In this document: one piece after another, positions 1 to 64,000 of the stretch | Layout of the letters: every line of letters starts with the position of its first letter | Position numbering within the stretch: position 1 is the stretch's first letter | Origin: Methanomicrobiales archaeon | GTDB taxonomy: Archaea; Halobacteriota; Methanomicrobia; Methanomicrobiales; JACTUA01 | Assembly (NCBI GenBank): GCA_015660865.1 | Contig: JACTUA010000001.1 | Coordinates: 326,304-390,303, forward strand | DNA: 64,000 bases | Reading direction: 5' to 3' | Translations under genes and position numbers: made by a program | The notes under the pieces: generated by a model | Databases searched by the model: none | What the model was told of the DNA's origin: nothing | What the model saw: the letters and a program-made list of their open reading frames with translations, nothing else

Positions 1-88
1 CGCGGACATGGGGTGCAATGTACGGCGGGACCCCGAGGCAGGCGGGTTCGTCGATGTACCCGTCCAGGATGACCGCGTCAGAGGTCAT
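1..88 (-). CDS. B12-binding/radical SAM protein, N-terminal fragment
   Basis: The first 29 codons of a gene that runs off the left edge. The ATG is at 88 and the reading begins [19 protein letters not shown], followed by VPPY. This resembles the start of the methanogen B12-binding-domain/radical SAM proteins of the MJ_0865 type, whose N-terminus is a cobalamin-binding Rossmann strand followed by a DGYxDEPxCLGVPPY motif. The radical SAM CxxxCxxC cluster would lie outside the window, so it cannot be checked. The start overlaps the 3' end of mptE by 11 bases, which indicates translational coupling. Family assignment rests on the short motif only. Confidence 0.55.
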
Positions 89-707
89 GGCCAGCGAGCC
101 TGAGGAGCTCCCGGGCGAAGAGGAGCTTCCCCCTCTTCACCGGCCCCACGGTGGGATCGTCCAGGTCGAAGCCCGCGAGAACGACCTCTGATGCATCCAG
201 GGCGTCGGCGAGGAAGACGGCCCTGTCGCCGTCAGAGAATCCGCCGAAGTTGTGGATGCTCCCGAAGGGCCTGCTCTGGGTTGTGCCGACAAGGGGGCCG
301 GGGAAACGGGGAACCCAACTGCGGAGGAGGGCCATGTTGTCCCCGTGGGCGTGGACGACGATAACCGTGCCGCCACGGTTCATATCGATGAAGGCATCGG
401 TGGCGCCGTCCAGGTCCGTGACGATGGCATCAGGAAGGATGCCCCGGGCATAAAGCCGGTTGGCGGCCCCATCCGCGGCAATGACGGTACCCTTGATCCG
501 GTCCAGTTCTTCGATCAGGTTCGGGCCGTTCCCACAGACCGTGACGGCTCTCCCACGGATGAGCCCTGCGAGAAGGGGCAGATCGTCCCGCGGGAGCAGG
601 GAGGAGAGGAGGATCGCAGCCTCCTCGTCCCGTGCCCGGTCAAAGGAGAAGTGGTCGAGGATCCGGAGGTAATAGGGTTCCCAGTCCTCAAACCTCGAAA
701 ATCTCAT
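78..707 (-). CDS. mptE: 6-hydroxymethyl-7,8-dihydropterin pyrophosphokinase (MptE, DUF115)
   Basis: A 209-residue protein of the archaeal DUF115/MptE family. It transfers pyrophosphate from ATP to 6-hydroxymethyl-dihydropterin, a cytosolic step in building the pterin of tetrahydromethanopterin, the C1 carrier of methanogenesis. Family hallmarks visible are a glycine-rich VCGNGPNL segment (about 57-64), AADGAANRL (about 77-85), the acidic VTDLDG (about 96-101) and a late GFDLDDP segment. The start overlaps the end of the upstream DHH-phosphoesterase gene by 20 bases and the stop overlaps the next gene, so the three genes form a tightly coupled unit. Length and motifs are normal for the family. 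Confidence 0.88.
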
Positions 708-2163
708 GGGATTCTTCTTTCTCGAGGCCCACGACCCGCATGAACTTGCGCATGACGGGTTCGAGCACCAGGTTGAGGAGGTCGTCCTTCGTCTTCACCA
801 GGGAGAAGTAGGTGAGGGGGAGGGTCGCGGCTGCCATGTTCGGGTGTCCGCCGGCATCGCCAATATCCCCGAAGGCCTCGGAGAGGACGTTCCCGATGTG
901 GAGCCGGATGTCCTTGTTCCGTGCCGAGATGTAGATGGAGCTGTCCCCGATGCCGAAGACGAGGGCGGTGTTCACCCCCTCCAGATTGATCAGGAGGTCG
1001 GCAGCCTGAGGGAGGGCATCCCGGTTCCGGACGTACCCGATGTTCGAGAAGAGATAGCCGCTCCGGATCTTCCGGTTCCTGATGGCAGCCCCGAGGACAT
1101 CAAGGGTCTCCTGGGAGACGGCCGGAGAGGTTATCTTCTCCAGGAGCTCGAGGTCGGTGAAGGGGAGGAGATAGGCGGCATAGATGAAGTCTGCCGGGGT
1201 GACGTTCCGCCGGAAATACCGGGTGTCGGCCTGGATGCCATAGAGGAGCGCCGTGGCCACCTTCTTGTTCACGTGGATCCCGAGTTCCTGGAGGTACTGG
1301 GCCATGATGGAGGCAGTGGCCCCGATGTCCGAGCGGATGTCCACGAAGTCCCCCTTCACCTCAGGGATCTCGCCGTTGGTGTGATGGTCGATGGTGATAT
1401 TCACCTGCGTCTTCTTCGAGAGGTCGTTGTTCACCCCGGGGACCATGGAGTCCACGAGGGCCAGGTAGTCGCATTCCTTGAGGACAAGGGGGGTGATCCG
1501 CTCCATGTTGATGTCGAGCAGGTTCACGAAGGCCCGGTTCTCCTGGTGGCCGATATTCCCGCCGTAGAGGATCCGGCAGGTGAGGTTCTTCGGGTTCGCC
1601 TCGGAAGCTATGGCAACGAGGGCCATGGCGCTCGAGATGGAATCGGGGTCCGGGTTTGTGTGGGTGACGATCCCGAAGGTTCCCTCCCAGCCCGACAGGA
1701 GCTTGCAGAGCCTCCTCGCAAGGCGGGATGAATGGAGCCTCTTCAGGTGGGCCTCGACCTCCTTTGCGACCACCTCCTGGGGGTAGATGACGAGGTCCCC
1801 TCCCGCTTCCTGGAGCATGTCGATGGATACCGGATCGGTCGCCCTCGCGATGATGTGGATCTCCGGGTACGCGGACCTGATGGTACGGACAGCGGTGAGG
1901 TTTGCATCCTTGTCATTGGAGAGGACAAAGGCGACGTCAGGTTCAGGGAGCCCGGAGAGGAGGGTGGGGCTGGTGAGGTCCCGGACCAGGGCGTTGAACT
2001 TCTGGACCCTCAGGTCCTCGACCCGTTTCTCGTCGCGGTCGATGATGAGGATATCCGGGGTCTCCCGGAGGAGGGCCTCCACCACATTGTAGCCGGTGCT
2101 CCCGCACCCGAATATAAGGTATTTGACCTTCTTTTTCGCCTTTACCACACCAGTACCGGCCAT
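688..2163 (-). CDS. TrkA-N (Rossmann) plus DHH/DHHA1 phosphoesterase
   Basis: A 491-residue protein when started at the ATG at 2163. The N-terminal about 130 residues form a TrkA-N/RCK-like NAD-binding Rossmann domain (YLIFGCGSTGYNVVEALL, then IIDRD). This is followed by a DHH phosphoesterase domain with HTNPDPDS, the metal-binding ITIDHHTNGE and a C-terminal DHHA1 part with GGHPNMAAA. Such archaeal fusions are predicted cytosolic phosphodiesterases; members of the DHH class cleave pApA, c-di-AMP or nanoRNA, but the substrate of this group cannot be told from sequence. An upstream in-frame extension of 68 codons consists of palindromic repeats and is judged non-coding. A possible link to the TrkH-cyclase fusion at 40.4 kb is only speculation. 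Confidence 0.8.
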   Translation of the reverse strand: MAGTGVVKAKKKVKYLIFGCGSTGYNVVEALLRETPDILIIDRDEKRVEDLRVQKFNALVRDLTSPTLLSGLPEPDVAFVLSNDKDANLTAVRTIRSAYPEIHIIARATDPVSIDMLQEAGGDLVIYPQEVVAKEVEAHLKRLHSSRLARRLCKLLSGWEGTFGIVTHTNPDPDSISSAMALVAIASEANPKNLTCRILYGGNIGHQENRAFVNLLDINMERITPLVLKECDYLALVDSMVPGVNNDLSKKTQVNITIDHHTNGEIPEVKGDFVDIRSDIGATASIMAQYLQELGIHVNKKVATALLYGIQADTRYFRRNVTPADFIYAAYLLPFTDLELLEKITSPAVSQETLDVLGAAIRNRKIRSGYLFSNIGYVRNRDALPQAADLLINLEGVNTALVFGIGDSSIYISARNKDIRLHIGNVLSEAFGDIGDAGGHPNMAAATLPLTYFSLVKTKDDLLNLVLEPVMRKFMRVVGLEKEESHEIFEV

Positions 2164-2196
2164 ATGTACAGAGATGCGCACTGCTCCGTAATAAGG

Positions 2197-2350
2197 GATT
2201 CCGAAATCCCTCCGGGATTTCTTATCATGATTCCGAAATCCCTCCGGGATTTTCTCATCGGGGTTCCCATGATTCCGAAAATCCCTTCGGGATTTTCTCA
2301 TCGGAGGTCCTTCGTCCCTGCGGGACTCCGCACCTCCGATTCCGAAATCC
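2197..2350. repeat. Tandem palindromic repeats upstream of the DHH phosphoesterase
   Basis: Three near-identical units of about 30 bp (near 2197, 2229 and 2271) and a fourth partial one at 2338 each contain the inverted repeat AAATCCCTCCGGGATTT or a one-base variant. Between the third and fourth lies a larger hairpin: GGAGGT pairs with ACCTCC around an inner GTCCC/GGGAC stem. The array lies between the start of the minus-strand gene at 2163 and tRNA-Lys. It could be an intergenic repeat family, an RNA structure or a set of protein-binding sites; the sequence alone does not decide. Confidence 0.8.
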
Positions 2351-2391
2351 TTATGGGAGAACATCAACCAGATAATACGTTCTACTATCGG

Positions 2392-2465
2392 GGGCCTGTA
2401 GCTTAGTCAGGTTGAGCGATGGACTCTTAATCCATCGGCCAGGGGTTCAAATCCCTTCAGGCCCG
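2392..2465 (+). tRNA. tRNA-Lys (CTT)
   Basis: A complete cloverleaf can be drawn. The acceptor stem pairs GGGCCTG with CAGGCCC and is followed by discriminator G. The anticodon stem ATGGA/TCCAT encloses the loop CTCTTAA, whose anticodon CTT reads lysine AAG codons. The T-arm carries GGTTCAAATC. CCA is not encoded. A TATA-like GATAATAC lies about 20 bases upstream. The 3' end is repeated downstream (see the adjoining repeat). Confidence 0.95.
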
Positions 2466-2525
2466 TTTTCCGCATTCGCCTCCCTCAGGCCCGTTTTCCG
2501 CATCCGCCTCCCTCAGGCCCGTTCT
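2457..2525 (+). repeat. 28-bp tandem duplication of the tRNA-Lys 3' end
   Basis: TCAGGCCCG, the 3' acceptor strand and discriminator of tRNA-Lys, recurs at 2457, 2485 and 2513 with an exact 28-bp period. The intervening TTTTCCGCAT(T/C)CGCCTCCC is also repeated. Only the first copy belongs to an intact tRNA; the later two are 3'-end fragments. Confidence 0.85.
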
Positions 2526-2679
2526 TTCTGCGTGCAGATCCTCTTCGTCGTGAGATCTCGCGGAATTCTTTTTTTCGAACCCCTCCAGGGCTGTTCCATC
2601 CCGCTCATGAGAGGAACCCCTCTTTTCGGCTGTGCTTGTCTTCCTTGGGAAAATGGTTTATCCCTCATGGTCCAATACC

Positions 2680-2687
2680 TATATAAA
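2680..2687 (+). promoter_or_regulatory. TATA box, leaderless transcript for the Pro/Thr-rich protein
   Basis: TATATAAA sits about 26 bases before the ATG at 2710, the usual archaeal TATA-to-start-site distance. No Shine-Dalgarno sequence is visible, so the transcript is probably leaderless. This favours ATG 2710 over the GTG at 2701. Confidence 0.6.
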
Positions 2688-2709
2688 ATCCATCTGATAT
2701 GTGATCGCA

Positions 2710-3339
2710 ATGAAATGGCTGATTGAACCTGTCGCTGTCGCCCTCGGAATCGTCCTCGTCATCGTTGTTATCGTTCTGTTCGGGGCCTTTTCCTTCGGGG
2801 CCACCCAGAAGCACCTGGTCACTCCGACCCCCGTTCCCGTAGCTGCCACGGTCACCGAGATCCCGACAACCGTTCCCACCCCCGAAACGACGCCGCCCAC
2901 CCCGGAGACCACGACCCCTCCCCCGACGCCAACCCCGCCGAGAACGGACGCAGCCGCTGCAACACCCTACGATGACAAGAAATATTACAAGCTTCCCTAC
3001 TATTCGACCGTCTATGATCCCAGGGCAAACATGCCCCCCGTATTCTTCCAGCAGTCATACGATGGGAGGTTCCAGTCCGAGGCGGTGGTCGCGAATGTTG
3101 TCCAAGCTCCCCTCATCGTTGACTTTACGCTCACCCAGGCGCAGAGCCCCACACGGTCATTCTTTTATATCACCGTGAGAAACAATGCAACCCAGGAACT
3201 CCTCGCGCAGGATGGCTTTTTCGGGCCTTATAGCATAGATACGTCGAAACGGCTTTTTTTCTCTACCCCGGGCAGCTACCACATCAACATGTACGGAGGC
3301 TTTGTCTCCGTTGACCTAACTCTCCGTGCACCCACGTGA
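2710..3339 (+). CDS. Membrane-anchored protein with Pro/Thr-rich linker, unknown function
   Basis: About 209 residues. One hydrophobic segment near the N-terminus (about residues 6-26, rich in V, I and L) acts as an uncleaved anchor or signal. A low-complexity Thr/Pro stretch of about 45 residues follows, typical of cell-wall-spanning linkers of methanogen surface proteins. The C-terminal about 130 residues are predicted beta-rich (VVQAPLIVDFTLTQ, FFYITVRNNATQELL) and would lie outside the cell. No catalytic motif is visible. The gene stands alone with its own TATA box. Its domain family is not recognised. Confidence 0.75.
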   Translation: MKWLIEPVAVALGIVLVIVVIVLFGAFSFGATQKHLVTPTPVPVAATVTEIPTTVPTPETTPPTPETTTPPPTPTPPRTDAAAATPYDDKKYYKLPYYSTVYDPRANMPPVFFQQSYDGRFQSEAVVANVVQAPLIVDFTLTQAQSPTRSFFYITVRNNATQELLAQDGFFGPYSIDTSKRLFFSTPGSYHINMYGGFVSVDLTLRAPT

Positions 3340-3699
3340 TCCCCATCCTCTGGTCTGGCCCCAATGGGCATCCCCTTTCTTTCAAGTCCCCGGGAACGCC
3401 GTGGAAACGAAGATGGGACTCTATTTGTCCATTTTTATGAGCTCTCTCGGAGACTATCGGACGCTCCTGGGGGCTTCGCTTCGCTCGCCCCCGCCGCTGC
3501 GGCGTCCCCCGGTCAGGATAGGGCCTGCATGGGATGAGTGCAGTCCCAACCCATTTGTCGGAAACCGTCAGGGATAGTCCCCGGAAACTGGGGGGGTGCC
3601 CGTGCGGCGGGGGGCGGGTGAGCCCCCCCAGAGCACACCTGGAAAACTGAGAGTCAGATCTCAAGATGGAGAGATCCTTATTTGCCGATCACCGGGTCG
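3340..3699. other. Intergenic region with a GC-rich inverted-repeat block
   Basis: No convincing gene lies here. At about 3466-3515 there is a short GC-rich block with GGGGGCTTCG, CGCTCGCCCCC and a GCCGC/GCGGC hairpin, resembling dispersed intergenic repeats. The two flanking genes converge, so the stretch should contain both terminators, but none is clear. Confidence 0.5.
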
Positions 3700-4587
3700 T
3701 CAGTTCCCGATCTTCACGAGCATCTGCTCGAGGCTCGGGTAGTGGGACTCGACCCGCTCGACCCGCCCTCCCGCGGCAGGAAGCGCCAGGGAGAGCTCGT
3801 TCATCCCGTCAATGTCGAGGCCGTCGACCGAGTAGTAGATCCCGTCCTTCCGGTAATTCCTGTGGTTTCCCAGGCGTGCGAGATCCGCGATGGAGAAGGT
3901 TAAGGTATAGGTGATGGATCCGAACATCTCGCGGAGCTCACGGATGGACCCGCAGGCGACCTCCTTCCCCCGCCTGAGAATCATGACCCGGTCGCAGACC
4001 TCTTCCACCTGGTAGAGGTTGTGCGCCGAGAAGACGATGGTCTTCCTCTGCGTTCGGAGGTCCTTCAGGAACTCGATGATGGTGCGGGAGGTCATGGGGT
4101 CGAGGCCGGACGAGGGCTCGTCATAGATAAGGACGGCGGGGTCATGGAGAAGGGAGCGTGCGATGGCGACCTTCCGCTTCATCCCCTTGGAGAGCTCCCC
4201 GATCTTCTTCTGCCCGGCTTCCAGGGAGAGGGTGCCGAGCAGAGCATCAGTCTTCTCCCGAATCGCCTCGCCCGCCATCCCGTAGATCTCGCCGAAGAAG
4301 GTGAGGTAGGACCTTACCGTCATGGTCTCGTACAGGTGCGAGTCCTCGGGGAGGTAGCCCAGGATCCTCTTTAACCCGACCGGGTCCTCCACCACGTCGA
4401 TCCCATTGATGGAGAGGCCCCCCCTGGTGGGGGGCACGAGGCCGGTCATGATCTTGAGGAGGGTTGTCTTCCCTGCGCCATTGTGGCCGATGACCCCGAG
4501 TATCTCGTTGTCCCTGAGCTCGAAGCTGACCCCGTCGAGGGCCGTGAAACCGTTGTAGTTCTTCGTGAGTCCGCAGGCAGAGATCAT
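3700..4587 (-). CDS. ABC-2 type transporter ATP-binding protein
   Basis: A 295-residue cytosolic ATPase. Walker A is GHNGAGKT (34-41), the signature is LSKGMKRK, Walker B ends in IYDEPSSGLDP and a switch His lies in FSAHNL. About 70 C-terminal residues form a regulatory tail. It energises the two permeases encoded divergently from 4667. Closely related ATPases belong to NatA/CcmA-like exporters; the substrate is unknown. The start at 4587 lies about 26 bases from a TATA-like TTTATCAATT on the minus strand, so it is probably leaderless. Confidence 0.9.
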   Translation of the reverse strand: MISACGLTKNYNGFTALDGVSFELRDNEILGVIGHNGAGKTTLLKIMTGLVPPTRGGLSINGIDVVEDPVGLKRILGYLPEDSHLYETMTVRSYLTFFGEIYGMAGEAIREKTDALLGTLSLEAGQKKIGELSKGMKRKVAIARSLLHDPAVLIYDEPSSGLDPMTSRTIIEFLKDLRTQRKTIVFSAHNLYQVEEVCDRVMILRRGKEVACGSIRELREMFGSITYTLTFSIADLARLGNHRNYRKDGIYYSVDGLDIDGMNELSLALPAAGGRVERVESHYPSLEQMLVKIGN

Positions 4588-4605
4588 TGCTTATAATAAT
4601 TTACC

Positions 4606-4656
4606 TATTGAATTGATAAAATTTATGTTCTGATATAAACGATATTTAAAGGTATA
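4606..4656. promoter_or_regulatory. Divergent promoter pair of the ABC-2 exporter
   Basis: The 79-bp AT-rich gap contains a minus-strand TATA-like TTTATCAATT about 26-30 bases from the ATPase start at 4587. A plus-strand GATATTTAAAGG lies about 20-26 bases before the permease ATG at 4667. Both starts would be leaderless or nearly so. Confidence 0.5.
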
Positions 4657-4666
4657 TTAGGTAATT

Positions 4667-6481
4667 ATGGGAATATTTTCCGATATCTTCACGATCGCGC
4701 GCTGGGAGGTGAAAAAATCCTTCTCGACCATGGGGAGGAACGTCCTCCCCCTTGCGGTCATCCTCTTCATCCTCCTCATCCTGGCCACCGGGTTCGTCGC
4801 CCGGAGCGGGATGCACCTCCAGGACGGGATGTACCTCATCGCTACCGACGATCGTGAACTCGGGAATATCCTTGCCTCGGACGGGAGGTTCATGGTCTTC
4901 ATCGGGGACGCGAGCACCATCGAATCGGAGATATCTGCTTTTGACCTCATCATCGTGAACAGGACGGTCTCGCAGCCCACGACCGACAGGGGCCGTGCTG
5001 CCGCAAAGACCCTCAGCAGGGACTACTCGCAGTACGTGGCGTCGGTCTACAGCCGCGAACCCGACCTCTTCGCCGCTTATCCCCTCTGGATCGACCTCCA
5101 GTACGTGAAAAGCGAGCTCGATTTCCAGGCCACCCAGAGCGGCCAGTACATCTCCGTCCGCCAGCGGTCGGCAGAACCGCCCTTACCCCAGGGACCGGTG
5201 GTCCAGGTCACTCCCCCCCCTGCGGTCATCCCCTATTCCGCCGACGACCTCAGGAAGAACCTGCAGCAGGACACGGGTAAAAATGACCAGATCGCCCGGT
5301 ACACGAACCTGTTCACCCAGCAGCCATCCTACTCGAGCTTCAAGACCCCGGACCAGCTCTCCCCGTCCCTCCCGTTCGACTCCATCATCTTCGTCTTCGT
5401 CTTCATCTTCCCTCTCTACTTTACGTCGCAGTTCTTCATGATGTCCATCATGAACGAGCGGATCGAACGGAAGGGGGAGATCCTCCTCTCGAGCCCCCTG
5501 CATCCCCTTGTCATCATCGCGGGGAAGATGCTCCCCTACCTCGCGGGGATGCTCATCACCTCCGTCGGGGTGATCCTCGCGGCCCGCGCCTCGCTCCTCA
5601 TCCTCCTCCCCTTGCTTCCGGTCATCCTCTTCTTCCTCGCCTCTGCCCTCCTCATCGGCATGCTCTCCCGCTCCTTCAAGGAGCTCTCCTTCATCTCCAT
5701 CTTCTTCTCGACCATCGCCACCTCGTACCTCTTCTTCCCCTCCATCTTTGCGAACGTCCATGTCGTATCCCTCGTCTCGCCCCTCACCCTCATCATCCTC
5801 CAGCTGCAGGGCACGGGATTCTCGGCCGCGGACTACCTCTACTCCACCTCCCTCTTCTACCTGACGAGCGGGGTGCTCCTCTACATCGGGGCGGTGAACT
5901 TCAACGCCGAGCGGCTCTTCGACCTCCGCCCCTTCCTCCCAAGGCTTCGGGAGTTCATCACGTCAAGCCTCTCCCGGGTGCACCCGTACCGCTCCCTCTT
6001 CCTCGCGAACATCTTCCTGATCCCCTTCGTCTTCATGCTCCAGATGATGGCCCTCGTCCTCTTCTTCAACCTCCCGATGCCCCTCTCCCTCGTCCTCCTC
6101 ATCGCCTTCGCCGCCTTCGTCGAGGAGCTCGCCAAGTCCATCGGGGTGTACAGCCTCTTTGCCGGCGAGATCACCTCACTGCCGCTCCCGACCATCCTCC
6201 TCGCCTCGGCGGCCACCGCCCTCGGGTTCCTCCTCGGCGAGAAGCTCTTCCTCCTCGCGATGCTCTCGCAGATCACCGACTCGGTCTTCGGGTCCATCCT
6301 CTTCCTCCAGCAGGGCGCCCTCCTCCTCTGGATGCCCCTCCTCCTCCACTTCGCGGGGGTGCTCATCGTCACCCTCACGATCCGGGCGGGAGGGAGAAGG
6401 TGGTACTTCCCGGGCGTCCTCGCCGCAACCGTCGTGCACAGCCTCTATAACCTCTACTTCATCCTGGGGGCGGTCCGATGA
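4667..6481 (+). CDS. ABC-2 permease fused to a PrsW-like intramembrane protease domain
   Basis: A 604-residue integral membrane protein. Residues 1-430 look like an ABC-2/NatB permease: one N-terminal membrane helix, a large outside loop, then a bundle of helices from about 240 on. From about 445 a second bundle carries the motifs of the PrsW glutamic intramembrane protease group: EELAK (E486, E487, K490), FxxxE (F521, E525), H561 and HxxxN (H591, N595). All presumed catalytic positions are present, so the domain may be active. The stop overlaps the next permease as ATGA. It works with the ATPase encoded divergently. Whether the protease part processes the exported substrate is unknown. Confidence 0.8.
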   Translation: MGIFSDIFTIARWEVKKSFSTMGRNVLPLAVILFILLILATGFVARSGMHLQDGMYLIATDDRELGNILASDGRFMVFIGDASTIESEISAFDLIIVNRTVSQPTTDRGRAAAKTLSRDYSQYVASVYSREPDLFAAYPLWIDLQYVKSELDFQATQSGQYISVRQRSAEPPLPQGPVVQVTPPPAVIPYSADDLRKNLQQDTGKNDQIARYTNLFTQQPSYSSFKTPDQLSPSLPFDSIIFVFVFIFPLYFTSQFFMMSIMNERIERKGEILLSSPLHPLVIIAGKMLPYLAGMLITSVGVILAARASLLILLPLLPVILFFLASALLIGMLSRSFKELSFISIFFSTIATSYLFFPSIFANVHVVSLVSPLTLIILQLQGTGFSAADYLYSTSLFYLTSGVLLYIGAVNFNAERLFDLRPFLPRLREFITSSLSRVHPYRSLFLANIFLIPFVFMLQMMALVLFFNLPMPLSLVLLIAFAAFVEELAKSIGVYSLFAGEITSLPLPTILLASAATALGFLLGEKLFLLAMLSQITDSVFGSILFLQQGALLLWMPLLLHFAGVLIVTLTIRAGGRRWYFPGVLAATVVHSLYNLYFILGAVR

Positions 6482-7560
6482 ACGGGAGGAATATCTGGAT
6501 CATGGCAAGGAAGGAGCTCTCGGGGATCAACTACGAGAAGACGATCATCTTCGCCATCCTCCTCCAGCTCTTTGTCGCGATGTTCTCCTCCTTCCTGATG
6601 GTCGGCCTCACCTCCATGTACGACCCGTCCTCCGTCTCCCAGTACTCGAGGTTCCGGTACAGCATCGCCTACTCCGGGACGAACTCGACCCTCCTGGACC
6701 GGCTTCTCGAGTCGGATGACTTCACCGTGTACTCCATGGGTCTCTCCCCTGCCCTCGAATCCCTCAAGGAACGGAAGCTGGCAGCGGTGATCTTCGTTCC
6801 TGATACGCCCCCGGATTCGAAGGATCCTGTACAGATCACCCTCTACACCCTCCAGAACGACCTGCAGGCAACGGTGGTGGGAGTGAAGCTGAAGGATGTC
6901 TTCCTCGGTTTCGAAGACGACCTCAGGACAGCGAGGGCATCGCGGATAACCGAGCAGCCCATCGAGGTGCAGCTCCCCCCTGCAGCGAGGACCGAGGGGT
7001 TTTACGAGTTCGTCTTCGGCCTCCTCATCCCCCTCCTCGTCTTCATGCCCGCCATCATCTCGGCCTCCCTCATCATCGACCTCATCACCGAGGAGTACCA
7101 GCACGAGACCCTCGAGACCCTGGTCTCGACCCCCATCACCTTTCCGGAGATGGTCTGGGGGAAGATCCTCGCCTGCGAGATCCTGGTCCCCGCCCAGGCA
7201 GGCGTCTGGCTGATCCTGCTCGCGCTGAACGGTATCCGGATAGAGAACCCTGTCCCCATCCTCTTCCTCGTCTCGGTCGCATCCCTCATCCTGATCCTCC
7301 TCTCGGCCCTGACCGCCCTCCACTACCGCGAGCGGACCGCCGCCCAGTTCATCTACTCCACTGCCCTCGTGGTGGTGATCCTGCTCGTCGTGTCAGTGCC
7401 GGATAACCCGCTCAACCTCATCGTCAGGGCCTCGGTGGGAAATGCGGGCCTCGAGATCTACGGGGCCATCCTCCTCGTCTCCGCCGTCGCAGCCGCCCTC
7501 GGGTACGCCACACACCTCTATGCCCGTCGGATCGGCCGGCTCGCGCAGGGGAGTGTATAA
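6478..7560 (+). CDS. ABC-2 type transporter permease
   Basis: A 360-residue membrane protein. One N-terminal membrane helix (about 22-45) is followed by an outside domain up to about residue 170, then five or six helices. The conserved EEYQHETLETLVSTPIT coupling segment between helices (about 204-220) is typical of ABC-2 permeases. It overlaps the upstream permease by four bases (ATGA) and is probably its heterodimer partner in the exporter driven by the ATPase at 3700-4587. The substrate is not evident. Confidence 0.87.
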   Translation: MNGRNIWIMARKELSGINYEKTIIFAILLQLFVAMFSSFLMVGLTSMYDPSSVSQYSRFRYSIAYSGTNSTLLDRLLESDDFTVYSMGLSPALESLKERKLAAVIFVPDTPPDSKDPVQITLYTLQNDLQATVVGVKLKDVFLGFEDDLRTARASRITEQPIEVQLPPAARTEGFYEFVFGLLIPLLVFMPAIISASLIIDLITEEYQHETLETLVSTPITFPEMVWGKILACEILVPAQAGVWLILLALNGIRIENPVPILFLVSVASLILILLSALTALHYRERTAAQFIYSTALVVVILLVVSVPDNPLNLIVRASVGNAGLEIYGAILLVSAVAAALGYATHLYARRIGRLAQGSV

Positions 7561-7674
7561 TGGCTGTCGCCGACCCCGACCCCTTCTTCATCCTCTTCCG
7601 GTTTCAGCCCGATAGGTGAGATCTCATCGCACCTTCACGTATCTGTTTTCTCGTCCTGCAGCCAACAAGGGAGT

Positions 7675-8232
7675 ATGACAACCGAAACCGATGCAGTGAA
7701 ATCGGTTGCAGGCCTGATGGCCCTTGCAGCGAGGACCGCACCAAAGGCGGTTGGAATCGACTCTATCTCCATCGAGGTTGTGACGGGTAAGGATCTCAAG
7801 CTCCTCGGAGATGAGATGATCAGGATGGCGGAGGAATCGGGCGTCGAGTTCTTCGGGATCAACGGCCGCCAGGTGAAGGAGAGCGATGCCTGCGTCCTCA
7901 TCGGCGTCGCGGGCCGGCAGGGGCTGGGGGCAGACTGCAGCGGGTGCGGGTATGCTACCTGTGTAGAGATGGCAGAAGCGCTGAAGAAAACCAGGAAGAA
8001 GGGCACTGCATACGCCGGCCCCAACTGTGTCCTGAAGGTCTCTGACCTTGGTATTGCCGTTGGTTCCGCGGTCAAGACCGCCAGTATTCACAACGTCGAC
8101 AACCGGATCATGTACTCAGCCGGTGTCGTTGCACTGAAGCTCGGGCGGCTGAAGGGGTGCAGCGTCGCCTACGGGATTCCTCTGAAGGCATCGGGCAAGA
8201 ACATCTTCTTCGATATCCAGTTCAAGCATTGA
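7675..8232 (+). CDS. DUF2148 ferredoxin-domain protein
   Basis: A 185-residue cytosolic protein of the DUF2148 family. A cysteine cluster C-SGCGYATC (about residues 83-90), a further cysteine at about 77 (MKESDAC region is about 64) and PNC at about 110 may bind an iron-sulfur cluster. The family is common in anaerobes and methanogens and its biochemical role is not established. It stands alone, 115 bases after the ABC permeases. Length is normal for the family. Confidence 0.78.
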   Translation: MTTETDAVKSVAGLMALAARTAPKAVGIDSISIEVVTGKDLKLLGDEMIRMAEESGVEFFGINGRQVKESDACVLIGVAGRQGLGADCSGCGYATCVEMAEALKKTRKKGTAYAGPNCVLKVSDLGIAVGSAVKTASIHNVDNRIMYSAGVVALKLGRLKGCSVAYGIPLKASGKNIFFDIQFKH

Positions 8233-8400
8233 TCCGACATTTCGGGGGCTCTCCCGAATGGTCCGGATTACGCGGAGCCGGATACCTGGATCATGTCGTA
8301 GCGTCGGCGCGGTCACCCTGACCGGTCAGTCTTCGATAGGGAAAACTGAGAACTGCCAGGGTTCTGAAATAACAGGATTCCCTGTTTATTCCTTTCCCGG

Positions 8401-9078
8401 TTATTGTATCGAGCGAGCGAATTCCCGAACCTTCTCCGATGCACCGGCTTTGAGCGGAACCCCATGGCCGGAGAGGAGGATCCCGAAATCGAGCGCTGCG
8501 ATCTTCTTCACCGACTGCATCGCCCCTCTCATGTCGGGTGTGAACTGCGGTGGCGGTCCTTCGATCTTCACGCCTGTATACCTGATCAGATCGCCCGAGA
8601 AGAGCACCTTTGTTCCCGGATCGAAGAGGCAGATACTCCCCGGCGTATGGCCGGGGGTGTGGATACAGGTGAGGCCCGCGATGGTGTCGCCGTCCGCGAG
8701 GAGGATATCCGGTTGAAAGTCCGGGGTTCTGAAGAAGAGCCTCCCCATTACATTCATGAGCAGCCCCCGTGCGCCTTTCAGGGATGGCCGGGCCTTCTTC
8801 CCCGAGACGTAATCCGCATCTGCCTCATGGATGGCGACCCTGGCGCCGGACGCCTTCTTCAGTTCAACCACGTTTCCCGTGTGGTCGATATGGAAGTGGG
8901 TGAGGATGATGGTCGTTACATCCGATGGATTCTTCTGGAGCACGTTCCGCAGGTAGGCGAGGATCTGTGCACTGCCGTGAGGCAATCCGGTATCGATCAG
9001 GGTCAACCCGTCCCTGATTATGACATAGCAGTTACCGTTGATACCGTCAATCTGGTGAATGCCTGGTACGATCTCCAT
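8401..9078 (-). CDS. MBL-fold metallo-hydrolase
   Basis: A hydrolase of about 225 residues with the metallo-beta-lactamase fold. The metal-binding THFHIDHTG is followed by a HEAD segment, HTPGHTPGSICLF, FSGD and a final SGHG. This is the glyoxalase-II/hydroxyacylglutathione-hydrolase-like pattern of a broad family, and its substrate cannot be predicted. A minus-strand TATA (CCTTTATA, 9111-9118) puts the start site near 9088, supporting the ATG at 9078 (MEIVPG), with ATG 9096 possible. A longer open frame to 9237 overlaps the upstream gene and is judged non-coding. Confidence 0.82.
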   Translation of the reverse strand: MEIVPGIHQIDGINGNCYVIIRDGLTLIDTGLPHGSAQILAYLRNVLQKNPSDVTTIILTHFHIDHTGNVVELKKASGARVAIHEADADYVSGKKARPSLKGARGLLMNVMGRLFFRTPDFQPDILLADGDTIAGLTCIHTPGHTPGSICLFDPGTKVLFSGDLIRYTGVKIEGPPPQFTPDMRGAMQSVKKIAALDFGILLSGHGVPLKAGASEKVREFARSIQ

Positions 9079-9193
9079 GGTCACACTGGAGGGCATATGC
9101 TCGAGCAGGGTATAAAGGCTTACCGTCGCCCCATTCCTCAGGCTGGTATCACGAGCGACCGGGTGAAAATATGGCCGACCCCGTATCAGCCCT

Positions 9194-10309
9194 TCATCGG
9201 AGGATCTGCCAGAGGGCAAAGCCGATCTCGAGGGCAATGAGGATGATGATTACCCACTCGAGGAAGTTTGAGTGCTGGATGCGGACCTCGTCCGAGAGCA
9301 TCGAGTAGTTCTCCCGGATCACATCCATCTTCCGGCTCACGCTCTCGCTCCACTGGCCACTCCGGAGTACCCGTAAAGCGGTTGCATAGATCCGGGCATA
9401 ATAGACATCTTCCGTGACCTTGATCAGGTTATTGACCTTCTCGATGATCTCGGATATCCCGGCATAGGTCTCCATCTGTTTTGACATGATCGCATGGTAC
9501 TCGCGCATCCGGAAGAACTGCGACAGCCGCTCGGCTTGCTCGATATCATCATACATCTTCTCCATCTGGCGGGTCAACTCCCGGTCATAATACCGAAGCT
9601 CGAGGACCTGGACGTTCGCGAACTCGATCAGGTCGATGAGATCCGTCGAGGTCTCCGGGTTGCAGAGGAGGGCCGAGTCCCAGGAGAGCACTGCAAGGTC
9701 GGCCGGGGTGTAGCTGAGCGAATTCTTAAGGATCTCCTCCCGCACCAGGGGGGAGACCTCCGTCCTTTCTCCGATCATCAGGGGTACCGGATCGACGGAG
9801 TCGTCCCTCCTGTCGGTCACGTAGACCGTGTAATCCTCAAAGAAGTCCGGATCGATGGCAAATTGCCTGATGTGGGGCCTGATGATCTCCCCGAGCGTCT
9901 TGAGATACTGCACAAAGGAGTCTGAAAGGCCTTCCTGTCCGGCAAAGAGGAACGCAATATCCCCGAGCTCCGCGAAACCGGCGCCCCGGTCTTCATGCAC
10001 GAAACAGAAGCTGATCGCCCCGATATCATAGACCCGTGCGACAACCGCGAATTCAAAGGGCCTGCCACCACGCTCCACCCTGACCGGGTGCATGTGGATG
10101 GTGAGGGGCGGGTCCTCTATCATGATGGATTTCTGCCTGAGCCGGGTGAAACTCGTCCTCGCGGTGAAGTAACTCTGGGCGAGCTCCTGTTCCAGCCAGT
10201 CGAGGTCGATCTCCCTTCCTATATCGTAGATCCGATAAAAACGGGTCGAGATCAAGTCTTTTCCTACCGTCCCGGATGCCCTCGCTCCCTCTCTACAATG
10301 AACAACCAT
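9194..10309 (-). CDS. Rmd1/YagE family protein (DUF155), tail-anchored
   Basis: About 371 residues of the DUF155 family, known from yeast Rmd1 and bacterial YagE. The conserved N-terminal beta-rich half includes RVYDIGAISFCF and the central ELRYYDRELTRQ. A long helical part follows (about 240-345), and a single hydrophobic C-terminal segment (about 350-368) anchors the protein in the membrane. The molecular role of the family is unclear. A TATA-like GTTATTTACC sits only about 12 bases before ATG 10309, so translation may start at the in-frame TTG at 10255. Confidence 0.78.
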   Translation of the reverse strand: MVVHCREGARASGTVGKDLISTRFYRIYDIGREIDLDWLEQELAQSYFTARTSFTRLRQKSIMIEDPPLTIHMHPVRVERGGRPFEFAVVARVYDIGAISFCFVHEDRGAGFAELGDIAFLFAGQEGLSDSFVQYLKTLGEIIRPHIRQFAIDPDFFEDYTVYVTDRRDDSVDPVPLMIGERTEVSPLVREEILKNSLSYTPADLAVLSWDSALLCNPETSTDLIDLIEFANVQVLELRYYDRELTRQMEKMYDDIEQAERLSQFFRMREYHAIMSKQMETYAGISEIIEKVNNLIKVTEDVYYARIYATALRVLRSGQWSESVSRKMDVIRENYSMLSDEVRIQHSNFLEWVIIILIALEIGFALWQILR

Positions 10310-10446
10310 GGGGAAGGTAAATAACCCTTCTGGTAAAGTTCACCACATCGGATCGGAAGGAAGAAGGCCGGTCGCCGCGGGAGATCCGTCGATGCACCCT
10401 GATTCATCTGCAGGGCCGGGACGAGTATGGATGTATAAGGGGGTAT

Positions 10447-10725
10447 TCAGGTTGCCGAACGCTGGAGGACCACGCGGCCATTTGATGTGAGCGACAGTTG
10501 TATCCCGCTGTCGGATTTTCCAAAATCGAGGTATCTCCGGGCTAACAACTGGCGAACGCCGGTGCGGACCTTGCTCTCACTGTGGGTGGGAAGTAACTGG
10601 AGAACAACATGAGTGATGGAACAGCTTGGTTTCCCCGCGACTACCTGCAGTATCTCGATATGGGTCATATCCGGCACGAATGCCGGTGTCTTCGGTAACT
10701 CTGCCTTGGGTAATATTCCTGCCAT
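10447..10725 (-). CDS. Small winged-helix-like protein, unknown
   Basis: Started at the ATG at 10725 (MAGILPKAELP) it encodes 92 residues. The pattern of helices around ILQVVAGKPSCSITHVVLQL, with a following VRTGVRQLLARRYLDFG and a beta-hairpin-like end (GIQLSLTSNGRVVL), resembles a small winged-helix DNA-binding domain. That would suggest a transcription regulator, but it is an inference from pattern only. An upstream in-frame extension to 10818 lacks support. No family is recognised. Confidence 0.5.
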   Translation of the reverse strand: MAGILPKAELPKTPAFVPDMTHIEILQVVAGKPSCSITHVVLQLLPTHSESKVRTGVRQLLARRYLDFGKSDSGIQLSLTSNGRVVLQRSAT

Positions 10726-11059
10726 ACTGTCAACCTGGCAATAGAGAACACAGAGCTGAACTGAATGGACCCACAGAAGGCTGTCTGGGAATTTTTCCCG
10801 ATACCTGCCCCCTCCCAACCTGTGGATACAAACCGTTCAGCGCCTGTCGCCGCGGGATCCCCGGGGCGAAGGGCATCTATCCTCTTTCTGTGAACGAATC
10901 ACCAGAGAGTATTTGTCTTCTGAGGGGAAGTAACCATCCCTACCCTTTCCAGGGTCCCAGGGGAATTCCTGTACCAGGGCACCAGGACACCCACCTCCGC
11001 GGGAACCCTGCCCTTTCCCCAGCAATAAATACCTTCATCGTGTCGGACGCCCTTGATCT
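10726..11059. other. Intergenic region, divergent promoters
   Basis: About 330 bp between the divergent small regulator and aIF-1A. GC-rich open frames here look like shadows. The only element I can support is the TATA-like AATAAAT at 11025-11031, about 26 bases before a likely start site just upstream of ATG 11060. Confidence 0.5.
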
Positions 11060-11418
11060 ATGCCAACGGAGCTGATTGAATTCCGGGAAATCCAAAGAAG
11101 AACCATGATGCTGTCGATCCAAACGCAGTAGATGCCCAGGGCCTTCCGATCGTCCGTGTTCGGCTTCCCAAGAAATGGAATCGCGAGCAGTTCGCTTCTG
11201 CAGAGCTGATGATGGGGGCAAACCACATCCGTGTCCGGTGCTATGACGGCGTGACCCGGATGGGCAGGATCAAGGGGAAGATCAAGAAGAGGGTCTGGAT
11301 ACGCGAGGGGGATATCCTGATCGTGACCCCATGGTCCTTCCAGGACGAAAAGTGCGATATCTTATACCGGTACCTGCCGCCCCAGGTGGAGTGGCTCCGG
11401 CGGAACCGGTATATCTGA
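11060..11418 (+). CDS. Translation initiation factor aIF-1A, apparent frameshift near the 5' end
   Basis: The S1/OB-fold initiation factor that helps the small ribosomal subunit bind initiator tRNA. The aIF-1A pattern is clear in the frame ending at 11418: LPKKWNREQFASAELMMGAN, RVRCYDGVTRMGRIKGK, WIREGD, PWSFQDEK and VEWLRRNRY. That frame is closed by TGA at 11077-11079 and has no ATG, GTG or TTG before ATG 11209, which would delete the first OB strand. The well-placed TATA and ATG 11060 lie in another frame. Loss of one base between about 11063 and 11095 would join them. It may be a sequencing error, since the factor should be essential. Confidence 0.8.
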
Positions 11419-11501
11419 ACAGCCTCCCGGATACAAAGCTTCATCCATCCGGAGAGCCAATAAGATAATGCAGTTTTTCATAAGACTGTTTGAGTATAGC
11501 C

Positions 11502-11669
11502 ATGTATCGATCAGATTTTGGTGGCCGCAGAAACTTCGGCCCGCGTGAGATGACCAAGGTCATCTGTTCAGACTGTGGAAAGGAATGCGAAGTCCCCTTC
11601 AAGCCAACCGAGGGAAGACCTGTTTACTGCCAGGAGTGCCTGCCGAAACACAGGCGCCCCCGGTTCTAA
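11502..11669 (+). CDS. CxxC-x17-CxxC zinc-ribbon protein
   Basis: A 55-residue protein, too short for most gene finders. After an Arg/Gly-rich start (YRSDFGGRRNFGPRE) come C22-S-D-C25 and C43-Q-E-C46 with exactly 17 residues between the pairs, then a basic tail ending HRRPRF. This matches the small CxxC-x17-CxxC zinc-binding family frequent in methanogens. It probably binds one zinc ion and, with its basic ends, nucleic acid or the ribosome (inference). ATG 11502 starts directly after the preceding intergenic sequence with no clear Shine-Dalgarno site. Confidence 0.75.
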   Translation: MYRSDFGGRRNFGPREMTKVICSDCGKECEVPFKPTEGRPVYCQECLPKHRRPRF

Positions 11670-11733
11670 TCTCCTCATCTACCAATCTACCTTTTTATTT
11701 TCACGTTCCGGTTTCGTTTCTTTCTCTATCTGG

Positions 11734-12204
11734 TTACCCGACCCGGTAGCCGTGGCCCTCCAGGACCTTCTGGAGACGTGCCTCGATATCGGCGGACCAT
11801 TCCGGGATCTCCCGAAGAGCCGCTTCCCAGATCCCCCGTAATTCCGGGTTATCGGAATGGAGGGCAAGGGTACCGGTCACCTTCCCGATGAGGACCCCCT
11901 GAGAATCGAAGACCCGCATCACCACACACCGGTAGAACTTGCACTGGGCCGGGCTCGTCCCGTGTATGGTGCAGAGAATGTGTTCCCCGCTGGGGCGGAG
12001 GAACCGGCAGGCTGTGGGATGCTCATCCAGCCAGGTTGAGTCCAGGTAGATCTCCCTCTTGTCGTCATCGACGATTGCGGTGAAGGGTGTCCCGGTCGAG
12101 ACGGATTCGCATTCGAATTCGTAGGGCCCTACCTGGCGTTCGATGGCGATGTAATCGCCAAGGTACATGCAACAGGTCCCGCACATCCTGCAATGGAAGG
12201 CCAT
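11734..12204 (-). CDS. YkgJ-family cysteine cluster protein
   Basis: A 156-residue cytosolic protein of the YkgJ/Fe-S oxidoreductase-like family. The N-terminal CRMCGTCC (about 5-12), followed by Cys residues in ACRFL, LCTIHG and QCKFYRC, forms the typical eight-cysteine zinc- or iron-chelating cluster. The family function is unknown. It is a single gene, convergent with the zinc-ribbon gene at 11502. Length is typical. Confidence 0.8.
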   Translation of the reverse strand: MAFHCRMCGTCCMYLGDYIAIERQVGPYEFECESVSTGTPFTAIVDDDKREIYLDSTWLDEHPTACRFLRPSGEHILCTIHGTSPAQCKFYRCVVMRVFDSQGVLIGKVTGTLALHSDNPELRGIWEAALREIPEWSADIEARLQKVLEGHGYRVG

Positions 12205-12367
12205 GGATCTGCGATACTCTCTCTCCTGCAGGGATATGAAATAGCAGGAGATGCCGCGTGTTACCGGTTAACCCGGCTGATGCCGATCTCTTGGAGAGGT
12301 GGACATTCGTCCGGGTTCAGAAAAGGTGAAATTATTCCTGAATTCTCATAAACCGGCGGTTGAAGGA

Positions 12368-13045
12368 TTACTTCTCCCCGTTCACGATCTTCCCGTCCCG
12401 GAGCCGGATGATCCGGTCGAAGTACTCCTTGTGCCACTCCTCATGGGAGACCATCACGATCGTCTGCTGCATCTCCCTGTTGATCTCCTTGAAGAGGTTG
12501 AGGACCATGCGGGAGTTCTCGGTGTCCAGGTTGGCACACGGCTCGTCGGCGAAGAGGATGTCCGGCTTGTTCACGATGGCCCGGGCGACCGCGACGCGCT
12601 GCTGCTGGCCGCCCGAGAGCTCGCCCTGGAGGTGGGTGCGCCGGTCACAGAGCCCGATCTTCGAGAGGATATCGACGGTCGCGGCCTTATACTGCTGCTC
12701 GGTCCGGTCTGCCCGGAGCATGGCCGGCAGGGCGACGTTCTCCATCACCGTGAGCTCGGGGACGAGGGCGTAGTCCTGGAAGACGTACCCGAGCTTGTAG
12801 AGCCGGAACATCGTCTTCTCGTAGTCGGTGAGCCTGCTCACATCAGTCCCATCGATGAAGATGTCCCCCCCTGTCGGGGTGTCGAGGAGCCCGAGCATGT
12901 GGAGGAGCGTCGATTTGCCGCTCCCGCTCGGGCCCATGATCCCGACGAACTCGCCCTTCCCGATCTCGATATCGACGCCGTCCAGGGCCCTGACCTCGAC
13001 GTTCCCCATCCGGTATACCTTTCGTAAACCCTGCGTCCTGATCAT
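12368..13045 (-). CDS. MacB/LolD-type ABC transporter ATP-binding protein
   Basis: A 225-residue ATPase. Walker A is GPSGSGKST, the Q-loop region is YVFQDYALVPELTV, the signature LSGGQQQRVAVARA and Walker B ILFADEPCANLDT, with a switch His in VSHE. It belongs to the MacB/LolD/FtsE class that powers mechanotransmitting export rather than classic transport. It is the last gene of a three-gene unit with the permease (four bases upstream) and an S-layer-type protein. A role in cell-envelope export or remodelling is inferred. Confidence 0.92.
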   Translation of the reverse strand: MIRTQGLRKVYRMGNVEVRALDGVDIEIGKGEFVGIMGPSGSGKSTLLHMLGLLDTPTGGDIFIDGTDVSRLTDYEKTMFRLYKLGYVFQDYALVPELTVMENVALPAMLRADRTEQQYKAATVDILSKIGLCDRRTHLQGELSGGQQQRVAVARAIVNKPDILFADEPCANLDTENSRMVLNLFKEINREMQQTIVMVSHEEWHKEYFDRIIRLRDGKIVNGEK

Positions 13046-13049
13046 TTCG

Positions 13050-14264
13050 TCAGCCCCTCATGACATCCTGGATATTCTCGCGTGCAACCTTCCAGGCGGG
13101 GAGGTATCCCGCGATCACCGATGCGATGAACAGGATCAGGCCGTTTGTCGCGAGGTCGGAGAAGGTCACGTAGGGGGTCGCGGAGAATGTCGGGGTCACC
13201 ATGGGGTAGATCGTCATGTAGAGTACGAGGAGCCCGGTGAAGACGAAGCCCAACAGGATTCCGGTGGCCGAGAGGATGATGACCTGGAAGCCGTAGCTAT
13301 TCATGATGACCGTCTGGTCCACGCCGATCGCCTTGAGGATCCCGATCTGCCGCCTGTTGTTCAGGGTCTTGATCATGATCACGATGAAGAGCACCACGAC
13401 GGCGATGACGAGGCTCACGAGGAGCGAGATGAAGCCGATGATCGAGAAGCTCGCGAGGTTCCTCCCGAGGGACTTGTCCAGCACCTCGGACGAGGTCTGG
13501 ACCTTGTCCATCACGCCGTACTGGAGGAGCTCGTCCTTGACGAACTGGTCGGAGTACCCCGGCTTGACCTTCACCGTGATGTACGACGCCTTGTCCCCGG
13601 CAGTCCCGGTCACTCCCTGCATGTCGTCCCAGGAGGTGAGGACCCGGTCGTCCACCTCGAACTTCCCGGTCGAGAAGATCCCTTTCACCCGGTAGTCGCT
13701 GGTGAAGCCGTTCGCGTACTCGACTGTCACCGAGTCACCGACGCGAACCCCGCCGAGCGACGGGGAGTACTCGTCGGCCTCGAGGACATTGGGAGAGCCG
13801 GCCACGCTCGCCCCGATGATCATCTCACCCTTGTCATTCTCCCCGAGATAGCTCCCTCCGACCATCGTCATGTAGAGGGGGGAGACGTACTCCTCTTCCC
13901 GGGGCTGTATCGCATAGACCGTGGAGCCGAGGACCCTTCCCCGGAACTTCAGCGTCGCCCCCATCGTGTACTGGGGGGTGGCGCGTTCGACGCCCGGCAT
14001 CCCGTTGATCAGGTCAAGGGTTGTCCCGAGGTCGGTGATATAGGCATTGCCCTGCTTCGGTTCGATCAGGATGTTCGAGATCTGGTAGTCGACGACCGTC
14101 TTCGTGACATCCTGCCCGATCCCGTTCATCAGTGCGGGGAAGAAGATCATGTTGGTGAAGACCATGCTGATGATCAGCACATTGAGGAAGAGGCTCGACC
14201 GGTTCCCCCTGACGAGCGATCGCCATGCTAAAAAAAAGGCGACCTTCAGCTCTTTCTTACCCAT
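13050..14264 (-). CDS. MacB/FtsX-type ABC transporter permease
   Basis: A 404-residue membrane protein of the MacB/FtsX family: one N-terminal helix (about 20-42), a large outside domain (about 45-265) and three C-terminal helices. The conserved RRQIGILKAIGVD loop lies between the first two of these and the end reads GYLPAWKVARENIQDVMRG. It overlaps the S-layer-type gene upstream by 19 bases and is four bases from the ATPase gene, so the three are co-expressed. The substrate is unknown. Confidence 0.9.
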   Translation of the reverse strand: MGKKELKVAFFLAWRSLVRGNRSSLFLNVLIISMVFTNMIFFPALMNGIGQDVTKTVVDYQISNILIEPKQGNAYITDLGTTLDLINGMPGVERATPQYTMGATLKFRGRVLGSTVYAIQPREEEYVSPLYMTMVGGSYLGENDKGEMIIGASVAGSPNVLEADEYSPSLGGVRVGDSVTVEYANGFTSDYRVKGIFSTGKFEVDDRVLTSWDDMQGVTGTAGDKASYITVKVKPGYSDQFVKDELLQYGVMDKVQTSSEVLDKSLGRNLASFSIIGFISLLVSLVIAVVVLFIVIMIKTLNNRRQIGILKAIGVDQTVIMNSYGFQVIILSATGILLGFVFTGLLVLYMTIYPMVTPTFSATPYVTFSDLATNGLILFIASVIAGYLPAWKVARENIQDVMRG

Positions 14265-15514
14265 GGGAGGGCCCCGTCACCGTTCTTCTTCGGAAGGTAC
14301 CAGAACCGGTAAGCAACGATTCCGACGCCGATGATGACGAGGATCAGGAGGAGGTACCCCCCGGTCGAGTCCACGGGATCCACCCTGATCGACATCCCGC
14401 GGACCTCGGCGTGGGTCCCGAGGTCATCGACATAGCTGATGGTCAGGTTATACGTGTAGGTCCCGCCCTTCCCCCCGTCGAGCAGGAAGACGGCCGGTGC
14501 GTCGTTGCCCGGCTTGATCTTGCCGATGAACGACTGCTTCGTCCCGGTCATCGGCAGGTCAACCGTTGCAGCCACCTGCTTCGCATCGCCGGTCCCGGTA
14601 TTCTCGATCCTGATCGTGAGATCGAAGGGCTGGTTCTCGGCGACCCTGCGGGGGCTCGTATCCACGGAGACGAACCCGAGCTCACCCTTCCCTTTCATCA
14701 TCAGGTTGATGGCAGAGGTCTGGGTATGGAGGGTCCCGTCGACGGAGTTGTACTGGAGGGTAACCGGTACCTGGGTCAGGCCCGGATTGGTCGCCCTGTC
14801 GGAGAGGAGGACCAGGTCAGCGGTCTTCACCCGGCCGGAACCGATGAGGCCCAGGGAGTAGAGATCGCTCCCCTTCGGCGCCACCAGGGTGCTGACATTC
14901 CCGACCCTGAGGGTGACGTCCTCGGCGAGGAGCTGCCCGTCATTCCTCACGGTCAGGGTCACCGGTACCTCGTCGCCCGGATTCGCCGAGTCCGGGGTGG
15001 CGCTCTCGAGGACAAGGACCGCCTGCTTCTGGATCCCGATGGGAGAATCGACGTTGACCGGGATGGGGTACTTCACGCTCGTGCCCTGGGGGATCCGGAT
15101 CCAGACCTCGGGAAAGTACATGCCAGCCTGCAGGGGGGCCCTGATGAGGAAGGTGAGGGTCATGGACTGGGACGGGCCGAGGGCGCCCACATCCTGGAAG
15201 TTCCCCTCCAGCACGTCAACACCCTGCCCGTACATGAAGACCGATTCGACGAGGACCGTGACATCCTTCGTGCTCGTGGTGGTGACGGTGCTGCCCGTCA
15301 GGGTCTGGACTGTCGATTCCGTCTGGCTTGCCTGCCCGGCGGTGTTTGCGATGGTGATGGTGATGGTCCCCTGGTCCCCGGGGAGGAGGATGGACGGGGT
15401 CACCTGGTAGCTCCTGATGGTGACCGTGGGATCGGTCGTGTCTGCCGCCACCGCCGCGGGGATTGCCACAAGGATGAGGAGGAGGCACATCCACAACAAC
15501 ACTATCCTGTTCAT
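14246..15514 (-). CDS. Secreted COG1361/CARDB S-layer-type protein
   Basis: Started at ATG 15514, it has a signal peptide (MNRIVLLWMCLLLILVAIPA, cleaved after AVAA), about 340 residues of repeated beta-sandwich CARDB-like domains (PGDQGTITITIANT, PVTLTVRNDGQL, FDLTIRIENTG) and a C-terminal membrane helix (GGYLLLILVIIGVGIVAYRF) with a short basic tail. Such COG1361 proteins are encoded with MacB-like transporters in many methanogens and are probably the outside partner of the complex. A GGTG lies upstream of the start. An in-frame extension to 15643 is unlikely because it would bury the signal peptide. Confidence 0.82.
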   Translation of the reverse strand: MNRIVLLWMCLLLILVAIPAAVAADTTDPTVTIRSYQVTPSILLPGDQGTITITIANTAGQASQTESTVQTLTGSTVTTTSTKDVTVLVESVFMYGQGVDVLEGNFQDVGALGPSQSMTLTFLIRAPLQAGMYFPEVWIRIPQGTSVKYPIPVNVDSPIGIQKQAVLVLESATPDSANPGDEVPVTLTVRNDGQLLAEDVTLRVGNVSTLVAPKGSDLYSLGLIGSGRVKTADLVLLSDRATNPGLTQVPVTLQYNSVDGTLHTQTSAINLMMKGKGELGFVSVDTSPRRVAENQPFDLTIRIENTGTGDAKQVAATVDLPMTGTKQSFIGKIKPGNDAPAVFLLDGGKGGTYTYNLTISYVDDLGTHAEVRGMSIRVDPVDSTGGYLLLILVIIGVGIVAYRFWYLPKKNGDGALPWVRKS

Positions 15515-15764
15515 CTTGCACCAGCTTTCAATCAAAAGGAGCCTGATACCGCTCTGCCTGTTCTTTCCATTCTCCATGAACTGCCCTTCCGTGTAGATCC
15601 ATGAGTCTTGGGTGAGATCACAAAAAATCCTATTATTATTCACCCAGCTGGGTATGTATAGCTATCCCCGGCTGGTGCTGAGCGTTCCCAGCGTTCTGTG
15701 AAGGGATACCGGCCGGGTCTATCGCTCCATACCCTTATCCGCTTCTGCATGTTCTCTACTAGGT

Positions 15765-16118
15765 ATGCCAGAAGACGTGAACCAGCCGGCACCGAAGAGC
15801 CCTCCGCAGAGCCAGCTCTTCGTGTACGAAGAACCAGCGAGCCGGTTCGAACTGCTCGTCCGCATTCTCTACTGGATCCTCATCGGTATCGTCCTGGTGG
15901 TGTACGGAATCCTCGCCAAAATCTGCCTGATCATCCAGTGGTTTGTCATCCTGATCCTCGGACACCGGAACAAGGACCTGTCCGATTTCATACGGGGCTA
16001 CCTGGAGTATAGTGTCCATGTGACGCCCTACATAACATTCATGACAGACCGGCGGCCGGACGTCATGCCGGTGAAGGTGCGGATCTACGAGGAGTTCCCG
16101 GTGGAGGAGAAGACGTAA
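15765..16118 (+). CDS. DUF4389 membrane protein
   Basis: A 117-residue protein. The N-terminal 20 residues are Pro/Gln-rich, then YEEPASRFELLVRILYWILI leads into a long hydrophobic stretch forming two membrane helices (about 30-50 and 53-67). FIRGYLEYSVHVTPYITFMT and a charged tail follow. This matches the DUF4389 family, of unknown function, in which the FxxGxLxYxxRVxAY-like segment is conserved. A single gene between the S-layer exporter and tRNA-His. Confidence 0.75.
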   Translation: MPEDVNQPAPKSPPQSQLFVYEEPASRFELLVRILYWILIGIVLVVYGILAKICLIIQWFVILILGHRNKDLSDFIRGYLEYSVHVTPYITFMTDRRPDVMPVKVRIYEEFPVEEKT

Positions 16119-16204
16119 GGAATAATGCCACCCAAAGAGACCGGCTTTTTTTCTTCCCGAGAATCCGTGAAACCTGGAATGATGAAAAAACCGAACAATT
16201 CAGA

Positions 16205-16277
16205 GGCCGGGGCCGAGATTCGAACCCGGGTCGGGGGATCCACAGTCCCCTAGGATAACCAGCTACCCCACCCCGGC
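16205..16277 (-). tRNA. tRNA-His (GTG)
   Basis: On the minus strand the acceptor stem pairs GCCGGGG with CCCCGGC, followed by discriminator C. The anticodon stem GGGGA/TCCCC encloses CTGTGGA, anticodon GTG, reading histidine codons. The T-arm has GGTTCGAAT. The discriminator C is typical of histidine tRNAs. No CCA is encoded. Confidence 0.95.
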
Positions 16278-16435
16278 AAGAATATACCTTCTTCTTTGGC
16301 CGGCGAATCTGATAATAATATCCATTTCCCGTGCCTCGGGGGATGTGCATGGGGGCGGGGAATGGGCAGGTTTATGATGGTGCGAAGAAGAGTATCTTCA
16401 CCTTTTCACCGAGGACATACGATGGAGGCTGGATC

Positions 16436-18220
16436 ATGGCAGCACCCGCACCCGCAGGCATCAGGACACCCATCGTCTGTGTCCTCGGCCACGTGGACCA
16501 TGGCAAGACCTCCCTCCTCGACCGGATACGGGGCTCCTCGGTAGTTGATACCGAGGAGGGGGCCATCACCCAGCATATCGGGGCGACCCTCGTCCCCCTG
16601 GACGCCATCCGGACCATGAGCGGGAGCCTGGGGAAGCTCGATATCCAGGTCCCCGGACTCCTCTTCATCGATACCCCCGGCCACCATGCCTTCACCACCC
16701 TCCGGGCCCGGGGGGGGGCCCTCGCCGAGATGGCGATCCTCGTCGTGGACGTGAACGAGGGGTTCCAGCCCCAGACCCTGGAGGCCCTCGAGATCCTCAG
16801 GAACTGCAAGACCCCCTTCGTGGTCGCCGCGACGAAGATAGACCGGATCCACGGCTGGCGGGTGAACGAGAACGAGCCCTTCCAGAGCACCTTTGCGAAG
16901 CAGGGAGAGCGTTCCCGCTCGCTCCTTGAGAACAAGATCTACGAGATCGTGGGGAAGCTCTCTGACCTGGGATTCGCGTCCGAGCGGTATGACCGGATCA
17001 GCGACTTCCAGCGGAACATTGCCATCGTCCCGGTCTCCTCGCATACCGGCGAGGGGATCGCGGACCTCCTGATGGTCCTCATCGGCCTTGCGCAGCGTTT
17101 CCTGAAGCAGGACCTCGTCTTCCAGGCGAATGGCCCGGCCCGGGGGACGGTCCTCGAGGTGAAGGAGGAGCGGGGCCTCGGGATGACCCTGGACGTGATC
17201 CTCTACGACGGGACCCTTGCCGTGGGGGACGAGATCATGCTCGCCACCGCAGACGGTGTCGTCACGACAAAGGTGCGTTCCCTCCTTTCACCGAGGCCAC
17301 TCCGTGAGATCCGGGTCGAGGACCGCTTCGACAGGGTGAAGTCTGTCGTCGCGGCCGCAGGGATCAAGGTGGCCGCCCCGAACCTGGAAGCAGTCGTCGC
17401 CGGTTCTCCCCTTTCGGCTGTGGGGTCGAACCGGGAGGAGGTGGAGACGAGCATCCGGCGAGAGATGGAGGATGTCCGGGTTATCCTCTCAGATAAGGGT
17501 ATCACCATCAAGGCCGACACCATCGGGGCCCTCGAGGCACTCTCAAAGGAGCTCGAGGGGAAGTCCATCGGGATCCTGAGGGCGGGAGTCGGGCCGGTCT
17601 CGCGGCACGATCTCGTGGAGGTGCAGACCATCACTGATCCGCTGAGCTCGGTCCTCCTCTGCTTCAACACCCCGATCCTCCCCGACGTCCAGGAGCTCCT
17701 CAAGGACCCGTCCTTCTCCCATGTCAGGGTCTTTTCCGCGAAGGTCATCTACCAGCTCATCGATGAGTACCTCGAGTGGCGGGAGGCCGAGATCAGGAAG
17801 AAGGAGGCCCAGCGGTTCGAGCAGGTGGTGCTCCCCGCGAGGATCATGCTCCTCCCCGACTGTGTCTTCCGGCAGAGCAACCCCGCGGTGGTGGGGGTAC
17901 GGGTCCTCCTGGGGAAGCTCAGGAGCGGCGTGGAACTCGTCGACCGTAGCGGGCGCCGGATCGGCCACGTGAAGACGATGCAGAGCCGGCAGGAGACCAT
18001 CCGCGAGGCAGACGCCGGCATGGAGGTGGCCATCTCCATCGAGGGGGCGACGGTCGGCCGGCAGGTGAACGTGAACGACGAGCTCCTCGTGGAGATCCCC
18101 GAGAGGCACGTGAAGATCCTGGAGCACGAGATGCTCCCCCACCTCACGCCTTCCATGAAGGAGTGCCTCGAGGACTACACCGCCCTGAAGCGGAAGGGCG
18201 ACCCGTTCTGGGGGAAGTGA
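16436..18220 (+). CDS. infB: Translation initiation factor aIF5B/IF-2
   Basis: A 594-residue GTPase promoting ribosomal subunit joining. From ATG 16436 (Shine-Dalgarno GGAGG at 16424-16428) the G1 motif is GHVDHGKT (18-25), G3 DTPGHHAF and G4 TKID. Domains II-IV follow in the archaeal/eukaryotic arrangement and end with the C-terminal helix domain. Length is normal. No intein is present, although inteins occur in some archaeal homologues. An upstream in-frame extension to 16331 lacks a Shine-Dalgarno site. eS6 follows after 148 bases. Confidence 0.95.
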   Translation: MAAPAPAGIRTPIVCVLGHVDHGKTSLLDRIRGSSVVDTEEGAITQHIGATLVPLDAIRTMSGSLGKLDIQVPGLLFIDTPGHHAFTTLRARGGALAEMAILVVDVNEGFQPQTLEALEILRNCKTPFVVAATKIDRIHGWRVNENEPFQSTFAKQGERSRSLLENKIYEIVGKLSDLGFASERYDRISDFQRNIAIVPVSSHTGEGIADLLMVLIGLAQRFLKQDLVFQANGPARGTVLEVKEERGLGMTLDVILYDGTLAVGDEIMLATADGVVTTKVRSLLSPRPLREIRVEDRFDRVKSVVAAAGIKVAAPNLEAVVAGSPLSAVGSNREEVETSIRREMEDVRVILSDKGITIKADTIGALEALSKELEGKSIGILRAGVGPVSRHDLVEVQTITDPLSSVLLCFNTPILPDVQELLKDPSFSHVRVFSAKVIYQLIDEYLEWREAEIRKKEAQRFEQVVLPARIMLLPDCVFRQSNPAVVGVRVLLGKLRSGVELVDRSGRRIGHVKTMQSRQETIREADAGMEVAISIEGATVGRQVNVNDELLVEIPERHVKILEHEMLPHLTPSMKECLEDYTALKRKGDPFWGK

Positions 18221-18368
18221 ATCTCCCGACCGGTGTGAACGCGGCAAATTCCCGATCCGGGCTGCCATGTCACTTTTTAAGACCCGATCGGCCCGGAACG
18301 GTGCGGCGAGCAGTATGTTTAAGAACCCTCCCGGCTAAGGATAAAGTCACTCCAGAGGGGCAAAACGA

Positions 18369-18800
18369 ATGGTGGATTTCAAGCTGGTTCTCTCGGACGC
18401 AAAGGACGGACGGGCCTACAACGTGAGCGTGAGCGGCGGGTCGGCCAACGCCTTCCTCGGGAAACGGATCGGGGAGGAGATTGATGGCGGACAGGTCGGC
18501 CTCGGCGGGTACCGGATGAAGATCACGGGCGGGTCAGACCGGAACGGCAACCCGATGCGGGGGGATCTCCCGGGCATGGCGAGAAAAAGGCTCCTCCTCT
18601 CGGGCGGGGCCGGATTCCACCCCCGGCTCGAGGGCGAGCGCCGGCGGAAGATGGTGAGGGGCAATGAGATCACCCCTGACTTCGTCCAGGTGAACGCCGC
18701 CGTTACCACGTACGGCGAGAAGGCCCTCGGCGAGTATTTCAAGAAGGGCGAGGAGAAGGGCGGGGAAGAGAAGAGGGGACGGCCCGCCAAGAAGAAGTAG
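18369..18800 (+). CDS. 30S ribosomal protein eS6
   Basis: A 143-residue small-subunit protein shared by archaea and eukaryotes. It starts MVDFKLVLSDAKDGRAYNVS and contains FLGKRIGEEIDGG, the RKRLLLSGGAGFHPR core and the GERRRKMVRGNEI segment typical of eS6. The basic, Lys/Glu-rich C-terminus binds rRNA. It lies downstream of aIF5B, with a TATA-like GTTTAAG about 50 bases upstream, so it probably has its own promoter. Confidence 0.94.
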   Translation: MVDFKLVLSDAKDGRAYNVSVSGGSANAFLGKRIGEEIDGGQVGLGGYRMKITGGSDRNGNPMRGDLPGMARKRLLLSGGAGFHPRLEGERRRKMVRGNEITPDFVQVNAAVTTYGEKALGEYFKKGEEKGGEEKRGRPAKKK

Positions 18801-18806
18801 ATCCCC

Positions 18807-19277
18807 TCAGCCCTCCTTTTTCGTCAGCACCTCGACGGTGAGGCTCTCCCTGAGATCGTCGAATCCGACGTTATACTTCTTTGCCACGATCGCCGCCGCA
18901 GCCGGGAGGCGCAGGTTCCCGTCGAAACCTTCCCTGATAACCCGGTTCACCTCGGCCACCACCTCTGCGGGAGGGACTCCCCGTGAAGCAGCGATCCTTC
19001 CCATGAGGACCTGGGAGGCCTCCTCGCTCTCGAAGATCCGGGAGTCAGGCCTGAACCCCACGGGAACCGTTATTGCGGAGAGGTCGAGGAGGGGCTTTAT
19101 CCATCCGTCGGTGACCTCCACCATCCCTGCCGCCTTTGCCCTCTCCAGGAGCTGGTTCGCCTGGTCCCTGCTCATCCACTTGCGGTCGATGGTGAGGTAG
19201 AAGATGAACTCAGACTTCTGGAGCTTCTCCTTCCTCGTGTGTTTGAACGGAGCGGCGACAGTGACCTGGAGGCTCAC
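18807..19277 (-). CDS. DUF2240 family protein
   Basis: Read from the GTG at 19277 (overlapping the upstream stop as GTGA) it encodes 156 residues beginning VSLQVTVAAPFKHTRKEKL. The SEFIFYLTIDRKWMSRDQA segment and the following helix-rich region match the archaeal DUF2240 family, of unknown function, which looks like a nucleic-acid-associated winged-helix protein (inference). It is the last gene of the eS8-unknown-DUF2240 unit, suggesting a translation-related role. A longer frame upstream to 19355 overlaps the neighbour and is rejected. Confidence 0.78.
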   Translation of the reverse strand: MSLQVTVAAPFKHTRKEKLQKSEFIFYLTIDRKWMSRDQANQLLERAKAAGMVEVTDGWIKPLLDLSAITVPVGFRPDSRIFESEEASQVLMGRIAASRGVPPAEVVAEVNRVIREGFDGNLRLPAAAAIVAKKYNVGFDDLRESLTVEVLTKKEG

Positions 19278-19699
19278 GGGCAGGCACCCTTGAGGAGGGT
19301 CTTGAACTCGGTCGCATCCATGGTCCCCTGCTGCCCCTCCTTCACGACGGTGCACTCGGACAGGGGGCCCTTGTCCTGGACCCTCATGAGGAAGATGTTC
19401 TCCCCCAGCGGGACCCTCCCCTTTGCAGCGAGGAGGATATCGTGGAGGATGAACCGGAAGTCGGCCGTCTCGGTGACCGTCTCCTCGAAGGGGGGGAGGG
19501 AGTCCACCATCTCGAAGGACATCTTGTTCGTGGCGAGCTGGACGAGGATCTGCCTCTTCACGAGGTCCGTTCCCCGCCTGTTCGTCTGGTGGGTGTCGTG
19601 GAGCCTCCGGATGCAGCCGAGGACCTCGGGGAAGGGGCGGTTCAGGTCGAAGTCAAGGTCGAAGGTCTTCGGGAACCGGTAATAGATTCTGCGCATCAA
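19274..19699 (-). CDS. Conserved unknown protein in the eS8 unit
   Basis: A 141-residue soluble protein starting MMRRIYYRFPKTFDLDFDLN (the second Met, at 19696, is an alternative). No motif or domain is recognised. It has alternating hydrophobic strands (NIFLMRVQDKGPL) and a helical middle. It overlaps the DUF2240 gene by four bases and lies 43 bases after eS8 on the same strand, so it is probably expressed with translation genes. No function is proposed. Confidence 0.68.
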   Translation of the reverse strand: MMRRIYYRFPKTFDLDFDLNRPFPEVLGCIRRLHDTHQTNRRGTDLVKRQILVQLATNKMSFEMVDSLPPFEETVTETADFRFILHDILLAAKGRVPLGENIFLMRVQDKGPLSECTVVKEGQQGTMDATEFKTLLKGACP

Positions 19700-19742
19700 G
19701 TAGGTATGGGCACCGCAGAGGGTAAAAAAGGATGGGTAAGGT

Positions 19743-20129
19743 TCACTCGATCAAGATGGCGTTCACGACGCCGTCCTGGGCCGGGCGGGAGACCACCCGG
19801 GCCTTCCCGAGCTCGGTCTTGATGATGGCCCCCCGGGTGAGGATGTTCCGCCTCATGTAGTTCGGGTCTGCCCGGTTCTCCACCACCGTCTCGATCTTCG
19901 CTTTCTTTGTCTCGCCGGTCGCGGGCGTCGAGATATTCGCGTACTGGGTCCTTAAGGCCCGGACCTTGAGGTTCCCTCCCCTCGTCCGGATGAGCCTGTT
20001 CCGGCTCTCTCCGAGGGTAGTATCCGCGGGAGCCCTCCCGATCTCAAACCGTTTCTTTCGCCGGGAGATGCGGTACCTCTTGCCGCTCTCCCTCCGTACC
20101 GATCTTCCTTGCCAGAGGATGAGAACCAC
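19743..20129 (-). CDS. 30S ribosomal protein eS8
   Basis: A 128-residue small-subunit protein. The N-terminal LWQGRSVRRESGKRYR, the basic RRKKRFEIGRAPADT, ALRTQYANI and NILTRGAIIKTELGKARVVS are diagnostic of archaeal eS8. The start is a GTG at 20129, about 30 bases after a TATA-like ATATTTAT near 20159-20166. It heads a unit with the unknown gene and DUF2240. Length is normal. Confidence 0.94.
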   Translation of the reverse strand: MVLILWQGRSVRRESGKRYRISRRKKRFEIGRAPADTTLGESRNRLIRTRGGNLKVRALRTQYANISTPATGETKKAKIETVVENRADPNYMRRNILTRGAIIKTELGKARVVSRPAQDGVVNAILIE

Positions 20130-20198
20130 CCCGGTGAATCCCTGGATTCCCCGAAAGGATTCATAAATATGGGGACGGAGATTATTAAACCCTTTGCT

Positions 20199-20846
20199 CT
20201 AGGAGAGGATCGCGTCGAGTAGTGGGCTGACACCGTCGCCCGTCTTCAGGTTCGTCCTGAAAACTGGCATCCGGGGGTTGTACCGGTGCACATCGGACTC
20301 CATCCGGTCCAGGTTCGCCCCGACGAGAGGAGCAAGGTCCACCTTGTTGATCACCCCGATGTGGCCGTCCCGGAAGATCATGGGGTGCTTGTTCACCACG
20401 TCGTCGCCTTCCGTGGAGGACACAATCACGATCCGCTTCTCCGCCCCCAGCCGGAAGTCGGTCGGGCAGACCATGTTCCCGACGTTCTCGATGAAGAGGA
20501 GGTCGATCTCGTCGAGGGGGAGATCCTCGATGGCATGCTCCACGAGGTGGGCGTCCAGGTGGCACTCCTTCCCCGTGTTCGCGTTCACCGCAGGGATCCC
20601 GAGGGCCACGATCCTCCGGAAGTCGTCGTCCCCGAAGACATCGCCCGCGATGGCCCCTGCCCTGAGCCCCCTGGCCGAGAGGAGGGGGACCATCCGCTCG
20701 ATGAGCGCGGTCTTCCCCGATCCGATGGCACCCAGGAGATCGAAGGCCCGCACCCCGTGCTTCGCGAGGAGCGCCGCATTCGCATCGGCGATGCGGTTAT
20801 TTGCCCCATAGATGTCCTTCTCGATCTGGAGATCGATGTGGTGCAT
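20199..20846 (-). CDS. hypB: Hydrogenase nickel incorporation protein HypB
   Basis: A 215-residue SIMIBI-class GTPase that, with HypA, delivers nickel to [NiFe] hydrogenases such as those of methanogens. The P-loop GAIGSGKT spans 39-46. HypB-specific residues follow: TGKECHLDAHL (Cys and His for metal binding), IENVGNMVCP and the NKVDL base-specificity motif. No His-rich N-terminal metal store is present, only MHHID. It is transcribed divergently from SRP19 through what looks like a single shared TATA element. Confidence 0.94.
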   Translation of the reverse strand: MHHIDLQIEKDIYGANNRIADANAALLAKHGVRAFDLLGAIGSGKTALIERMVPLLSARGLRAGAIAGDVFGDDDFRRIVALGIPAVNANTGKECHLDAHLVEHAIEDLPLDEIDLLFIENVGNMVCPTDFRLGAEKRIVIVSSTEGDDVVNKHPMIFRDGHIGVINKVDLAPLVGANLDRMESDVHRYNPRMPVFRTNLKTGDGVSPLLDAILS

Positions 20847-20870
20847 GGAGAAGTATGGATCATCAACCAG

Positions 20871-20878
20871 TTTATAGG
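20871..20878. promoter_or_regulatory. Shared bidirectional TATA element of hypB and srp19
   Basis: The 54-bp gap has one obvious TATA-like sequence, TTTATAGG on plus and CCTATAAA on minus. It is centred about 27 bases from the plus ATG at 20901 and about 28 bases from the minus ATG at 20846. Both transcripts would be leaderless. Confidence 0.55.
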
Positions 20879-20900
20879 TTCACCGTCAATATCTTTGAGG

Positions 20901-21179
20901 ATGAAACTTTCGGGAGAGCGGATCCTGTACCCCTGCTACTTTGATGCCACCCTGGAACGGGCTTCGGGGAGGCGTGTCTCCCGCGCCCTCGCGGTGAAGG
21001 GGCCCACCCTCCAGGACCTGGAGCGGGCATTGAAGAGGGAACGGCTGGGTTTCCGCGCCGAAGAGAAGCACCATCCCTCCCACCGGTCCAGGCGGGAAGG
21101 GAGGCTGATCGTCACCTGGGACGGCTCCAAGGAGGAACTCCTCAGGCGCGTGGCACAGGGCCTCGATGTGAAGCGGTGA
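20901..21179 (+). CDS. Signal recognition particle 19 kDa protein (SRP19)
   Basis: A 92-residue protein that binds the tip of 7S RNA and prepares it for SRP54. It shows the SRP19 pattern LYPCYFDATLERASGRRVS, with the later PTLQDLERALKRERLGF and a basic EEKHHPSHRSRREGR loop. It starts at ATG 20901. Its stop overlaps the GTG of the next gene. A longer frame from 20286 is an antisense shadow of hypB. Confidence 0.92.
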   Translation: MKLSGERILYPCYFDATLERASGRRVSRALAVKGPTLQDLERALKRERLGFRAEEKHHPSHRSRREGRLIVTWDGSKEELLRRVAQGLDVKR

Positions 21180-21841
21180 CCGCCATGTACGACCTCCACA
21201 CCCACTCCACCCTCTCGGATGGGGATATGCTCCCCATCGAACTCGTCCGGCGTGCAGCGGTCCTCGGATACAGGACCCTCGCCATCACCGATCATGTCGA
21301 CTCGGGTAACCTCTCCCAGGTCATCGCTGCCCAGATCCCTCTCAAGGATCTTGCGGCTGCCTTTGGCGTGACGCTCCTGACCGGCGTCGAGATCACCCAT
21401 GTGCCCCCTTCCTACATCCCCCTCCTTGCACGGAGAGCGAAGGACGAAGGGGCCGATATCGTCCTCGTCCATGGCGAGACCGTGGTGGAACCTGTGGCCC
21501 CGGGCACGAACCTGGCCGCCTGCACCTGCCGGGAGGTTGACCTCCTCGCCCACCCGGGCCTCATCACCGCAGAGGTAGCACGGGAGGCCGCATGCAGGGG
21601 CATCGCACTTGAGATCACCTCGAGGGCAGGCCATAACCGGACGAATGGCCACGTGGTCCTGGAGGCACGGTCGGCGGAGTGCACCATCGTGGTGGATTCG
21701 GATGCCCACGGCCCCCACGACCTGATGGAGGGAGGCGCGCGTGAAGCGGTGGCGCGCGGGGCCGGGCTCTCGGCTCCCGAGGCCGCTGCTGCACTAACTT
21801 TAAATATCGAGAAATGGCTCTTCCATCGGGGGAGTATTTAA
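21176..21841 (+). CDS. PHP-domain phosphatase (histidinol-phosphatase-like)
   Basis: A 221-residue metal-dependent phosphoesterase. PHP motif I is YDLHTHSTLSDG, then ITDHVD, a TGVEITH glutamate, VHGE, LAHPG and the final VDSDAHGP. All presumed metal ligands are present. The family includes histidinol-phosphate phosphatases, but other phosphoesterases share the fold, so the substrate is open. The start is either the GTG at 21176, overlapping the SRP19 stop, or the ATG at 21185. Confidence 0.85.
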   Translation: MTAMYDLHTHSTLSDGDMLPIELVRRAAVLGYRTLAITDHVDSGNLSQVIAAQIPLKDLAAAFGVTLLTGVEITHVPPSYIPLLARRAKDEGADIVLVHGETVVEPVAPGTNLAACTCREVDLLAHPGLITAEVAREAACRGIALEITSRAGHNRTNGHVVLEARSAECTIVVDSDAHGPHDLMEGGAREAVARGAGLSAPEAAAALTLNIEKWLFHRGSI

Positions 21842-21875
21842 TCTTTGACGCAACCTTCTTATAGTCAAAAGTGAC

Positions 21876-21884
21876 ATATATATA
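21876..21884 (+). promoter_or_regulatory. TATA box of the gar1-tfb unit
   Basis: ATATATATAA lies about 25-30 bases before a predicted start near 21905. A Shine-Dalgarno GAGGT (21911-21915) then precedes the TTG start codon of gar1 at 21921 by five bases. Confidence 0.6.
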
Positions 21885-21920
21885 AGTAACCTAAACACAG
21901 GTGGAAGTTCGAGGTAGGAT

Positions 21921-22145
21921 TTGAGGAGTTTAGGCAGCGTTCTTCACCGTTCAGGGAAACGTCTGTTGCTCATCCAGTGTGACGCCTCAAAACTCCCGCG
22001 TTTGTACAGCGACGTAGTGGATAGACGCCTCAGGGCGGTAGGTAAGGTCGTCGATATCTTTGGGAATATCCAGAAACCTTATGCAGCGGTGCTCTGCTAC
22101 GGCGGATGCGGAATGGAAGTCGGAGAGAAAGTATTTGGGAAGTAG
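21921..22145 (+). CDS. H/ACA RNP protein Gar1
   Basis: A 74-residue protein of the Gar1/Naf1 beta-barrel family, which binds Cbf5 in the H/ACA pseudouridylation RNP. Recognisable parts are LGSVLHRSGKRLLL, RAVGKVVDIFGNIQKPYAAV and the short GEKVFG end. The start is a TTG, chosen because of the well-placed GAGGT and because the frame gives the complete barrel. TFB follows ten bases later; the gar1-tfb pairing is common in euryarchaea. Confidence 0.85.
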   Translation: MRSLGSVLHRSGKRLLLIQCDASKLPRLYSDVVDRRLRAVGKVVDIFGNIQKPYAAVLCYGGCGMEVGEKVFGK

Positions 22146-22155
22146 GTGAGGACCC

Positions 22156-23166
22156 ATGCAGGAGACAGAGAAGGTTAAGATCCTCCAGACAGAGAGGGAA
22201 GCCTTAAAGAAGCGCTCGAAGGAGATCTCCAAGGAGCGCGAGCGGACGGGCCAGGACTATGCCGAGGTCGTCTGCCCGGAGTGCGGCGGGCGGCAGCTCG
22301 TCCATGACTACGAGAGGGCCGAGCTCGTCTGCCAGAACTGCGGCCTCGTCATCGACGAGGACTTCATTGACCGGGGTCCCGAGTGGCGTGCCTTTGACAA
22401 TGACCAGCGGATCAAGCGGTCCCGGGTGGGGGCTCCCATGACCTTCACCATCCATGACAAGGGCCTCTCCACTATGATCGACTGGCGGAACCGGGACTCC
22501 TACGGGAGGGCTATCTCGTCCAAGAACCGGGCACAGCTCTACCGGCTCAGGAAATGGCAGCGGCGGATCCGTGTATCCAACGCGACCGAGCGGAACCTGG
22601 CGTTCGCCCTCTCGGAGCTGGACCGGATGGCATCCGCCCTCGGGCTCCCCAGGAACGTGCGGGAGACAGCCGCCGTGGTGTACCGCGACGCGGTGGACAA
22701 GAACCTCATCAGGGGAAGGTCTATCGAGGGTGTTGCGGCAGCAGCCCTGTACGCGGCATGCCGGCAGTGCTCAGTCCCGAGGACCCTTGACGAGATCGCG
22801 GAGGTCTCCCGGGTCTCGAGGAAGGAGATCGGCAGGACCTACCGGTTCATCTCGAGGGAGCTCGGCCTCAAGCTCCTCCCGACCTCGCCCATCGACTATG
22901 TCCCCAGGTTCTGCTCCGGGCTGAACCTGAAGGGCGAGGTCCAGAGCCGGGCGGTGGAGATCCTCCGCCAGGCCGGCGAGCGCGAGCTCACGAGCGGGCG
23001 TGGCCCGACCGGCGTCGCGGCAGCGGCCATCTACATCTCCTCCATCCTCGGGGGGGAGCGGCGGACCCAGCGCGAGGTCGCCGAGGTCGCCGGCGTCACC
23101 GAGGTGACGATCCGGAACAGGTACAAGGAGCTCGCCGAGAAGCTCGACATCGAGATCATCCTCTAA
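22156..23166 (+). CDS. tfb: Transcription initiation factor TFB
   Basis: A 336-residue archaeal counterpart of TFIIB that recruits RNA polymerase to TBP-bound promoters. After a charged N-terminal stretch of about 37 residues, the zinc ribbon has C40, C43, C59 and C62. The B-finger/linker region follows ([19 protein letters not shown]), then two cyclin repeats (about 140-235 and 236-336) including the second-repeat [14 protein letters not shown]-like helix that contacts BRE. A Shine-Dalgarno GGTGAGG precedes ATG 22156. A T-run terminator follows. Confidence 0.96.
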
Positions 23167-23172
23167 AACCAC

Positions 23173-23179
23173 TTTTTTT
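23173..23179 (+). terminator. T-run terminator after tfb
   Basis: A run of seven T begins six bases after the tfb stop codon, before the promoter of tRNA-Ala. T-runs of this kind are the usual intrinsic terminators in archaea. Confidence 0.5.
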
Positions 23180-23232
23180 CTTCATCCTTCGCAAGGACTA
23201 TATCCTCTGGAGCAAGAATTTGTACTCCATCC

Positions 23233-23304
23233 GGGCTCGTAGATCAGGGGTAGATCGTTACGTTCGCAACGTAAAGGCCGCGGGTTCGAATCCCGCCGGG
23301 TCCA
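23233..23304 (+). tRNA. tRNA-Ala (CGC)
   Basis: A complete cloverleaf. The acceptor GGGCTCG pairs with CGGGTCC, giving the G3:U70 pair that identifies alanine tRNAs, followed by discriminator A. The anticodon stem TTACG/CGTAA encloses TTCGCAA, anticodon CGC, reading GCG. The T-arm is GCGGGTTCGAATCCCGC. CCA is not encoded. Copies of the 3' half follow downstream. Confidence 0.95.
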
Positions 23305-23640
23305 CTCCCAACTCTCTTTTCTGAAACCATCCTCGGCGACCGAAGGTCGCCTCGGGTTCGAAGGGCGGAGCCCTCGGTTCGGAACGCCTGAGCCGCGGGT
23401 TCAAATCCCGCCGGGTCCACTCTTCTTGAAATTTTATGATTCTTTTAGATTTTAGATCGTCCTTCGGCGACCGAAGGTCGCCCCGGGTCGAGGGCGGAGC
23501 CCTCGGTCCGGAACGCCAGGGCCGCGGGTTCGAATCCCGCCGGGTCCATCACACTTCTGGTATAACCTTTTTTGGCGACCTTGTGGTCGCCCCGGGTTCG
23601 AAGGGCGGAGCCCTCGGTCCAGAACTACGCCGGGTCCGTT
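23305..23640 (+). repeat. Tandem degenerate copies of the tRNA-Ala 3' half with hairpin spacers
   Basis: The 28 bases from GCCGCGGGTTCG to the discriminator A (23277-23304 in the tRNA) recur at 23392-23419 with one change and at 23521-23548 unchanged. A short remnant CGCCGGGTCC lies at 23629-23638. Each copy is preceded by a conserved spacer with two hairpins: GGCGACC/GGTCGCC (starting at about 23335, 23466 and 23574) and AGGGCGGAGCCCT. No D-arm or anticodon arm is rebuilt, so these are not tRNA genes. The unit length is about 115-130 bp. Confidence 0.85.
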
Positions 23641-23706
23641 CTCGGTTCTCTGATGGGGAGGAAGAATGCCCCGGGTTATCTGTCGGATGAAAAGAGGAGA
23701 AAGGGG

Positions 23707-25974
23707 TTATCTATTATCAGGACCGTCGTCATCGCCTTTTTTGCGGAAGTCATAGTACGGGCGGGCCTTGCCCTTTGCCTCACCGACCGTGACGTATGCC
23801 TCCTTTGTGGTGAAATCCTCCCCGCCGCTGTTCTTCACCGTCAGGTTCACCGTGAAGGTTCCAGGCGTGGCATAGGTATGGACCGGATTCTTCTCGGCCG
23901 AGGTCGTGCCATCGCCGAAGTCCCACAGCCAGGATGTCGGTTTCCGGAGCGACCTGTCCTTGAACGTGATCTTTACGGGTGCCTTCCCTGTCTTGGGAGT
24001 CGCAGTGAACCGGGCATCCGGTGGCGGGATCGCGGCCACGGTGAAGGCCTTCACGCAGACATTGATGTTGGGCAAACCGTCTATTAACTTGGTCGTGTCT
24101 TTCCAGGCGGAACCATCGCTACTGATGTAGCTCTCACCTGGATGGGCGACGGCCTTGCTCGTGAGGAGGGCCGGTGTCCCCAGCTCAATTGGCACCGGGT
24201 ATGTGTTCCCTGGCGTTATGACCTGCACCACAACTGAAAATTTCTGGCCGAGGTTCACGAGTACCGGAGAGTCGAGGCTCACGGTGTGGTATCCCGGAAG
24301 CTCGAAGGAGCCGATCTTGGTTGACACTGGACCTGCGGAATTTATCGGGCCATTGGTAGGATCGGTGTAGACAGATACCGTGTACTTGGAGTTCTCTGCT
24401 GTCGTGTAAAAGGATGCCGCTGCAACCGATGACCGTTCCTGTGCCCTGAAGACATTCCCGAACCAGGCGGTATCGGAGTCAACCGCTGCGGGCCTCATAC
24501 TGGTAACCCATCCGAGATCATCGTACTGGTACACCTGCTTCAGGTTCTTCAGGGGTTCGGCGGTGAAGACGGTATTCTCCGTAAACCCGATCATGGGGTC
24601 ATAGTAGGAGATATAGAAGAAACCCTTGTCCCCGAAGCCGGTCCCCCAGCTGTTCTTCGCGATGAAGGCGCCATCGCCCGGAGGCACCGAGACATAAGGA
24701 GTCCCGTCGTCGTTCCACATCAGGGGATTGCCCTCGTAGTCCACCGGGACAGTGGCGAACTTGTCCTTGCTGTAGGTATCGTCCCAGCCGACGAGGGTGA
24801 TGGCATGGTTGGCCTGGTAATAATATCCGGATTCATCATAGTAGGCTGCGTAGGTGGCATTGAGCGCTCCCTCGTCCATGTACATCGCGGAGTACACGCC
24901 ACCGTAGTTCATGATGGCGGCCTTGAGATTGGTATTGTCTGTATAATCATTCCGCGGGGGAATGATGAACATCTCCTGGGCATGTTTCCGGGTCTTGAGA
25001 TCGGACGGTGAGAAGAGGGCGTTGATGGTAAACGGGTCAGCCTTCTCGTTGACCGGTCCGTCCCACCGTGCGAGGTACGCCATGGCAACCCTGTCGCTCC
25101 CGCCCTCGCACCGGGCCGTGTCATACCCGTTGGTATTCAGCATGTTGTTCTCGGAGAAGTCCCAGGTCTCCTTGGGAAGCAGGGTCGATTCAAGGGACCC
25201 ATAGGTTGCAAACGCCCAGCAGGCCCCGCATGTACCCTGATCGCGCACCCCAGATACCTTGTCAAGGGTCCGTAAGTCATACCCGGCGGGATAACCGGCT
25301 GTCTGGGTGTCCTGGGTCGCGAGATCCGTTCCCTCCGCCTCGGCTTCCGCGTCAACGGCAGCCCATGCGACTTTCCTGCCCTTCAGGAACGAGAGGTTGA
25401 TGGGAGGGGGAATATATCCCAGGGCATGCCCCTGCCCGACTGCAGGTGCCCTCCCCAGTCTCATGAGGTCAAGAAACTGGGAGAAGGCCGGATCTATCGG
25501 TGCAAGGTTGGTATCTTCCTGCGAACCGGTCTGCTGGATCGTGGTATTCTGTGCAGGAGTGGTCACTGGCGTGGGGCTTGTTACGGCAGTTACAACGGTC
25601 GCGTTCACGTTCACCTCAGGTGCAGGCGTCGGTGTCGGTGTCACGCTGACCTCCACCGGTTCGACGGTTGTGGTCACCGTCACCTCCGGTGCTGCGGTTG
25701 GTACCGGTGTTCCTTCTGTCACGGTCGGCTCAACGGTTGTGATCACCGTGACATCCGGTGTAACGGTAGTCACCGGGGTGACAATAACCACCGGCTGATC
25801 TCCGGTTCCATTCACCGTGACATCTGGTGTAACGGTAGTCACCGGAGTAACGGTGACCACCGGCTGATCTCCAGTTCCATTCACCGGGACATCCGGTGCG
25901 GCGACGGCTCCCTGCACGAGCCAGGCAATGAGGAGAAGACCGAGGATGAGAGAGATTCCTCTTCTTTGAGACAT
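23707..25974 (-). CDS. Secreted papain-like (C1) peptidase with lectin-like and PKD domains
   Basis: About 755 residues from ATG 25974, with a signal peptide (SLILGLLLIAWLVQGAVAA). A 130-residue Thr/Val/Pro linker contains two near-exact repeats around VTVNGTGDQPVV. The C1 catalytic domain has QGTCGACWAF (C252), NHAITLVGWDD (H390) and KNSWGTGFGDKGFF (N441). A lectin-like beta domain follows (about 470-640) and a PKD domain ends the protein (FKDRSLRKPTSWLWDFGDG). The catalytic triad is complete, so it should be an active extracellular protease. Starts at ATG 25992 or GTG 25980 are possible. Confidence 0.88.
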   Translation of the reverse strand: MSQRRGISLILGLLLIAWLVQGAVAAPDVPVNGTGDQPVVTVTPVTTVTPDVTVNGTGDQPVVIVTPVTTVTPDVTVITTVEPTVTEGTPVPTAAPEVTVTTTVEPVEVSVTPTPTPAPEVNVNATVVTAVTSPTPVTTPAQNTTIQQTGSQEDTNLAPIDPAFSQFLDLMRLGRAPAVGQGHALGYIPPPINLSFLKGRKVAWAAVDAEAEAEGTDLATQDTQTAGYPAGYDLRTLDKVSGVRDQGTCGACWAFATYGSLESTLLPKETWDFSENNMLNTNGYDTARCEGGSDRVAMAYLARWDGPVNEKADPFTINALFSPSDLKTRKHAQEMFIIPPRNDYTDNTNLKAAIMNYGGVYSAMYMDEGALNATYAAYYDESGYYYQANHAITLVGWDDTYSKDKFATVPVDYEGNPLMWNDDGTPYVSVPPGDGAFIAKNSWGTGFGDKGFFYISYYDPMIGFTENTVFTAEPLKNLKQVYQYDDLGWVTSMRPAAVDSDTAWFGNVFRAQERSSVAAASFYTTAENSKYTVSVYTDPTNGPINSAGPVSTKIGSFELPGYHTVSLDSPVLVNLGQKFSVVVQVITPGNTYPVPIELGTPALLTSKAVAHPGESYISSDGSAWKDTTKLIDGLPNINVCVKAFTVAAIPPPDARFTATPKTGKAPVKITFKDRSLRKPTSWLWDFGDGTTSAEKNPVHTYATPGTFTVNLTVKNSGGEDFTTKEAYVTVGEAKGKARPYYDFRKKGDDDGPDNR

Positions 25975-26052
25975 GGGCACGGTCCGTGGCACCTCCTACC
26001 ATCATGGCACGCACAAACAGGGTGAACCCCCAGGTGAGGAGATTGCCAGTAA

Positions 26053-26080
26053 GGTTAAATCACCTTAACCAGATATAAAG
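26053..26080 (-). promoter_or_regulatory. Promoter of the C1 peptidase with an inverted repeat
   Basis: On the minus strand a TATA-like CTTTATAT (26073-26080) is followed at once by the inverted repeat GGTTAAGGTGATTTAACC (26053-26070). A dyad just downstream of TATA is where an archaeal repressor would block polymerase, so this may be an operator. The rest of the 290-bp gap up to thiL is AT-rich and holds nothing else I recognise. Confidence 0.4.
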
Positions 26081-26265
26081 TTAACTCTTTCCAATGTCGG
26101 GGTGAGAGGGCTGCTTCGAAGTAAATACCAATAAATTGACATATTTGAGGAAATCAGAAAAAGTATATCATTTATATTTACAGGAGGCCCTATTATTTCC
26201 CCGGAAAAGGTGATGAGGGCCTTCTCCACCTGTCCTTTGGTATTCCTGCGAGGGGATGGATCTTT

Positions 26266-27135
26266 TCAGGAGAGCTCCTTCCACCGGTGCTGGTAACCCC
26301 GGCGCTCCATGGGCATGCCGTTCAGGAAGGCACCCGGCTCACCAACCACATGCCCGATGACATGGTAGGTCATCCCGTCCAGGGGGAGCTTTTCGCCAGG
26401 GATGGTGAAGAGGAGCTCGTAATCCCCCCCGCCATAGAGGGCGAACTCCAGGGCCTTCTCGTACTGGATGTCCTCGATGACCGGGATCATCGCCGACGTG
26501 ATCCGGTAACCGCACGGGTTCGCCAGCGTGAGATCGAAGAGCGAAAGGGCAAGGCCGTCCGAGATGTCCATCATCGAGGTGGCACCGTTCCTCCCGAGGA
26601 TCTGCCCTTCCGTTACCCGGGGCTGCGGCTCGAAGAGGAACTTTCTGTACCGGGCATATCCCTCGATGGCTGCCTGGGCCCGGCCGAGCACCCCGGTCAC
26701 GCAGACGAGGTCCCCGGCCCGCGAACCTCTCCGGCGCACGAGATGCGCAGGTTCCACGGTCCCGAGGCCGGTGGAGACGAGGGTGAGCTCGTCATGGCTG
26801 TCGATATCCCCGCCGACGAGTTCGGCACCGTAGCGGTCACAGCAGGCCTTCGCACCCTCCATGAGCGGCCGGAGGCGCTCAGACCGGTCGAGGCCCACGG
26901 CGAGGAGGATGTACCGGGGGGCTGCCCCCATGGAGGCGATATCAGAGAGGGTGACGGCGATGGCCATCCACCCGCACTGCCAGTCGGTCATCCCTTCGAG
27001 GAAATCCGTCTTTGTGTGGAGCATGTCCGTGGTGGCGACAAGGATGACATCCCCCATGGGGAGGACGGCGCAATCGTCCCGGGCCCGGTCCCCGACGAGA
27101 TCTATGATCGACTCCAGAAGGTCACGGTCATCCAC
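26266..27135 (-). CDS. thiL: Thiamine-monophosphate kinase ThiL
   Basis: A 289-residue ATP-dependent kinase making thiamine diphosphate from the monophosphate, in the AIR-synthase/PurM-like fold. Family segments are RDDCAVLPMGD (metal and ATP contacts), TTDMLHTKTDF, LSDIASMGAAPRYILL, VGGDIDSHDEL, SMMDISDGLALSLFD and YGGGDYELLFT. Slightly shorter than bacterial ThiL at the N-terminus. Its start overlaps the DUF460 gene by eight bases, so it is translationally coupled to it. Confidence 0.93.
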   Translation of the reverse strand: MDDRDLLESIIDLVGDRARDDCAVLPMGDVILVATTDMLHTKTDFLEGMTDWQCGWMAIAVTLSDIASMGAAPRYILLAVGLDRSERLRPLMEGAKACCDRYGAELVGGDIDSHDELTLVSTGLGTVEPAHLVRRRGSRAGDLVCVTGVLGRAQAAIEGYARYRKFLFEPQPRVTEGQILGRNGATSMMDISDGLALSLFDLTLANPCGYRITSAMIPVIEDIQYEKALEFALYGGGDYELLFTIPGEKLPLDGMTYHVIGHVVGEPGAFLNGMPMERRGYQHRWKELS

Positions 27136-29080
27136 CCTTCCTCACCTCCTTTTCTCTCTCAGTCCGGTACTCCTTGAAGAGGTACTCCACCATTGCCTTC
27201 TTCTTCTCGGTTTCCTCCCTCTGCTGTGCCTCCTCCCACGCGTTCATACCATCCTCAACGAGGTCTCGTGCCACCGAGCCCAGGGGTCCCCTGATCTGGA
27301 CGGTTCCCCGGGGCGCGGGAAAGACCGGGATCTCCTCCTCCCGGGAGGTGTCGAGGAAAAGGGGGTCGACCCGGGCCGGGGGGGTCACCCCGACGAGGAG
27401 CGCCTTCACTCCGAGCCCTGCAAGGTCCTTCAGCACCGACCTGCCCCATCCATCCGATCTCGCGACATAGAGGAGGTCCCCCTCCGCGATCCCTGCCTCC
27501 TGCACGAGGCCCTGGACCCCGTCCCTCGTGAGGGAGGGGAGAACCTTGAGGGGGAGGCGTGAGCCGTCCATCTGCACCTCCTCGACCTCTCTCTGCCAGT
27601 CCAGGCGCCGTTTCAGGGACTTGACCTGGCGCTCGCCCCTCCTGATGCGATGCTTCAGCTCCTGGATGATCGCGTCCCGTTTTGCGATCTCGGCGTCGCG
27701 CCTCATCCGAAGGGAGGCCCGCGACCGTTCCCGTTCCATGCGTTCCCGGGAGCGGGCGATCTCACCCTCCTTTGCCCGGACCTCCTCCTGGAGTTCCGTG
27801 ACGAGGTTCCGGAGGCGTTTCACCATGCCGTCCAGCACCATAACCCGTTCGTCCTGCTTCCCCACGGCCACCGGCTCCGGGGGTTCTTCCCTGACGGGTG
27901 GGCGGGCCGGGGAGAGCTCGCCGAGGATTCTCTCAATGGACTGGCCGCGGATGATGCCTGCCCTCACCCGGTTCAGGTCGAAACCCGCGGGCACCCTCTT
28001 CTGGATCGACTGGAACTTGTTCCGGTAGGAGCGGTAGGCGTCCAGTGCCGCCGAGAGGGCATCCCGCTCATGGAGGTTTGCGTACGGGATCCCCCCGGTG
28101 AGGGCCATCTTCTCCTCACCCGTCCGGTCCGCCCGGGGTGTGTACGCCACGGCAGAGAAGGCCCGCCGGATCCGTTCCACCGAAAACGGCATCTGCGAGA
28201 CGTCGGAGGCCACGACCAGGGGCTTTCCCACCTGGTAGAGGGCCTCCACCACGTCGGCCATGGACCGCTCCCGGCCGCTCGAGAGGTGGACCATCTTCCC
28301 GTCGAGGTCCACCGCCGCCACCGCGGTCGTGGTCCCGGGGTCGATCCCCACGATGAGGTAGCTCGCCCCCTTCCCGGCGGGCTTGAACCGGATCCGGTCG
28401 AGCTTCTGCCCGGTGATCCGCACCTGGACATCGCCCCCGCGCCGGGATGAGACCGGGATATCCTCCCGGGGTGCATGGACCAGGAATTGGACCCGGGAGA
28501 GCCCGCCGAAGGCACGGGACTCCTTCTTCTCGTGCCTGAGCCCTGCCTGGACAAGACGCTCCTCGATCTCCCGGGCCTCACGGAGCACGGCGCCGTGGAC
28601 CTTTCTCACGTACCGGTTCTGGCTCCACCCCCCCTTCCCCAGGGAGCGGTTCCTCGAGACCACCACCGAGCAGGTGTTCTCGTAGGCGACCACCTCGGCC
28701 CCTCCGCCGAGGGAGGCGATCCTCGCCGTCGCCCGGGCCTCGGCGTAGGGGTCGAACCGGTTGAAGCTGATGTTGTACCGGGCCGCGACCTTCCCCAGGG
28801 TCTCGGGCCGCTCGCCCCCCGTCACCTGGACAAGGCGGGTCTTTGGCGGGAGGTGCTCGAGGAACTGAAAGAGGGCGTGCTGGTCCCGGGCGATCTCCTG
28901 GAGACTGTCAACGGCGAGGATCTCGGGCTTCTCTGCCGAGATCTCCTTCAGGAGCCGGAACTGGGTCACCTCCCCCTCGGTCACCACCCCGCCGTCCTCC
29001 ATCCGGACGAGGGCATAGATTGGCCGGCGGGATCGGGAGCGGACCGACCCCTTCACCACGTCGATGCCAAAGACCTTCAC
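27128..29080 (-). CDS. DUF460 protein, RNase H/RuvC-like with coiled coil
   Basis: Read from the GTG at 29080 (overlapping the rio2 stop as GTGA) it has 650 residues beginning VKVFGIDVVKGSVRSRSRRP. The N-terminal 200 residues and the segment starting LIVGIDPGTTTAVAAVDLDG (about 240) look like RNase H-fold halves. A long Arg/Glu-rich coiled coil follows (about 420-510), then a small C-terminal domain. The archaeal DUF460 family has no established function; a nucleic-acid role is inferred. The much longer open frame to 30022 is rejected because it covers rio2 in another frame. Confidence 0.8.
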   Translation of the reverse strand: MKVFGIDVVKGSVRSRSRRPIYALVRMEDGGVVTEGEVTQFRLLKEISAEKPEILAVDSLQEIARDQHALFQFLEHLPPKTRLVQVTGGERPETLGKVAARYNISFNRFDPYAEARATARIASLGGGAEVVAYENTCSVVVSRNRSLGKGGWSQNRYVRKVHGAVLREAREIEERLVQAGLRHEKKESRAFGGLSRVQFLVHAPREDIPVSSRRGGDVQVRITGQKLDRIRFKPAGKGASYLIVGIDPGTTTAVAAVDLDGKMVHLSSGRERSMADVVEALYQVGKPLVVASDVSQMPFSVERIRRAFSAVAYTPRADRTGEEKMALTGGIPYANLHERDALSAALDAYRSYRNKFQSIQKRVPAGFDLNRVRAGIIRGQSIERILGELSPARPPVREEPPEPVAVGKQDERVMVLDGMVKRLRNLVTELQEEVRAKEGEIARSRERMERERSRASLRMRRDAEIAKRDAIIQELKHRIRRGERQVKSLKRRLDWQREVEEVQMDGSRLPLKVLPSLTRDGVQGLVQEAGIAEGDLLYVARSDGWGRSVLKDLAGLGVKALLVGVTPPARVDPLFLDTSREEEIPVFPAPRGTVQIRGPLGSVARDLVEDGMNAWEEAQQREETEKKKAMVEYLFKEYRTEREKEVRKGG

Positions 29081-29934
29081 CCCGTCACCTCCGAGAGGGC
29101 ACGCGACAGGGGGTACTCGATCCCGAACTTCCGGGCGAAGTAGAGGAGGATGACCCGGAGATCCCTCTCCAGGATCTCCCCCGCGTTCTGGTGACTTACC
29201 TCCATCCACTGGGGCCAGTCGATGAGGAAGCACCGGTCCCCGTCGATCATGACATTGAACTCCGAGAGATCGGCGTGGACCACCCCGAGCCGGTATGCTT
29301 CCCTCACCTGGAGGAGGATGGCATCGAGCATGGCCCCGGGGTCCCCGGGAGTGCAGCGGGAGAGGATCTCCCCGGGGATCAGGGACATCACCACCACATG
29401 GCGGTTCCGCTCGATGGGGACGGGGACAGAGACCCTCGGGTGGAGCTTGGTGAGGGCCAGGAACTCCCGCTCTGCCGAGAAGGCCGAGGCAAAGAGCCAG
29501 GGGACATGCCCCTCCTCGGGCATGTACCCCCGTTTCACCCGTGCGGACTGGAACGATCTCTGGCCGATGCGGTGGAACTTGAGGACCAGCCGCCCGAGGC
29601 CGAGTCCCTCGTAGACGATGGACTCCTTCCCCTCGCCGATGAAGGGGCCGAGGGCATTGACCGTCCCCTTCCCTGACAGGGCATGGAGGGCGAGGGCATC
29701 GAAACCGGTAAAGACCAGGGAGTAGCCGTCGTAGGGCACCTTCTCGTACTTCGCCATTCCGAACCTGAGGAGCCGGGTGAGGCGGTACGAGACCTCCTTC
29801 TCCCCCTTCCCCGTAGCCCTGGCGAGCACCTCCAGGGGGACCCACTGGTACCGCTTCATGAGCCGCTCCAGGGTATGGAGGACCAGGAGATCGTTCTCCT
29901 GGAGGTCCCGCACCGCCTCGGCAGAGATGGGCAT
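29077..29934 (-). CDS. RIO2-type serine protein kinase
   Basis: A 285-residue atypical kinase of the RIO2 family, known for maturation of the small ribosomal subunit. An N-terminal winged helix (about 1-85, with LLVLHTLERLMKRYQWVP) precedes the kinase lobe with IGEGKESIVYEG (ATP loop), the VLKFHRIG lysine, the catalytic VVHADLSEFNVMI and the metal-binding LIDWPQW. These are the RIO2 versions of the HxDxxxxN and DxP motifs. It is the first gene of rio2-DUF460-thiL. Confidence 0.93.
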   Translation of the reverse strand: MPISAEAVRDLQENDLLVLHTLERLMKRYQWVPLEVLARATGKGEKEVSYRLTRLLRFGMAKYEKVPYDGYSLVFTGFDALALHALSGKGTVNALGPFIGEGKESIVYEGLGLGRLVLKFHRIGQRSFQSARVKRGYMPEEGHVPWLFASAFSAEREFLALTKLHPRVSVPVPIERNRHVVVMSLIPGEILSRCTPGDPGAMLDAILLQVREAYRLGVVHADLSEFNVMIDGDRCFLIDWPQWMEVSHQNAGEILERDLRVILLYFARKFGIEYPLSRALSEVTG

Positions 29935-29987
29935 GGCCTCTACACACTTTATGTGGGGTGATGATAAAAGTCTGATCAGGGTACCCG

Positions 29988-30869
29988 ATGAAGTGCGACC
30001 GCTGCAGCCGTGAAGCCATCATCTACCAGCGCTACTCAGGGCTTCATCTCTGCGAGTCGCATTTCCAGGATACCCTGGTGGCACGGGCCAAGAGGACCAT
30101 CCGGGCCCACGGATGGATCCAGACAGGAGACAGGATAGCCATCGCCCTCTCGGGTGGCATGAGCAGCAGCTCCCTCCTCCACTTCCTCTCGGTGCACTTC
30201 GGGATGAGGCGGGACCTCTCGCTGGTTGCCATTACCGTGGACGAGGGCACCGGACCCTGCCGGGACATGGGCCGGATCAAGAGGACCGCCGAAGGGATGG
30301 GTGTCGGATGGGCAGGTACCTCCTTCGCCGAAGAGTTCGGGATCACCCCGGAAATGGGGAATGGACACATCCCCGGCTCATGCCGTGGTATCCTCCGTGG
30401 CCATGCCCTCACCTCTCTTGCCAGCCGGGTGGGGGCAACGAAGCTCGCCCTGGGCACGAACCTCGATGATGAAGCGGGATCTGTGCTCCAGACGGTTCTT
30501 AGGGGGGAGGCGGCCGGACTGATGTGCCATCCACGGCTCGGGAACGGCAGGATCCCCCTGGTCAGGCCCTTCCTCAGGATCCCCGGGCAGGAGGTGGCCC
30601 TCTATGCCCTGCTGAACGTCCCGGGCCCCGTGCAGGAGGTGGGTCCCCATGCCCCCGACAAACAAGGGAGTGAGACCTGGCGGATCCTTGCCGAGTACAC
30701 GAACCGGCACCCTGCAGCGCCGTTCTCCCTTGTCCACCTCAGCGAGGCCCTCTCGGAGATGGAAGGACATACATCCCGGGAACCGTATATCTGCGAGCGG
30801 TGCAGTGGGCCGTGCGTTCCGTCCTGCCCGGCACGCGGGATCCTGGACCAGGTGACCGGCCATGGTTGA
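29988..30869 (+). CDS. Divergent TtuA/Ncs6-family ATP-pyrophosphatase-like protein
   Basis: A 293-residue relative of the tRNA 2-thiolation enzymes TtuA/Ncs6. Both end zinc ribbons are present (N-terminal CDRC and CESH, C-terminal CERCSGPCVPSC). The PP-loop is altered: SGGMSSS (55-61) replaces the usual SGGKDS. Of the catalytic CxxC before GxLR only the second Cys (C132 in GSCRGILRG) remains. The LGTNLDDEA segment is conserved. It may have lost thiolation activity or handle another substrate. A TATA-like GATAAAAG (29962-29969) suggests a leaderless start at 29988. It overlaps the channel gene by eight bases. Confidence 0.8.
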   Translation: MKCDRCSREAIIYQRYSGLHLCESHFQDTLVARAKRTIRAHGWIQTGDRIAIALSGGMSSSSLLHFLSVHFGMRRDLSLVAITVDEGTGPCRDMGRIKRTAEGMGVGWAGTSFAEEFGITPEMGNGHIPGSCRGILRGHALTSLASRVGATKLALGTNLDDEAGSVLQTVLRGEAAGLMCHPRLGNGRIPLVRPFLRIPGQEVALYALLNVPGPVQEVGPHAPDKQGSETWRILAEYTNRHPAAPFSLVHLSEALSEMEGHTSREPYICERCSGPCVPSCPARGILDQVTGHG

Positions 30870-32565
30870 ACCCATGATCGCCTGGAGGTTCCTCGCCGGC
30901 TCGAAACGGCGGGGGATCCTCACCCTCCTCGGGATCTTCCTCCTCGCCATCCTCCTCTTCACCATCACCTTCCATGCCATCTTCCCCCTTCTCGAAGGGA
31001 GGGAGATCTCCTGGCTCCAGGCCCTCCTCTTCATCCTCGAGACGATAACCACGGTCGGCTACGGGGAGCTTCTGCCCTTCAGGAGCGACCTCTCCATCCT
31101 CTTCACCATCGTCCTGATCCTCACAGGCGTCTTCATGATCTTCCTGTCCATCCCCGTCCTCCTCGAGCCCGTCCTCACCCGCATCATCAACACCCCGCCT
31201 CCGACCGGCACCTCCCGGGAGATGAAGGGGCATATCGTCATCGCAGGCTATGGCAACCTGGCCCGGGCGCTCATCGAGAGCCTCATCATCTCGGACCTGG
31301 GGATCGTGATCGTGGAGTCGGACGAGGCTGTCGCACGGGAGGCCCTGGCCAGGTACAGGTCCCGGGTCTCGGTGGTCTGGGGCGATTACATGTCCCCCCG
31401 CACCTGGGAGCATGCCTGGGTGAGGCACGCCCACTCCATTGTCCTCTGCGAGGACGAGAGGACCGCAGCGGAGATCATCCTGGGGGTGAGGGACCAGACG
31501 AGGGGGTCCATCATCGCGGCGGTCGACGACCTCGCGTATGACCGCTACCTCCGGTATGCAGGGGCCGAGTACGTCCTTTCGCCGAAGAACTCCACGGGGA
31601 AGATCCTCGCCCGGCACGCGGTGATGCGGCCCGACGTCGATACCATCTTCGAGGCCATCAGCCTCGACCACATGAAGCTCGAGGAGGGCAGGGCCGGCGA
31701 CGGGACCCTCAAGCTCGTGAAGGTGCCGGTCATGCCCGGGTGCATCGCCTTCGGGAAGAGCCTGGGGGATCTCCGGCTCTACGAACGCTACGGCGTGGAC
31801 CTCCTCTTTCTCTGGAAGGCAGGCGAGTTCCTCTCATCGCCGGGAAAGGAGGACATCATGGATGCCTCCACCATGCTCTTCCTCCTGGGAAAGGCCTCCT
31901 CGGTCTCCGAGGTCCTTGACCGGGAGTTCTGCGTCCGCGAGGTGGGGGAGCCCACGGCAGTCATCGCAGGGTACGGGGACGTGGGCAAGGCAGCCTTCCA
32001 CGAGCTCTCCGGGGCAGGCATCCGGTGCACCGTCGTCGACAGGAAGAGCCACGGCATCAGCGAGGTGGTGGGGAACGCCGAGGATGAGGCGATCCTGAAG
32101 GCGGCCGGGGTGGAAGGTGCCCGGTTCGTGGTCGTGGCGGTCAACAACGACGGGGTGAACATCTTCACCACCCTCGTAGCGAGGAACCTCTCCCCCTCGG
32201 CAAAGATCCTGGCCCGGGCGAACGAACCCGGCTCCGTCGAGAAGCTCTACAGGGCAGGAGCAGATTACGTGGCCCTGCTCCCCACCATCGGCGGGCAGGT
32301 CATTGCGGGGATCATCCTCTCGGACATCGTGCGGGTCCTCGTCGATCTCCCGAACGGGCAGAAGGTTCTCGTGAAGCACCTGACCCGGCATGCCGGGATA
32401 GCCGTCGGGGAGCTCGAGAAGAGAACCGGGGTGCGGATCGTGGGTATCGAGGGGCCGGGCAGGTCGGTGGTCAGGCCCGGTTCCGAAGAGCCCGTCAATG
32501 AGGGGGACTCGGTGATCGCGGTGGGCGTGAACGAAGGTCTGAAGAAGCTCATCCACTTCATTTAA
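30862..32565 (+). CDS. Two-helix potassium channel with twin RCK domains
   Basis: A 567-residue membrane protein. Two membrane helices (about 16-38 and 82-103) flank the pore loop with selectivity filter TVGYGE (64-69). Two cytosolic RCK (TrkA-N/TrkA-C) units follow, the first starting VIAGYGNLARA and the second VIAGYGDVGKA, each with a C-terminal TrkA-C part. Two RCK units in one chain make it resemble the BK/GsuK arrangement rather than MthK, which has one. It probably senses nucleotides or ions. It overlaps the TtuA-like gene upstream. Confidence 0.9.
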   Translation: MVEPMIAWRFLAGSKRRGILTLLGIFLLAILLFTITFHAIFPLLEGREISWLQALLFILETITTVGYGELLPFRSDLSILFTIVLILTGVFMIFLSIPVLLEPVLTRIINTPPPTGTSREMKGHIVIAGYGNLARALIESLIISDLGIVIVESDEAVAREALARYRSRVSVVWGDYMSPRTWEHAWVRHAHSIVLCEDERTAAEIILGVRDQTRGSIIAAVDDLAYDRYLRYAGAEYVLSPKNSTGKILARHAVMRPDVDTIFEAISLDHMKLEEGRAGDGTLKLVKVPVMPGCIAFGKSLGDLRLYERYGVDLLFLWKAGEFLSSPGKEDIMDASTMLFLLGKASSVSEVLDREFCVREVGEPTAVIAGYGDVGKAAFHELSGAGIRCTVVDRKSHGISEVVGNAEDEAILKAAGVEGARFVVVAVNNDGVNIFTTLVARNLSPSAKILARANEPGSVEKLYRAGADYVALLPTIGGQVIAGIILSDIVRVLVDLPNGQKVLVKHLTRHAGIAVGELEKRTGVRIVGIEGPGRSVVRPGSEEPVNEGDSVIAVGVNEGLKKLIHFI

Positions 32566-32620
32566 GCAGCCATCATCTGCCGCGGATATCCACCGGAATC
32601 CCTTCTCCCCATTCAGGGGA

Positions 32621-33310
32621 TCACGAGAAGAGTTCCGGGTAATCTTCAGGCCGGTTCAGGAACCCGAGGCTCCCTGTCCCGATGAGGTCGTAGAGGGGGC
32701 GCCCCGGGAGGGATCCTGCCCCCTTCTGTTCTGGGGCCTTCATGGTCCGGATGCCGGCTGCACCGGGATAATGCGGGTTCGTTGCGAGGCCGCCCCCTTC
32801 GAGCTCGAAGTATGCCGCACCCCTGAGCTGCTCGTAGACAGAATAGTCGCTCTCGAAGAGGGTTGAGACGATATTTGCCATGACAAGGGTTGCCCCGCCG
32901 GGGTTGATGGTGACATGCCCGAACCCGGGCGGGATGAGGACCCGGTCGCCGGGCCCGGCCTGGACGAGGCGCACGTCCCTCGCAGATCTCGTCTGGAGGA
33001 GGTAGTGGGCCTCGCCCTCGAGGACCTCGTAGATCTCCGGGTAGGGCACGCCCTTCCCGTTCACGGGGTGATGATGCCCCTTGGTCTTCACGTATTCGCC
33101 GCAGAGGGTCCGGGCAGGGATGACCGTGACATCGTACCGGAGCACCTCGTCCCGGAGCCATTGCCTGTCCTCCCGGGTCTTCGAGAGATCGCGGTACATG
33201 AAGTAGAGAGGTTCCCTGCACTCGCAGGCCGGTTCCATGAGAACGTTCCGGAGCTCCTCGATGGTGCGGATACGGGGGGGAGGGAGGGGCCCATCCCAGG
33301 AGAACATCAC
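32621..33310 (-). CDS. Cupin-type glucose-6-phosphate isomerase
   Basis: A 229-residue metal-dependent phosphoglucose isomerase of the archaeal cupin class, interconverting glucose-6-phosphate and fructose-6-phosphate. The metal-binding TKGHHHPVNG, the YEVLEGEAHYLLQ glutamate and GFGHVTINPG histidine are in place. About 40 residues longer than the compact Pyrococcus type at the C-terminus. The start (ATG 33310 or 33307) overlaps the stop of the surface-protein gene upstream. Functional coupling with that gene is not obvious. Confidence 0.88.
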   Translation of the reverse strand: MMFSWDGPLPPPRIRTIEELRNVLMEPACECREPLYFMYRDLSKTREDRQWLRDEVLRYDVTVIPARTLCGEYVKTKGHHHPVNGKGVPYPEIYEVLEGEAHYLLQTRSARDVRLVQAGPGDRVLIPPGFGHVTINPGGATLVMANIVSTLFESDYSVYEQLRGAAYFELEGGGLATNPHYPGAAGIRTMKAPEQKGAGSLPGRPLYDLIGTGSLGFLNRPEDYPELFS

Positions 33311-34593
33311 TTCTTCCTGCGACGGATGAGGATATAATAGAGCGCGATGACGACGAGGGCGATGATCACCAGGATGACGAGGGGGTTCGAGAGGGTCCCG
33401 AGGATCCCTGCCGGCTGGACCACGTCGACCGGGACCTTGATGGTATCCGAGATCTGGCTGTTGTCCAGGGCATCGCGGTACCGGATCTCGGAGTCGAGGC
33501 CATAGCTCTTCGGGGTCGCCCCGCCGTTCACGGTCATCTCGAACCGGGCGATCCCGCTCTGGCCCGGGGCGAGGTCGCCGAGATAGGCGGTGTCATCATT
33601 GGAGGTGAAGGGATCGACGGCCGAGATCCTGGCCTCGGCATGGTAGACGGCCGCCGAGCCGGTGTTCTGATAGACCACCTCGAGGGTCACCCTCTGCCCC
33701 GGGTTCACCTGGGGGGCCGGCGATGCCACGGCGAAGTCGATCTTCTTCCCTACCGGTACCCCGACCGTGACCGTGTCCGATGAAGCGGAGTCGCCCTCTG
33801 AATTGGTATAGTCCACGTGGATATCCACGGGATAATCCTGTGCCTCTGCATCGACGGATACCGAGGCCTTGAACCGGATCTCCTTCGTATCCCCGGGCCC
33901 GAAATCCCCGATATAGACCGAGGCATCCGTCGGGGTGAGGGGGCTCACCCCTTCCCTCTCGAGCTTGGCAACCGCATTCCGGGCGAACTCGCTCCCTGCA
34001 TTCGTGATCCGGACGATGACATATCCCTCGGTACCCACGTTCAGCTGCTCGGCACGGGCCTCCGTGACGTTGAGGGTCACCCCGGACTTGATCCTGATAT
34101 CGAGGGGAATCGTGATATTCTCGTTGTAATACCAGAACCGGACGGTGTCGGAGCTGACCTGATCGGCGTTATTGAGGTACTGGTAGCTGAGCTGGAGGGG
34201 GAGCGAGTAGACACCCCCGGTAGCATATTTCGAGATCTTCACCGAGAAGGTGGCCGATACGCTGCTCCCGCCGAGGAGGTCCCCGACCAGCTGGGGATCG
34301 GTCTTCACCGTGATAGGCGCCGTCCCGGGCGAGAGGCCGACGACGAGGAGCTTCGCGGTGTTCGGCTTGTCCTGCGAAGTGATGATGCTCGACTGGACGA
34401 TGGTCACGTCGGTCTGCCCGGTGTTCTGCACGTGCACGGTAAGGGTCACGTCCTCCCCGGGGGTGAACTCGTTCGTGCCCGAGATGGCGGCCGAGAGCTT
34501 GGGGGATCCGAAGAGCTGTATCTCACCGGCCATGGCCGGCGCCGCAAGGAGGGCAAGGAGCACAAGGAAGGGGAAGAGCGAGCGATATTTCAT
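33307..34593 (-). CDS. Secreted COG1361/CARDB S-layer-type protein
   Basis: A 428-residue exported protein. The signal peptide (FPFLVLLALLAAPAMA) is followed by three to four beta-sandwich CARDB-like repeats (GEDVTLTVHVQNTGQTDVTI, NVGTEGYVIVRITNAGSEF, PGQRVTLEVVYQNTGSAAVY). A C-terminal membrane helix (LVILVIIALVVIALYYILI) and RRRKK anchor it. It resembles the protein at 14246-15514 but has no transporter next to it. A Shine-Dalgarno GGTGA precedes ATG 34593. It is divergent from a TrmB regulator, which may control it (inference). Confidence 0.84.
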   Translation of the reverse strand: MKYRSLFPFLVLLALLAAPAMAGEIQLFGSPKLSAAISGTNEFTPGEDVTLTVHVQNTGQTDVTIVQSSIITSQDKPNTAKLLVVGLSPGTAPITVKTDPQLVGDLLGGSSVSATFSVKISKYATGGVYSLPLQLSYQYLNNADQVSSDTVRFWYYNENITIPLDIRIKSGVTLNVTEARAEQLNVGTEGYVIVRITNAGSEFARNAVAKLEREGVSPLTPTDASVYIGDFGPGDTKEIRFKASVSVDAEAQDYPVDIHVDYTNSEGDSASSDTVTVGVPVGKKIDFAVASPAPQVNPGQRVTLEVVYQNTGSAAVYHAEARISAVDPFTSNDDTAYLGDLAPGQSGIARFEMTVNGGATPKSYGLDSEIRYRDALDNSQISDTIKVPVDVVQPAGILGTLSNPLVILVIIALVVIALYYILIRRRKK

Positions 34594-34659
34594 CAGATTT
34601 CACCTTGTTGTCTTGATAATAACAACATTTATCAGGCTTCGGTATTTATACTTACGTCT

Positions 34660-35442
34660 ATGGAGATGGGAGAGGACCTCAGGGCCGCCCTTCCGCAGAT
34701 CCTGAAATCCCTCGGTTTTACCAAGTACGAGGCCCTTGTCTACATCGCCCTCCTGGGCATGGAGGGCGCGACCGCCACCGAGATCCACGAGTTCTCCCGG
34801 GTCCCGCGCGCATCGGTCTACCCCGTTCTCGACCGGCTCGTGGAGAAGAACCTGGTGACCGTCTCCCAATCCACCCCGAAGCGGTTCTCCCCCATCCCGC
34901 CGGAGGACGGGATAGAGAACCTCCTCTCCCGGATAAAGGACGATGCACACCACGCCAAGGAGATCCTCTCTGAGATCTACCGCAAGCGGGTGACGGTGGA
35001 GAGGGGCGACCAGGAGCTCATCTGGTCCATCCACGGGGAGGAGAAGATCGCCTCGCGCCTCAGGGACCTCATCAGGGGTGCGAAGGGGAGGGTGCAGCTC
35101 TTCACCACCTGGCCCTTCCTCGAGAGGGTCGTCCTCCCCGAGCTGGGGCAGCTGTCCCCCTCCATCGAGGTTGAGGTGATCACGAGCCGCTGGGAACGAC
35201 CTGTCCCCCAGGGGATGAAGGTCCACGTGAGGCCCTACATGAAGGGGCATCCCGAGCGCCGGCCCATGGAGACGGCCGGGATCTTCATCATCGACGGCGA
35301 GAGGGCGATGGTCGTCATGGGGATCTCAGAGGAGACCCCCACAGCCCTCTTCTCCGAGTCCCCCGGGTTCCTCCGGTTCTTCTCGCAGATCTGGTCCATG
35401 AACCTTGCCTGGGCTTCCCGGGCAGATCAGTCTGGTCTCTGA
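34660..35442 (+). CDS. TrmB-family transcription regulator
   Basis: About 260 residues. The N-terminal winged helix (about 8-80) includes LGFTKYEALVYIALLGMEGATATEI and the recognition helix PRASVYPVLDRLVEKNLV. The C-terminal half is the TrmB ligand/PLD-like domain with HGEEKIASRLRDLIRGAKG and a late FFSQIWSM. TrmB proteins often sense sugars. It shares a 66-bp promoter region with the divergent surface-protein gene. A much longer open frame starting at 33817 is an antisense shadow. The start is ATG 34660, or 34666. Confidence 0.87.
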   Translation: MEMGEDLRAALPQILKSLGFTKYEALVYIALLGMEGATATEIHEFSRVPRASVYPVLDRLVEKNLVTVSQSTPKRFSPIPPEDGIENLLSRIKDDAHHAKEILSEIYRKRVTVERGDQELIWSIHGEEKIASRLRDLIRGAKGRVQLFTTWPFLERVVLPELGQLSPSIEVEVITSRWERPVPQGMKVHVRPYMKGHPERRPMETAGIFIIDGERAMVVMGISEETPTALFSESPGFLRFFSQIWSMNLAWASRADQSGL

Positions 35443-35467
35443 GCCCGGCCTTGGATGCCGGGCCGGA

Positions 35468-36250
35468 TCAGTAGTCCCTGATGGAGTCCATCTCCCCGAC
35501 GTCCATGACCCCCTTGAGGGATTTTGTCACCACCGGGATCCCCTCCTCCTTCAGGGCGGCCATGGGGTTCGTCCCCCCGACCATGGCGATCCCGAAGTAC
35601 TGGGGGCTCACGGAGACCCCGAGGAGCGGGACATTGGGGGCCCCTACCTCGAGGATGCCGGTGAACCCCCCCTCGGAGAGACTGTCCAGGAGCCCGATAA
35701 TCAGGGATTCGGCCTCCATATGACACTCCCGGAAGTTCCCGAGGATAGTCCCGCTCCCTTCCTTCATGACCCTGAGGATGGAGGTGAGATCCTGGGCAAC
35801 GAGGACCTCCAGGGGGTCGACCGTGGTGGACTCGTAGAGGATCATGTGGGTGAAGCGCCGGGGCACCCGGTCATCGATCTCCACGAGACCCCCGCCCACG
35901 GGCCGGATGGGTACCCCTTTCTTCAGGAGGAGCCCGTCAAGGGTGATGGTGCACATGGTGCAGATCCCCGCATATCCCTCGGGGATGGTGAAACCGTTCA
36001 CCTGCTCACCCCCTAAGAGGATCCGGATCCGGTCACTCACGGAGAGGCCTGCCCGGTATGAATTCCTGAAGATGGAGATGGCCTCCTCAAGGTCGCCCCG
36101 GGGTATCAGTGACAGGTTAAAGATGATCTTCCCTGTATTGTCGACCGGGTTGTACGTCACCTCCATGGCCACGTCCTCGATACGGTTGATGATGAACCTG
36201 AGGGGGGATCCCCAGTCTTCCCCTTGGAGGTCGCGGTTCATTGGTTCCAT
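35468..36250 (-). CDS. Stand-alone NrpR regulatory-domain (DUF128) protein
   Basis: About 260 residues of the DUF128 domain found in NrpR, the nitrogen regulator of methanogens. In NrpR it senses 2-oxoglutarate. Typical segments are VGGGLVEIDDRVPRRFTHMI, YESTTVDPLEVL and GVSVSPQYFGIAMVGGTNP. The DNA-binding winged helix that normally precedes it is missing. A minus-strand TATA-like CCTATATC near 36283-36291 fits a start at ATG 36250, so the absence is probably genuine. It may act with a separate DNA-binding NrpR subunit, as in species that split the two parts. Confidence 0.82.
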   Translation of the reverse strand: MEPMNRDLQGEDWGSPLRFIINRIEDVAMEVTYNPVDNTGKIIFNLSLIPRGDLEEAISIFRNSYRAGLSVSDRIRILLGGEQVNGFTIPEGYAGICTMCTITLDGLLLKKGVPIRPVGGGLVEIDDRVPRRFTHMILYESTTVDPLEVLVAQDLTSILRVMKEGSGTILGNFRECHMEAESLIIGLLDSLSEGGFTGILEVGAPNVPLLGVSVSPQYFGIAMVGGTNPMAALKEEGIPVVTKSLKGVMDVGEMDSIRDY

Positions 36251-36394
36251 CGCTACCAGTCTGGTACAATTCCCCCGGTTCTCTGATATAGGTGTCGCAT
36301 GAGACTGTGGGGATCCCGGGCCCGTCCTGCCCCCCCCACCAACGGGGAGAGGGGAGAAGAAATGTTCTATAGTACCGATGCGATGTACGTGTGA

Positions 36395-37327
36395 ATGGAC
36401 AGCGAGATGAGAGATCGGGCCCGGGAGGCGGTGCGGCGCATCCTGGAGGCGGCCTCGTACGAGGTGGAGGACCTGGAGAGGCCCCTGGACCTCTCGGCCA
36501 TAGGCGCAGGGGAGTGCGTGATAGTCCAGTGCTCTGATAACGCCGGGGAGATCGGCCAGTTCGACAGGACGAACTACCGGTGCAGGATCGAAGAGAAAGA
36601 GGTGACGAGCCGGAAGCTCCTCTTCACCCTGAACGATTCGGTGAGGACAGAGCACTGCATCCGCTGGGGGATCGGGGATCTCGAGGGGTTCTCCGGGAAG
36701 GCCGCGATCGCCTCCGTCCTCGGCCAGGGCCTCTCCCTCGAGCTCGGCCTTGAGCTCGCGGCCTCCGCCATGCCGGCTCCCGAGGAGGCAGGCCCGGAGC
36801 TCCCCCATGTCCCGGTGAAGGTGGACGAGAAGCGTGCACGGGCCATCTCAGGGGAGAGCGGTGCCGGAATCCTCCGGTTCATCCCCTACTGGCGGTACCA
36901 TTACCGGAGCAGCGGCCAGAAAGGCTACGGGAACCAGGTTGTGACCTTCAACGCCGAGAAGAAGGGGGCGATCAATGCCATCAACGGGGCAGAGACCGGC
37001 GAGGAACTGGGGCAGGTCCAGGTCTCGCCGGTCCCGATCTCCGCCGTGGTACTCCAGCCGATGGTCAAGAAAGATGAGGCAGAGGAGAAGCTCCGCACCC
37101 GCGTCATCGAGGAGCTCACCCAGAAGGTGCGGATCAAGCAGGCGAAGGGGGACACCATCTTCTACGAGGAGCGCATCTTCAAGCCCGAGAGGAAGGACAT
37201 CACCATCGACCTCGAGCTCGTCCACGTGCCGGTCTGGCAGTTCAGGGGGAAGAAGTTCGTGGAGCTGAACGCGGTCACGGGCGTCGTCCTCACCGAGCCG
37301 ATGGACACGGGCGCCGAGCTCCTCTGA
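36395..37327 (+). CDS. Conserved unknown protein next to a flavin oxidoreductase
   Basis: A 310-residue soluble protein not assigned to a family. The N-terminal 110 residues have an alternating helix-strand pattern (RRILEAASYEVEDLERPLDL, GECVIVQCSDN) that could be a restriction-endonuclease-like fold, but no complete catalytic signature is seen. The C-terminal half has paired aromatic strands (RFIPYWRYHYRSSG, VPVWQFRGKKFVELN). A TATA-like CTATAG about 26 bases upstream suggests a leaderless start. The disulfide oxidoreductase follows after seven bases and is probably co-transcribed. Confidence 0.7.
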   Translation: MDSEMRDRAREAVRRILEAASYEVEDLERPLDLSAIGAGECVIVQCSDNAGEIGQFDRTNYRCRIEEKEVTSRKLLFTLNDSVRTEHCIRWGIGDLEGFSGKAAIASVLGQGLSLELGLELAASAMPAPEEAGPELPHVPVKVDEKRARAISGESGAGILRFIPYWRYHYRSSGQKGYGNQVVTFNAEKKGAINAINGAETGEELGQVQVSPVPISAVVLQPMVKKDEAEEKLRTRVIEELTQKVRIKQAKGDTIFYEERIFKPERKDITIDLELVHVPVWQFRGKKFVELNAVTGVVLTEPMDTGAELL

Positions 37328-37334
37328 AAGCCCT

Positions 37335-38666
37335 ATGATCCTCGTCATTGGTGGCGGGCCTGCCGGGCGCCTCGCGGCCATGCGCATGGCCCGGGCGGGG
37401 AGGGAGGTGACCATCGTGGAGAGGGGAGCCATGGGCGGCCAGTGCCTCCACCACGGGTGCATGGTGGTCTGCGCCCTCGCCGACGTCGCACGGACCATCC
37501 GGTATGCAGGGACCCTCCACGATCTCGGGGTCCTCGACAGGCCCCCCGGGGTCTCCTACCCGAAACTCATGGAGGAGATGGGGAAGATCCAGGCGACCAT
37601 CACCCGGGTTCTCGATGAGGAGACAGAGGAATCAGGAGTTGCCTGCATCTCCCGGTGCGAGGGGAGCCTGGAGGGGGCCACCCCGTTCATCGACGGGAGA
37701 CCGGTGCAGGCCGAGGCGATCCTCGCCGCAACCGGGTCCAGGCCTCTGATTCCTCAGGTCGAGGGGAGGGATCTCCCGGGCGTCGTTCACGCGCATACCC
37801 TTCGGGCCTGGAAGGAGCTCCCTGCCCGGATAGCCATCGTTGGCGGGAGCGTGATGGCCGCGGAGTTCGCCCACATCTTCCATGCCTTTGGGGCAGAGGT
37901 AAGCATCTTCGTGAGGAGCAGCTTCCTGAAGGAGATGGATGAGAGACTCAGGAAACAGGCGCTGAGGGAGCTCGAAGGGGTGAAGATCGAGGAGGATGCC
38001 TGTCTCCTCCGGATTGAGGGGGACATGCGTGCCGAGGCCGTCGTGGTCGGCGGGAGGGGAGGCGAGAGGGTGATCCCTGCTGACGGAGTCTTCCTCGCCA
38101 CCGGGCTCGCCCCGAACTCGGAGATGATCCACGGCCCCGAGAAAGGCCCCCTGGGCGAGGTGGTGGTGGATGATCGCATGCGCACGAGCGTCCCCGGGGT
38201 GTACGCGGCCGGGGATATCACCGGGCCCCCCTACCTTACCCCTGTTGCAAGGATGGAGGGTCTCGTTGCGGCAGACAATATCCTCGGCCGGGAGAGGAAG
38301 ATGGATTACCGGTGCATCCCCCAGTCCCTCACCCTCCTGAACGAGTTCGCCTGGTGCTCGATGGAGGACGGTCCTTCGATGGGAGCAGGATCCCCGTCCC
38401 CTGCGGGGCCCTTCTCCTTCTGGGCAGTCCCGAAGGGGAACACCGGGTACTCGGGGATCCGTGCCGACCCGGAGGACGGGAGGATCCTCTCCGCCACCCT
38501 CGCGGCCCCAGGCGCATCCATCGTCGCCTCGTACCTGGCCTTCCTCATCCGGACGGGGTGCACCGTGCAGGACTTCGATGAGTTTATCGAGGTCCACCCG
38601 ACCACCGATGGTGCCTTCTCCCTGATCCGTTACCTTGACGAGCGGATGCGGTTCCGGAAGAAGTAG
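37335..38666 (+). CDS. FAD-dependent pyridine nucleotide-disulfide oxidoreductase
   Basis: A 443-residue flavoenzyme resembling dihydrolipoamide dehydrogenase. It has an N-terminal FAD loop (VIGGGPAGRLAA), the redox-active pair in GGQCLHHGCMV, an NAD(P)-binding loop (AIVGGSVMAAEFA) and the FAD-binding VYAAGDITG. The C-terminal dimerisation domain ends in VHPTTDGAFS, where lipoamide dehydrogenases have a HPT-x-x-E dyad, so the partner Glu is replaced. No 2-oxoacid dehydrogenase genes lie nearby. The substrate is unknown. It follows the unknown gene by seven bases. Confidence 0.84.
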   Translation: MILVIGGGPAGRLAAMRMARAGREVTIVERGAMGGQCLHHGCMVVCALADVARTIRYAGTLHDLGVLDRPPGVSYPKLMEEMGKIQATITRVLDEETEESGVACISRCEGSLEGATPFIDGRPVQAEAILAATGSRPLIPQVEGRDLPGVVHAHTLRAWKELPARIAIVGGSVMAAEFAHIFHAFGAEVSIFVRSSFLKEMDERLRKQALRELEGVKIEEDACLLRIEGDMRAEAVVVGGRGGERVIPADGVFLATGLAPNSEMIHGPEKGPLGEVVVDDRMRTSVPGVYAAGDITGPPYLTPVARMEGLVAADNILGRERKMDYRCIPQSLTLLNEFAWCSMEDGPSMGAGSPSPAGPFSFWAVPKGNTGYSGIRADPEDGRILSATLAAPGASIVASYLAFLIRTGCTVQDFDEFIEVHPTTDGAFSLIRYLDERMRFRKK

Positions 38667-38838
38667 AGAGAGAAGAGGAGACCCATTCTTATCTCCCGGC
38701 GTCGAAGCCGGGCCATTCGCAGGGCACGGCCTGCCTTCCCCTGGCACCGTTCCTCCCCCCGTCCCCGCCCTCGTCGTGTACGGGATCATCTTCTTCTCGT
38801 GGAAGAGGAGACGGTGACGGGATCTGAAATACCCGGGA

Positions 38839-39978
38839 CTACTTGAAATACCCTGAATTGAGGAGCTTTTCAGTGATCCCGGCCCGGAGAGTGGGCCGGA
38901 CATCCTGGAGCCAGAGGAAGAAGCCGAGCATCTTCCTGGACCGGTTGCTTTCGAACTTGAACTGCCCCGGCCTGACCCGGATCATCTTCATGTAATGGTT
39001 CTTATCCCTGGGTTTCATGTAGATGATCGGTTCTGCTTCGGGTAGGTTCACCGTGAGGATGATCTTCGCGAACCGGTTCCGGATCTCCTGGGGGGTGATG
39101 GGCCTCCCTTTCACGGTGAGCCGGATCGAGTTCGAAAAGAGGCTCGCGGCACCCGGTTCAAGGGCCCCCAGGAGAATCTTCTTCACGATGACGGTCGCGG
39201 GATCCCGGGGATCCCCGCCCCTGTAGAGGGAGCCGTTCGCGAGTGCTGAGAAGACCCTGCTCCGCTGGAGATCGTGCATCTGCCGGTACTCGAAGGAGCC
39301 TGCCAGGGGGAGGTCCGGGGCCTCGATGAGCTTGGGGTTCCGGGCGGTCCGCGGAGGGACCCCCCGTATCACCTCCTCGGGCCTGACCAGGGCCTTGATC
39401 GCCTCGCAGGTGGCGGTTGAGAGGTAGAGGTTCGAGGGATCCTCGAGTATCCGGCGCACCGCCGAGATCCGGGAGATGTCGACCGAGGAGACGAGGAGGG
39501 AGGGGACCACCTGCTGGCCGAAGAGGTGGCCCATGAGCCGCTTCTTGTACAGGAACTCCTTCTCGAGCTCCTTCATGGCAGCCGGAGAGGTGACGATCTC
39601 ACCAAAGGCGATGGAGTTCCCCTCACCCACGAGGAGGAGATCGAGCTCGGCCAGGTCCTGGCCGTTCCCCCGGACCTTGATGTCCCCTGACCGGGAGTAG
39701 AAGAGGCCATTCTGCCCGAGCTGCGCCTGCAGCCTCCGGTACCGTGCATCCGGCCCCTTGGACACGACCCGGGTGATCTGGCCGGAGGCAAGGGCGCACC
39801 GGAGGATGGTCTCGTAGATGATCGCCTCGTACCACTTCCCTTCCGCGGTCTTCATGGTCCCCGGGTCGGGGGAGAAGAGGTTCCTCCTCTGGGGGCCGGA
39901 GAGGTGTCGTGTGGCGGCAAGGACGGTGGCCCGGTCGGGCGGGAAGAGGGGGAAGTTCCGGGCCAGCCAGTCGTTCAT
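38839..39978 (-). CDS. Unknown protein, possible degenerate PD-(D/E)xK fold
   Basis: About 379 residues from ATG 39978 (MNDWLARNFPLFP). The segment around ELDLLLVGEGNSIAFGEIVT, after a GKWYEAIIYETIL helix, resembles the core of PD-(D/E)xK nucleases, but the usual lysine after the second acid is missing. The C-terminal third is basic (FKFESNRSRKMLGFF). The frame stays open to a GTG at 40200, adding a 74-residue Arg/Gly/Pro-rich low-complexity leader that may or may not be translated. A TATA-like TTTTATAG lies right at that GTG. No close family is recognised. Confidence 0.6.
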   Translation of the reverse strand: MNDWLARNFPLFPPDRATVLAATRHLSGPQRRNLFSPDPGTMKTAEGKWYEAIIYETILRCALASGQITRVVSKGPDARYRRLQAQLGQNGLFYSRSGDIKVRGNGQDLAELDLLLVGEGNSIAFGEIVTSPAAMKELEKEFLYKKRLMGHLFGQQVVPSLLVSSVDISRISAVRRILEDPSNLYLSTATCEAIKALVRPEEVIRGVPPRTARNPKLIEAPDLPLAGSFEYRQMHDLQRSRVFSALANGSLYRGGDPRDPATVIVKKILLGALEPGAASLFSNSIRLTVKGRPITPQEIRNRFAKIILTVNLPEAEPIIYMKPRDKNHYMKMIRVRPGQFKFESNRSRKMLGFFLWLQDVRPTLRAGITEKLLNSGYFK

Positions 39979-40388
39979 CGGGAAGGCGCCTGCCCTTCGC
40001 AGCTGGGGTAAGGGCTGACCGGGGACGGGGCCGGACCTGCCCCGTCCCCTCCTCCTCCGCCGCCTGCCCTTCCCGGGCGCACCGGGGGACGCACCCCTCT
40101 CGCTGCCCCTTCCCCCTGGGCTGGGGGGGGCCGCGGCCTGGGCATTCCTGACGGGGTTGGCCTTCCCGTCTGCAGATCCTCGCGATTCAACCCTATGCAC
40201 TATAAAATCTCTTCCCGAGATGCATCATAATGGTTTACCCCCGGCCGGCATGGGAGGCGGCCCCGGCCGGGACCAGGAAAGGTCATTTTGAGTGTGTCCG
40301 GGCACGGAATGGGAACCTTCTTCCAGATACCGGCGGAGGGGGATCTTCCAGAAACATTGTAATAGATACATGACCCATTTTTTTACCG

Positions 40389-42452
40389 ATGGGGAGATCT
40401 GAGTACTTCTCCATTCTCGCGGGGGAGATGGGGGTCATCTTCAAGATCCTCGGCCTTGTCACGTGTATACCCCTGGTCATCATCCCCCTCACCGGCGAAT
40501 GGGGGATGCTCCTCCCCATGGCGAGCGTCCCCGTCGCCTTCACCCTCCTCGGGAGGGCTCTCGCCATGCGGCACCCCCCCCAGGGCGAGGCCCGGCTCTC
40601 CATCGTCCTCGGTGCCGTGGCCATCATCTGGTTCAGCTGCGCGGTGATCGGGGCCCTGCCCTTCGCCCTGGGGGCCGGTATGCAGTACGTCGACAGCCTC
40701 TTTGAGGCGATGTCCGGCTGGACCTGCACCGGGCTCACCCTCATCCCCGTGCCGGAGACGATGCCCGCGACGATCCTCTTCTGGCGGTCCTTTATGCAGT
40801 GGCTGGGCGGGATCGGGATGGTCGCCTTCACCATCTCGGTCCTCGCCCGCTCGAGCCTCACGAATGCGCGGTACGTGCGCCCGGGGGGCGAGGGCGCTCC
40901 CTTCATCCCGAGCCTCATCTCCACCGGGAGGGAGATGTGGCGGATCTACGTGCTGCTCACCCTAGGGTCCCTCCTGCTCATCCTCCTCACCGGTGTCCCC
41001 CTCTGGGATGCGGTGAACCTCGCGATGAGCGCCATCTCAACGGGAGGCTTCACCATCCATGCCGCGGGAATCGGGTTCTACGAGAACCCCCTCCTCGAGT
41101 TTGCCCTCGTTCCCGTGATGCTCGCCGGGTCCCTGCCCTTCATGATCTACTACATGCTCTACACGAAGAGGCGCTGGACCCTCTTCCGGGACAGCCAGGC
41201 CCGACTCATCGTGGGGCTCATCGCCCTCGGGACCGTCTCCATCCTCATCGATCTCACCTATATCACGGGCGAGGATCCCTGGACCGCCCTCCGCCACGCC
41301 CTCTTCATGTCCGTCTCGGCCATCACGACCACCGGCTTCCAGAACGTCTCCCTCCAGCTCTGGGCCTCGGTCTCGGTCATCCTCCTGATCATGCTCATGG
41401 CTATCGGAGGGGCCTCGGGGTCCGCGAGCGGCGGGATCAAGGCCTACCGGGTCCTCCTCGGGTACCATGGCCTCATCTGGTGGTTGAAACGGATCTTCGT
41501 CCCCCCGAAGATGGTCGTCCCCTTCGAGTACCAGGGGCAGGTCATCGAGAACGCCGTGGCAGAGAACGAGGTGAGGAACAGCATGCTCGTCATCATGCTC
41601 TACTTCCTCACGGTCTCGGTTGCAACGGTCATCACGCTCCACTTCTCCGCCATCTTCTTCGAATCCACGGCGGTCATCTTCGACGTCGTCTCGGCCATGT
41701 CCAACGTCGGGATCACCACGGGGTTCGTCTCCCCCGATATGCCCTATGTGGCGAAATGGGTCTTCATCCTCGTGATGTGGATAGGAAGGCTCGAGATCGT
41801 GCCGGTCATCATCATCGCCTTCAAGCTCGCCGACCGCTCCATCAGCGACGACACCGCCCAGCTCTCCGAGATCCCGGCCAGGCAGAAGGAGGCGGCGGCA
41901 GCCTCCGTCCGGGTCGTACCACCGGCCGTCCCCCCCTCGCCACCTCCCGAGGATGCATGGAAGTCGGATCTCCTCGCCGGCACAGACATCCGGCCCGACG
42001 CCTTCGAGGCGGTCTTTTCCACCGCCGTGGAGATCTCCCGGGAGGGGCGGGAGGGGAAGCCGATCGGGACTGCATTCATCGTCGGCGACTCCCCGGAGGT
42101 TCTCGCCCGGTCCAAGCAGCTCATCCTCAACCCCTTCGAGGGGCATGACCCTGCAAAAAGGCTCATTACCGACCCCTCCAATGTCGAGAACGTGAAGGAG
42201 TTCGCGCTCCTCGACGGGGTCTTCATCGTGAGCGGCGAAGGGGTGATCGAGGCAGCAGGAAGGTACCTCACCATCGACACCTCCACCGTCCGGATTACCA
42301 TGGGGCTCGGGACCCGGCACGGCTCGGTGGCAGGGATGACCGGGGCCACGCGCTCGGTCGGGATCGTGGTCTCCCAGAGCGGCGGCCGGATCACCGTCTT
42401 CCGGCGCGGGGAGATGGTGAAGCAGTTCGACACCCTCCGGGGATCTCGATGA
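40389..42452 (+). CDS. TrkH potassium transporter fused to a DacZ-like diadenylate cyclase domain
   Basis: A 687-residue protein. Residues 1-480 form a TrkH/KtrB potassium channel with four pore motifs: [28 protein letters not shown] and SNVGITTGF. After a Pro/Ala-rich linker (about 495-525), residues 537-670 resemble the DisA_N/DacZ domain that makes c-di-[33 protein letters not shown] (about 608-615), LGTRHGS (640-646) and VVSQSGGRI. The active-site DGA is DGV and RHR is RHG. Because c-di-AMP controls potassium uptake in many prokaryotes, a self-regulating transporter is a reasonable inference. A T-run terminator follows. Confidence 0.85.
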
Positions 42453-42470
42453 GAAGAGCCGGTGTCTCAC

Positions 42471-42477
42471 TTTTTTT
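42471..42477 (+). terminator. T-run terminator after the TrkH-cyclase gene
   Basis: Seven T residues 18 bases after the stop codon, before the uvrA promoter, match a simple archaeal T-run terminator. Confidence 0.45.
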
Positions 42478-42489
42478 CCGGTGGCGAAG

Positions 42490-42500
42490 CTCCTATATAG
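42490..42500 (+). promoter_or_regulatory. TATA box of the uvrA-uvrC-uvrB unit
   Basis: CCTATATAGC lies about 35 bases before ATG 42529, predicting a start near 42518-42520 and a leader of about ten bases. Confidence 0.55.
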
Positions 42501-42528
42501 CATCACGGGGAATTGATCTATCCACAAA

Positions 42529-45345
42529 ATGCCGGGAAAGATCGTCGTAAGGGGTGCGCGGGAGCACAACCTGCAGAACATCACGGTCGAGATCCCCAGG
42601 GACCGGTTCAATGTCCTCACGGGCCTCTCGGGCTCGGGGAAGTCCACCCTCGCCTTTGACACCATCTTTGCAGAGGGGCAGCGCCGGTACGTCGAGTCCC
42701 TCTCCTCCTATGCCCGGCAGTTCCTCGGGCTCATGTCCAAGCCGGAGGTGGAGTCCATCGAGGGGCTCTCCCCGGCCATCTCCATCGAGCAGAAGTCCAC
42801 GTCCAAGAACCCCCGCTCCACCGTTGGGACGACGACCGAGATCTACGACTACCTGCGCCTCCTCTTTGCCCGGATCGGGGTCCCCTACTGCCCTGACCAC
42901 GGGATCCGGATCGAGGCCCAGACCCCCGGGCGGATCGCGGACAGGATCGCGGAGGAACACCCGGGGACGGTGACCATCCTCTCGCCTGTCGTGCGGCAGA
43001 AGAAGGGGACCTACCAGGCGCTCATCAAGGAGTTCCACAGGGAGGGGTTCACCCGGGTGCGGGTGAACGGCGAGATCCACCGAACCGATGAGGAGATCCC
43101 TCTTGAGCGGTACAAAAAGCAGGAGATCGAGATCGTCATCGACCGGCTCTCCACCGATGACCGGTCCCGTCTCGCCGAGGCCTGCGAGAATGCCCTCAAG
43201 CGCTCGGAGGAGGGGCTCGTGATGATCCTCGACGAGCAGGGGAAGACCCAGCTCTACTCCTCGCTCATGGCCTGCCCTGTTTGCGGCATCGGCTTCGAGG
43301 AACTCCAGCCCCGGATGTTCTCCTTCAACAGCCCGTTCGGCGCCTGCGAGGGGTGCAACGGCCTCGGGATCAAGATGGAGTTCGACCCCGACCTGATCAT
43401 CCCCGACAGGGAGAAGTCCATCGCCGAGGGTGCGGTCGCCCTGTACCGCAACTTCCTCGACGGGTACCGCGCACAGTACCTCGGGGCCATCGCCCGGCAC
43501 TTCGGGTTCTCGGTCCTCACCCCGATCAAGGACCTCACCACCGAGCAGTACAATGCCCTGATGTCCGGCTCCCCCGAGCGGGTCCGGTTCTCCATGTCGA
43601 TGAAGAACGGGGACGCCCAGTGGTCCCACGTCGGGGAATGGGAGGGGCTCCTCCCCCAGGCCGAGCGGCTCTACAAGCAGACCCAGTCCGAGTACCGGCG
43701 GCACGAGCTGGAGAAGTTCATGCAGGTCTCGCTCTGCCCGGTCTGCGATGGGAAGCGGCTCAAGAAGAAGGTCCTCGCCGTGAAGATCGCGGGGAAGTCC
43801 ATCGTCGATGTCACCGATCTTCCCGTCAGCGGCTGCCTCGCGTTCTTCAAGAACCTCCCGCTCACAGCGAAGGAGGAGGAGATCGCCCACCAGATCCTGA
43901 AGGAGATCAACGACCGTCTCAGGTTCCTGGAGCGGGTTGGGCTGGGATATCTCACCCTCTCCCGTGCGGCCGGGTCGCTCTCAGGAGGCGAGGCCCAGCG
44001 GATCCGGCTCGCCACCCAGATCGGCTCCAACCTGACCGGCGTCCTCTACGTCCTCGACGAGCCCTCCATCGGCCTCCACCAGCGGGACAACCGTCGACTC
44101 ATCGATACCCTGAAGGCCCTCCGGGACCTGGGGAACACCCTCATCGTCGTGGAGCACGACGAGGAGACCATCAGGTCCGCAGATCATGTCGTGGACATGG
44201 GGCCCGGGGCAGGGATCCACGGGGGAGCGGTGGTCGCCGAGGGGACCCCCGACGAGATCGAGGGCAACCCGGCCTCCCTCACGGGCCTGTACCTCTCCGG
44301 CAAGATGATGATTGACGTCCCGAAGAAACGCCGGAGATCGAAGCGCTTTATCACCCTCACGGGCTGCCGGGAGAACAACCTGAAGAACATCGACGTGAAG
44401 ATCCCCGTCGGGGTCTTCACCGCCGTCACGGGTGTCTCGGGGTCGGGGAAGTCCACGCTCATCTACGAGATCCTGTACCACGCGATGCAGCGGGCTCTCC
44501 ACCACTCCCGGGTCCAGGTGGGCACCTACGACTCGATCCAGTTCGGGGACGAGATCGACAAGGTCATCGTCATCGACCAGTCCCCCATCGGCCGGACCCC
44601 TCGCTCCAACCCGGCGACCTACACGAAGGTCTTCGATGATATCCGGAAGATCTTCGCAGAGACGAAGGAGGCGAAGATGCGGGGATACAATCCGGGGCGG
44701 TTCTCCTTCAACCTCAGGGGCGGGCGGTGCGAGGCCTGCCAGGGAGAAGGGCTGATCAGGATCGAGATGAACTTCCTCCCTGACGTGTTTATCGAGTGCG
44801 AGGAGTGCAAGGGGACCCGCTACAACCGCGAGACCCTGGAGGTGAAGTACCGGGGCAAGTCCATCGCCGATGTGCTCGCCATGTCGGTGGAGGAGGCGAT
44901 GACCCTCTTCGACAAGATCCCGTCCATCAAGGCCAAGCTCGAGACCCTCTCCCGGGTTGGCCTGGACTATGTGAAGCTCGGGCAGTCTTCGACCACCCTC
45001 TCGGGCGGCGAGGCCCAGCGGATCAAGCTCACCCGCGAACTCGCCAAGCGGGCGACGGGGAAGACCCTCTACCTCCTGGACGAGCCGACGACCGGCCTCC
45101 ACTTCCACGACGTGAAGAAGCTCATCCAGGTGCTCGACGACCTGGTGAGCCGGGGGAACACCGTGGTGGTCATCGAGCATAACCTGGATATCGTCAAGTC
45201 TGCCGACAACATCATCGACCTCGGGCCCGAGGGGGGCGACCTGGGCGGGGAGGTCGTCGCCACGGGCACCCCCGAGGAGGTAAGCCGGGTTCCGGCGAGC
45301 TACACCGGCCAGTTCCTCGGCCGGATCCTGAACGGCCATGGTTGA
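42529..45345 (+). CDS. uvrA: Excinuclease ABC subunit UvrA
   Basis: A 938-residue damage-scanning ATPase of nucleotide excision repair, acting with UvrB and UvrC. It has two ABC-type ATPase modules: Walker [10 protein letters not shown] (32-40) and GVSGSGKST (from about 635), signatures [14 protein letters not shown] and [15 protein letters not shown]. The zinc-binding CxxC pairs are [16 protein letters not shown] and [17 protein letters not shown]. Length and order are normal. In archaea the uvrABC genes are generally regarded as acquired from bacteria. The stop overlaps uvrC by eight bases. Confidence 0.97.
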
Positions 45346-46888
45346 CGTCGGCCAGATCCCCTCGTCCCCGGGCTCCTATCTCTTCAGGGACAAACACGGG
45401 ACGATCCTCTACATCGGCAAGGCAAAGGACCTGAAGAAGAGGGTCTCCTCGTATTTCCAGAAGAGCTCCCCCGACCCCCGTATCCGTGCGATGGTGGACC
45501 GGATCGAGTCCGTGGACTTCATGGTGACCGACAACGAGGTCGAGGCCCTCGTCCTCGAGAGCAACCTGATCAAGCGCCACCAGCCGAGGTACAACATCGA
45601 CCTCCGGGACGCGAAGACCTACGCCTACATCATGCTCACGAAGGAGCCGTTCCCCAGGATCATGATGGCGAGGCGGCCTTCGGGGGAGGGGTCCTTCTTC
45701 GGCCCGTTCGTCTCGGCCCGGGAACGTGACCACATCCTCCATGCGGTGAAGAGGGCGTTCGGCCTCCGCACCTGCCGCCGGCTCCCGAAGAGGGCGTGCC
45801 TCAGGCACCACATGGGCTCCTGCTCGGCCCCCTGCATCGGGGGGACCACGCCGGAGGACTATGCCCTCCGGGTGAAGCGGGTTGAGGCGCTCCTCAAGGG
45901 GCAGTCCACGGACCTGATCCGCGACCTCAAGTCCGAGATGGCCGGGAGGGCGAAGGACCAGGACTTCGAGCAAGCAATGGCACTTCGGGACCAGATCGAG
46001 GCGGTGGAGCACCTCGCAACCCGGCAGAAGGTCGAACGGCGCCGTGACCATGACGAGGATATCATCAACTACCTGGAGACCGAGGAGAAGGTGTACCTCA
46101 TGCTCTTCTCGGTGGAACGGGGGACCCTCGCTGAGAAGGAGGAGTTCATCTTCGATGCCTCGCCCGAGTTCATGGAGGAGTTCCTGGTGCAGTACTACTC
46201 CGGGAATGTCCCCCCCAAGGAGCTGATCCTCCCGAACGGTGTCTCCCTCCCAATCGCCGATTTCCTCACCCTGCAGCGGGGGAACCGGGTGCAGGTCACG
46301 GTGCCCCTGAAGGGGGAGAAGAAGCAGCTCCTGGACCTAGTCCGGAAGAACCTGGAGCAGACCTTCTTCGGCGAGAAGCTCCGGGTCGAGGCCCTCGGGG
46401 ACGCGCTCCATTTGCCTGCTCCTCCTTCCGCGATCGAGTGCTTCGATATCTCTCACCTCTCCGGCACCTCCACCGTGGGCTCCATGGTCCGGTTCATCGA
46501 TGGCAGGCCCGAGAAGAAAGGCTACCGTCGGTTCAAGATCCGGACCGTTGGCGGGGTCGATGATACTGCTGCGATTGCTGAGGTGGTCCGCCGCCGTTAC
46601 AGCCGGCTCGTCCGCGAGGGCACGCCGCTCCCCGACCTCGTGATCATCGATGGCGGGAAAGGGCAGCTTTCCGCCGCGAAGGCGGCCCTCTCCGAGGTGA
46701 AGGTGGATCTCCCCCTGATCTCCATCGCAAAGAAGCAGGAGGAGGTCTTTGCCCCGGGATTCTCATTCCCGCTACCCCTCGACAAGAAGAGCCCTGCGTC
46801 CCTTCTCATCCGTGAGATCCGGGATGAGGCCCACCGGTTCGCGGTGGCGTACCACCGGCTGCTCAGGCGGAAGAAGGTGGTCTCGTGA
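45338..46888 (+). CDS. uvrC: Excinuclease ABC subunit UvrC, lacking the C-terminal HhH region
   Basis: A 516-residue endonuclease that cuts on both sides of the lesion. An N-terminal GIY-YIG domain (GSYLFRDKHGTILYIGKA, about 11-28) is followed by a cysteine cluster (CRRLPKRACLRHHMGSC), a UVR motif (SEMAGRAKDQDFEQAMALRD) and the RNase H-like half (AIECFDISHLSGTSTVGSMV, VIIDGGKGQLSAA). It ends at FAVAYHRLLRRKKVVS, where bacterial proteins continue with about 60-90 residues of helix-hairpin-helix DNA-binding domain. The end falls inside a 14-bp direct repeat shared with the uvrB start. Confidence 0.95.
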   Translation: MVDVGQIPSSPGSYLFRDKHGTILYIGKAKDLKKRVSSYFQKSSPDPRIRAMVDRIESVDFMVTDNEVEALVLESNLIKRHQPRYNIDLRDAKTYAYIMLTKEPFPRIMMARRPSGEGSFFGPFVSARERDHILHAVKRAFGLRTCRRLPKRACLRHHMGSCSAPCIGGTTPEDYALRVKRVEALLKGQSTDLIRDLKSEMAGRAKDQDFEQAMALRDQIEAVEHLATRQKVERRRDHDEDIINYLETEEKVYLMLFSVERGTLAEKEEFIFDASPEFMEEFLVQYYSGNVPPKELILPNGVSLPIADFLTLQRGNRVQVTVPLKGEKKQLLDLVRKNLEQTFFGEKLRVEALGDALHLPAPPSAIECFDISHLSGTSTVGSMVRFIDGRPEKKGYRRFKIRTVGGVDDTAAIAEVVRRRYSRLVREGTPLPDLVIIDGGKGQLSAAKAALSEVKVDLPLISIAKKQEEVFAPGFSFPLPLDKKSPASLLIREIRDEAHRFAVAYHRLLRRKKVVS

Positions 46889-46973
46889 GGGTAGTTACCC
46901 TCCCACCGGCTCCTCCGCGAAAAGGAGGTATCGCCCCCACTGGCAGCCCCCTCCGCTTTAAGGGGGTGGTCTC

Positions 46974-46978
<5 letters not shown>
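46876..46978 (+). repeat. 14-bp direct repeats bounding an 89-bp unit between uvrC and uvrB
   Basis: GGTGGTCTCGTGAG occurs at 46876-46889, over the uvrC stop, and at 46965-46978, over the uvrB GTG start. The intervening sequence contains three short hairpins: GGGTA/TACCC, CTCCT/AGGAG and CCCCCT/AGGGGG. Removing one period would leave uvrC and uvrB overlapping as GTGA, like other genes in this window. Confidence 0.8.
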
Positions 46979-48908
<1,930 letters not shown>

Positions 48909-48998
48909 GGGGGTGATGGAGTAATTCCTACACGCATTCGAGAAACAAAATAATTGATCTCCTATTAATCGAATGGTTTTTGATATTTTGCGTTTTTT

Positions 48999-49625
48999 TT
49001 ACTTATTACCCTGTAATGATTTTAATAGGCTCATAATATTAGGTATCAAATTGATTCCTTGGTCAAAATTCCTTTTTATGTGTAATATGGAGTTTTTTTG
49101 TTCTTGGGGTTGGAAACCAAGGTGTTCACCAGGAGAATAACGGTCACCCCGATTTGCGATTATGTATCGTCTCGACTCTTCGGCACCTTTCAATAATGAA
49201 TAAAACCGGAACAAATTACCAGCAAGTTCCTTATCAAACTTGAATATTTCTTTTCGAAACACGTAATACAACGACTCTTCGGAAATAAATGGCCTATGGT
49301 AATCTTGGTCATTTGATAAAAATAATTCTGTAAAGTTGGCGTCATTGTATCTGTTAATCTTTTCAATCCAATGTTGTATCCAGTCTTGTTGAATTTCCAA
49401 TTCTATAGAAAATCCTCTGCCGATTGCTCTTAATTCATCTCTCCGAGTTATAAAGAAAATGTAATATGATGAAAATAAAGTCAGAGCCCCACCAATTATT
49501 ACGCCGATTAATTGTGTTTGAAGAAAAAAACTGATAAGATCGTTTGACATAATAAAAGACACTAGAAAATGTTGGTTCAATTTTATGAAGTAAACAACGA
49601 GAATTAAAAACATTAATTCAATCAT
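48999..49625 (-). CDS. Unknown membrane protein of the accessory region
   Basis: A 208-residue AT-rich gene. Two hydrophobic segments (about 3-15 and 38-60, IGVIIGGALTLFSSYYIFFI) are followed by RRDELRAIGRGFSIELEIQQ and a soluble, mostly helical part of about 140 residues. No catalytic motif or family is recognised. Membrane plus long cytosolic helices is common among defence-associated effectors, but no such role can be claimed. A TATA-like TTTTTATGG about 30 bases upstream of ATG 49625 fits a near-leaderless start; ATG 49550 is an alternative. Confidence 0.62.
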   Translation of the reverse strand: MIELMFLILVVYFIKLNQHFLVSFIMSNDLISFFLQTQLIGVIIGGALTLFSSYYIFFITRRDELRAIGRGFSIELEIQQDWIQHWIEKINRYNDANFTELFLSNDQDYHRPFISEESLYYVFRKEIFKFDKELAGNLFRFYSLLKGAEESRRYIIANRGDRYSPGEHLGFQPQEQKNSILHIKRNFDQGINLIPNIMSLLKSLQGNK

Positions 49626-49766
49626 AACTCAGCTCGCTTTAGACATTTTTCCATAAAAATAATTGCCGCTAGTAATATTTTCGTCTTTCCATTATCATCG
49701 TTCATCTAACAAAAACCAACGAAAGATTCTTCGGCTAAGACCTAAAATTTAAATAATTGATAAAAT

Positions 49767-50210
49767 ATGTCTCGCTCTCGATCGGATATTGCCAAAATAG
49801 CTATTAGCCTATTGTTAATCGTCTTGGCCGTTATCTTTGCCTTGGTTATTGCGTTCAACCCGAAAATAGCATATGAAAATCCAGATGGATTAGTTAAGGA
49901 TTTGATTAATACTTGCATTACAGTTTTATCTATCGCAATAGCAACTATTTTAGCATATACAGCAATTATTGAGACGAGGAGTCCAGGTAGTGTAAAAAAT
50001 AATCTCATAATATTTTCAATGATAATCCCCATTATTGGAATATTATTCGGGTTGTTTTCTTTATACTATTCTTATTTTAGTGAGACATTCGAGTTGGGGA
50101 AAATTCTTCTTGCAGTAACCATGGAATTAACAATAGGTAGTATTTTATTGCTACTTTTACTTTCAATTAGAGAAACCGGAGGACCCCAGCAGTTAAAAGG
50201 GGATTGCTAA
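49767..50210 (+). CDS. Unknown four-helix membrane protein
   Basis: A 147-residue AT-rich gene encoding four hydrophobic segments (about 11-31, 43-65, 79-99 and 115-132) separated by short loops; the C-terminus is short and charged. No family is recognised. It is divergent from the other membrane protein, with 141 bases between them containing AT-rich TATA-like sequence. The two could form one module, since they lie together between the two uvrB 3'-end copies. Confidence 0.6.
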   Translation: MSRSRSDIAKIAISLLLIVLAVIFALVIAFNPKIAYENPDGLVKDLINTCITVLSIAIATILAYTAIIETRSPGSVKNNLIIFSMIIPIIGILFGLFSLYYSYFSETFELGKILLAVTMELTIGSILLLLLLSIRETGGPQQLKGDC

Positions 50211-50323
50211 AATCTCATTTTTTTGGATTTTCAAAATGGGTAACATAACCCACCCTAAAAATTCCTTTTGTTAGCGCTAACGATCTCAACAGCGCCCCCG
50301 CCCTGTCCTCATCATCTGCCCGC

Positions 50324-50392
50324 GTATGCCCCTTCTTAGCCGGGCGGGGGCGTGAGGTGCTGGGGATCAACTCCACCCACCCTCGGCACCGT
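50324..50392 (+). repeat. R2 hairpin repeat, copy a
   Basis: A GC-rich block of about 69 bp in an AT-rich setting. TATGCCCC pairs with GGGGGCGT around CCGGGC, followed by TGAGGTGCTGGGGATCAACT and a tail ending CACCGTGG. It aligns with 60391-60460 and 61280-61347, all in the same orientation. It runs straight into the uvrB 3'-end copy at 50392. Confidence 0.7.
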
Positions 50393-50495
50393 GGAGGCGA
50401 AGATTCAGGCGGCGGCGGAGGCACTGGACTTTGAGAGGGCGATCAGTTTACGGGATACGATACGATCCCTGGAGAGGAGGGCTGGGAAGGTTTGA
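50392..50495 (+). pseudogene. Second copy of the uvrB 3' end (UVR motif)
   Basis: 104 bases align to the end of uvrB with no gaps, including a stop codon in register (TGA for TAA). Most differences are synonymous (GCCTTAGAT against GCACTGGAC, GAA against GAG), so the copy derives from a uvrB-like gene under protein-level selection, not from recent local duplication and decay. There is no start codon or upstream uvrB sequence, so it is a 3' fragment only. Confidence 0.85.
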
Positions 50496-50548
50496 ATTGG
50501 TTAAATCTATTTTCGATTGGCATTTTCACAAAAATGATATTTCTCTTT

Positions 50549-52555
50549 TCAGTCTTCTCTCTTTATTTTGTCCATCACAAATGGAATAATTCTATTCTTT
50601 AGTTTGGTTGGTAATTCTTTCAATTTTGTAAGACGATTTATTCCGAGTTTTTCTAAGTCCTCTTTAATAGCTGGATATGAAATATCTTGAATAGGAATTT
50701 CAATTGTGTGTTCTAAACCGCTGCCAAAAACGCTTAGCCCCGATTTAATCACAAGTTTTTCTTCGATCCTTGGGTTATAACATACACGAATTTCATTCAA
50801 TTGGGATTCAAATCTTTCGAATTTTTCAGATATCCTTTTATCAAGATAGATTTTTGGTAAAAGTTGAATAATTGTACTAATTACCCCAAATTTTTCATAA
50901 GTACTATCTTTACCTTGAATTCCGTCAATTTTATCAATTATTACTTTATTTTCAGGAATGTTTGGAATATTTGCTTTTAACGAGAAAACCAGATTTTCTA
51001 TTTGCCCATCGAGGATGGACATATCATTGACGTTAAACCGCTGAATTTTTTGGAGCGTTGAAAACGCGAACCATGATTGAGGTGAGAATTCAGAATCCTG
51101 CCATAGATATTCTGCTGCTTCATAAATTTCAGGCATATAATATCGTAATTTGTCTTTTTTAAGAAATTCCTTGAAAATACCCAGATCTACGATCAATTCA
51201 CGAACATTAACTTGACCATTATCGTTGCAGATTGAAATAAATTTCTCGGCCGTTTCATGATAATAACCGCCCGTTCCTGAATAATCCGTTCCACACCTAA
51301 GGAATATTAACCAACCAGAATGATCCGAGAATAATGAAACAGGTAATTCAAAAAAAACACCATAACTATAATCAAATTTATTCTCTCCAGCAGGATGTTT
51401 TATTCTTAAGACCTCAACTTTTTCTTCAACCTTAAAGAAACTATATTTTTGAATTTCGCCTAGTAAAACCGACGTAAATGCAGGAACTCCTCCGATTATT
51501 GTAATATCGGAATCAAGGTAATCTGCGTCATACCAATAGAGATAATAGTTGATTTTCTTTATCGTGTTATCTTTTGAGTCTTCTTTTGTCAAATAATCCG
51601 GTTCCGCAAGTCCCTTCTTTTCTAATAAACCTCCAAATATCTGCTTATCAAACTTTTTTGAAATTGTCAAAGATCCGATTCGCCCAATTTTCGGCGTTAA
51701 TCGCTCAATAATTTCTTCATTAATAATTGAGAAAAAACGATCGAAACAATCCCAATATACCCGGGTTGTAAATTCTCTCTCATCAAAATCTATTGGGTAA
51801 AAATCATGTTCATCGTCGTTAATCTCCTCTTCGAAATAGGTCTTGTGTGCTTTATGTAATTCTTTTACAGGCAATTTTTCAAAGTCAGATTCACCCAATA
51901 AAAGGTACCATAAATATTCGACAGCATAAGCATATCCCAAATAGACTTTATCGAAGTTATTTTCTGAAATGAAGGTTCCCAGCATAATAAAGGGATAGGA
52001 ATTTGGATAGCCTCTGTAGGTATCGTTCAGAAAAATAAGGGTGTAATTCATCGATGAGAGCCTTAAGGCCTCAGATTTCGATATTTTATTTCGGGTGTTC
52101 GTATATTTCTTGAAAATGCGATCGAATATAGATAATATTGGTGATATTTCATCGATCAAGACCTGGTTGAGGTTATCCCAATTCTCTACATTCCGTATTT
52201 TTTTAAAAGAGTTCCATAGATTTTTGAAAACAATTATTTTTTCGGAAGAATTTGGAATCTCATCAATTGGAACACCAGTCCATTCTGCTCTATCTAAGAT
52301 TCGATCTGATTTCAAATTGAATGCTGGATCATCTAATCCATCAAATATATTATTTAAAACTACGTCGATAAAGAATTGGTATCCTAGAAATAATTCATCA
52401 TCATTTCTTATAGAATGATAGTTTTTTAACCATCTTCTAAAGTTAGGAACATCAGATGTAATTTTTAAAATATGAACAAATGAGGAAAAATGGGAGATAT
52501 CAATTTTAAACCAATCAATTGCAGTTCTCTTCTTAATTGGTTTCTGATTTTTCAT
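50549..52555 (-). CDS. Large unknown protein of the accessory region
   Basis: A 668-residue soluble protein, AT-rich, with no recognised family. Notable stretches are a helical N-terminal half and a central region GWLIFLRCGTDYSGTGGYYHE (about 415-435), close in style to NTPase-independent effector domains but without a diagnostic motif. The C-terminal 100 residues are Lys/Ile-rich. It is encoded beside another minus-strand unknown (52624-53343) and the two are flanked by repeats, so they probably form one two-gene module. I propose no function. Confidence 0.65.
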   Translation of the reverse strand: MKNQKPIKKRTAIDWFKIDISHFSSFVHILKITSDVPNFRRWLKNYHSIRNDDELFLGYQFFIDVVLNNIFDGLDDPAFNLKSDRILDRAEWTGVPIDEIPNSSEKIIVFKNLWNSFKKIRNVENWDNLNQVLIDEISPILSIFDRIFKKYTNTRNKISKSEALRLSSMNYTLIFLNDTYRGYPNSYPFIMLGTFISENNFDKVYLGYAYAVEYLWYLLLGESDFEKLPVKELHKAHKTYFEEEINDDEHDFYPIDFDEREFTTRVYWDCFDRFFSIINEEIIERLTPKIGRIGSLTISKKFDKQIFGGLLEKKGLAEPDYLTKEDSKDNTIKKINYYLYWYDADYLDSDITIIGGVPAFTSVLLGEIQKYSFFKVEEKVEVLRIKHPAGENKFDYSYGVFFELPVSLFSDHSGWLIFLRCGTDYSGTGGYYHETAEKFISICNDNGQVNVRELIVDLGIFKEFLKKDKLRYYMPEIYEAAEYLWQDSEFSPQSWFAFSTLQKIQRFNVNDMSILDGQIENLVFSLKANIPNIPENKVIIDKIDGIQGKDSTYEKFGVISTIIQLLPKIYLDKRISEKFERFESQLNEIRVCYNPRIEEKLVIKSGLSVFGSGLEHTIEIPIQDISYPAIKEDLEKLGINRLTKLKELPTKLKNRIIPFVMDKIKRED

Positions 52556-52623
52556 TATTTAAGTGTAATATCCCCTATCTAATAATTTGTATTGCTATTC
52601 ATTAGCTCTTGCCCAGCCTTTGT

Positions 52624-53343
52624 CTAAGTCGTAAAATCATTCTCAAGAAAACTTGTTTTTGCCCACTTTACTAGTGATTCCATATATGAATCCCTTATTG
52701 TTATTTCGAGTCCGTGTAAATTATTTACATCGAACGCTGAGTAATGTTCATCAAAGGTTGGCTTAATTCGCTCAAAATGGTCAATAATATACGCAAACAA
52801 TAATTTAATGAGATCTTCATTATTTTCATCCATTTTATCTAAATCATGAATCATTTGTTCAAATTCTTGAGATCTTTGACTAAACTCGATGGCATAATCA
52901 TATAATTCCATTAAATGTTGTAATCGCCCTTCAGAAATTCTACCAAGCGTGAATTTTGATTCTTTAAATTTAATATTTGCATAAAATCCCTGTTCCATAA
53001 AATTGTAATATGCCTTGCTCGGTAGATATTGAAGGAGATATCCAGGCAATCCATGAGATCTTTCCCAATCGCGAGGAAATGTGCTTTGATAAAGTCCATA
53101 AGAGAGCCCATAGGATGTGCTTTTTGGAAGCCAATTACCTAGTTTTTGGTGTATTAGTCGCCATTCGCAAACGTGAATATTCCTATAAAAATTATAAAAA
53201 TCCATATTATTATTAATGGTCTTTATCTCGTCTAGGAGTGCATTAAGGTGAGAATTGTAATTTAATATTGCTGTCCTTCGATAGGTATAATCTACATAAA
53301 TAATGGGAATAACGATTGATATTAAATCGGTAAAAATTTCCAA
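52624..53343 (-). CDS. Unknown protein with N-terminal membrane segment, TTG start
   Basis: A 239-residue AT-rich gene. One hydrophobic segment at residues 5-18 (TDLISIVIPIIYVDY) is followed by a soluble, mainly helical domain with several aromatic clusters (YGLSYGLYQSTFPRDWERSH). No family is recognised. The start is a TTG at 53343, supported by a minus-strand CATTTATTAC about 27-35 bases upstream; the next in-frame ATG would remove the membrane segment. It lies 68 bases upstream of the 668-residue gene on the same strand. Confidence 0.58.
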   Translation of the reverse strand: MEIFTDLISIVIPIIYVDYTYRRTAILNYNSHLNALLDEIKTINNNMDFYNFYRNIHVCEWRLIHQKLGNWLPKSTSYGLSYGLYQSTFPRDWERSHGLPGYLLQYLPSKAYYNFMEQGFYANIKFKESKFTLGRISEGRLQHLMELYDYAIEFSQRSQEFEQMIHDLDKMDENNEDLIKLLFAYIIDHFERIKPTFDEHYSAFDVNNLHGLEITIRDSYMESLVKWAKTSFLENDFTT

Positions 53344-53543
53344 AACAACTGATGGTCGTTATCCAAGTAATAAATGTATGAGAATAATATCAAGAGAAAA
53401 AGGAAGAAGATGTAAGAAAATACAAAAGTTAGGGTTAATTTCCATAGAATATAATTAGGTTGATTAAATTGAGACTTTTTCATGAGTAGAACAGATATCT
53501 AATTTTATTAAAAGATTGTTTAAATTTACTCATCTAAGTTGTG

Positions 53544-53689
53544 GTCGGTCCGGATCACCCAGCCGGCGTTCGGCCTGGGATCAAGTGTCCGGCGTGGGCC
53601 CCGGCGGGGCGGGGGCCTTCGGGGACTCGCCGGCCCAGGCCCTGGGGCGGGGTAGGGTGGACGGTGGAGGGGATGCGGATGATCCAACC
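53544..53689 (+). repeat. R1 hairpin repeat, copy A
   Basis: About 146 bp of GC-rich sequence between AT-rich genes. It shows the R1 order: a first hairpin (GGATC...GATC around CCCAGCCGGC/GGCCTGGG), GGCGTGGGCCCCGGCGGGGC, GGCCTTCGG, CGCCGGCCCAGGCCCTGGGG and the tail GGATGCGGATGATCC. It lies between the minus-strand two-gene module and the DUF2130 gene. The rest of the 480-bp gap is AT-rich and shows only a TATA-like GATAATTTATTG near 53770. Confidence 0.85.
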
Positions 53690-53822
53690 TCTGTACTTTC
53701 ATTATCCTTAGCCACGCCCTTGGATTATGAGTTCTGTTCGGGATATCGACAATCCGGTAAGAAGAGTGAGATAATTTATTGGGTACCCAATGAGAAGAAC
53801 TCGTTATTGAATGGGGTGAAAA

Positions 53823-54962
53823 ATGCCATTACAATCTATTACTTGTCCATATTGTGAGAAGGAGATTCAACTTTCCGATGCCATTTCCCATCAAATGGAG
53901 GAAGAAATACGACGTCAATATGAGGAACAGGTTAATAAAGAAAAGGCTGCCCTAGAAAAACGGGTTCAGGAAACAATAGAGGAGCAATATAAACCTCAAC
54001 TCGAAAGTTTGAGTCAACAGCTTACAGCTAAGACTGAACTATTAAAAACCGCCCAAGATAATGAGCTAAAGCTGCGCCTTGAAAAACAACAACTCGATGA
54101 GAGGGTGCAAGCCTTTGACTTGGAAGTTCAACGTAAAGTTGATGAAGCCAAGAATGTGATTGAGGGTAAAGTAAGGCAGCAATTACAGGAAGATTACACT
54201 TTTAAACTTGGAGAACGTGAACAAAAAATCCGCCAATTAACCACGGAAATTGAGGAATTGCGGCAGAAAGCATTACAAGGCTCCCAACAAACACAAGGGG
54301 AGACATTTGAAATTCAGTTAAAAGATGCTCTAATGACTGCCTTTCCCAGCGATTCGATAGAATCTATCAAAAAAGGAAAGAAAGGGGCAGATGTAATTCA
54401 ACATGTAAACAACCCAACAGGCGAATGTTGTGGTTTAATTCTTTGGGAAGCGAAACGGACAAAACATTGGGATAATAATTGGATTGAGAAGTTAAAGGAT
54501 GATCAACGCGAAATCGGTGCTGATCTGGGAGTAATCGCATCTTCCGTCTTGCCCAAAGATTTGACAAATTTTGACTATGAAGATGGAGTCTGGATAACTG
54601 ATTTTCAATCAGCAATCGGACTAGCCAAATCATTGAGGCTAAATCTGATGCAAGTTACCATGATTAAAAATTCACAAAAATGTAAAGATGAAAAAATGGA
54701 ATATTTGTATAATTATTTAATTGGACCTGAATTTTCCCAACGGGTAAGGGCAGTTTTCAATTTATTTACAAAAATGCAATCCGAAGTGGATAAAGAGAGA
54801 AGAACTATGGAATCTCTATGGGCTACAAGAGAGAAACAAATTGATTCAGTTCTCGATAATGTTGTAAGAATTTATGGAGATCTGCGAGGTATGGTTGAAA
54901 TGCCAGAAATTCCCGAACTCTCCCTCGAAGCCCTTCCATATATAGAGGATACAAAAAGGTAA
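53823..54962 (+). CDS. DUF2130 protein, coiled coil plus nuclease-like domain
   Basis: A 379-residue DUF2130 protein. An N-terminal CPYC zinc-knuckle-like start is followed by a Glu/Gln/Lys-rich coiled coil (about 22-155). The C-terminal domain begins GETFEIQLKDAL and has KKGKKGADVIQHV and LILWEAKRTKHW, giving the E, D and E-x-K spacing of PD-(D/E)xK nucleases. DUF2130 proteins are often found in mobile or defence-rich regions but have no proven activity. The start has an upstream GGGGTG. Codon use is clearly AT-rich, suggesting transfer. Confidence 0.84.
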   Translation: MPLQSITCPYCEKEIQLSDAISHQMEEEIRRQYEEQVNKEKAALEKRVQETIEEQYKPQLESLSQQLTAKTELLKTAQDNELKLRLEKQQLDERVQAFDLEVQRKVDEAKNVIEGKVRQQLQEDYTFKLGEREQKIRQLTTEIEELRQKALQGSQQTQGETFEIQLKDALMTAFPSDSIESIKKGKKGADVIQHVNNPTGECCGLILWEAKRTKHWDNNWIEKLKDDQREIGADLGVIASSVLPKDLTNFDYEDGVWITDFQSAIGLAKSLRLNLMQVTMIKNSQKCKDEKMEYLYNYLIGPEFSQRVRAVFNLFTKMQSEVDKERRTMESLWATREKQIDSVLDNVVRIYGDLRGMVEMPEIPELSLEALPYIEDTKR

Positions 54963-55072
54963 AACAAACTTTTCGTGAGGTCGAATAATCTTTATATTTT
55001 CTTATTTTAATCTCCCCCCACTCTCACCGGGTGTTCGCCGGGCCTCAGCATGTCAACCAGCCCCCAACAAAT

Positions 55073-55669
55073 TTATTTGATCTTTTCCATTTTCTTCTTA
55101 CACTTTTCAATTCTTTTATCCCAATCTCCATTCCAACCTTGCTCTTTAGCAATTCTTGAAAGTCGAATCACCTCTTCGTAATTTTTCTGCTTTTCCATTA
55201 TTATGCATAATTGGCTGTATCCTACATGGCTGGGTAGGGGGCCATTAAATTCCTTTAAAAATGCTCTTTTGGCTTTTTCTGATATACCGATTTGTTGTTT
55301 ACATGCTTCTATAGCCAATGATAATGCGAAGGGATCTTTATCTCGGTTTTGATAATAAATTTGAATCTTTGATGAATATAAAAAATGAAGATCCAATACT
55401 GGAGTTTTATCTGATGCTAATTCTTCTGCCTTTTTTATTATTTTATAACAAATTTGGCGGTATTCTGGCTTTTTAAACCAGCTTGATAATCCCCGCAACA
55501 ATCCAACTACCGTCTGACTTGTCGAATAAATTTTCCCGTTAATGAGTGCGTTTTCTCCAAAACCCAATGGTTTATAGATGGAAAGGATTGTATTTCGCTC
55601 TTCTTGTGTCAAAGCACTTTGCCACCACTCTTGAAGACCAAAATACCCAATTTCACCTTCTATTTCCAT
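55073..55669 (-). CDS. Unknown TPR-like protein
   Basis: A 198-residue soluble protein. The body is helical with repeated amphipathic pairs (LFLYSSKIQIYYQNRDKD-like, AIEACKQQIGISEKAKRAF, LCIIMEKQKNYEEVIRLSRI), suggesting two or three TPR-like repeats that would bind another protein. The N-terminal GYFGLQEWWQSALTQEERNT segment looks distinct. No family is firmly recognised. It is convergent with the DUF2130 gene (110 bases apart) and lies in the same inter-repeat module. Confidence 0.6.
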   Translation of the reverse strand: MEIEGEIGYFGLQEWWQSALTQEERNTILSIYKPLGFGENALINGKIYSTSQTVVGLLRGLSSWFKKPEYRQICYKIIKKAEELASDKTPVLDLHFLYSSKIQIYYQNRDKDPFALSLAIEACKQQIGISEKAKRAFLKEFNGPLPSHVGYSQLCIIMEKQKNYEEVIRLSRIAKEQGWNGDWDKRIEKCKKKMEKIK

Positions 55670-55795
55670 ATTTTTCCCCCATTAGTGCAGATAATAATAT
55701 TTCTTTCTAACTAAAGAAGAGATACGCCACCGTGCCCTTCTAAGGAGGCATGGACTTCCCTATGGGATAGGCCCTGTCCCCGTCTCACCAACTAT

Positions 55796-55890
55796 GTTCG
55801 GTCCTGATCACCCATCCGGCCTTCGGTCCGGGATCGGGTATCCGGCGTGGGCCCCGGCGGGGGCGGGGGCCTTCGGGGCATCGCCGGCAG
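55796..55890 (+). repeat. R1 hairpin repeat, copy B (3' part missing)
   Basis: Starts GTTCGGTCCTGATCACCC and continues with GGCCTTCGGTCCGGGATC, GGCGTGGGCCCCGGCGG and GGGGCATCGCCGGCAG, where the match stops. Upstream GGCCCTGTCCCCGTCTCACC is shared in outline with the sequence before copies C and F. The surrounding 300-bp gap otherwise holds only the promoter of the PIN-like gene (ATTTATTG about 26 bases before ATG 55970). Confidence 0.82.
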
Positions 55891-55969
55891 AGATGTTTGA
55901 TTTTCACTGGCTATATCTTGGTTATTCAAACAATCGGAAAATTTATTGTCAAGAAATATAATCCCATTG

Positions 55970-57226
55970 ATGGAGCAATATTTAATGAAGAATTTATTTC
56001 GTGGTTATTATCATCCCTCAAAAAAAGAATTTCAAGATTTATGGGAAAATTGCCTTTTTATTTTTGATTCAAATATTCTTTTAAATTTATATAGGTACTC
56101 ACAAAAAACTAGTGATGAATTTGTCAAAATAATTACCAGCCTTTCTCCCCGAATATGGATTCCGCATCAAGTAGCTTTAGAATACCAGAAAAACAGATTG
56201 AAAACTATTAAAGAACAGATGGATGTTTATGATGAGATAATTGAACGTCTCAATAAATTAAAAGCTGAATTAGTTAAGGAATATCCTCGTCATCCATATT
56301 TTGATATCAAAAAAGTTGACTCGACATTTTCAAAACTAATAACAGAATTAAATAAATTAAAAGAAAAACATCCAAATTTATTCGAAGAAGATACTCTCCG
56401 AAATGAGATTGAAAGATTATTCGAGGGAAAAATTGGGGTGAAATATCCACCCGAGAAATTGGAAGAGATCTATAAAGAGGGAGGTATTAGGTTTGCCAAA
56501 GAAATTCCTCCAGGGTATTTAGATGCCAAAGAGAAAAAAGGGGATAATAAATACGGCGATCTTGTAATATGGCATCAAATCATTGATGAGGCAATAGAAA
56601 TTAAGCAACCGGTCATTCTAGTTTGTGATGAAAAATATGAAGATTGGTGGATAAAATTAGATGGAAGACTAATGGGTCCTAGACCTGAATTAATTGAAGA
56701 ATTTTTCGAGAAGACAAATTTGACATTTTATATGTATCGTTCTGACCGATTCATAAAATATGCCCGTGAATACCTAAAACAAGAACCTCCAATTGAGGCG
56801 ATCAAAGAGATCCGTGAAATGAGAGAAGATGACGAGAAGAAAAGATATGAGATATATTTTCAGAACCTCTTACAAGACAAAATCAAACACGAATATATTC
56901 CTCCCTATTGGTCTGATAAGTACAAAGTAGCATTTTCTCCTTCTTCATTAGAGAAAATGGAAGAATTTAATTTAATTACTATTCGGTTGGGTGAAACCGC
57001 TCGAGAAGCAAATGAATTGATGCAAGAAATTCTGTCGTTTAACGAGATTTTATTACGGAGTGGAAGTGAAAAGAACTCTTTCAAGAAACTTCTTGCATCA
57101 AGACGTAAATTACTGGTTCTTGAGACACGTTTGAAGCGTGTAAGAATCGAGCAAGAGCAGCTTAACAAGCAAAGAGAAAACCTATTGAAAGAATTAAGTG
57201 AAATTAACAATAAATCTCCCTCATAA
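55970..57226 (+). CDS. PIN-like domain protein
   Basis: About 418 residues. The N-terminal PIN-like nuclease domain starts at LFRGYYHPSKKEFQDLWENC, with the first acidic motif FIFDSNILLNLYR, a VALEYQ glutamate, DNKYGDLVIW and VCDEKYEDWW. These are the acidic residues expected to hold Mg2+ or Mn2+. A charged helical C-terminal half ends in a coiled coil (about 375-415). PIN-like proteins of this group are predicted RNases and often occur in accessory, defence-type loci. A TATA-like element about 26 bases upstream supports ATG 55970; a TTG at 55946 is less likely. Confidence 0.8.
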   Translation: MEQYLMKNLFRGYYHPSKKEFQDLWENCLFIFDSNILLNLYRYSQKTSDEFVKIITSLSPRIWIPHQVALEYQKNRLKTIKEQMDVYDEIIERLNKLKAELVKEYPRHPYFDIKKVDSTFSKLITELNKLKEKHPNLFEEDTLRNEIERLFEGKIGVKYPPEKLEEIYKEGGIRFAKEIPPGYLDAKEKKGDNKYGDLVIWHQIIDEAIEIKQPVILVCDEKYEDWWIKLDGRLMGPRPELIEEFFEKTNLTFYMYRSDRFIKYAREYLKQEPPIEAIKEIREMREDDEKKRYEIYFQNLLQDKIKHEYIPPYWSDKYKVAFSPSSLEKMEEFNLITIRLGETAREANELMQEILSFNEILLRSGSEKNSFKKLLASRRKLLVLETRLKRVRIEQEQLNKQRENLLKELSEINNKSPS

Positions 57227-57230
57227 TTAC

Positions 57231-57416
57231 GGTATTCGGAGATCCGCCCCTATTTATCCACGATGTTTTAGCCCCGTTCCCTCTCAGGAGTTATGTTCGG
57301 TCCTGATCAGATGCCGGCCTTCGGGACGGGATCCGGTATCCGGCATGGGCCCCGGCGGGCGAGGGCCTTCGGCCTACATCGCCTGCCCAGGCCCTGGGGC
57401 GGGGGTGAAGGCAGGT
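57231..57416 (+). repeat. R1 hairpin repeat, copy C, preceded by a tail of another copy
   Basis: A tail fragment (GTATTCGGAGATCCGCCCC, 57231-57250) is followed about 43 bases later by a full head at 57295: GTTCGGTCCTGATCAG, GGCCTTCGGGACGGGATC, GGCATGGGCCCCGGCGGGC, GGCCTTCGGCCT and GCCCAGGCCCTGGGGCGGGG. The same tail-gap-head order recurs at 62340-62484. No gene lies in this 254-bp gap. Confidence 0.82.
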
Positions 57417-57480
57417 GGTCGATATTCCCTGACCTCATTGAAATAGCCATCATCATAAAATTGAATCGGGGAAAAATCGA

Positions 57481-58413
57481 TTAATTCACTTCGATCACGT
57501 AAGGAGTTTCATAAATATATTTCCCCCATAAACTGAAATCCCCTCGTGGGTCGTCTGGCTTGTTCGTTGTTTCGAGGAAACAATACGTATTTCCTTTGTA
57601 AATATAGGAACTTCCGGGGCAACTGGTAGATGCGAAACCCACCGCCATATGATCCGAATACACCAAAAGAACCGTGTCAACGCCTAATGCTTTTAAAATC
57701 GAGGCCATTAAGAAAGATGTGTCTTCGCAATCGCCCCGTTCATCCTTGATGGTCTCAATGGGATATTTTGGATAATCCGGCTGCTTGATATAATCAATAT
57801 CATATTGATACAGCATCGATTCCACAAAATCAATTGCAATGCAAAATCTGCAAGGATCTCCAGTACTTATCGAGGTATCGCTAATGTCTTTTGCGATTGT
57901 TACGATGACGGGATCTCTATAGGTAACAAATCGGGAGTCCTGATACCGGTAGTCATTTCTTGGCCTGTCTTTATAATACCAGTACCAATCCTCGGCAATC
58001 CCAAATTGTGTAGTAAAAGGTTGATTATTATGAGCCCAGAGCACCGAAATTTTGTAGATGTCCCCGCCACCGGCAGGATGCCTATCTTCGTTATCCCGAA
58101 TTCCGTCCCCATCGGTATCGGCATTATTGGGATCCGTTCCTAGTTTTAACTCCTCTTCGTAGGTTAATCCATCGCCATCCGCATCTTTTTGCATTTCAAT
58201 GGACCTTTGAGATTCAATATTTGCCTGGTATTGCTGTTGCTGTTGTTCAAACTGGGTACTGAGCCTATCTTGTTCTTCTTTGATTCGTTCAATCTCCTGC
58301 TGATGCTGGATCTGTTCCGCCTCGTAATTTTTGTTGTAGGAATAAATGAGATATGAGAAGAACACTCCTAGAGCAACCAGAGAAAAGATTACGAGAAAAT
58401 ATATCTTTTTCAT
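57481..58413 (-). CDS. Membrane-anchored transglutaminase-like protein with calcium-binding repeats
   Basis: 310 residues. An N-terminal membrane helix (about 5-25) is followed by a Gln-rich coiled coil (about 30-75) and two thrombospondin type-3-like calcium loops (KDADGDGLTYEEELKLGTDP, then ADTDGDGIRDNED). The C-terminal domain of about 190 residues resembles transglutaminase-like cysteine peptidases: DERGDCEDTSFLMASIL with the Cys, and SDHMAVGF with the His; the acidic partner is not certain. It would act outside the cell. It starts right after the stop of the partner gene, so the two are co-transcribed. Confidence 0.75.
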   Translation of the reverse strand: MKKIYFLVIFSLVALGVFFSYLIYSYNKNYEAEQIQHQQEIERIKEEQDRLSTQFEQQQQQYQANIESQRSIEMQKDADGDGLTYEEELKLGTDPNNADTDGDGIRDNEDRHPAGGGDIYKISVLWAHNNQPFTTQFGIAEDWYWYYKDRPRNDYRYQDSRFVTYRDPVIVTIAKDISDTSISTGDPCRFCIAIDFVESMLYQYDIDYIKQPDYPKYPIETIKDERGDCEDTSFLMASILKALGVDTVLLVYSDHMAVGFASTSCPGSSYIYKGNTYCFLETTNKPDDPRGDFSLWGKYIYETPYVIEVN

Positions 58414-59061
58414 CTAGTCCCCAGAGACGAAGGGCAAATGCAGCTCGTATGGGGTCTTAAACCCGAATAGCCAATTCACTTCCACCGGTTGAGATTCCAT
58501 CCTGGTTTTCATAACTTCACGGGTCTTGGGGACATCTCGATATTGGGTGACGTTTCGGTATTTCGTGACGGTCAGATACTTTGTGACGGGACGTTCTTTC
58601 TGGACAGATTGATATTGTATTTCCGTGCGATAATTTGTCACCGTTCTTGACAATCGACAATTTATTTGTACGCAAAGAGCTCCATAGACCCCATCAGCAT
58701 CGTACATATAACGAGTACTGGTGCAATAACATCCTGTGGGAACATACGAATAATACATTCCTGATCCGGCATCGTAACTCTGATAATAATACTCAATATC
58801 TTGATAGGGAACGCTTACCTGAACCGGGACGGTATCGGTAAAGTATTCAACGTCTTGATACGGTTCTTGTTCCTGATACGCCTCTTGAACTTCATAGGGT
58901 TCTTTCTCATAATAGGTTTCTGTGTCAGTGTAAGCGACCTCGACGTTATTAGAAATCGTTTTTGTTGGGACGACAACAATGAAGACTGTTATTACAACGA
59001 TTAAAATTACCAAGGAAAAAAAGATATCCGATTTATGCTTTGACTTATTATCCAAACCCAT
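58414..59061 (-). CDS. Membrane-anchored Tyr/Glu-rich repeat protein
   Basis: 215 residues. A membrane helix (about 14-34) is followed by a repetitive exterior: units of the type P-Y-x-x-x-E/Q (EPYEVQEAYQEQEPYQDVEY) and, in the second half, basic T-K-Y/T-x-Y repeats (PVTKYLTVTKYRNVTQYRDV). A cysteine-containing middle part (GCYCTSTRYMYD, CVQINC) separates them. It ends adjacent to the start of the transglutaminase-like gene. It could be its substrate or scaffold, a guess from gene order. A TATA-like TTAATTTAA lies about 30 bases upstream. Confidence 0.68.
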   Translation of the reverse strand: MGLDNKSKHKSDIFFSLVILIVVITVFIVVVPTKTISNNVEVAYTDTETYYEKEPYEVQEAYQEQEPYQDVEYFTDTVPVQVSVPYQDIEYYYQSYDAGSGMYYSYVPTGCYCTSTRYMYDADGVYGALCVQINCRLSRTVTNYRTEIQYQSVQKERPVTKYLTVTKYRNVTQYRDVPKTREVMKTRMESQPVEVNWLFGFKTPYELHLPFVSGD

Positions 59062-59144
59062 AATGATAGGACAATATCCTGTACTCTTAAATTAACCTAT
59101 TTATGAAAATGGCTTCGCCTTTGGCATCATCCGCTAATGTAATC

Positions 59145-59294
59145 CGTCCCCAGCCAACCGGCGCCTTCGGCCTGGATCAGGTACCCGGCGTGGGCCACCG
59201 GGGCGGGGGCCTTCGGCCTGCCTCGCCGGCCCAGGCCCTGGGGCGGGGTGGGGCGGGGGAGGGGGCGGGATGCGGAGGATCCGCCCCCCTCGCC
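59145..59294 (+). repeat. R1 hairpin repeat, copy D
   Basis: A nearly full R1 copy: CGCCTTCGGCCTGGATCAGG, GGCGTGGGCCACCGGGGCGG, GGCCTTCGGCCTG, CGCCGGCCCAGGCCCTGGGG and a tail with the hairpin GCGGA/TCCGC (GATGCGGAGGATCCGCC). It runs into the third uvrB 3'-end remnant. The flanking AT-rich sequence of this 404-bp gap shows no gene. Confidence 0.85.
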
Positions 59295-59363
59295 ATCGAG
59301 GTCTTGTAGAAGAAGGCTGCCGCTAAAGCCTTAGACTTTGAACGGGCAACATTCATTTCATGA
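59295..59363 (+). pseudogene. Third, degenerate copy of the uvrB 3' end
   Basis: Read in frame it gives IEVL, a stop, then KKAAAKALDFERATFIS and a stop. This aligns with the uvrB C-terminus EAKMQAAAEALDFERAIS. GCCTTAGA(C/T)TTTGAA is nearly identical to the bases in uvrB. It follows R1 copy D directly. Confidence 0.75.
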
Positions 59364-59465
59364 AAGTGATTCTGTGAAAATTACTGATTAAATAAGACGA
59401 ATATGGGGATCGAAGAAAATCCCGGTATTTGGTGAATTGTTCCACCGCTATTACTAAATCCCTTC

Positions 59466-60332
59466 ATGCCCGATAATCAGGAGAACATGAGCTCCAGTGA
59501 GGCCGGAGGACAATCTCCGGAACCAGAGGATACACAGCTGAAGCAGTTATTTGATAATGAAATTGCCCTGGAACGAAAAAAGAGTACCCATCGGATAATC
59601 ATGCTTTGTGTCCTTTCCTTCGTCCTGATAATAGGTGTATACGGAATTTTCTTCGGATCCCAGCCAGGAAACACACCGGTTTCAGAAACCATACAACCGC
59701 AGTTTACGCCGATTCCGGAAACAACACAACCGGCGCTCACCCCGTATCCAGGCACTGCACAACCAACGTATACGGACCAAAGAGCATCAACGAAAGACCT
59801 GTCGAGTGTGATCAACGGAGAGGCGAATCCCGGCTTTCCATACTGGCCTTCGGGGACCATAACGTACTGGTTTGACCCGGATCATGCCTGCAGTTTCGGG
59901 AAAACAGGTAATTTCCTTCGAGCCTTTAAGATTATCAATGATAAGACGGGTGGTCTCGTATCCTTTGTGAAAAGTTCCGATGGTGCATTAAGCATCAGCT
60001 GTCATGATTCCCTGGGAGCCATGAATGCGAGCAGCTGGTCCAGTCCATGGATCTCCCCTTCAGGATTAATCTCTGGTGCCACGATTGATACGTACAAGCT
60101 TCCGCCGGGTACATCCGAGTGTGATTCGTATCCGACTCTGGAAATGCGCGAAATCTTACATGTGTTCGGTTTTGAAGATACGTCTTCACCGGGTAATGTG
60201 ATGTATTCGGGGAAGGGTGAAGGTACTCTGAATCCCTGTGGGGAATTAGATGCCAGCATCGTAAACTGCCTGATAAATATTTATTCAAACGGAAAAAGGG
60301 GACTCGCCTGTACAGGAATCCCCCATAAATAG
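59466..60332 (+). CDS. Membrane-anchored metzincin-like protein with altered zinc motif
   Basis: 288 residues. A cytosolic N-terminus of about 43 residues, one membrane helix (about 44-64, IMLCVLSFVLIIGVYGIFF) and a Pro/Thr linker of three short repeats (about 70-105) precede an exterior domain of 180 residues. That domain has GTITYWFDPDHAC and EMREILHVFGFEDTSSPG followed by NVMYSGKG, recalling the metzincin HExxHxxGxxH/D plus Met-turn. The first His is Arg, so zinc binding and proteolysis are doubtful. No neighbour in the same module shows a link. Confidence 0.68.
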   Translation: MPDNQENMSSSEAGGQSPEPEDTQLKQLFDNEIALERKKSTHRIIMLCVLSFVLIIGVYGIFFGSQPGNTPVSETIQPQFTPIPETTQPALTPYPGTAQPTYTDQRASTKDLSSVINGEANPGFPYWPSGTITYWFDPDHACSFGKTGNFLRAFKIINDKTGGLVSFVKSSDGALSISCHDSLGAMNASSWSSPWISPSGLISGATIDTYKLPPGTSECDSYPTLEMREILHVFGFEDTSSPGNVMYSGKGEGTLNPCGELDASIVNCLINIYSNGKRGLACTGIPHK

Positions 60333-60390
60333 AACCTCTATTGATCTCTCAAGAGTATCAGGCCTCCGTCCTTCCCCATCCGCTGCCTCC

Positions 60391-60460
60391 GCATGCTCCC
60401 TCCTTCACCAGATGAGGGGCATGAGGCGGGGGGATCGGCACCACCTCCCCTCGCCACTGG
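60391..60460 (+). repeat. R2 hairpin repeat, copy b
   Basis: GCATGCTCCCTCCTTCACCA, GAGGGGCATGAGG and GGGGGATCGGCACCACCTCC, ending TCGCCACTGG. It aligns over about 70 bp with 50324-50392 and 61280-61347. CATGC and GGGGCATG can pair. Confidence 0.65.
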
Positions 60461-60525
60461 GTAGGTAAAGAAAGAGGGTGCCGGAAGAAGGCTCAAGGTG
60501 CTTTCTCATCCTCGACGCCTGCACC

Positions 60526-61152
60526 TCACATTCCCGCCAGCCACCGCCTGATCAGGTCGTCCGCCGCTTCGCCGTCGAGGGGGTACTTCGGTTCCTTCGG
60601 CTCCAGCCGTTCCATGAAGGATCTCTTCTGTTCTGCCACGACGAGATCAAAGGTGGATCCCCACCTGCCCTTCGGGTCGGCAAGGAATTCCTGGACCTGG
60701 CTTTCCTTAAGCCCGAGCAGGGCACCCTGTTCCACGAGGACCTTCCGGCTCCTCTGGATGTCGCTTTCATGGTGAGGGGCATATTTCCTGAGCTGCAGGT
60801 GGTAAACGGCATTCCAGCTGAAACGATAGGCATAAATGGCGGGCCCCGGGCCCTGGATATCCTCTAACCCGGGCTCGACCTTCGTGGTCAGGCTCGTGAT
60901 GATCTTGAGCGGCTCCCGCTGCAGCGTGTCGTGAGTCGCGGGTTCGGTGGTGATGGGGGGGAGCCGGGCTTTCATTCCAAGGGCCGGGAGAGCCTTCTCC
61001 AGGATCTGCCTGGCCTCGTTCGATATCCGGGCATCCGGTTCAGGGAGCGTCGTCATTGTCCCCGTGAGAGCCTGGAACATCTTGGGCCCGATGTAAATCT
61101 GGAGCAGTGCCCCCAGCCGGCAGGATCCCTCTTTGGCCTTATCCCTGGTCAT
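60526..61152 (-). CDS. Unknown protein of the accessory region
   Basis: A 208-residue soluble protein, more GC-rich than the neighbouring modules. No family is recognised. Visible features are a basic start (MTRDKAKEGSCRLG), a stretch RFSWNAVYHLQLRKYAPHHE in the middle and an acidic/basic helical end (FMERLEPKEPKYPLDGEAAD). It stands alone between R2 copies. Its composition, nearer to the core genome, suggests a different origin from the AT-rich modules. I propose no function. Confidence 0.58.
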   Translation of the reverse strand: MTRDKAKEGSCRLGALLQIYIGPKMFQALTGTMTTLPEPDARISNEARQILEKALPALGMKARLPPITTEPATHDTLQREPLKIITSLTTKVEPGLEDIQGPGPAIYAYRFSWNAVYHLQLRKYAPHHESDIQRSRKVLVEQGALLGLKESQVQEFLADPKGRWGSTFDLVVAEQKRSFMERLEPKEPKYPLDGEAADDLIRRWLAGM

Positions 61153-61279
61153 ACGATTCCCGGGATAACTGTATGCGATTCCGGAGAAAAGCCCTTCCGG
61201 TGGGGCCAGAGCTGTTCGTCAACTGAATCAAAAGCGGCGAGATTACCAGGATATCGTCCTGGGTACATCCTCTGTGGAT

Positions 61280-61347
61280 GCATGCCACCCTCCTTCGCCG
61301 GCGGGGGCATGAGGTTCGGTGGGTCGACTCCGCTCCCAACGCTGTGG
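61280..61347 (+). repeat. R2 hairpin repeat, copy c
   Basis: GCATGCCACCCTCCTTCGCC, GGCGGGGGCATGAGG and GTGGGTCGACTCCGCTCCCA, ending ACGCTGTGG. A run of nine T follows at once, so it could also end a transcript as a hairpin-plus-T-run terminator. R1 copy E begins ten bases later. Confidence 0.7.
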
Positions 61348-61357
61348 TTTTTTTTGC

Positions 61358-61560
61358 CCGGCCCCTGATCACCTGTCCGGCCTTCGGCCTGGGATCAGGT
61401 ATCCGGCGTGGGCCCCGGCGGGGCGGGGCCTTCGGGGGATCACCGGTCACCCCGGCCCTGGGGCGGGGGGGGACGGGGGAGGGGATACGGAGGAGCCGCC
61501 CCGGATCAAAACGGTGTTCGGCCTCCGATCCGGCCGCTCTGATCGCTGTAACTAATCTGG
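61358..61560 (+). repeat. R1 hairpin repeat, copy E, plus a partial second head
   Basis: The head CCTGATC pairs with GATCAGG around CCGGCCTTCGGCCTGG (61364-61400). Then come GGCGTGGGCCCCGGCGGGGC, GGCCTTCGGGGGATCACCGG and the tail GGATACGGAGGAGCCGCC, ending near 61503. A partial head, GTGTTCGGCCTCCGATCCGG, follows at about 61514. No gene lies between 61153 and 61582. Confidence 0.82.
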
Positions 61561-61582
61561 ATTAGATTTTTTCATGATTTTA

Positions 61583-62287
61583 TCACGGGGATAACGTATC
61601 CAAGTAACTCCTAATTTTTTTCCAATCATTAATCTGGATATCCCCTTTCCGGTTGATATTCCAACCGTGGGCACCACAATGATAAACAGGGAAGAGCCGG
61701 ATATTTTGCCCAATTGTAATTCCCTTCTCAATCTCTACTGCTTCCCTGAAGGGAATTTTATCAAGATGATACTGCTTTACGATCTGGTCATACGCAGCTT
61801 TTCCGAGGGAGATGATCACTCTGGGGCAGATAATTTCGATAAGCGGTCGTAAGAATCGCTCTCCACAATTATGATAGCAATTCTGAGAGAGTGGAGCAAC
61901 CAATCCTCCCTTTTTAAGATAGAGGACAAGGTTGGTGAAGAACATCTGCTGATTTGCTGACCGAACGGATGGCCCCAGAATGGAAAGTCCAATTGACGAA
62001 AACAATTCCACAAGGTGTCGATTCGTAGGATTAGAATCCTCATCTCTTCCCTTGGAATTGATATAAGATTCTATATCTCCCCAGTCCTGACCGATCAGCA
62101 AGATTTTTGCATATAGATCTCCCTGCCATATCGACCATGGGCCAATCTCTTCAGTATCAAATTGGGGATATTTGGAAGGATTTGTTAAATCCGAACACTT
62201 TCGACAGAGTTTCCTCGCATTCACGAGGTTAAGATACCGGATTTTCTTTTCTGATGTTGACCCGTTTTCATGCTTTTCCAGATTCAT
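61583..62287 (-). CDS. Uracil-DNA glycosylase superfamily protein
   Basis: A 234-residue AT-rich gene. Segments match the UDG fold: a cysteine pair in KLCRKC near the start, ILLIGQDWGD (the water-activating motif region), the central TNLVLYLKKGG, IISLGKAAYDQI and the late FPVYHCGAHG. Family 4/5-like proteins bind an Fe-S cluster through four Cys; whether all are present here is unclear. It may be a base-excision enzyme or a UDG-like protein of accessory loci. It lies alone between R1 copies E and F. Confidence 0.74.
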   Translation of the reverse strand: MNLEKHENGSTSEKKIRYLNLVNARKLCRKCSDLTNPSKYPQFDTEEIGPWSIWQGDLYAKILLIGQDWGDIESYINSKGRDEDSNPTNRHLVELFSSIGLSILGPSVRSANQQMFFTNLVLYLKKGGLVAPLSQNCYHNCGERFLRPLIEIICPRVIISLGKAAYDQIVKQYHLDKIPFREAVEIEKGITIGQNIRLFPVYHCGAHGWNINRKGDIQINDWKKIRSYLDTLSP

Positions 62288-62339
62288 TTTTTTGTCTTTT
62301 CCTTGATACGATTTATTTTATCTTTTACTATATGACAGC

Positions 62340-62507
62340 AACGGGGGGAGGGAATACGGAGGACCCGCCCCCCGTTCTTCGTTAGTTCTGGGCCCCGTCC
62401 CCGGATCAGCAGCTGTGTTCGGCCCCTTGATCGGCTGGCCTGGCCTTCGGCCTGCATCGCCGGCCCAGGCCCTGGGGCGGGGCGGTCCTCGAGCGGGCAA
62501 CGACTTA
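62340..62507 (+). repeat. R1 tail, R1 copy F and fourth uvrB-end remnant
   Basis: An R1 tail (GAATACGGAGGACCCGCCCC, within 62340-62375) is followed about 42 bases later by a shortened copy starting GTTCGGCCCC at 62417, with GGCCTTCGGCCTGCATCGCC and GCCCAGGCCCTGGGGCGGGG. At 62485 it joins CCTCGAGCGGGCAACGACTT, which matches the uvrB-end remnant at 59339-59352 (LERAT in frame). Confidence 0.72.
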
Positions 62508-62509
62508 GA

Positions 62510-62676
62510 TACCCGAAAGCCTTCCCAAAGATACATAATCCTGCGCCGTAGGTATTCGAGAGGAGAAGCCTGATCATATCGATCCCTACCCGCAACGCCA
62601 GGTACCTGCTCACCTGCTCCATCCTGCCAGGATCAAGGCACGCCACGAGGGAAAGAAATTGTCCCTCCTCATGCAA
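62510..62676 (-). pseudogene. Gene fragment ended by R1 copy F
   Basis: From ATG 62676 about 56 codons have normal coding character (HEEGQFLSLVACLDPGRMEQ, RVGIDMIRLLLSNTYGAGL). The frame then runs into the reverse complement of the R1 repeat as low-complexity Pro/Gly/Arg before ending at 62284. It looks like the 5' part of a gene whose 3' part was lost at the repeat junction. No family is recognised. Confidence 0.4.
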
Positions 62677-62881
62677 AACAATGTAATCCTGAAATTATAA
62701 TGTATCACGCTGGTAGATACCCATCATGTTAATCCGTTGGCAGATTTACTTTTAACTTATCAAAAATATTATTATCTTATAAATCGTTGTTATAAAGGTA
62801 AAAAATCACTACTTTTTACGGTCTTTTTGGCAAAGAAGACCATACAGAACAAGGAAAAATTTAAATTGTGAGGGATAAGAG
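62677..62881. other. Intergenic region, end of the accessory region
   Basis: AT-rich sequence with no gene. A plus-strand AAATTTAAATTG (62857-62868) is a likely TATA region and GTGAGG a Shine-Dalgarno site for the gene at 62882. Confidence 0.45.
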
Positions 62882-64000
62882 ATGGTCGTTGAGAATCTTG
62901 ACAAGATATTCAAACCAAAAAGTATAGCAGTCATTGGGGCAAGTGAAAAAGCTGGATCTATTGGTTACAGAGTTTTTAAAAATCTTATTGGTACAGGGTA
63001 CGAAGGTGTGGTATACCCGGTTAATCCCAATAGAGAGAGTGTACAGGGTGTTCAAGCTTATCCAACAATAAATGATGTACCTAAGATAGTCGATCTGGCT
63101 ATTATAATCACACCAGCAAAAACTGTTCCAGATATCTTGGAGCAATGTGGAAAAAGAGGTATAAAAGGAGTTTTAATCATTTCGGCAGGGTTTAAGGAAA
63201 CAGGACCGGACGGAGCATCTCTTGAACAACAATTATCTGAAATAAACAAGAAGTATAGAATGCGTATCCTTGGACCGAACTGCGTCGGTTTCATAATGCC
63301 TTACCTGAATCTCAATGCAAGCTTCATGGGCTCAACCCCGGATAAAGGGAATATTGCCTTGTTTTCACAAAGCGGTGCAATTTGTGGAGCAATTCTGGAT
63401 TGGGCAGCCGCAGCAAAGGTTGGGTTCAGCTCCTTTGTCTCTGTTGGTTCCATGATGGATGTCGATTTTGGGGACCTGATTGATTATTTTGGTCTGGATC
63501 AACACACAAGAAGCCTGGTTCTATACGTCGAATCTATTACCAATGCAAAGAAGTTCATGAGCGCTGCGAGGAGCTTTGCACGGGTAAAACCTGTGATTGT
63601 GATAAAAGCAGGCAGATATAGCGAGGGAGCAAAAGCTGCGGCATCACATACAGGAGCCCTCGCCGGGGAGGATGCAATATACGAAGCCGCTTTTGAAAGA
63701 GCAGGAATAGTGAGGGTTGATGATATCACTGATTTATTCAACTGTGCCTCGATTCTCGCAAAACAACCACGTCCAACCGGGCCAAATATCGCCATTGTTA
63801 CCAATGCCGGTGGACCCGGTGTCCTTGCAACAGATGCTGTTATTGAAAAAGGAGGTAAAATTGCGAAATTATCGGATGAAACAATAGAGAAACTGAATCA
63901 GGTGTTACCTCCCACATGGAGCAAGGCAAACCCTGTAGATATCATCGGGGACGGGGATGAGGTAAGATACCAAAATGTGATGGAAATTTGTTTAAACGAC
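62882..64000 (+). CDS. ADP-forming acyl-CoA synthetase alpha-type protein, cut by the right edge
   Basis: The first 373 residues of a cytosolic protein of the NDP-forming acetate-CoA ligase (Acd/AcdI) family, related to succinyl-CoA synthetase alpha. The CoA-binding Rossmann domain begins IFKPKSIAVIGASEKAGSIG, with VYPVNPN and GPNCVGF. The ligase domain has LFSQSGAICGAILDWA and the phosphorylated His lies in AAASHTGALAG. It makes ATP from acyl-CoA. Whether a beta (ATP-grasp) part is fused cannot be seen. The upstream GTGAGG supports ATG 62882. Confidence 0.88.
   Translation, partial: MVVENLDKIFKPKSIAVIGASEKAGSIGYRVFKNLIGTGYEGVVYPVNPNRESVQGVQAYPTINDVPKIVDLAIIITPAKTVPDILEQCGKRGIKGVLIISAGFKETGPDGASLEQQLSEINKKYRMRILGPNCVGFIMPYLNLNASFMGSTPDKGNIALFSQSGAICGAILDWAAAAKVGFSSFVSVGSMMDVDFGDLIDYFGLDQHTRSLVLYVESITNAKKFMSAARSFARVKPVIVIKAGRYSEGAKAAASHTGALAGEDAIYEAAFERAGIVRVDDITDLFNCASILAKQPRPTGPNIAIVTNAGGPGVLATDAVIEKGGKIAKLSDETIEKLNQVLPPTWSKANPVDIIGDGDEVRYQNVMEICLND

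Follow-up and report, generated by a model that had tools for sequence, protein, structure and literature searches.

How is potassium entry tied to the nucleotide messenger c-di-AMP in archaea? In bacteria, c-di-AMP shuts K+ uptake via separate receptors; to our knowledge, it is unclear how K+ controls c-di-AMP synthesis there, and almost nothing is known of this in archaea. The 64,000-nucleotide stretch of a Methanomicrobiales genome analysed here (the window) contains a gene that seems to join the two functions directly, a TrkH-type potassium channel followed by a c-di-AMP synthase domain. We therefore asked whether the join is real, whether the synthase domain has kept its active site, and what such a domain might do for a channel.

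A channel and a cyclase domain in one reading frame

The gene is a single open frame of 687 codons, from an ATG at 40389 to a stop ending at 42452, and its start codon is backed by the N-termini of the orthologues (MGRSEYFSI/MDRIEYFSI). The encoded protein begins with a complete TrkH pore, continues through a disordered Pro/Ala-rich linker, and ends in a diadenylate cyclase (DAC) domain, the module that makes c-di-AMP (Table 1). Pfam finds only these two domains: TrkH at residues 77-480 (E 1.3e-47, 163 bits against a curated cut-off of 27) and DAC (PF02457) at residues 551-675 (E 4.6e-16, 58.9 bits against 27), with no DacZ_A/PK_C-like N-terminal domain in the protein. The best match to the DAC domain is the NCBIfam DacZ model (residues 527-681, E 4.5e-30); since the fusion has no DacZ N-terminus, the score stays under the cut-off set for full-length proteins. 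All four filter segments of the pore are intact, namely SGWTCTGLT (109), ISTGGFT (216), ITTTGFQ (312) and SNVGITTGF (438), with the filter Gly present in each of the four M1-P-M2 P loops, and the conserved GRLE arginine of the last TrkH repeat (467) is kept.

Structure predictions agree with this layout. An AlphaFold2 model of residues 500-687 has a pLDDT of 90.6, and all 50 of the matches listed for it by Foldseek are DACs of the DisA, CdaA, DacA or CdaM type (best E 9.7e-7, probability 1.00); the TM value of about 0.5 indicates the same fold as the known DACs with local differences. In the full-length model the first 480 residues match TrkH/KtrB (6v4k/4j9u, TMt 0.87) and the tail separately matches DACs, while residues 470-520 fall below a pLDDT of 50 and form an unstructured stretch. 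A preliminary description of the locus, made from the letters of the sequence, had proposed a TrkH fused to a C-terminal domain of DacZ/DisA_N type and had called for a comparison of predicted structures. The single frame, the Pfam matches on both halves, the predicted fold and two orthologues bear out the fusion; Pfam, NCBIfam and Foldseek agree on the identity of the domain, the motifs quoted are present, and the structural comparison returned DisA/CdaA-type folds.

Table 1. Features of the fusion gene and of two other potassium- or nucleotide-related genes in the window.
Feature	Position	Strand	Basis
TrkH-DAC fusion gene, 687 aa	40389..42452, stop included	+	ORF and Pfam; orthologues in G056 and G014
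TrkH module, residues 1-480	40389..41828	+	Pfam, Foldseek, motifs
D1-D2 cytoplasmic loop, residues 162-177	40872..40919	+	18 unfused vs 3 fused TrkHs
Intramembrane (gate) loop, residues 340-351	41406..41441	+	alignment of fused vs unfused TrkHs
Linker, residues 481-526, Pro/Ala-rich, mostly disordered, weakly conserved	41829..41966	+	pLDDT, orthologue identity
DAC (diadenylate cyclase) domain, residues 527-683, Pfam core 551-675	41967..42437	+	Pfam, NCBIfam, AlphaFold2, Foldseek
DGA-type motif, here D609-G610-V611	42213..42221	+	alignment of 57 DACs
Y626, counterpart of the adenine-locking Tyr187 of LmCdaA	42264..42266	+	alignment to 6hvl
GTRH-G motif, residues 641-645; Gly replaces last Arg of RHR	42309..42323	+	motif and alignment
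S662, counterpart of the phosphate-contacting Ser222 of Leptospira CdaA	42372..42374	+	alignment
Two-TM K+ channel with two RCK_N/RCK_C modules	30862..32565	+	Pfam; 8 kb upstream of fusion
RCK_N-DHH-DHHA1 protein, 559 aa	688..2367	-	Pfam domains

The preliminary description had also suggested a survey of TrkH fusions and of separate dacZ genes. A whole-protein search of 232 Methanomicrobiales genomes found three full-length fusions, in the window genome and in two genomes of another genus of the same family (G056 and G014), and the window genome proved to have a canonical DacZ as well; sampling 394 genomes across the phylum yielded no further full-length match. The orthologues, 68% (G056) and 65% (G014) identical to the window fusion, have the same junction, which excludes an assembly artefact. 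The G014 copy is interrupted by a contig end, with its tail on another contig, and gene order matches the window on both sides (the genes at 36395, 37335 and 38842 upstream, uvrA downstream). A chimeric assembly or a mis-joining of two genes was accordingly rejected as having practically no chance of being correct, given the shared junction in two other genomes and the shared neighbours in G014. In G107 and G034 the TrkH frames are longer, but they were rejected as further fusions: they have no DAC, and the match to the whole protein stops around residue 480-500. Our literature searches found no TrkH-DAC fusion; Galperin's survey of DAC architectures was outside their reach, so an earlier mention is possible.

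Two of the neighbours are proteins with no Pfam match. One, of 310 residues (36395-37327, plus strand), keeps its place in the gene order of G014 (70% identity over 92 residues), and the other, of 453 residues (38839-40200, minus strand), is 56% conserved beside the fusion in that genome.

The three fusions form one clade both in the DAC tree (100/98) and in the TrkH tree (100/100), where the fused TrkHs fall beside TrkHs of other families, away from the ordinary TrkHs found in their own family. Between the window and G056 copies, identity is 75.8% in the DAC, 68.0% in TrkH and 40.9% in the linker (linker identity to the two orthologues, 41% and 22%). The corresponding dN/dS values are about 0.25 (DAC) and 0.31 (TrkH), and between G056 and G014 about 0.14 and 0.16, figures that are only rough because dS of both domains is 0.3-1.1 (NG86). 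By these sequence measures the DAC is under purifying selection and no less constrained than the channel.

Active site and ancestry of the DAC domain

The DAC motifs were located as GTAF (560-563), NPFEGH (581-586), DGV (609-611), TRHG (642-645) and SQSGG (662-666). The preliminary description had read DGV for DGA and RHG for RHR as ambiguous changes of the active site, which left open whether the domain makes c-di-AMP locally or has become a nucleotide sensor. We believe that it named the right two options; the variants themselves were examined in an alignment of 57 DACs of the order (15 DacZ and 42 non-DacZ). The third residue of the DGA motif is Val in the window fusion, Ala in both orthologous fusions, and Val, Met or Ile in every aligned DacZ. 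The genome's own DacZ likewise reads DGV, and on this ground DGV was rejected as a mark of inactivation. As for the second variant, the fusion lacks the complete RHR motif of bacterial DisA and CdaA, having R643-H644-G645 in its place, and so do nearly all of its relatives: the last Arg is missing in 41 of the 42 non-DacZ DACs (A, S, V, N or G instead), with Gly in all three fusions and Ala, Ser, Val or Asn in 38 of the 39 others. Among the DacZ proteins this position is Arg in 12 of 15 and Leu in the remaining 3. Because the genome's own DacZ is DGV and nearly all non-DacZ DACs lack the last Arg, both variants are mostly lineage background, which is no argument for lost activity and no proof of activity either.

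We note that in two genomes (G001 and G013; loci L096 and L098) the sole DAC found is a DacZ with RHL for RHR, so that the last Arg would be dispensable if those genomes make c-di-AMP.

The remaining core is conserved. D609, G610, G641, R643 and H644 are invariant in all 57 aligned DACs, S662 is conserved in every row of the alignment that reaches its column, and Y626 is present in nearly all. Alanine substitutions in Leptospira CdaA abolished activity when made at the Asp or the first Arg and lowered it when made at the Ser (PMC12974146), and Tyr187 of Listeria CdaA locks the adenine (PMC10167629); in M. tuberculosis DacA, activity was abolished when all three RHR residues were replaced by Ala (PMC3328451), and we found no account of the last Arg replaced on its own. 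The Asp and the first Arg, essential by mutation, are thus both among the invariant residues, and the Ser is kept.

A DAC was found in 193 of 199 genomes of the order. A tree of 77 DAC domains has two fully supported sides (100/100), with 20 canonical DacZ proteins on one and 57 others, the fusion among them, on the other. In these non-DacZ proteins the DAC is C-terminal, following REC-PAS-PAS, TPR plus a membrane segment, PKD plus a membrane segment, or TrkH (REC, PAS, TPR and PKD as assigned by Pfam, the membrane segments of the sister DACs as read from their sequences). The window genome encodes as a separate gene a DacZ (DacZ_A sensor plus DAC) of the type known as the canonical archaeal diadenylate cyclase, DacZ/CdaZ (PMC6741144). 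The fusion DAC is 45% identical to this protein and 60-63% identical to PAS-type DACs, and a search of genome contigs with the DAC returned only two relatives, both PAS-type. Derivation from the genome's own DacZ was rejected on the tree and on these identities. Because the two sides separate in the tree, the TrkH-linked DAC is, on phylogenetic grounds, a member of the output-domain lineage and not a copy of the housekeeping enzyme. The window copy has a longer branch in the DAC tree than its orthologues (0.32 vs 0.045).

The fusion also exposes a wider Methanomicrobiales radiation of C-terminal DAC outputs of the REC-PAS-PAS, TPR-TM and PKD-TM types (loci L006-L035, L071, L081, L082, L089 and L094). 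Genomes carry up to four DAC genes. Nearly all proteins of the radiation lack the last Arg of RHR, and we found no description of it in the open literature searched.

A missing RCK subunit and altered loops

A separate RCK partner is usual for the prokaryotic members of the Trk/Ktr/HKT family, not for HKT. TrkH and KtrB channels are gated by such a partner, an ATP- or ADP-binding RCK ring formed by TrkA or KtrA (PMC6987127, PMC4714889). In the window genome (98.98% complete, nine contigs) a separate KtrA or TrkA is absent. The only RCK_N domains found are those of the K+ channel and of the RCK_N-DHH-DHHA1 protein in Table 1. The former was considered as a TrkA and rejected, Pfam showing a two-TM K+ channel with RCK repeats; the latter is a candidate phosphodiesterase for c-di-AMP or oligonucleotides, encoded, like the fused synthase, within this 64 kb.

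In relatives, KtrA has about 220 residues and adjoins TrkH in G002 and G032. To place the absence in context we compared by eye the per-genome tables of the 135 genomes of the order that are 90% complete or more, with contamination no higher than 5%. TrkH is present in 117 of them and KtrA in 116 of those 117; the exception is the window genome, in which the fusion is the sole TrkH. The 16 other good genomes that lack KtrA all lack TrkH too. G014 has a fused TrkH, an ordinary TrkH and KtrA, which would be expected if the ordinary channel is the one that its KtrA serves, and G056, at 56% completeness, holds too little to judge the presence of KtrA. A tie between the loss of KtrA and the fusion is suggestive and not proof, because it comes from a single genome.

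Across Methanomicrobiales, a genome with TrkH nearly always has KtrA as well, and one that lacks either nearly always lacks both. Several of the 16 near-complete genomes with neither carry TPR-TM or PKD-TM DACs.

The channel itself differs in a loop that an RCK ring would contact. The ring touches the D1-D2 loop and the C-terminus of KtrB; in Vibrio TrkH, Thr175 and Arg177 form one contact and the D3-D4 loop the other (PMC6987127). In the D1-D2 loop the 18 unfused TrkHs have an RSEGR or R-x-E-G-R/K-type motif, whereas the window fusion has RPGGEG and its orthologues RLEEES. Position 168 is Glu in all three fused TrkHs and Arg in 16 of the 18 unfused ones, and the fused proteins also have Y or F for L at 162 and I for V at 177; at 173, the position aligned with Vibrio Thr175, M has become I. 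The intramembrane loop, part of the TrkH/KtrB gate (PMC6987127, PMC4714889), has A346 and S347 where unfused TrkHs have T and A, and positions 252 and 396 are further changes common to the three. By alignment, then, the RCK-contacting loop is altered in all three fusions; because these form one clade, lineage drift is a possible source of the changes.

A possible built-in regulator, its rivals and its relatives

DACs act as face-to-face pairs, and such a pair makes c-di-AMP from ATP. TrkH is a homodimer, so that each channel would carry two cytoplasmic DACs, held on linkers of about 45 residues below the pore, at the position of the RCK ring. The paired domains would bind and turn over ATP and either report to the pore or just release c-di-AMP locally, and output at the membrane would be set by ATP supply and channel state. 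Bacterial c-di-AMP lowers K+ uptake through RCK_C receptors; here it could restrain K+ uptake or affect K+ efflux, whether directly or via the RCK-bearing K+ channel upstream, a possible c-di-AMP target. We favour, with about an even chance of being right, the reading in which the DAC is an active, tethered cyclase that serves as a built-in nucleotide regulator of TrkH in place of KtrA; here we infer that the DAC is catalytic, that it dimerises on the channel and that it is coupled to gating. Because the usual separate regulator is missing in the best genome, sensor, messenger-maker and channel may be combined in one protein. A stronger form is possible but doubtful. In it the covalent DAC would have replaced the RCK ring, and a single chain would combine ATP sensing, c-di-AMP synthesis and a pore that responds to its own catalytic cycle or to the product, closing a K+ feedback in cis.

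The case for an active regulator draws on the intact frame, pore motifs and DAC core, on the invariance of D609, G610, R643 and H644 with S662 and Y626 kept, and on a DAC conserved at least as well as the pore and drawn from a clade that serves as C-terminal output of sensor and membrane modules. Much of the remaining evidence is shared with an alternative that we consider unlikely, in which the DAC has become a non-catalytic sensor that binds ATP, ADP or DacZ-made c-di-AMP and itself gates TrkH in the manner of an RCK ring. The absence of KtrA in just the one TrkH-bearing good genome of 117 whose sole TrkH is the fusion, and the altered RCK-contacting loop, would suit either. The Gly at the end of RHR, a motif whose full replacement killed M. 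tuberculosis DacA, counts against catalysis and for a sensor, and the separate DacZ would supply the signal to a sensor and means that a second synthase is not required; DGV in the window copy, against DGA in its orthologues, and its longer branch point the same way. A mere binding domain, however, would not appear to need the invariant residues essential for CdaA catalysis, and the sister DACs are attached to sensors, where there is no channel for them to act on, an arrangement that speaks for an enzymatic output. The link to KtrA, for its part, is weakened for the active regulator by its restriction to one genome, with a normal TrkH and KtrA present beside the fusion in G014, and with G056 only 56% complete.

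It is improbable, in our judgement, that TrkH only anchors an active DAC near the site of K+ entry, with no conformational coupling and with the RCK K+ channel and further receptors as the targets of c-di-AMP. The disordered, poorly conserved linker, the membrane anchoring of sister DACs with PKD or TPR domains and the K+ channel gene 8 kb away are consistent with simple tethering, but it leaves unexplained both the missing KtrA and the changed D1-D2 and intramembrane loops. A functionless DAC, decaying as a passenger in the window genome, would account for DGV and the faster branch, yet at 75.8% identity, with dN/dS about 0.25 and the Asp, Gly, Arg, His and Ser kept, we find this very improbable.

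A natural covalent TrkH-DAC link, in a genome without the normal gating subunit, brings K+ flux, ATP and c-di-AMP output within reach of joint measurement in a single two-domain protein. What seems to be new, judged from the sequences, is the absence of KtrA/RCK in this genome together with the loop changes common to the fused TrkHs.

The fusion resembles several known systems in part. With TrkH-TrkA and KtrB-KtrA it shares the TrkH fold, filter and intramembrane loop and a nucleotide-binding module on the cytoplasmic side; its module is a covalent C-terminal DAC where theirs is a separate RCK ring, its RCK-contact loop is changed, and the window genome is without KtrA. It has in common with DacZ/CdaZ the DAC core with a DacZ-type N-terminal part (GTAF, NPFEGH), but lacks the DacZ_A sensor domain, has GTRH-x-S for GGRHR, and belongs to a separate clade (100/100). 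The multi-domain DACs of Methanomicrobiales (REC-PAS-PAS-DAC, TPR-TM-DAC and PKD-TM-DAC) are of the same clade and motif class, with the DAC likewise C-terminal; their N-terminal module is a sensor or anchor, whereas that of the fusion is an ion channel. In CdaA, the membrane-bound bacterial DAC, a membrane part also precedes a cytoplasmic DAC, and the D, R and S active-site residues are kept in both; the membrane part of CdaA consists of three TM helices, and we know of no transport role for it. Finally, CbrA and the Amt-kinase proteins join a transporter domain to a signalling output, as TrkH-DAC does with a different transporter and a different output.
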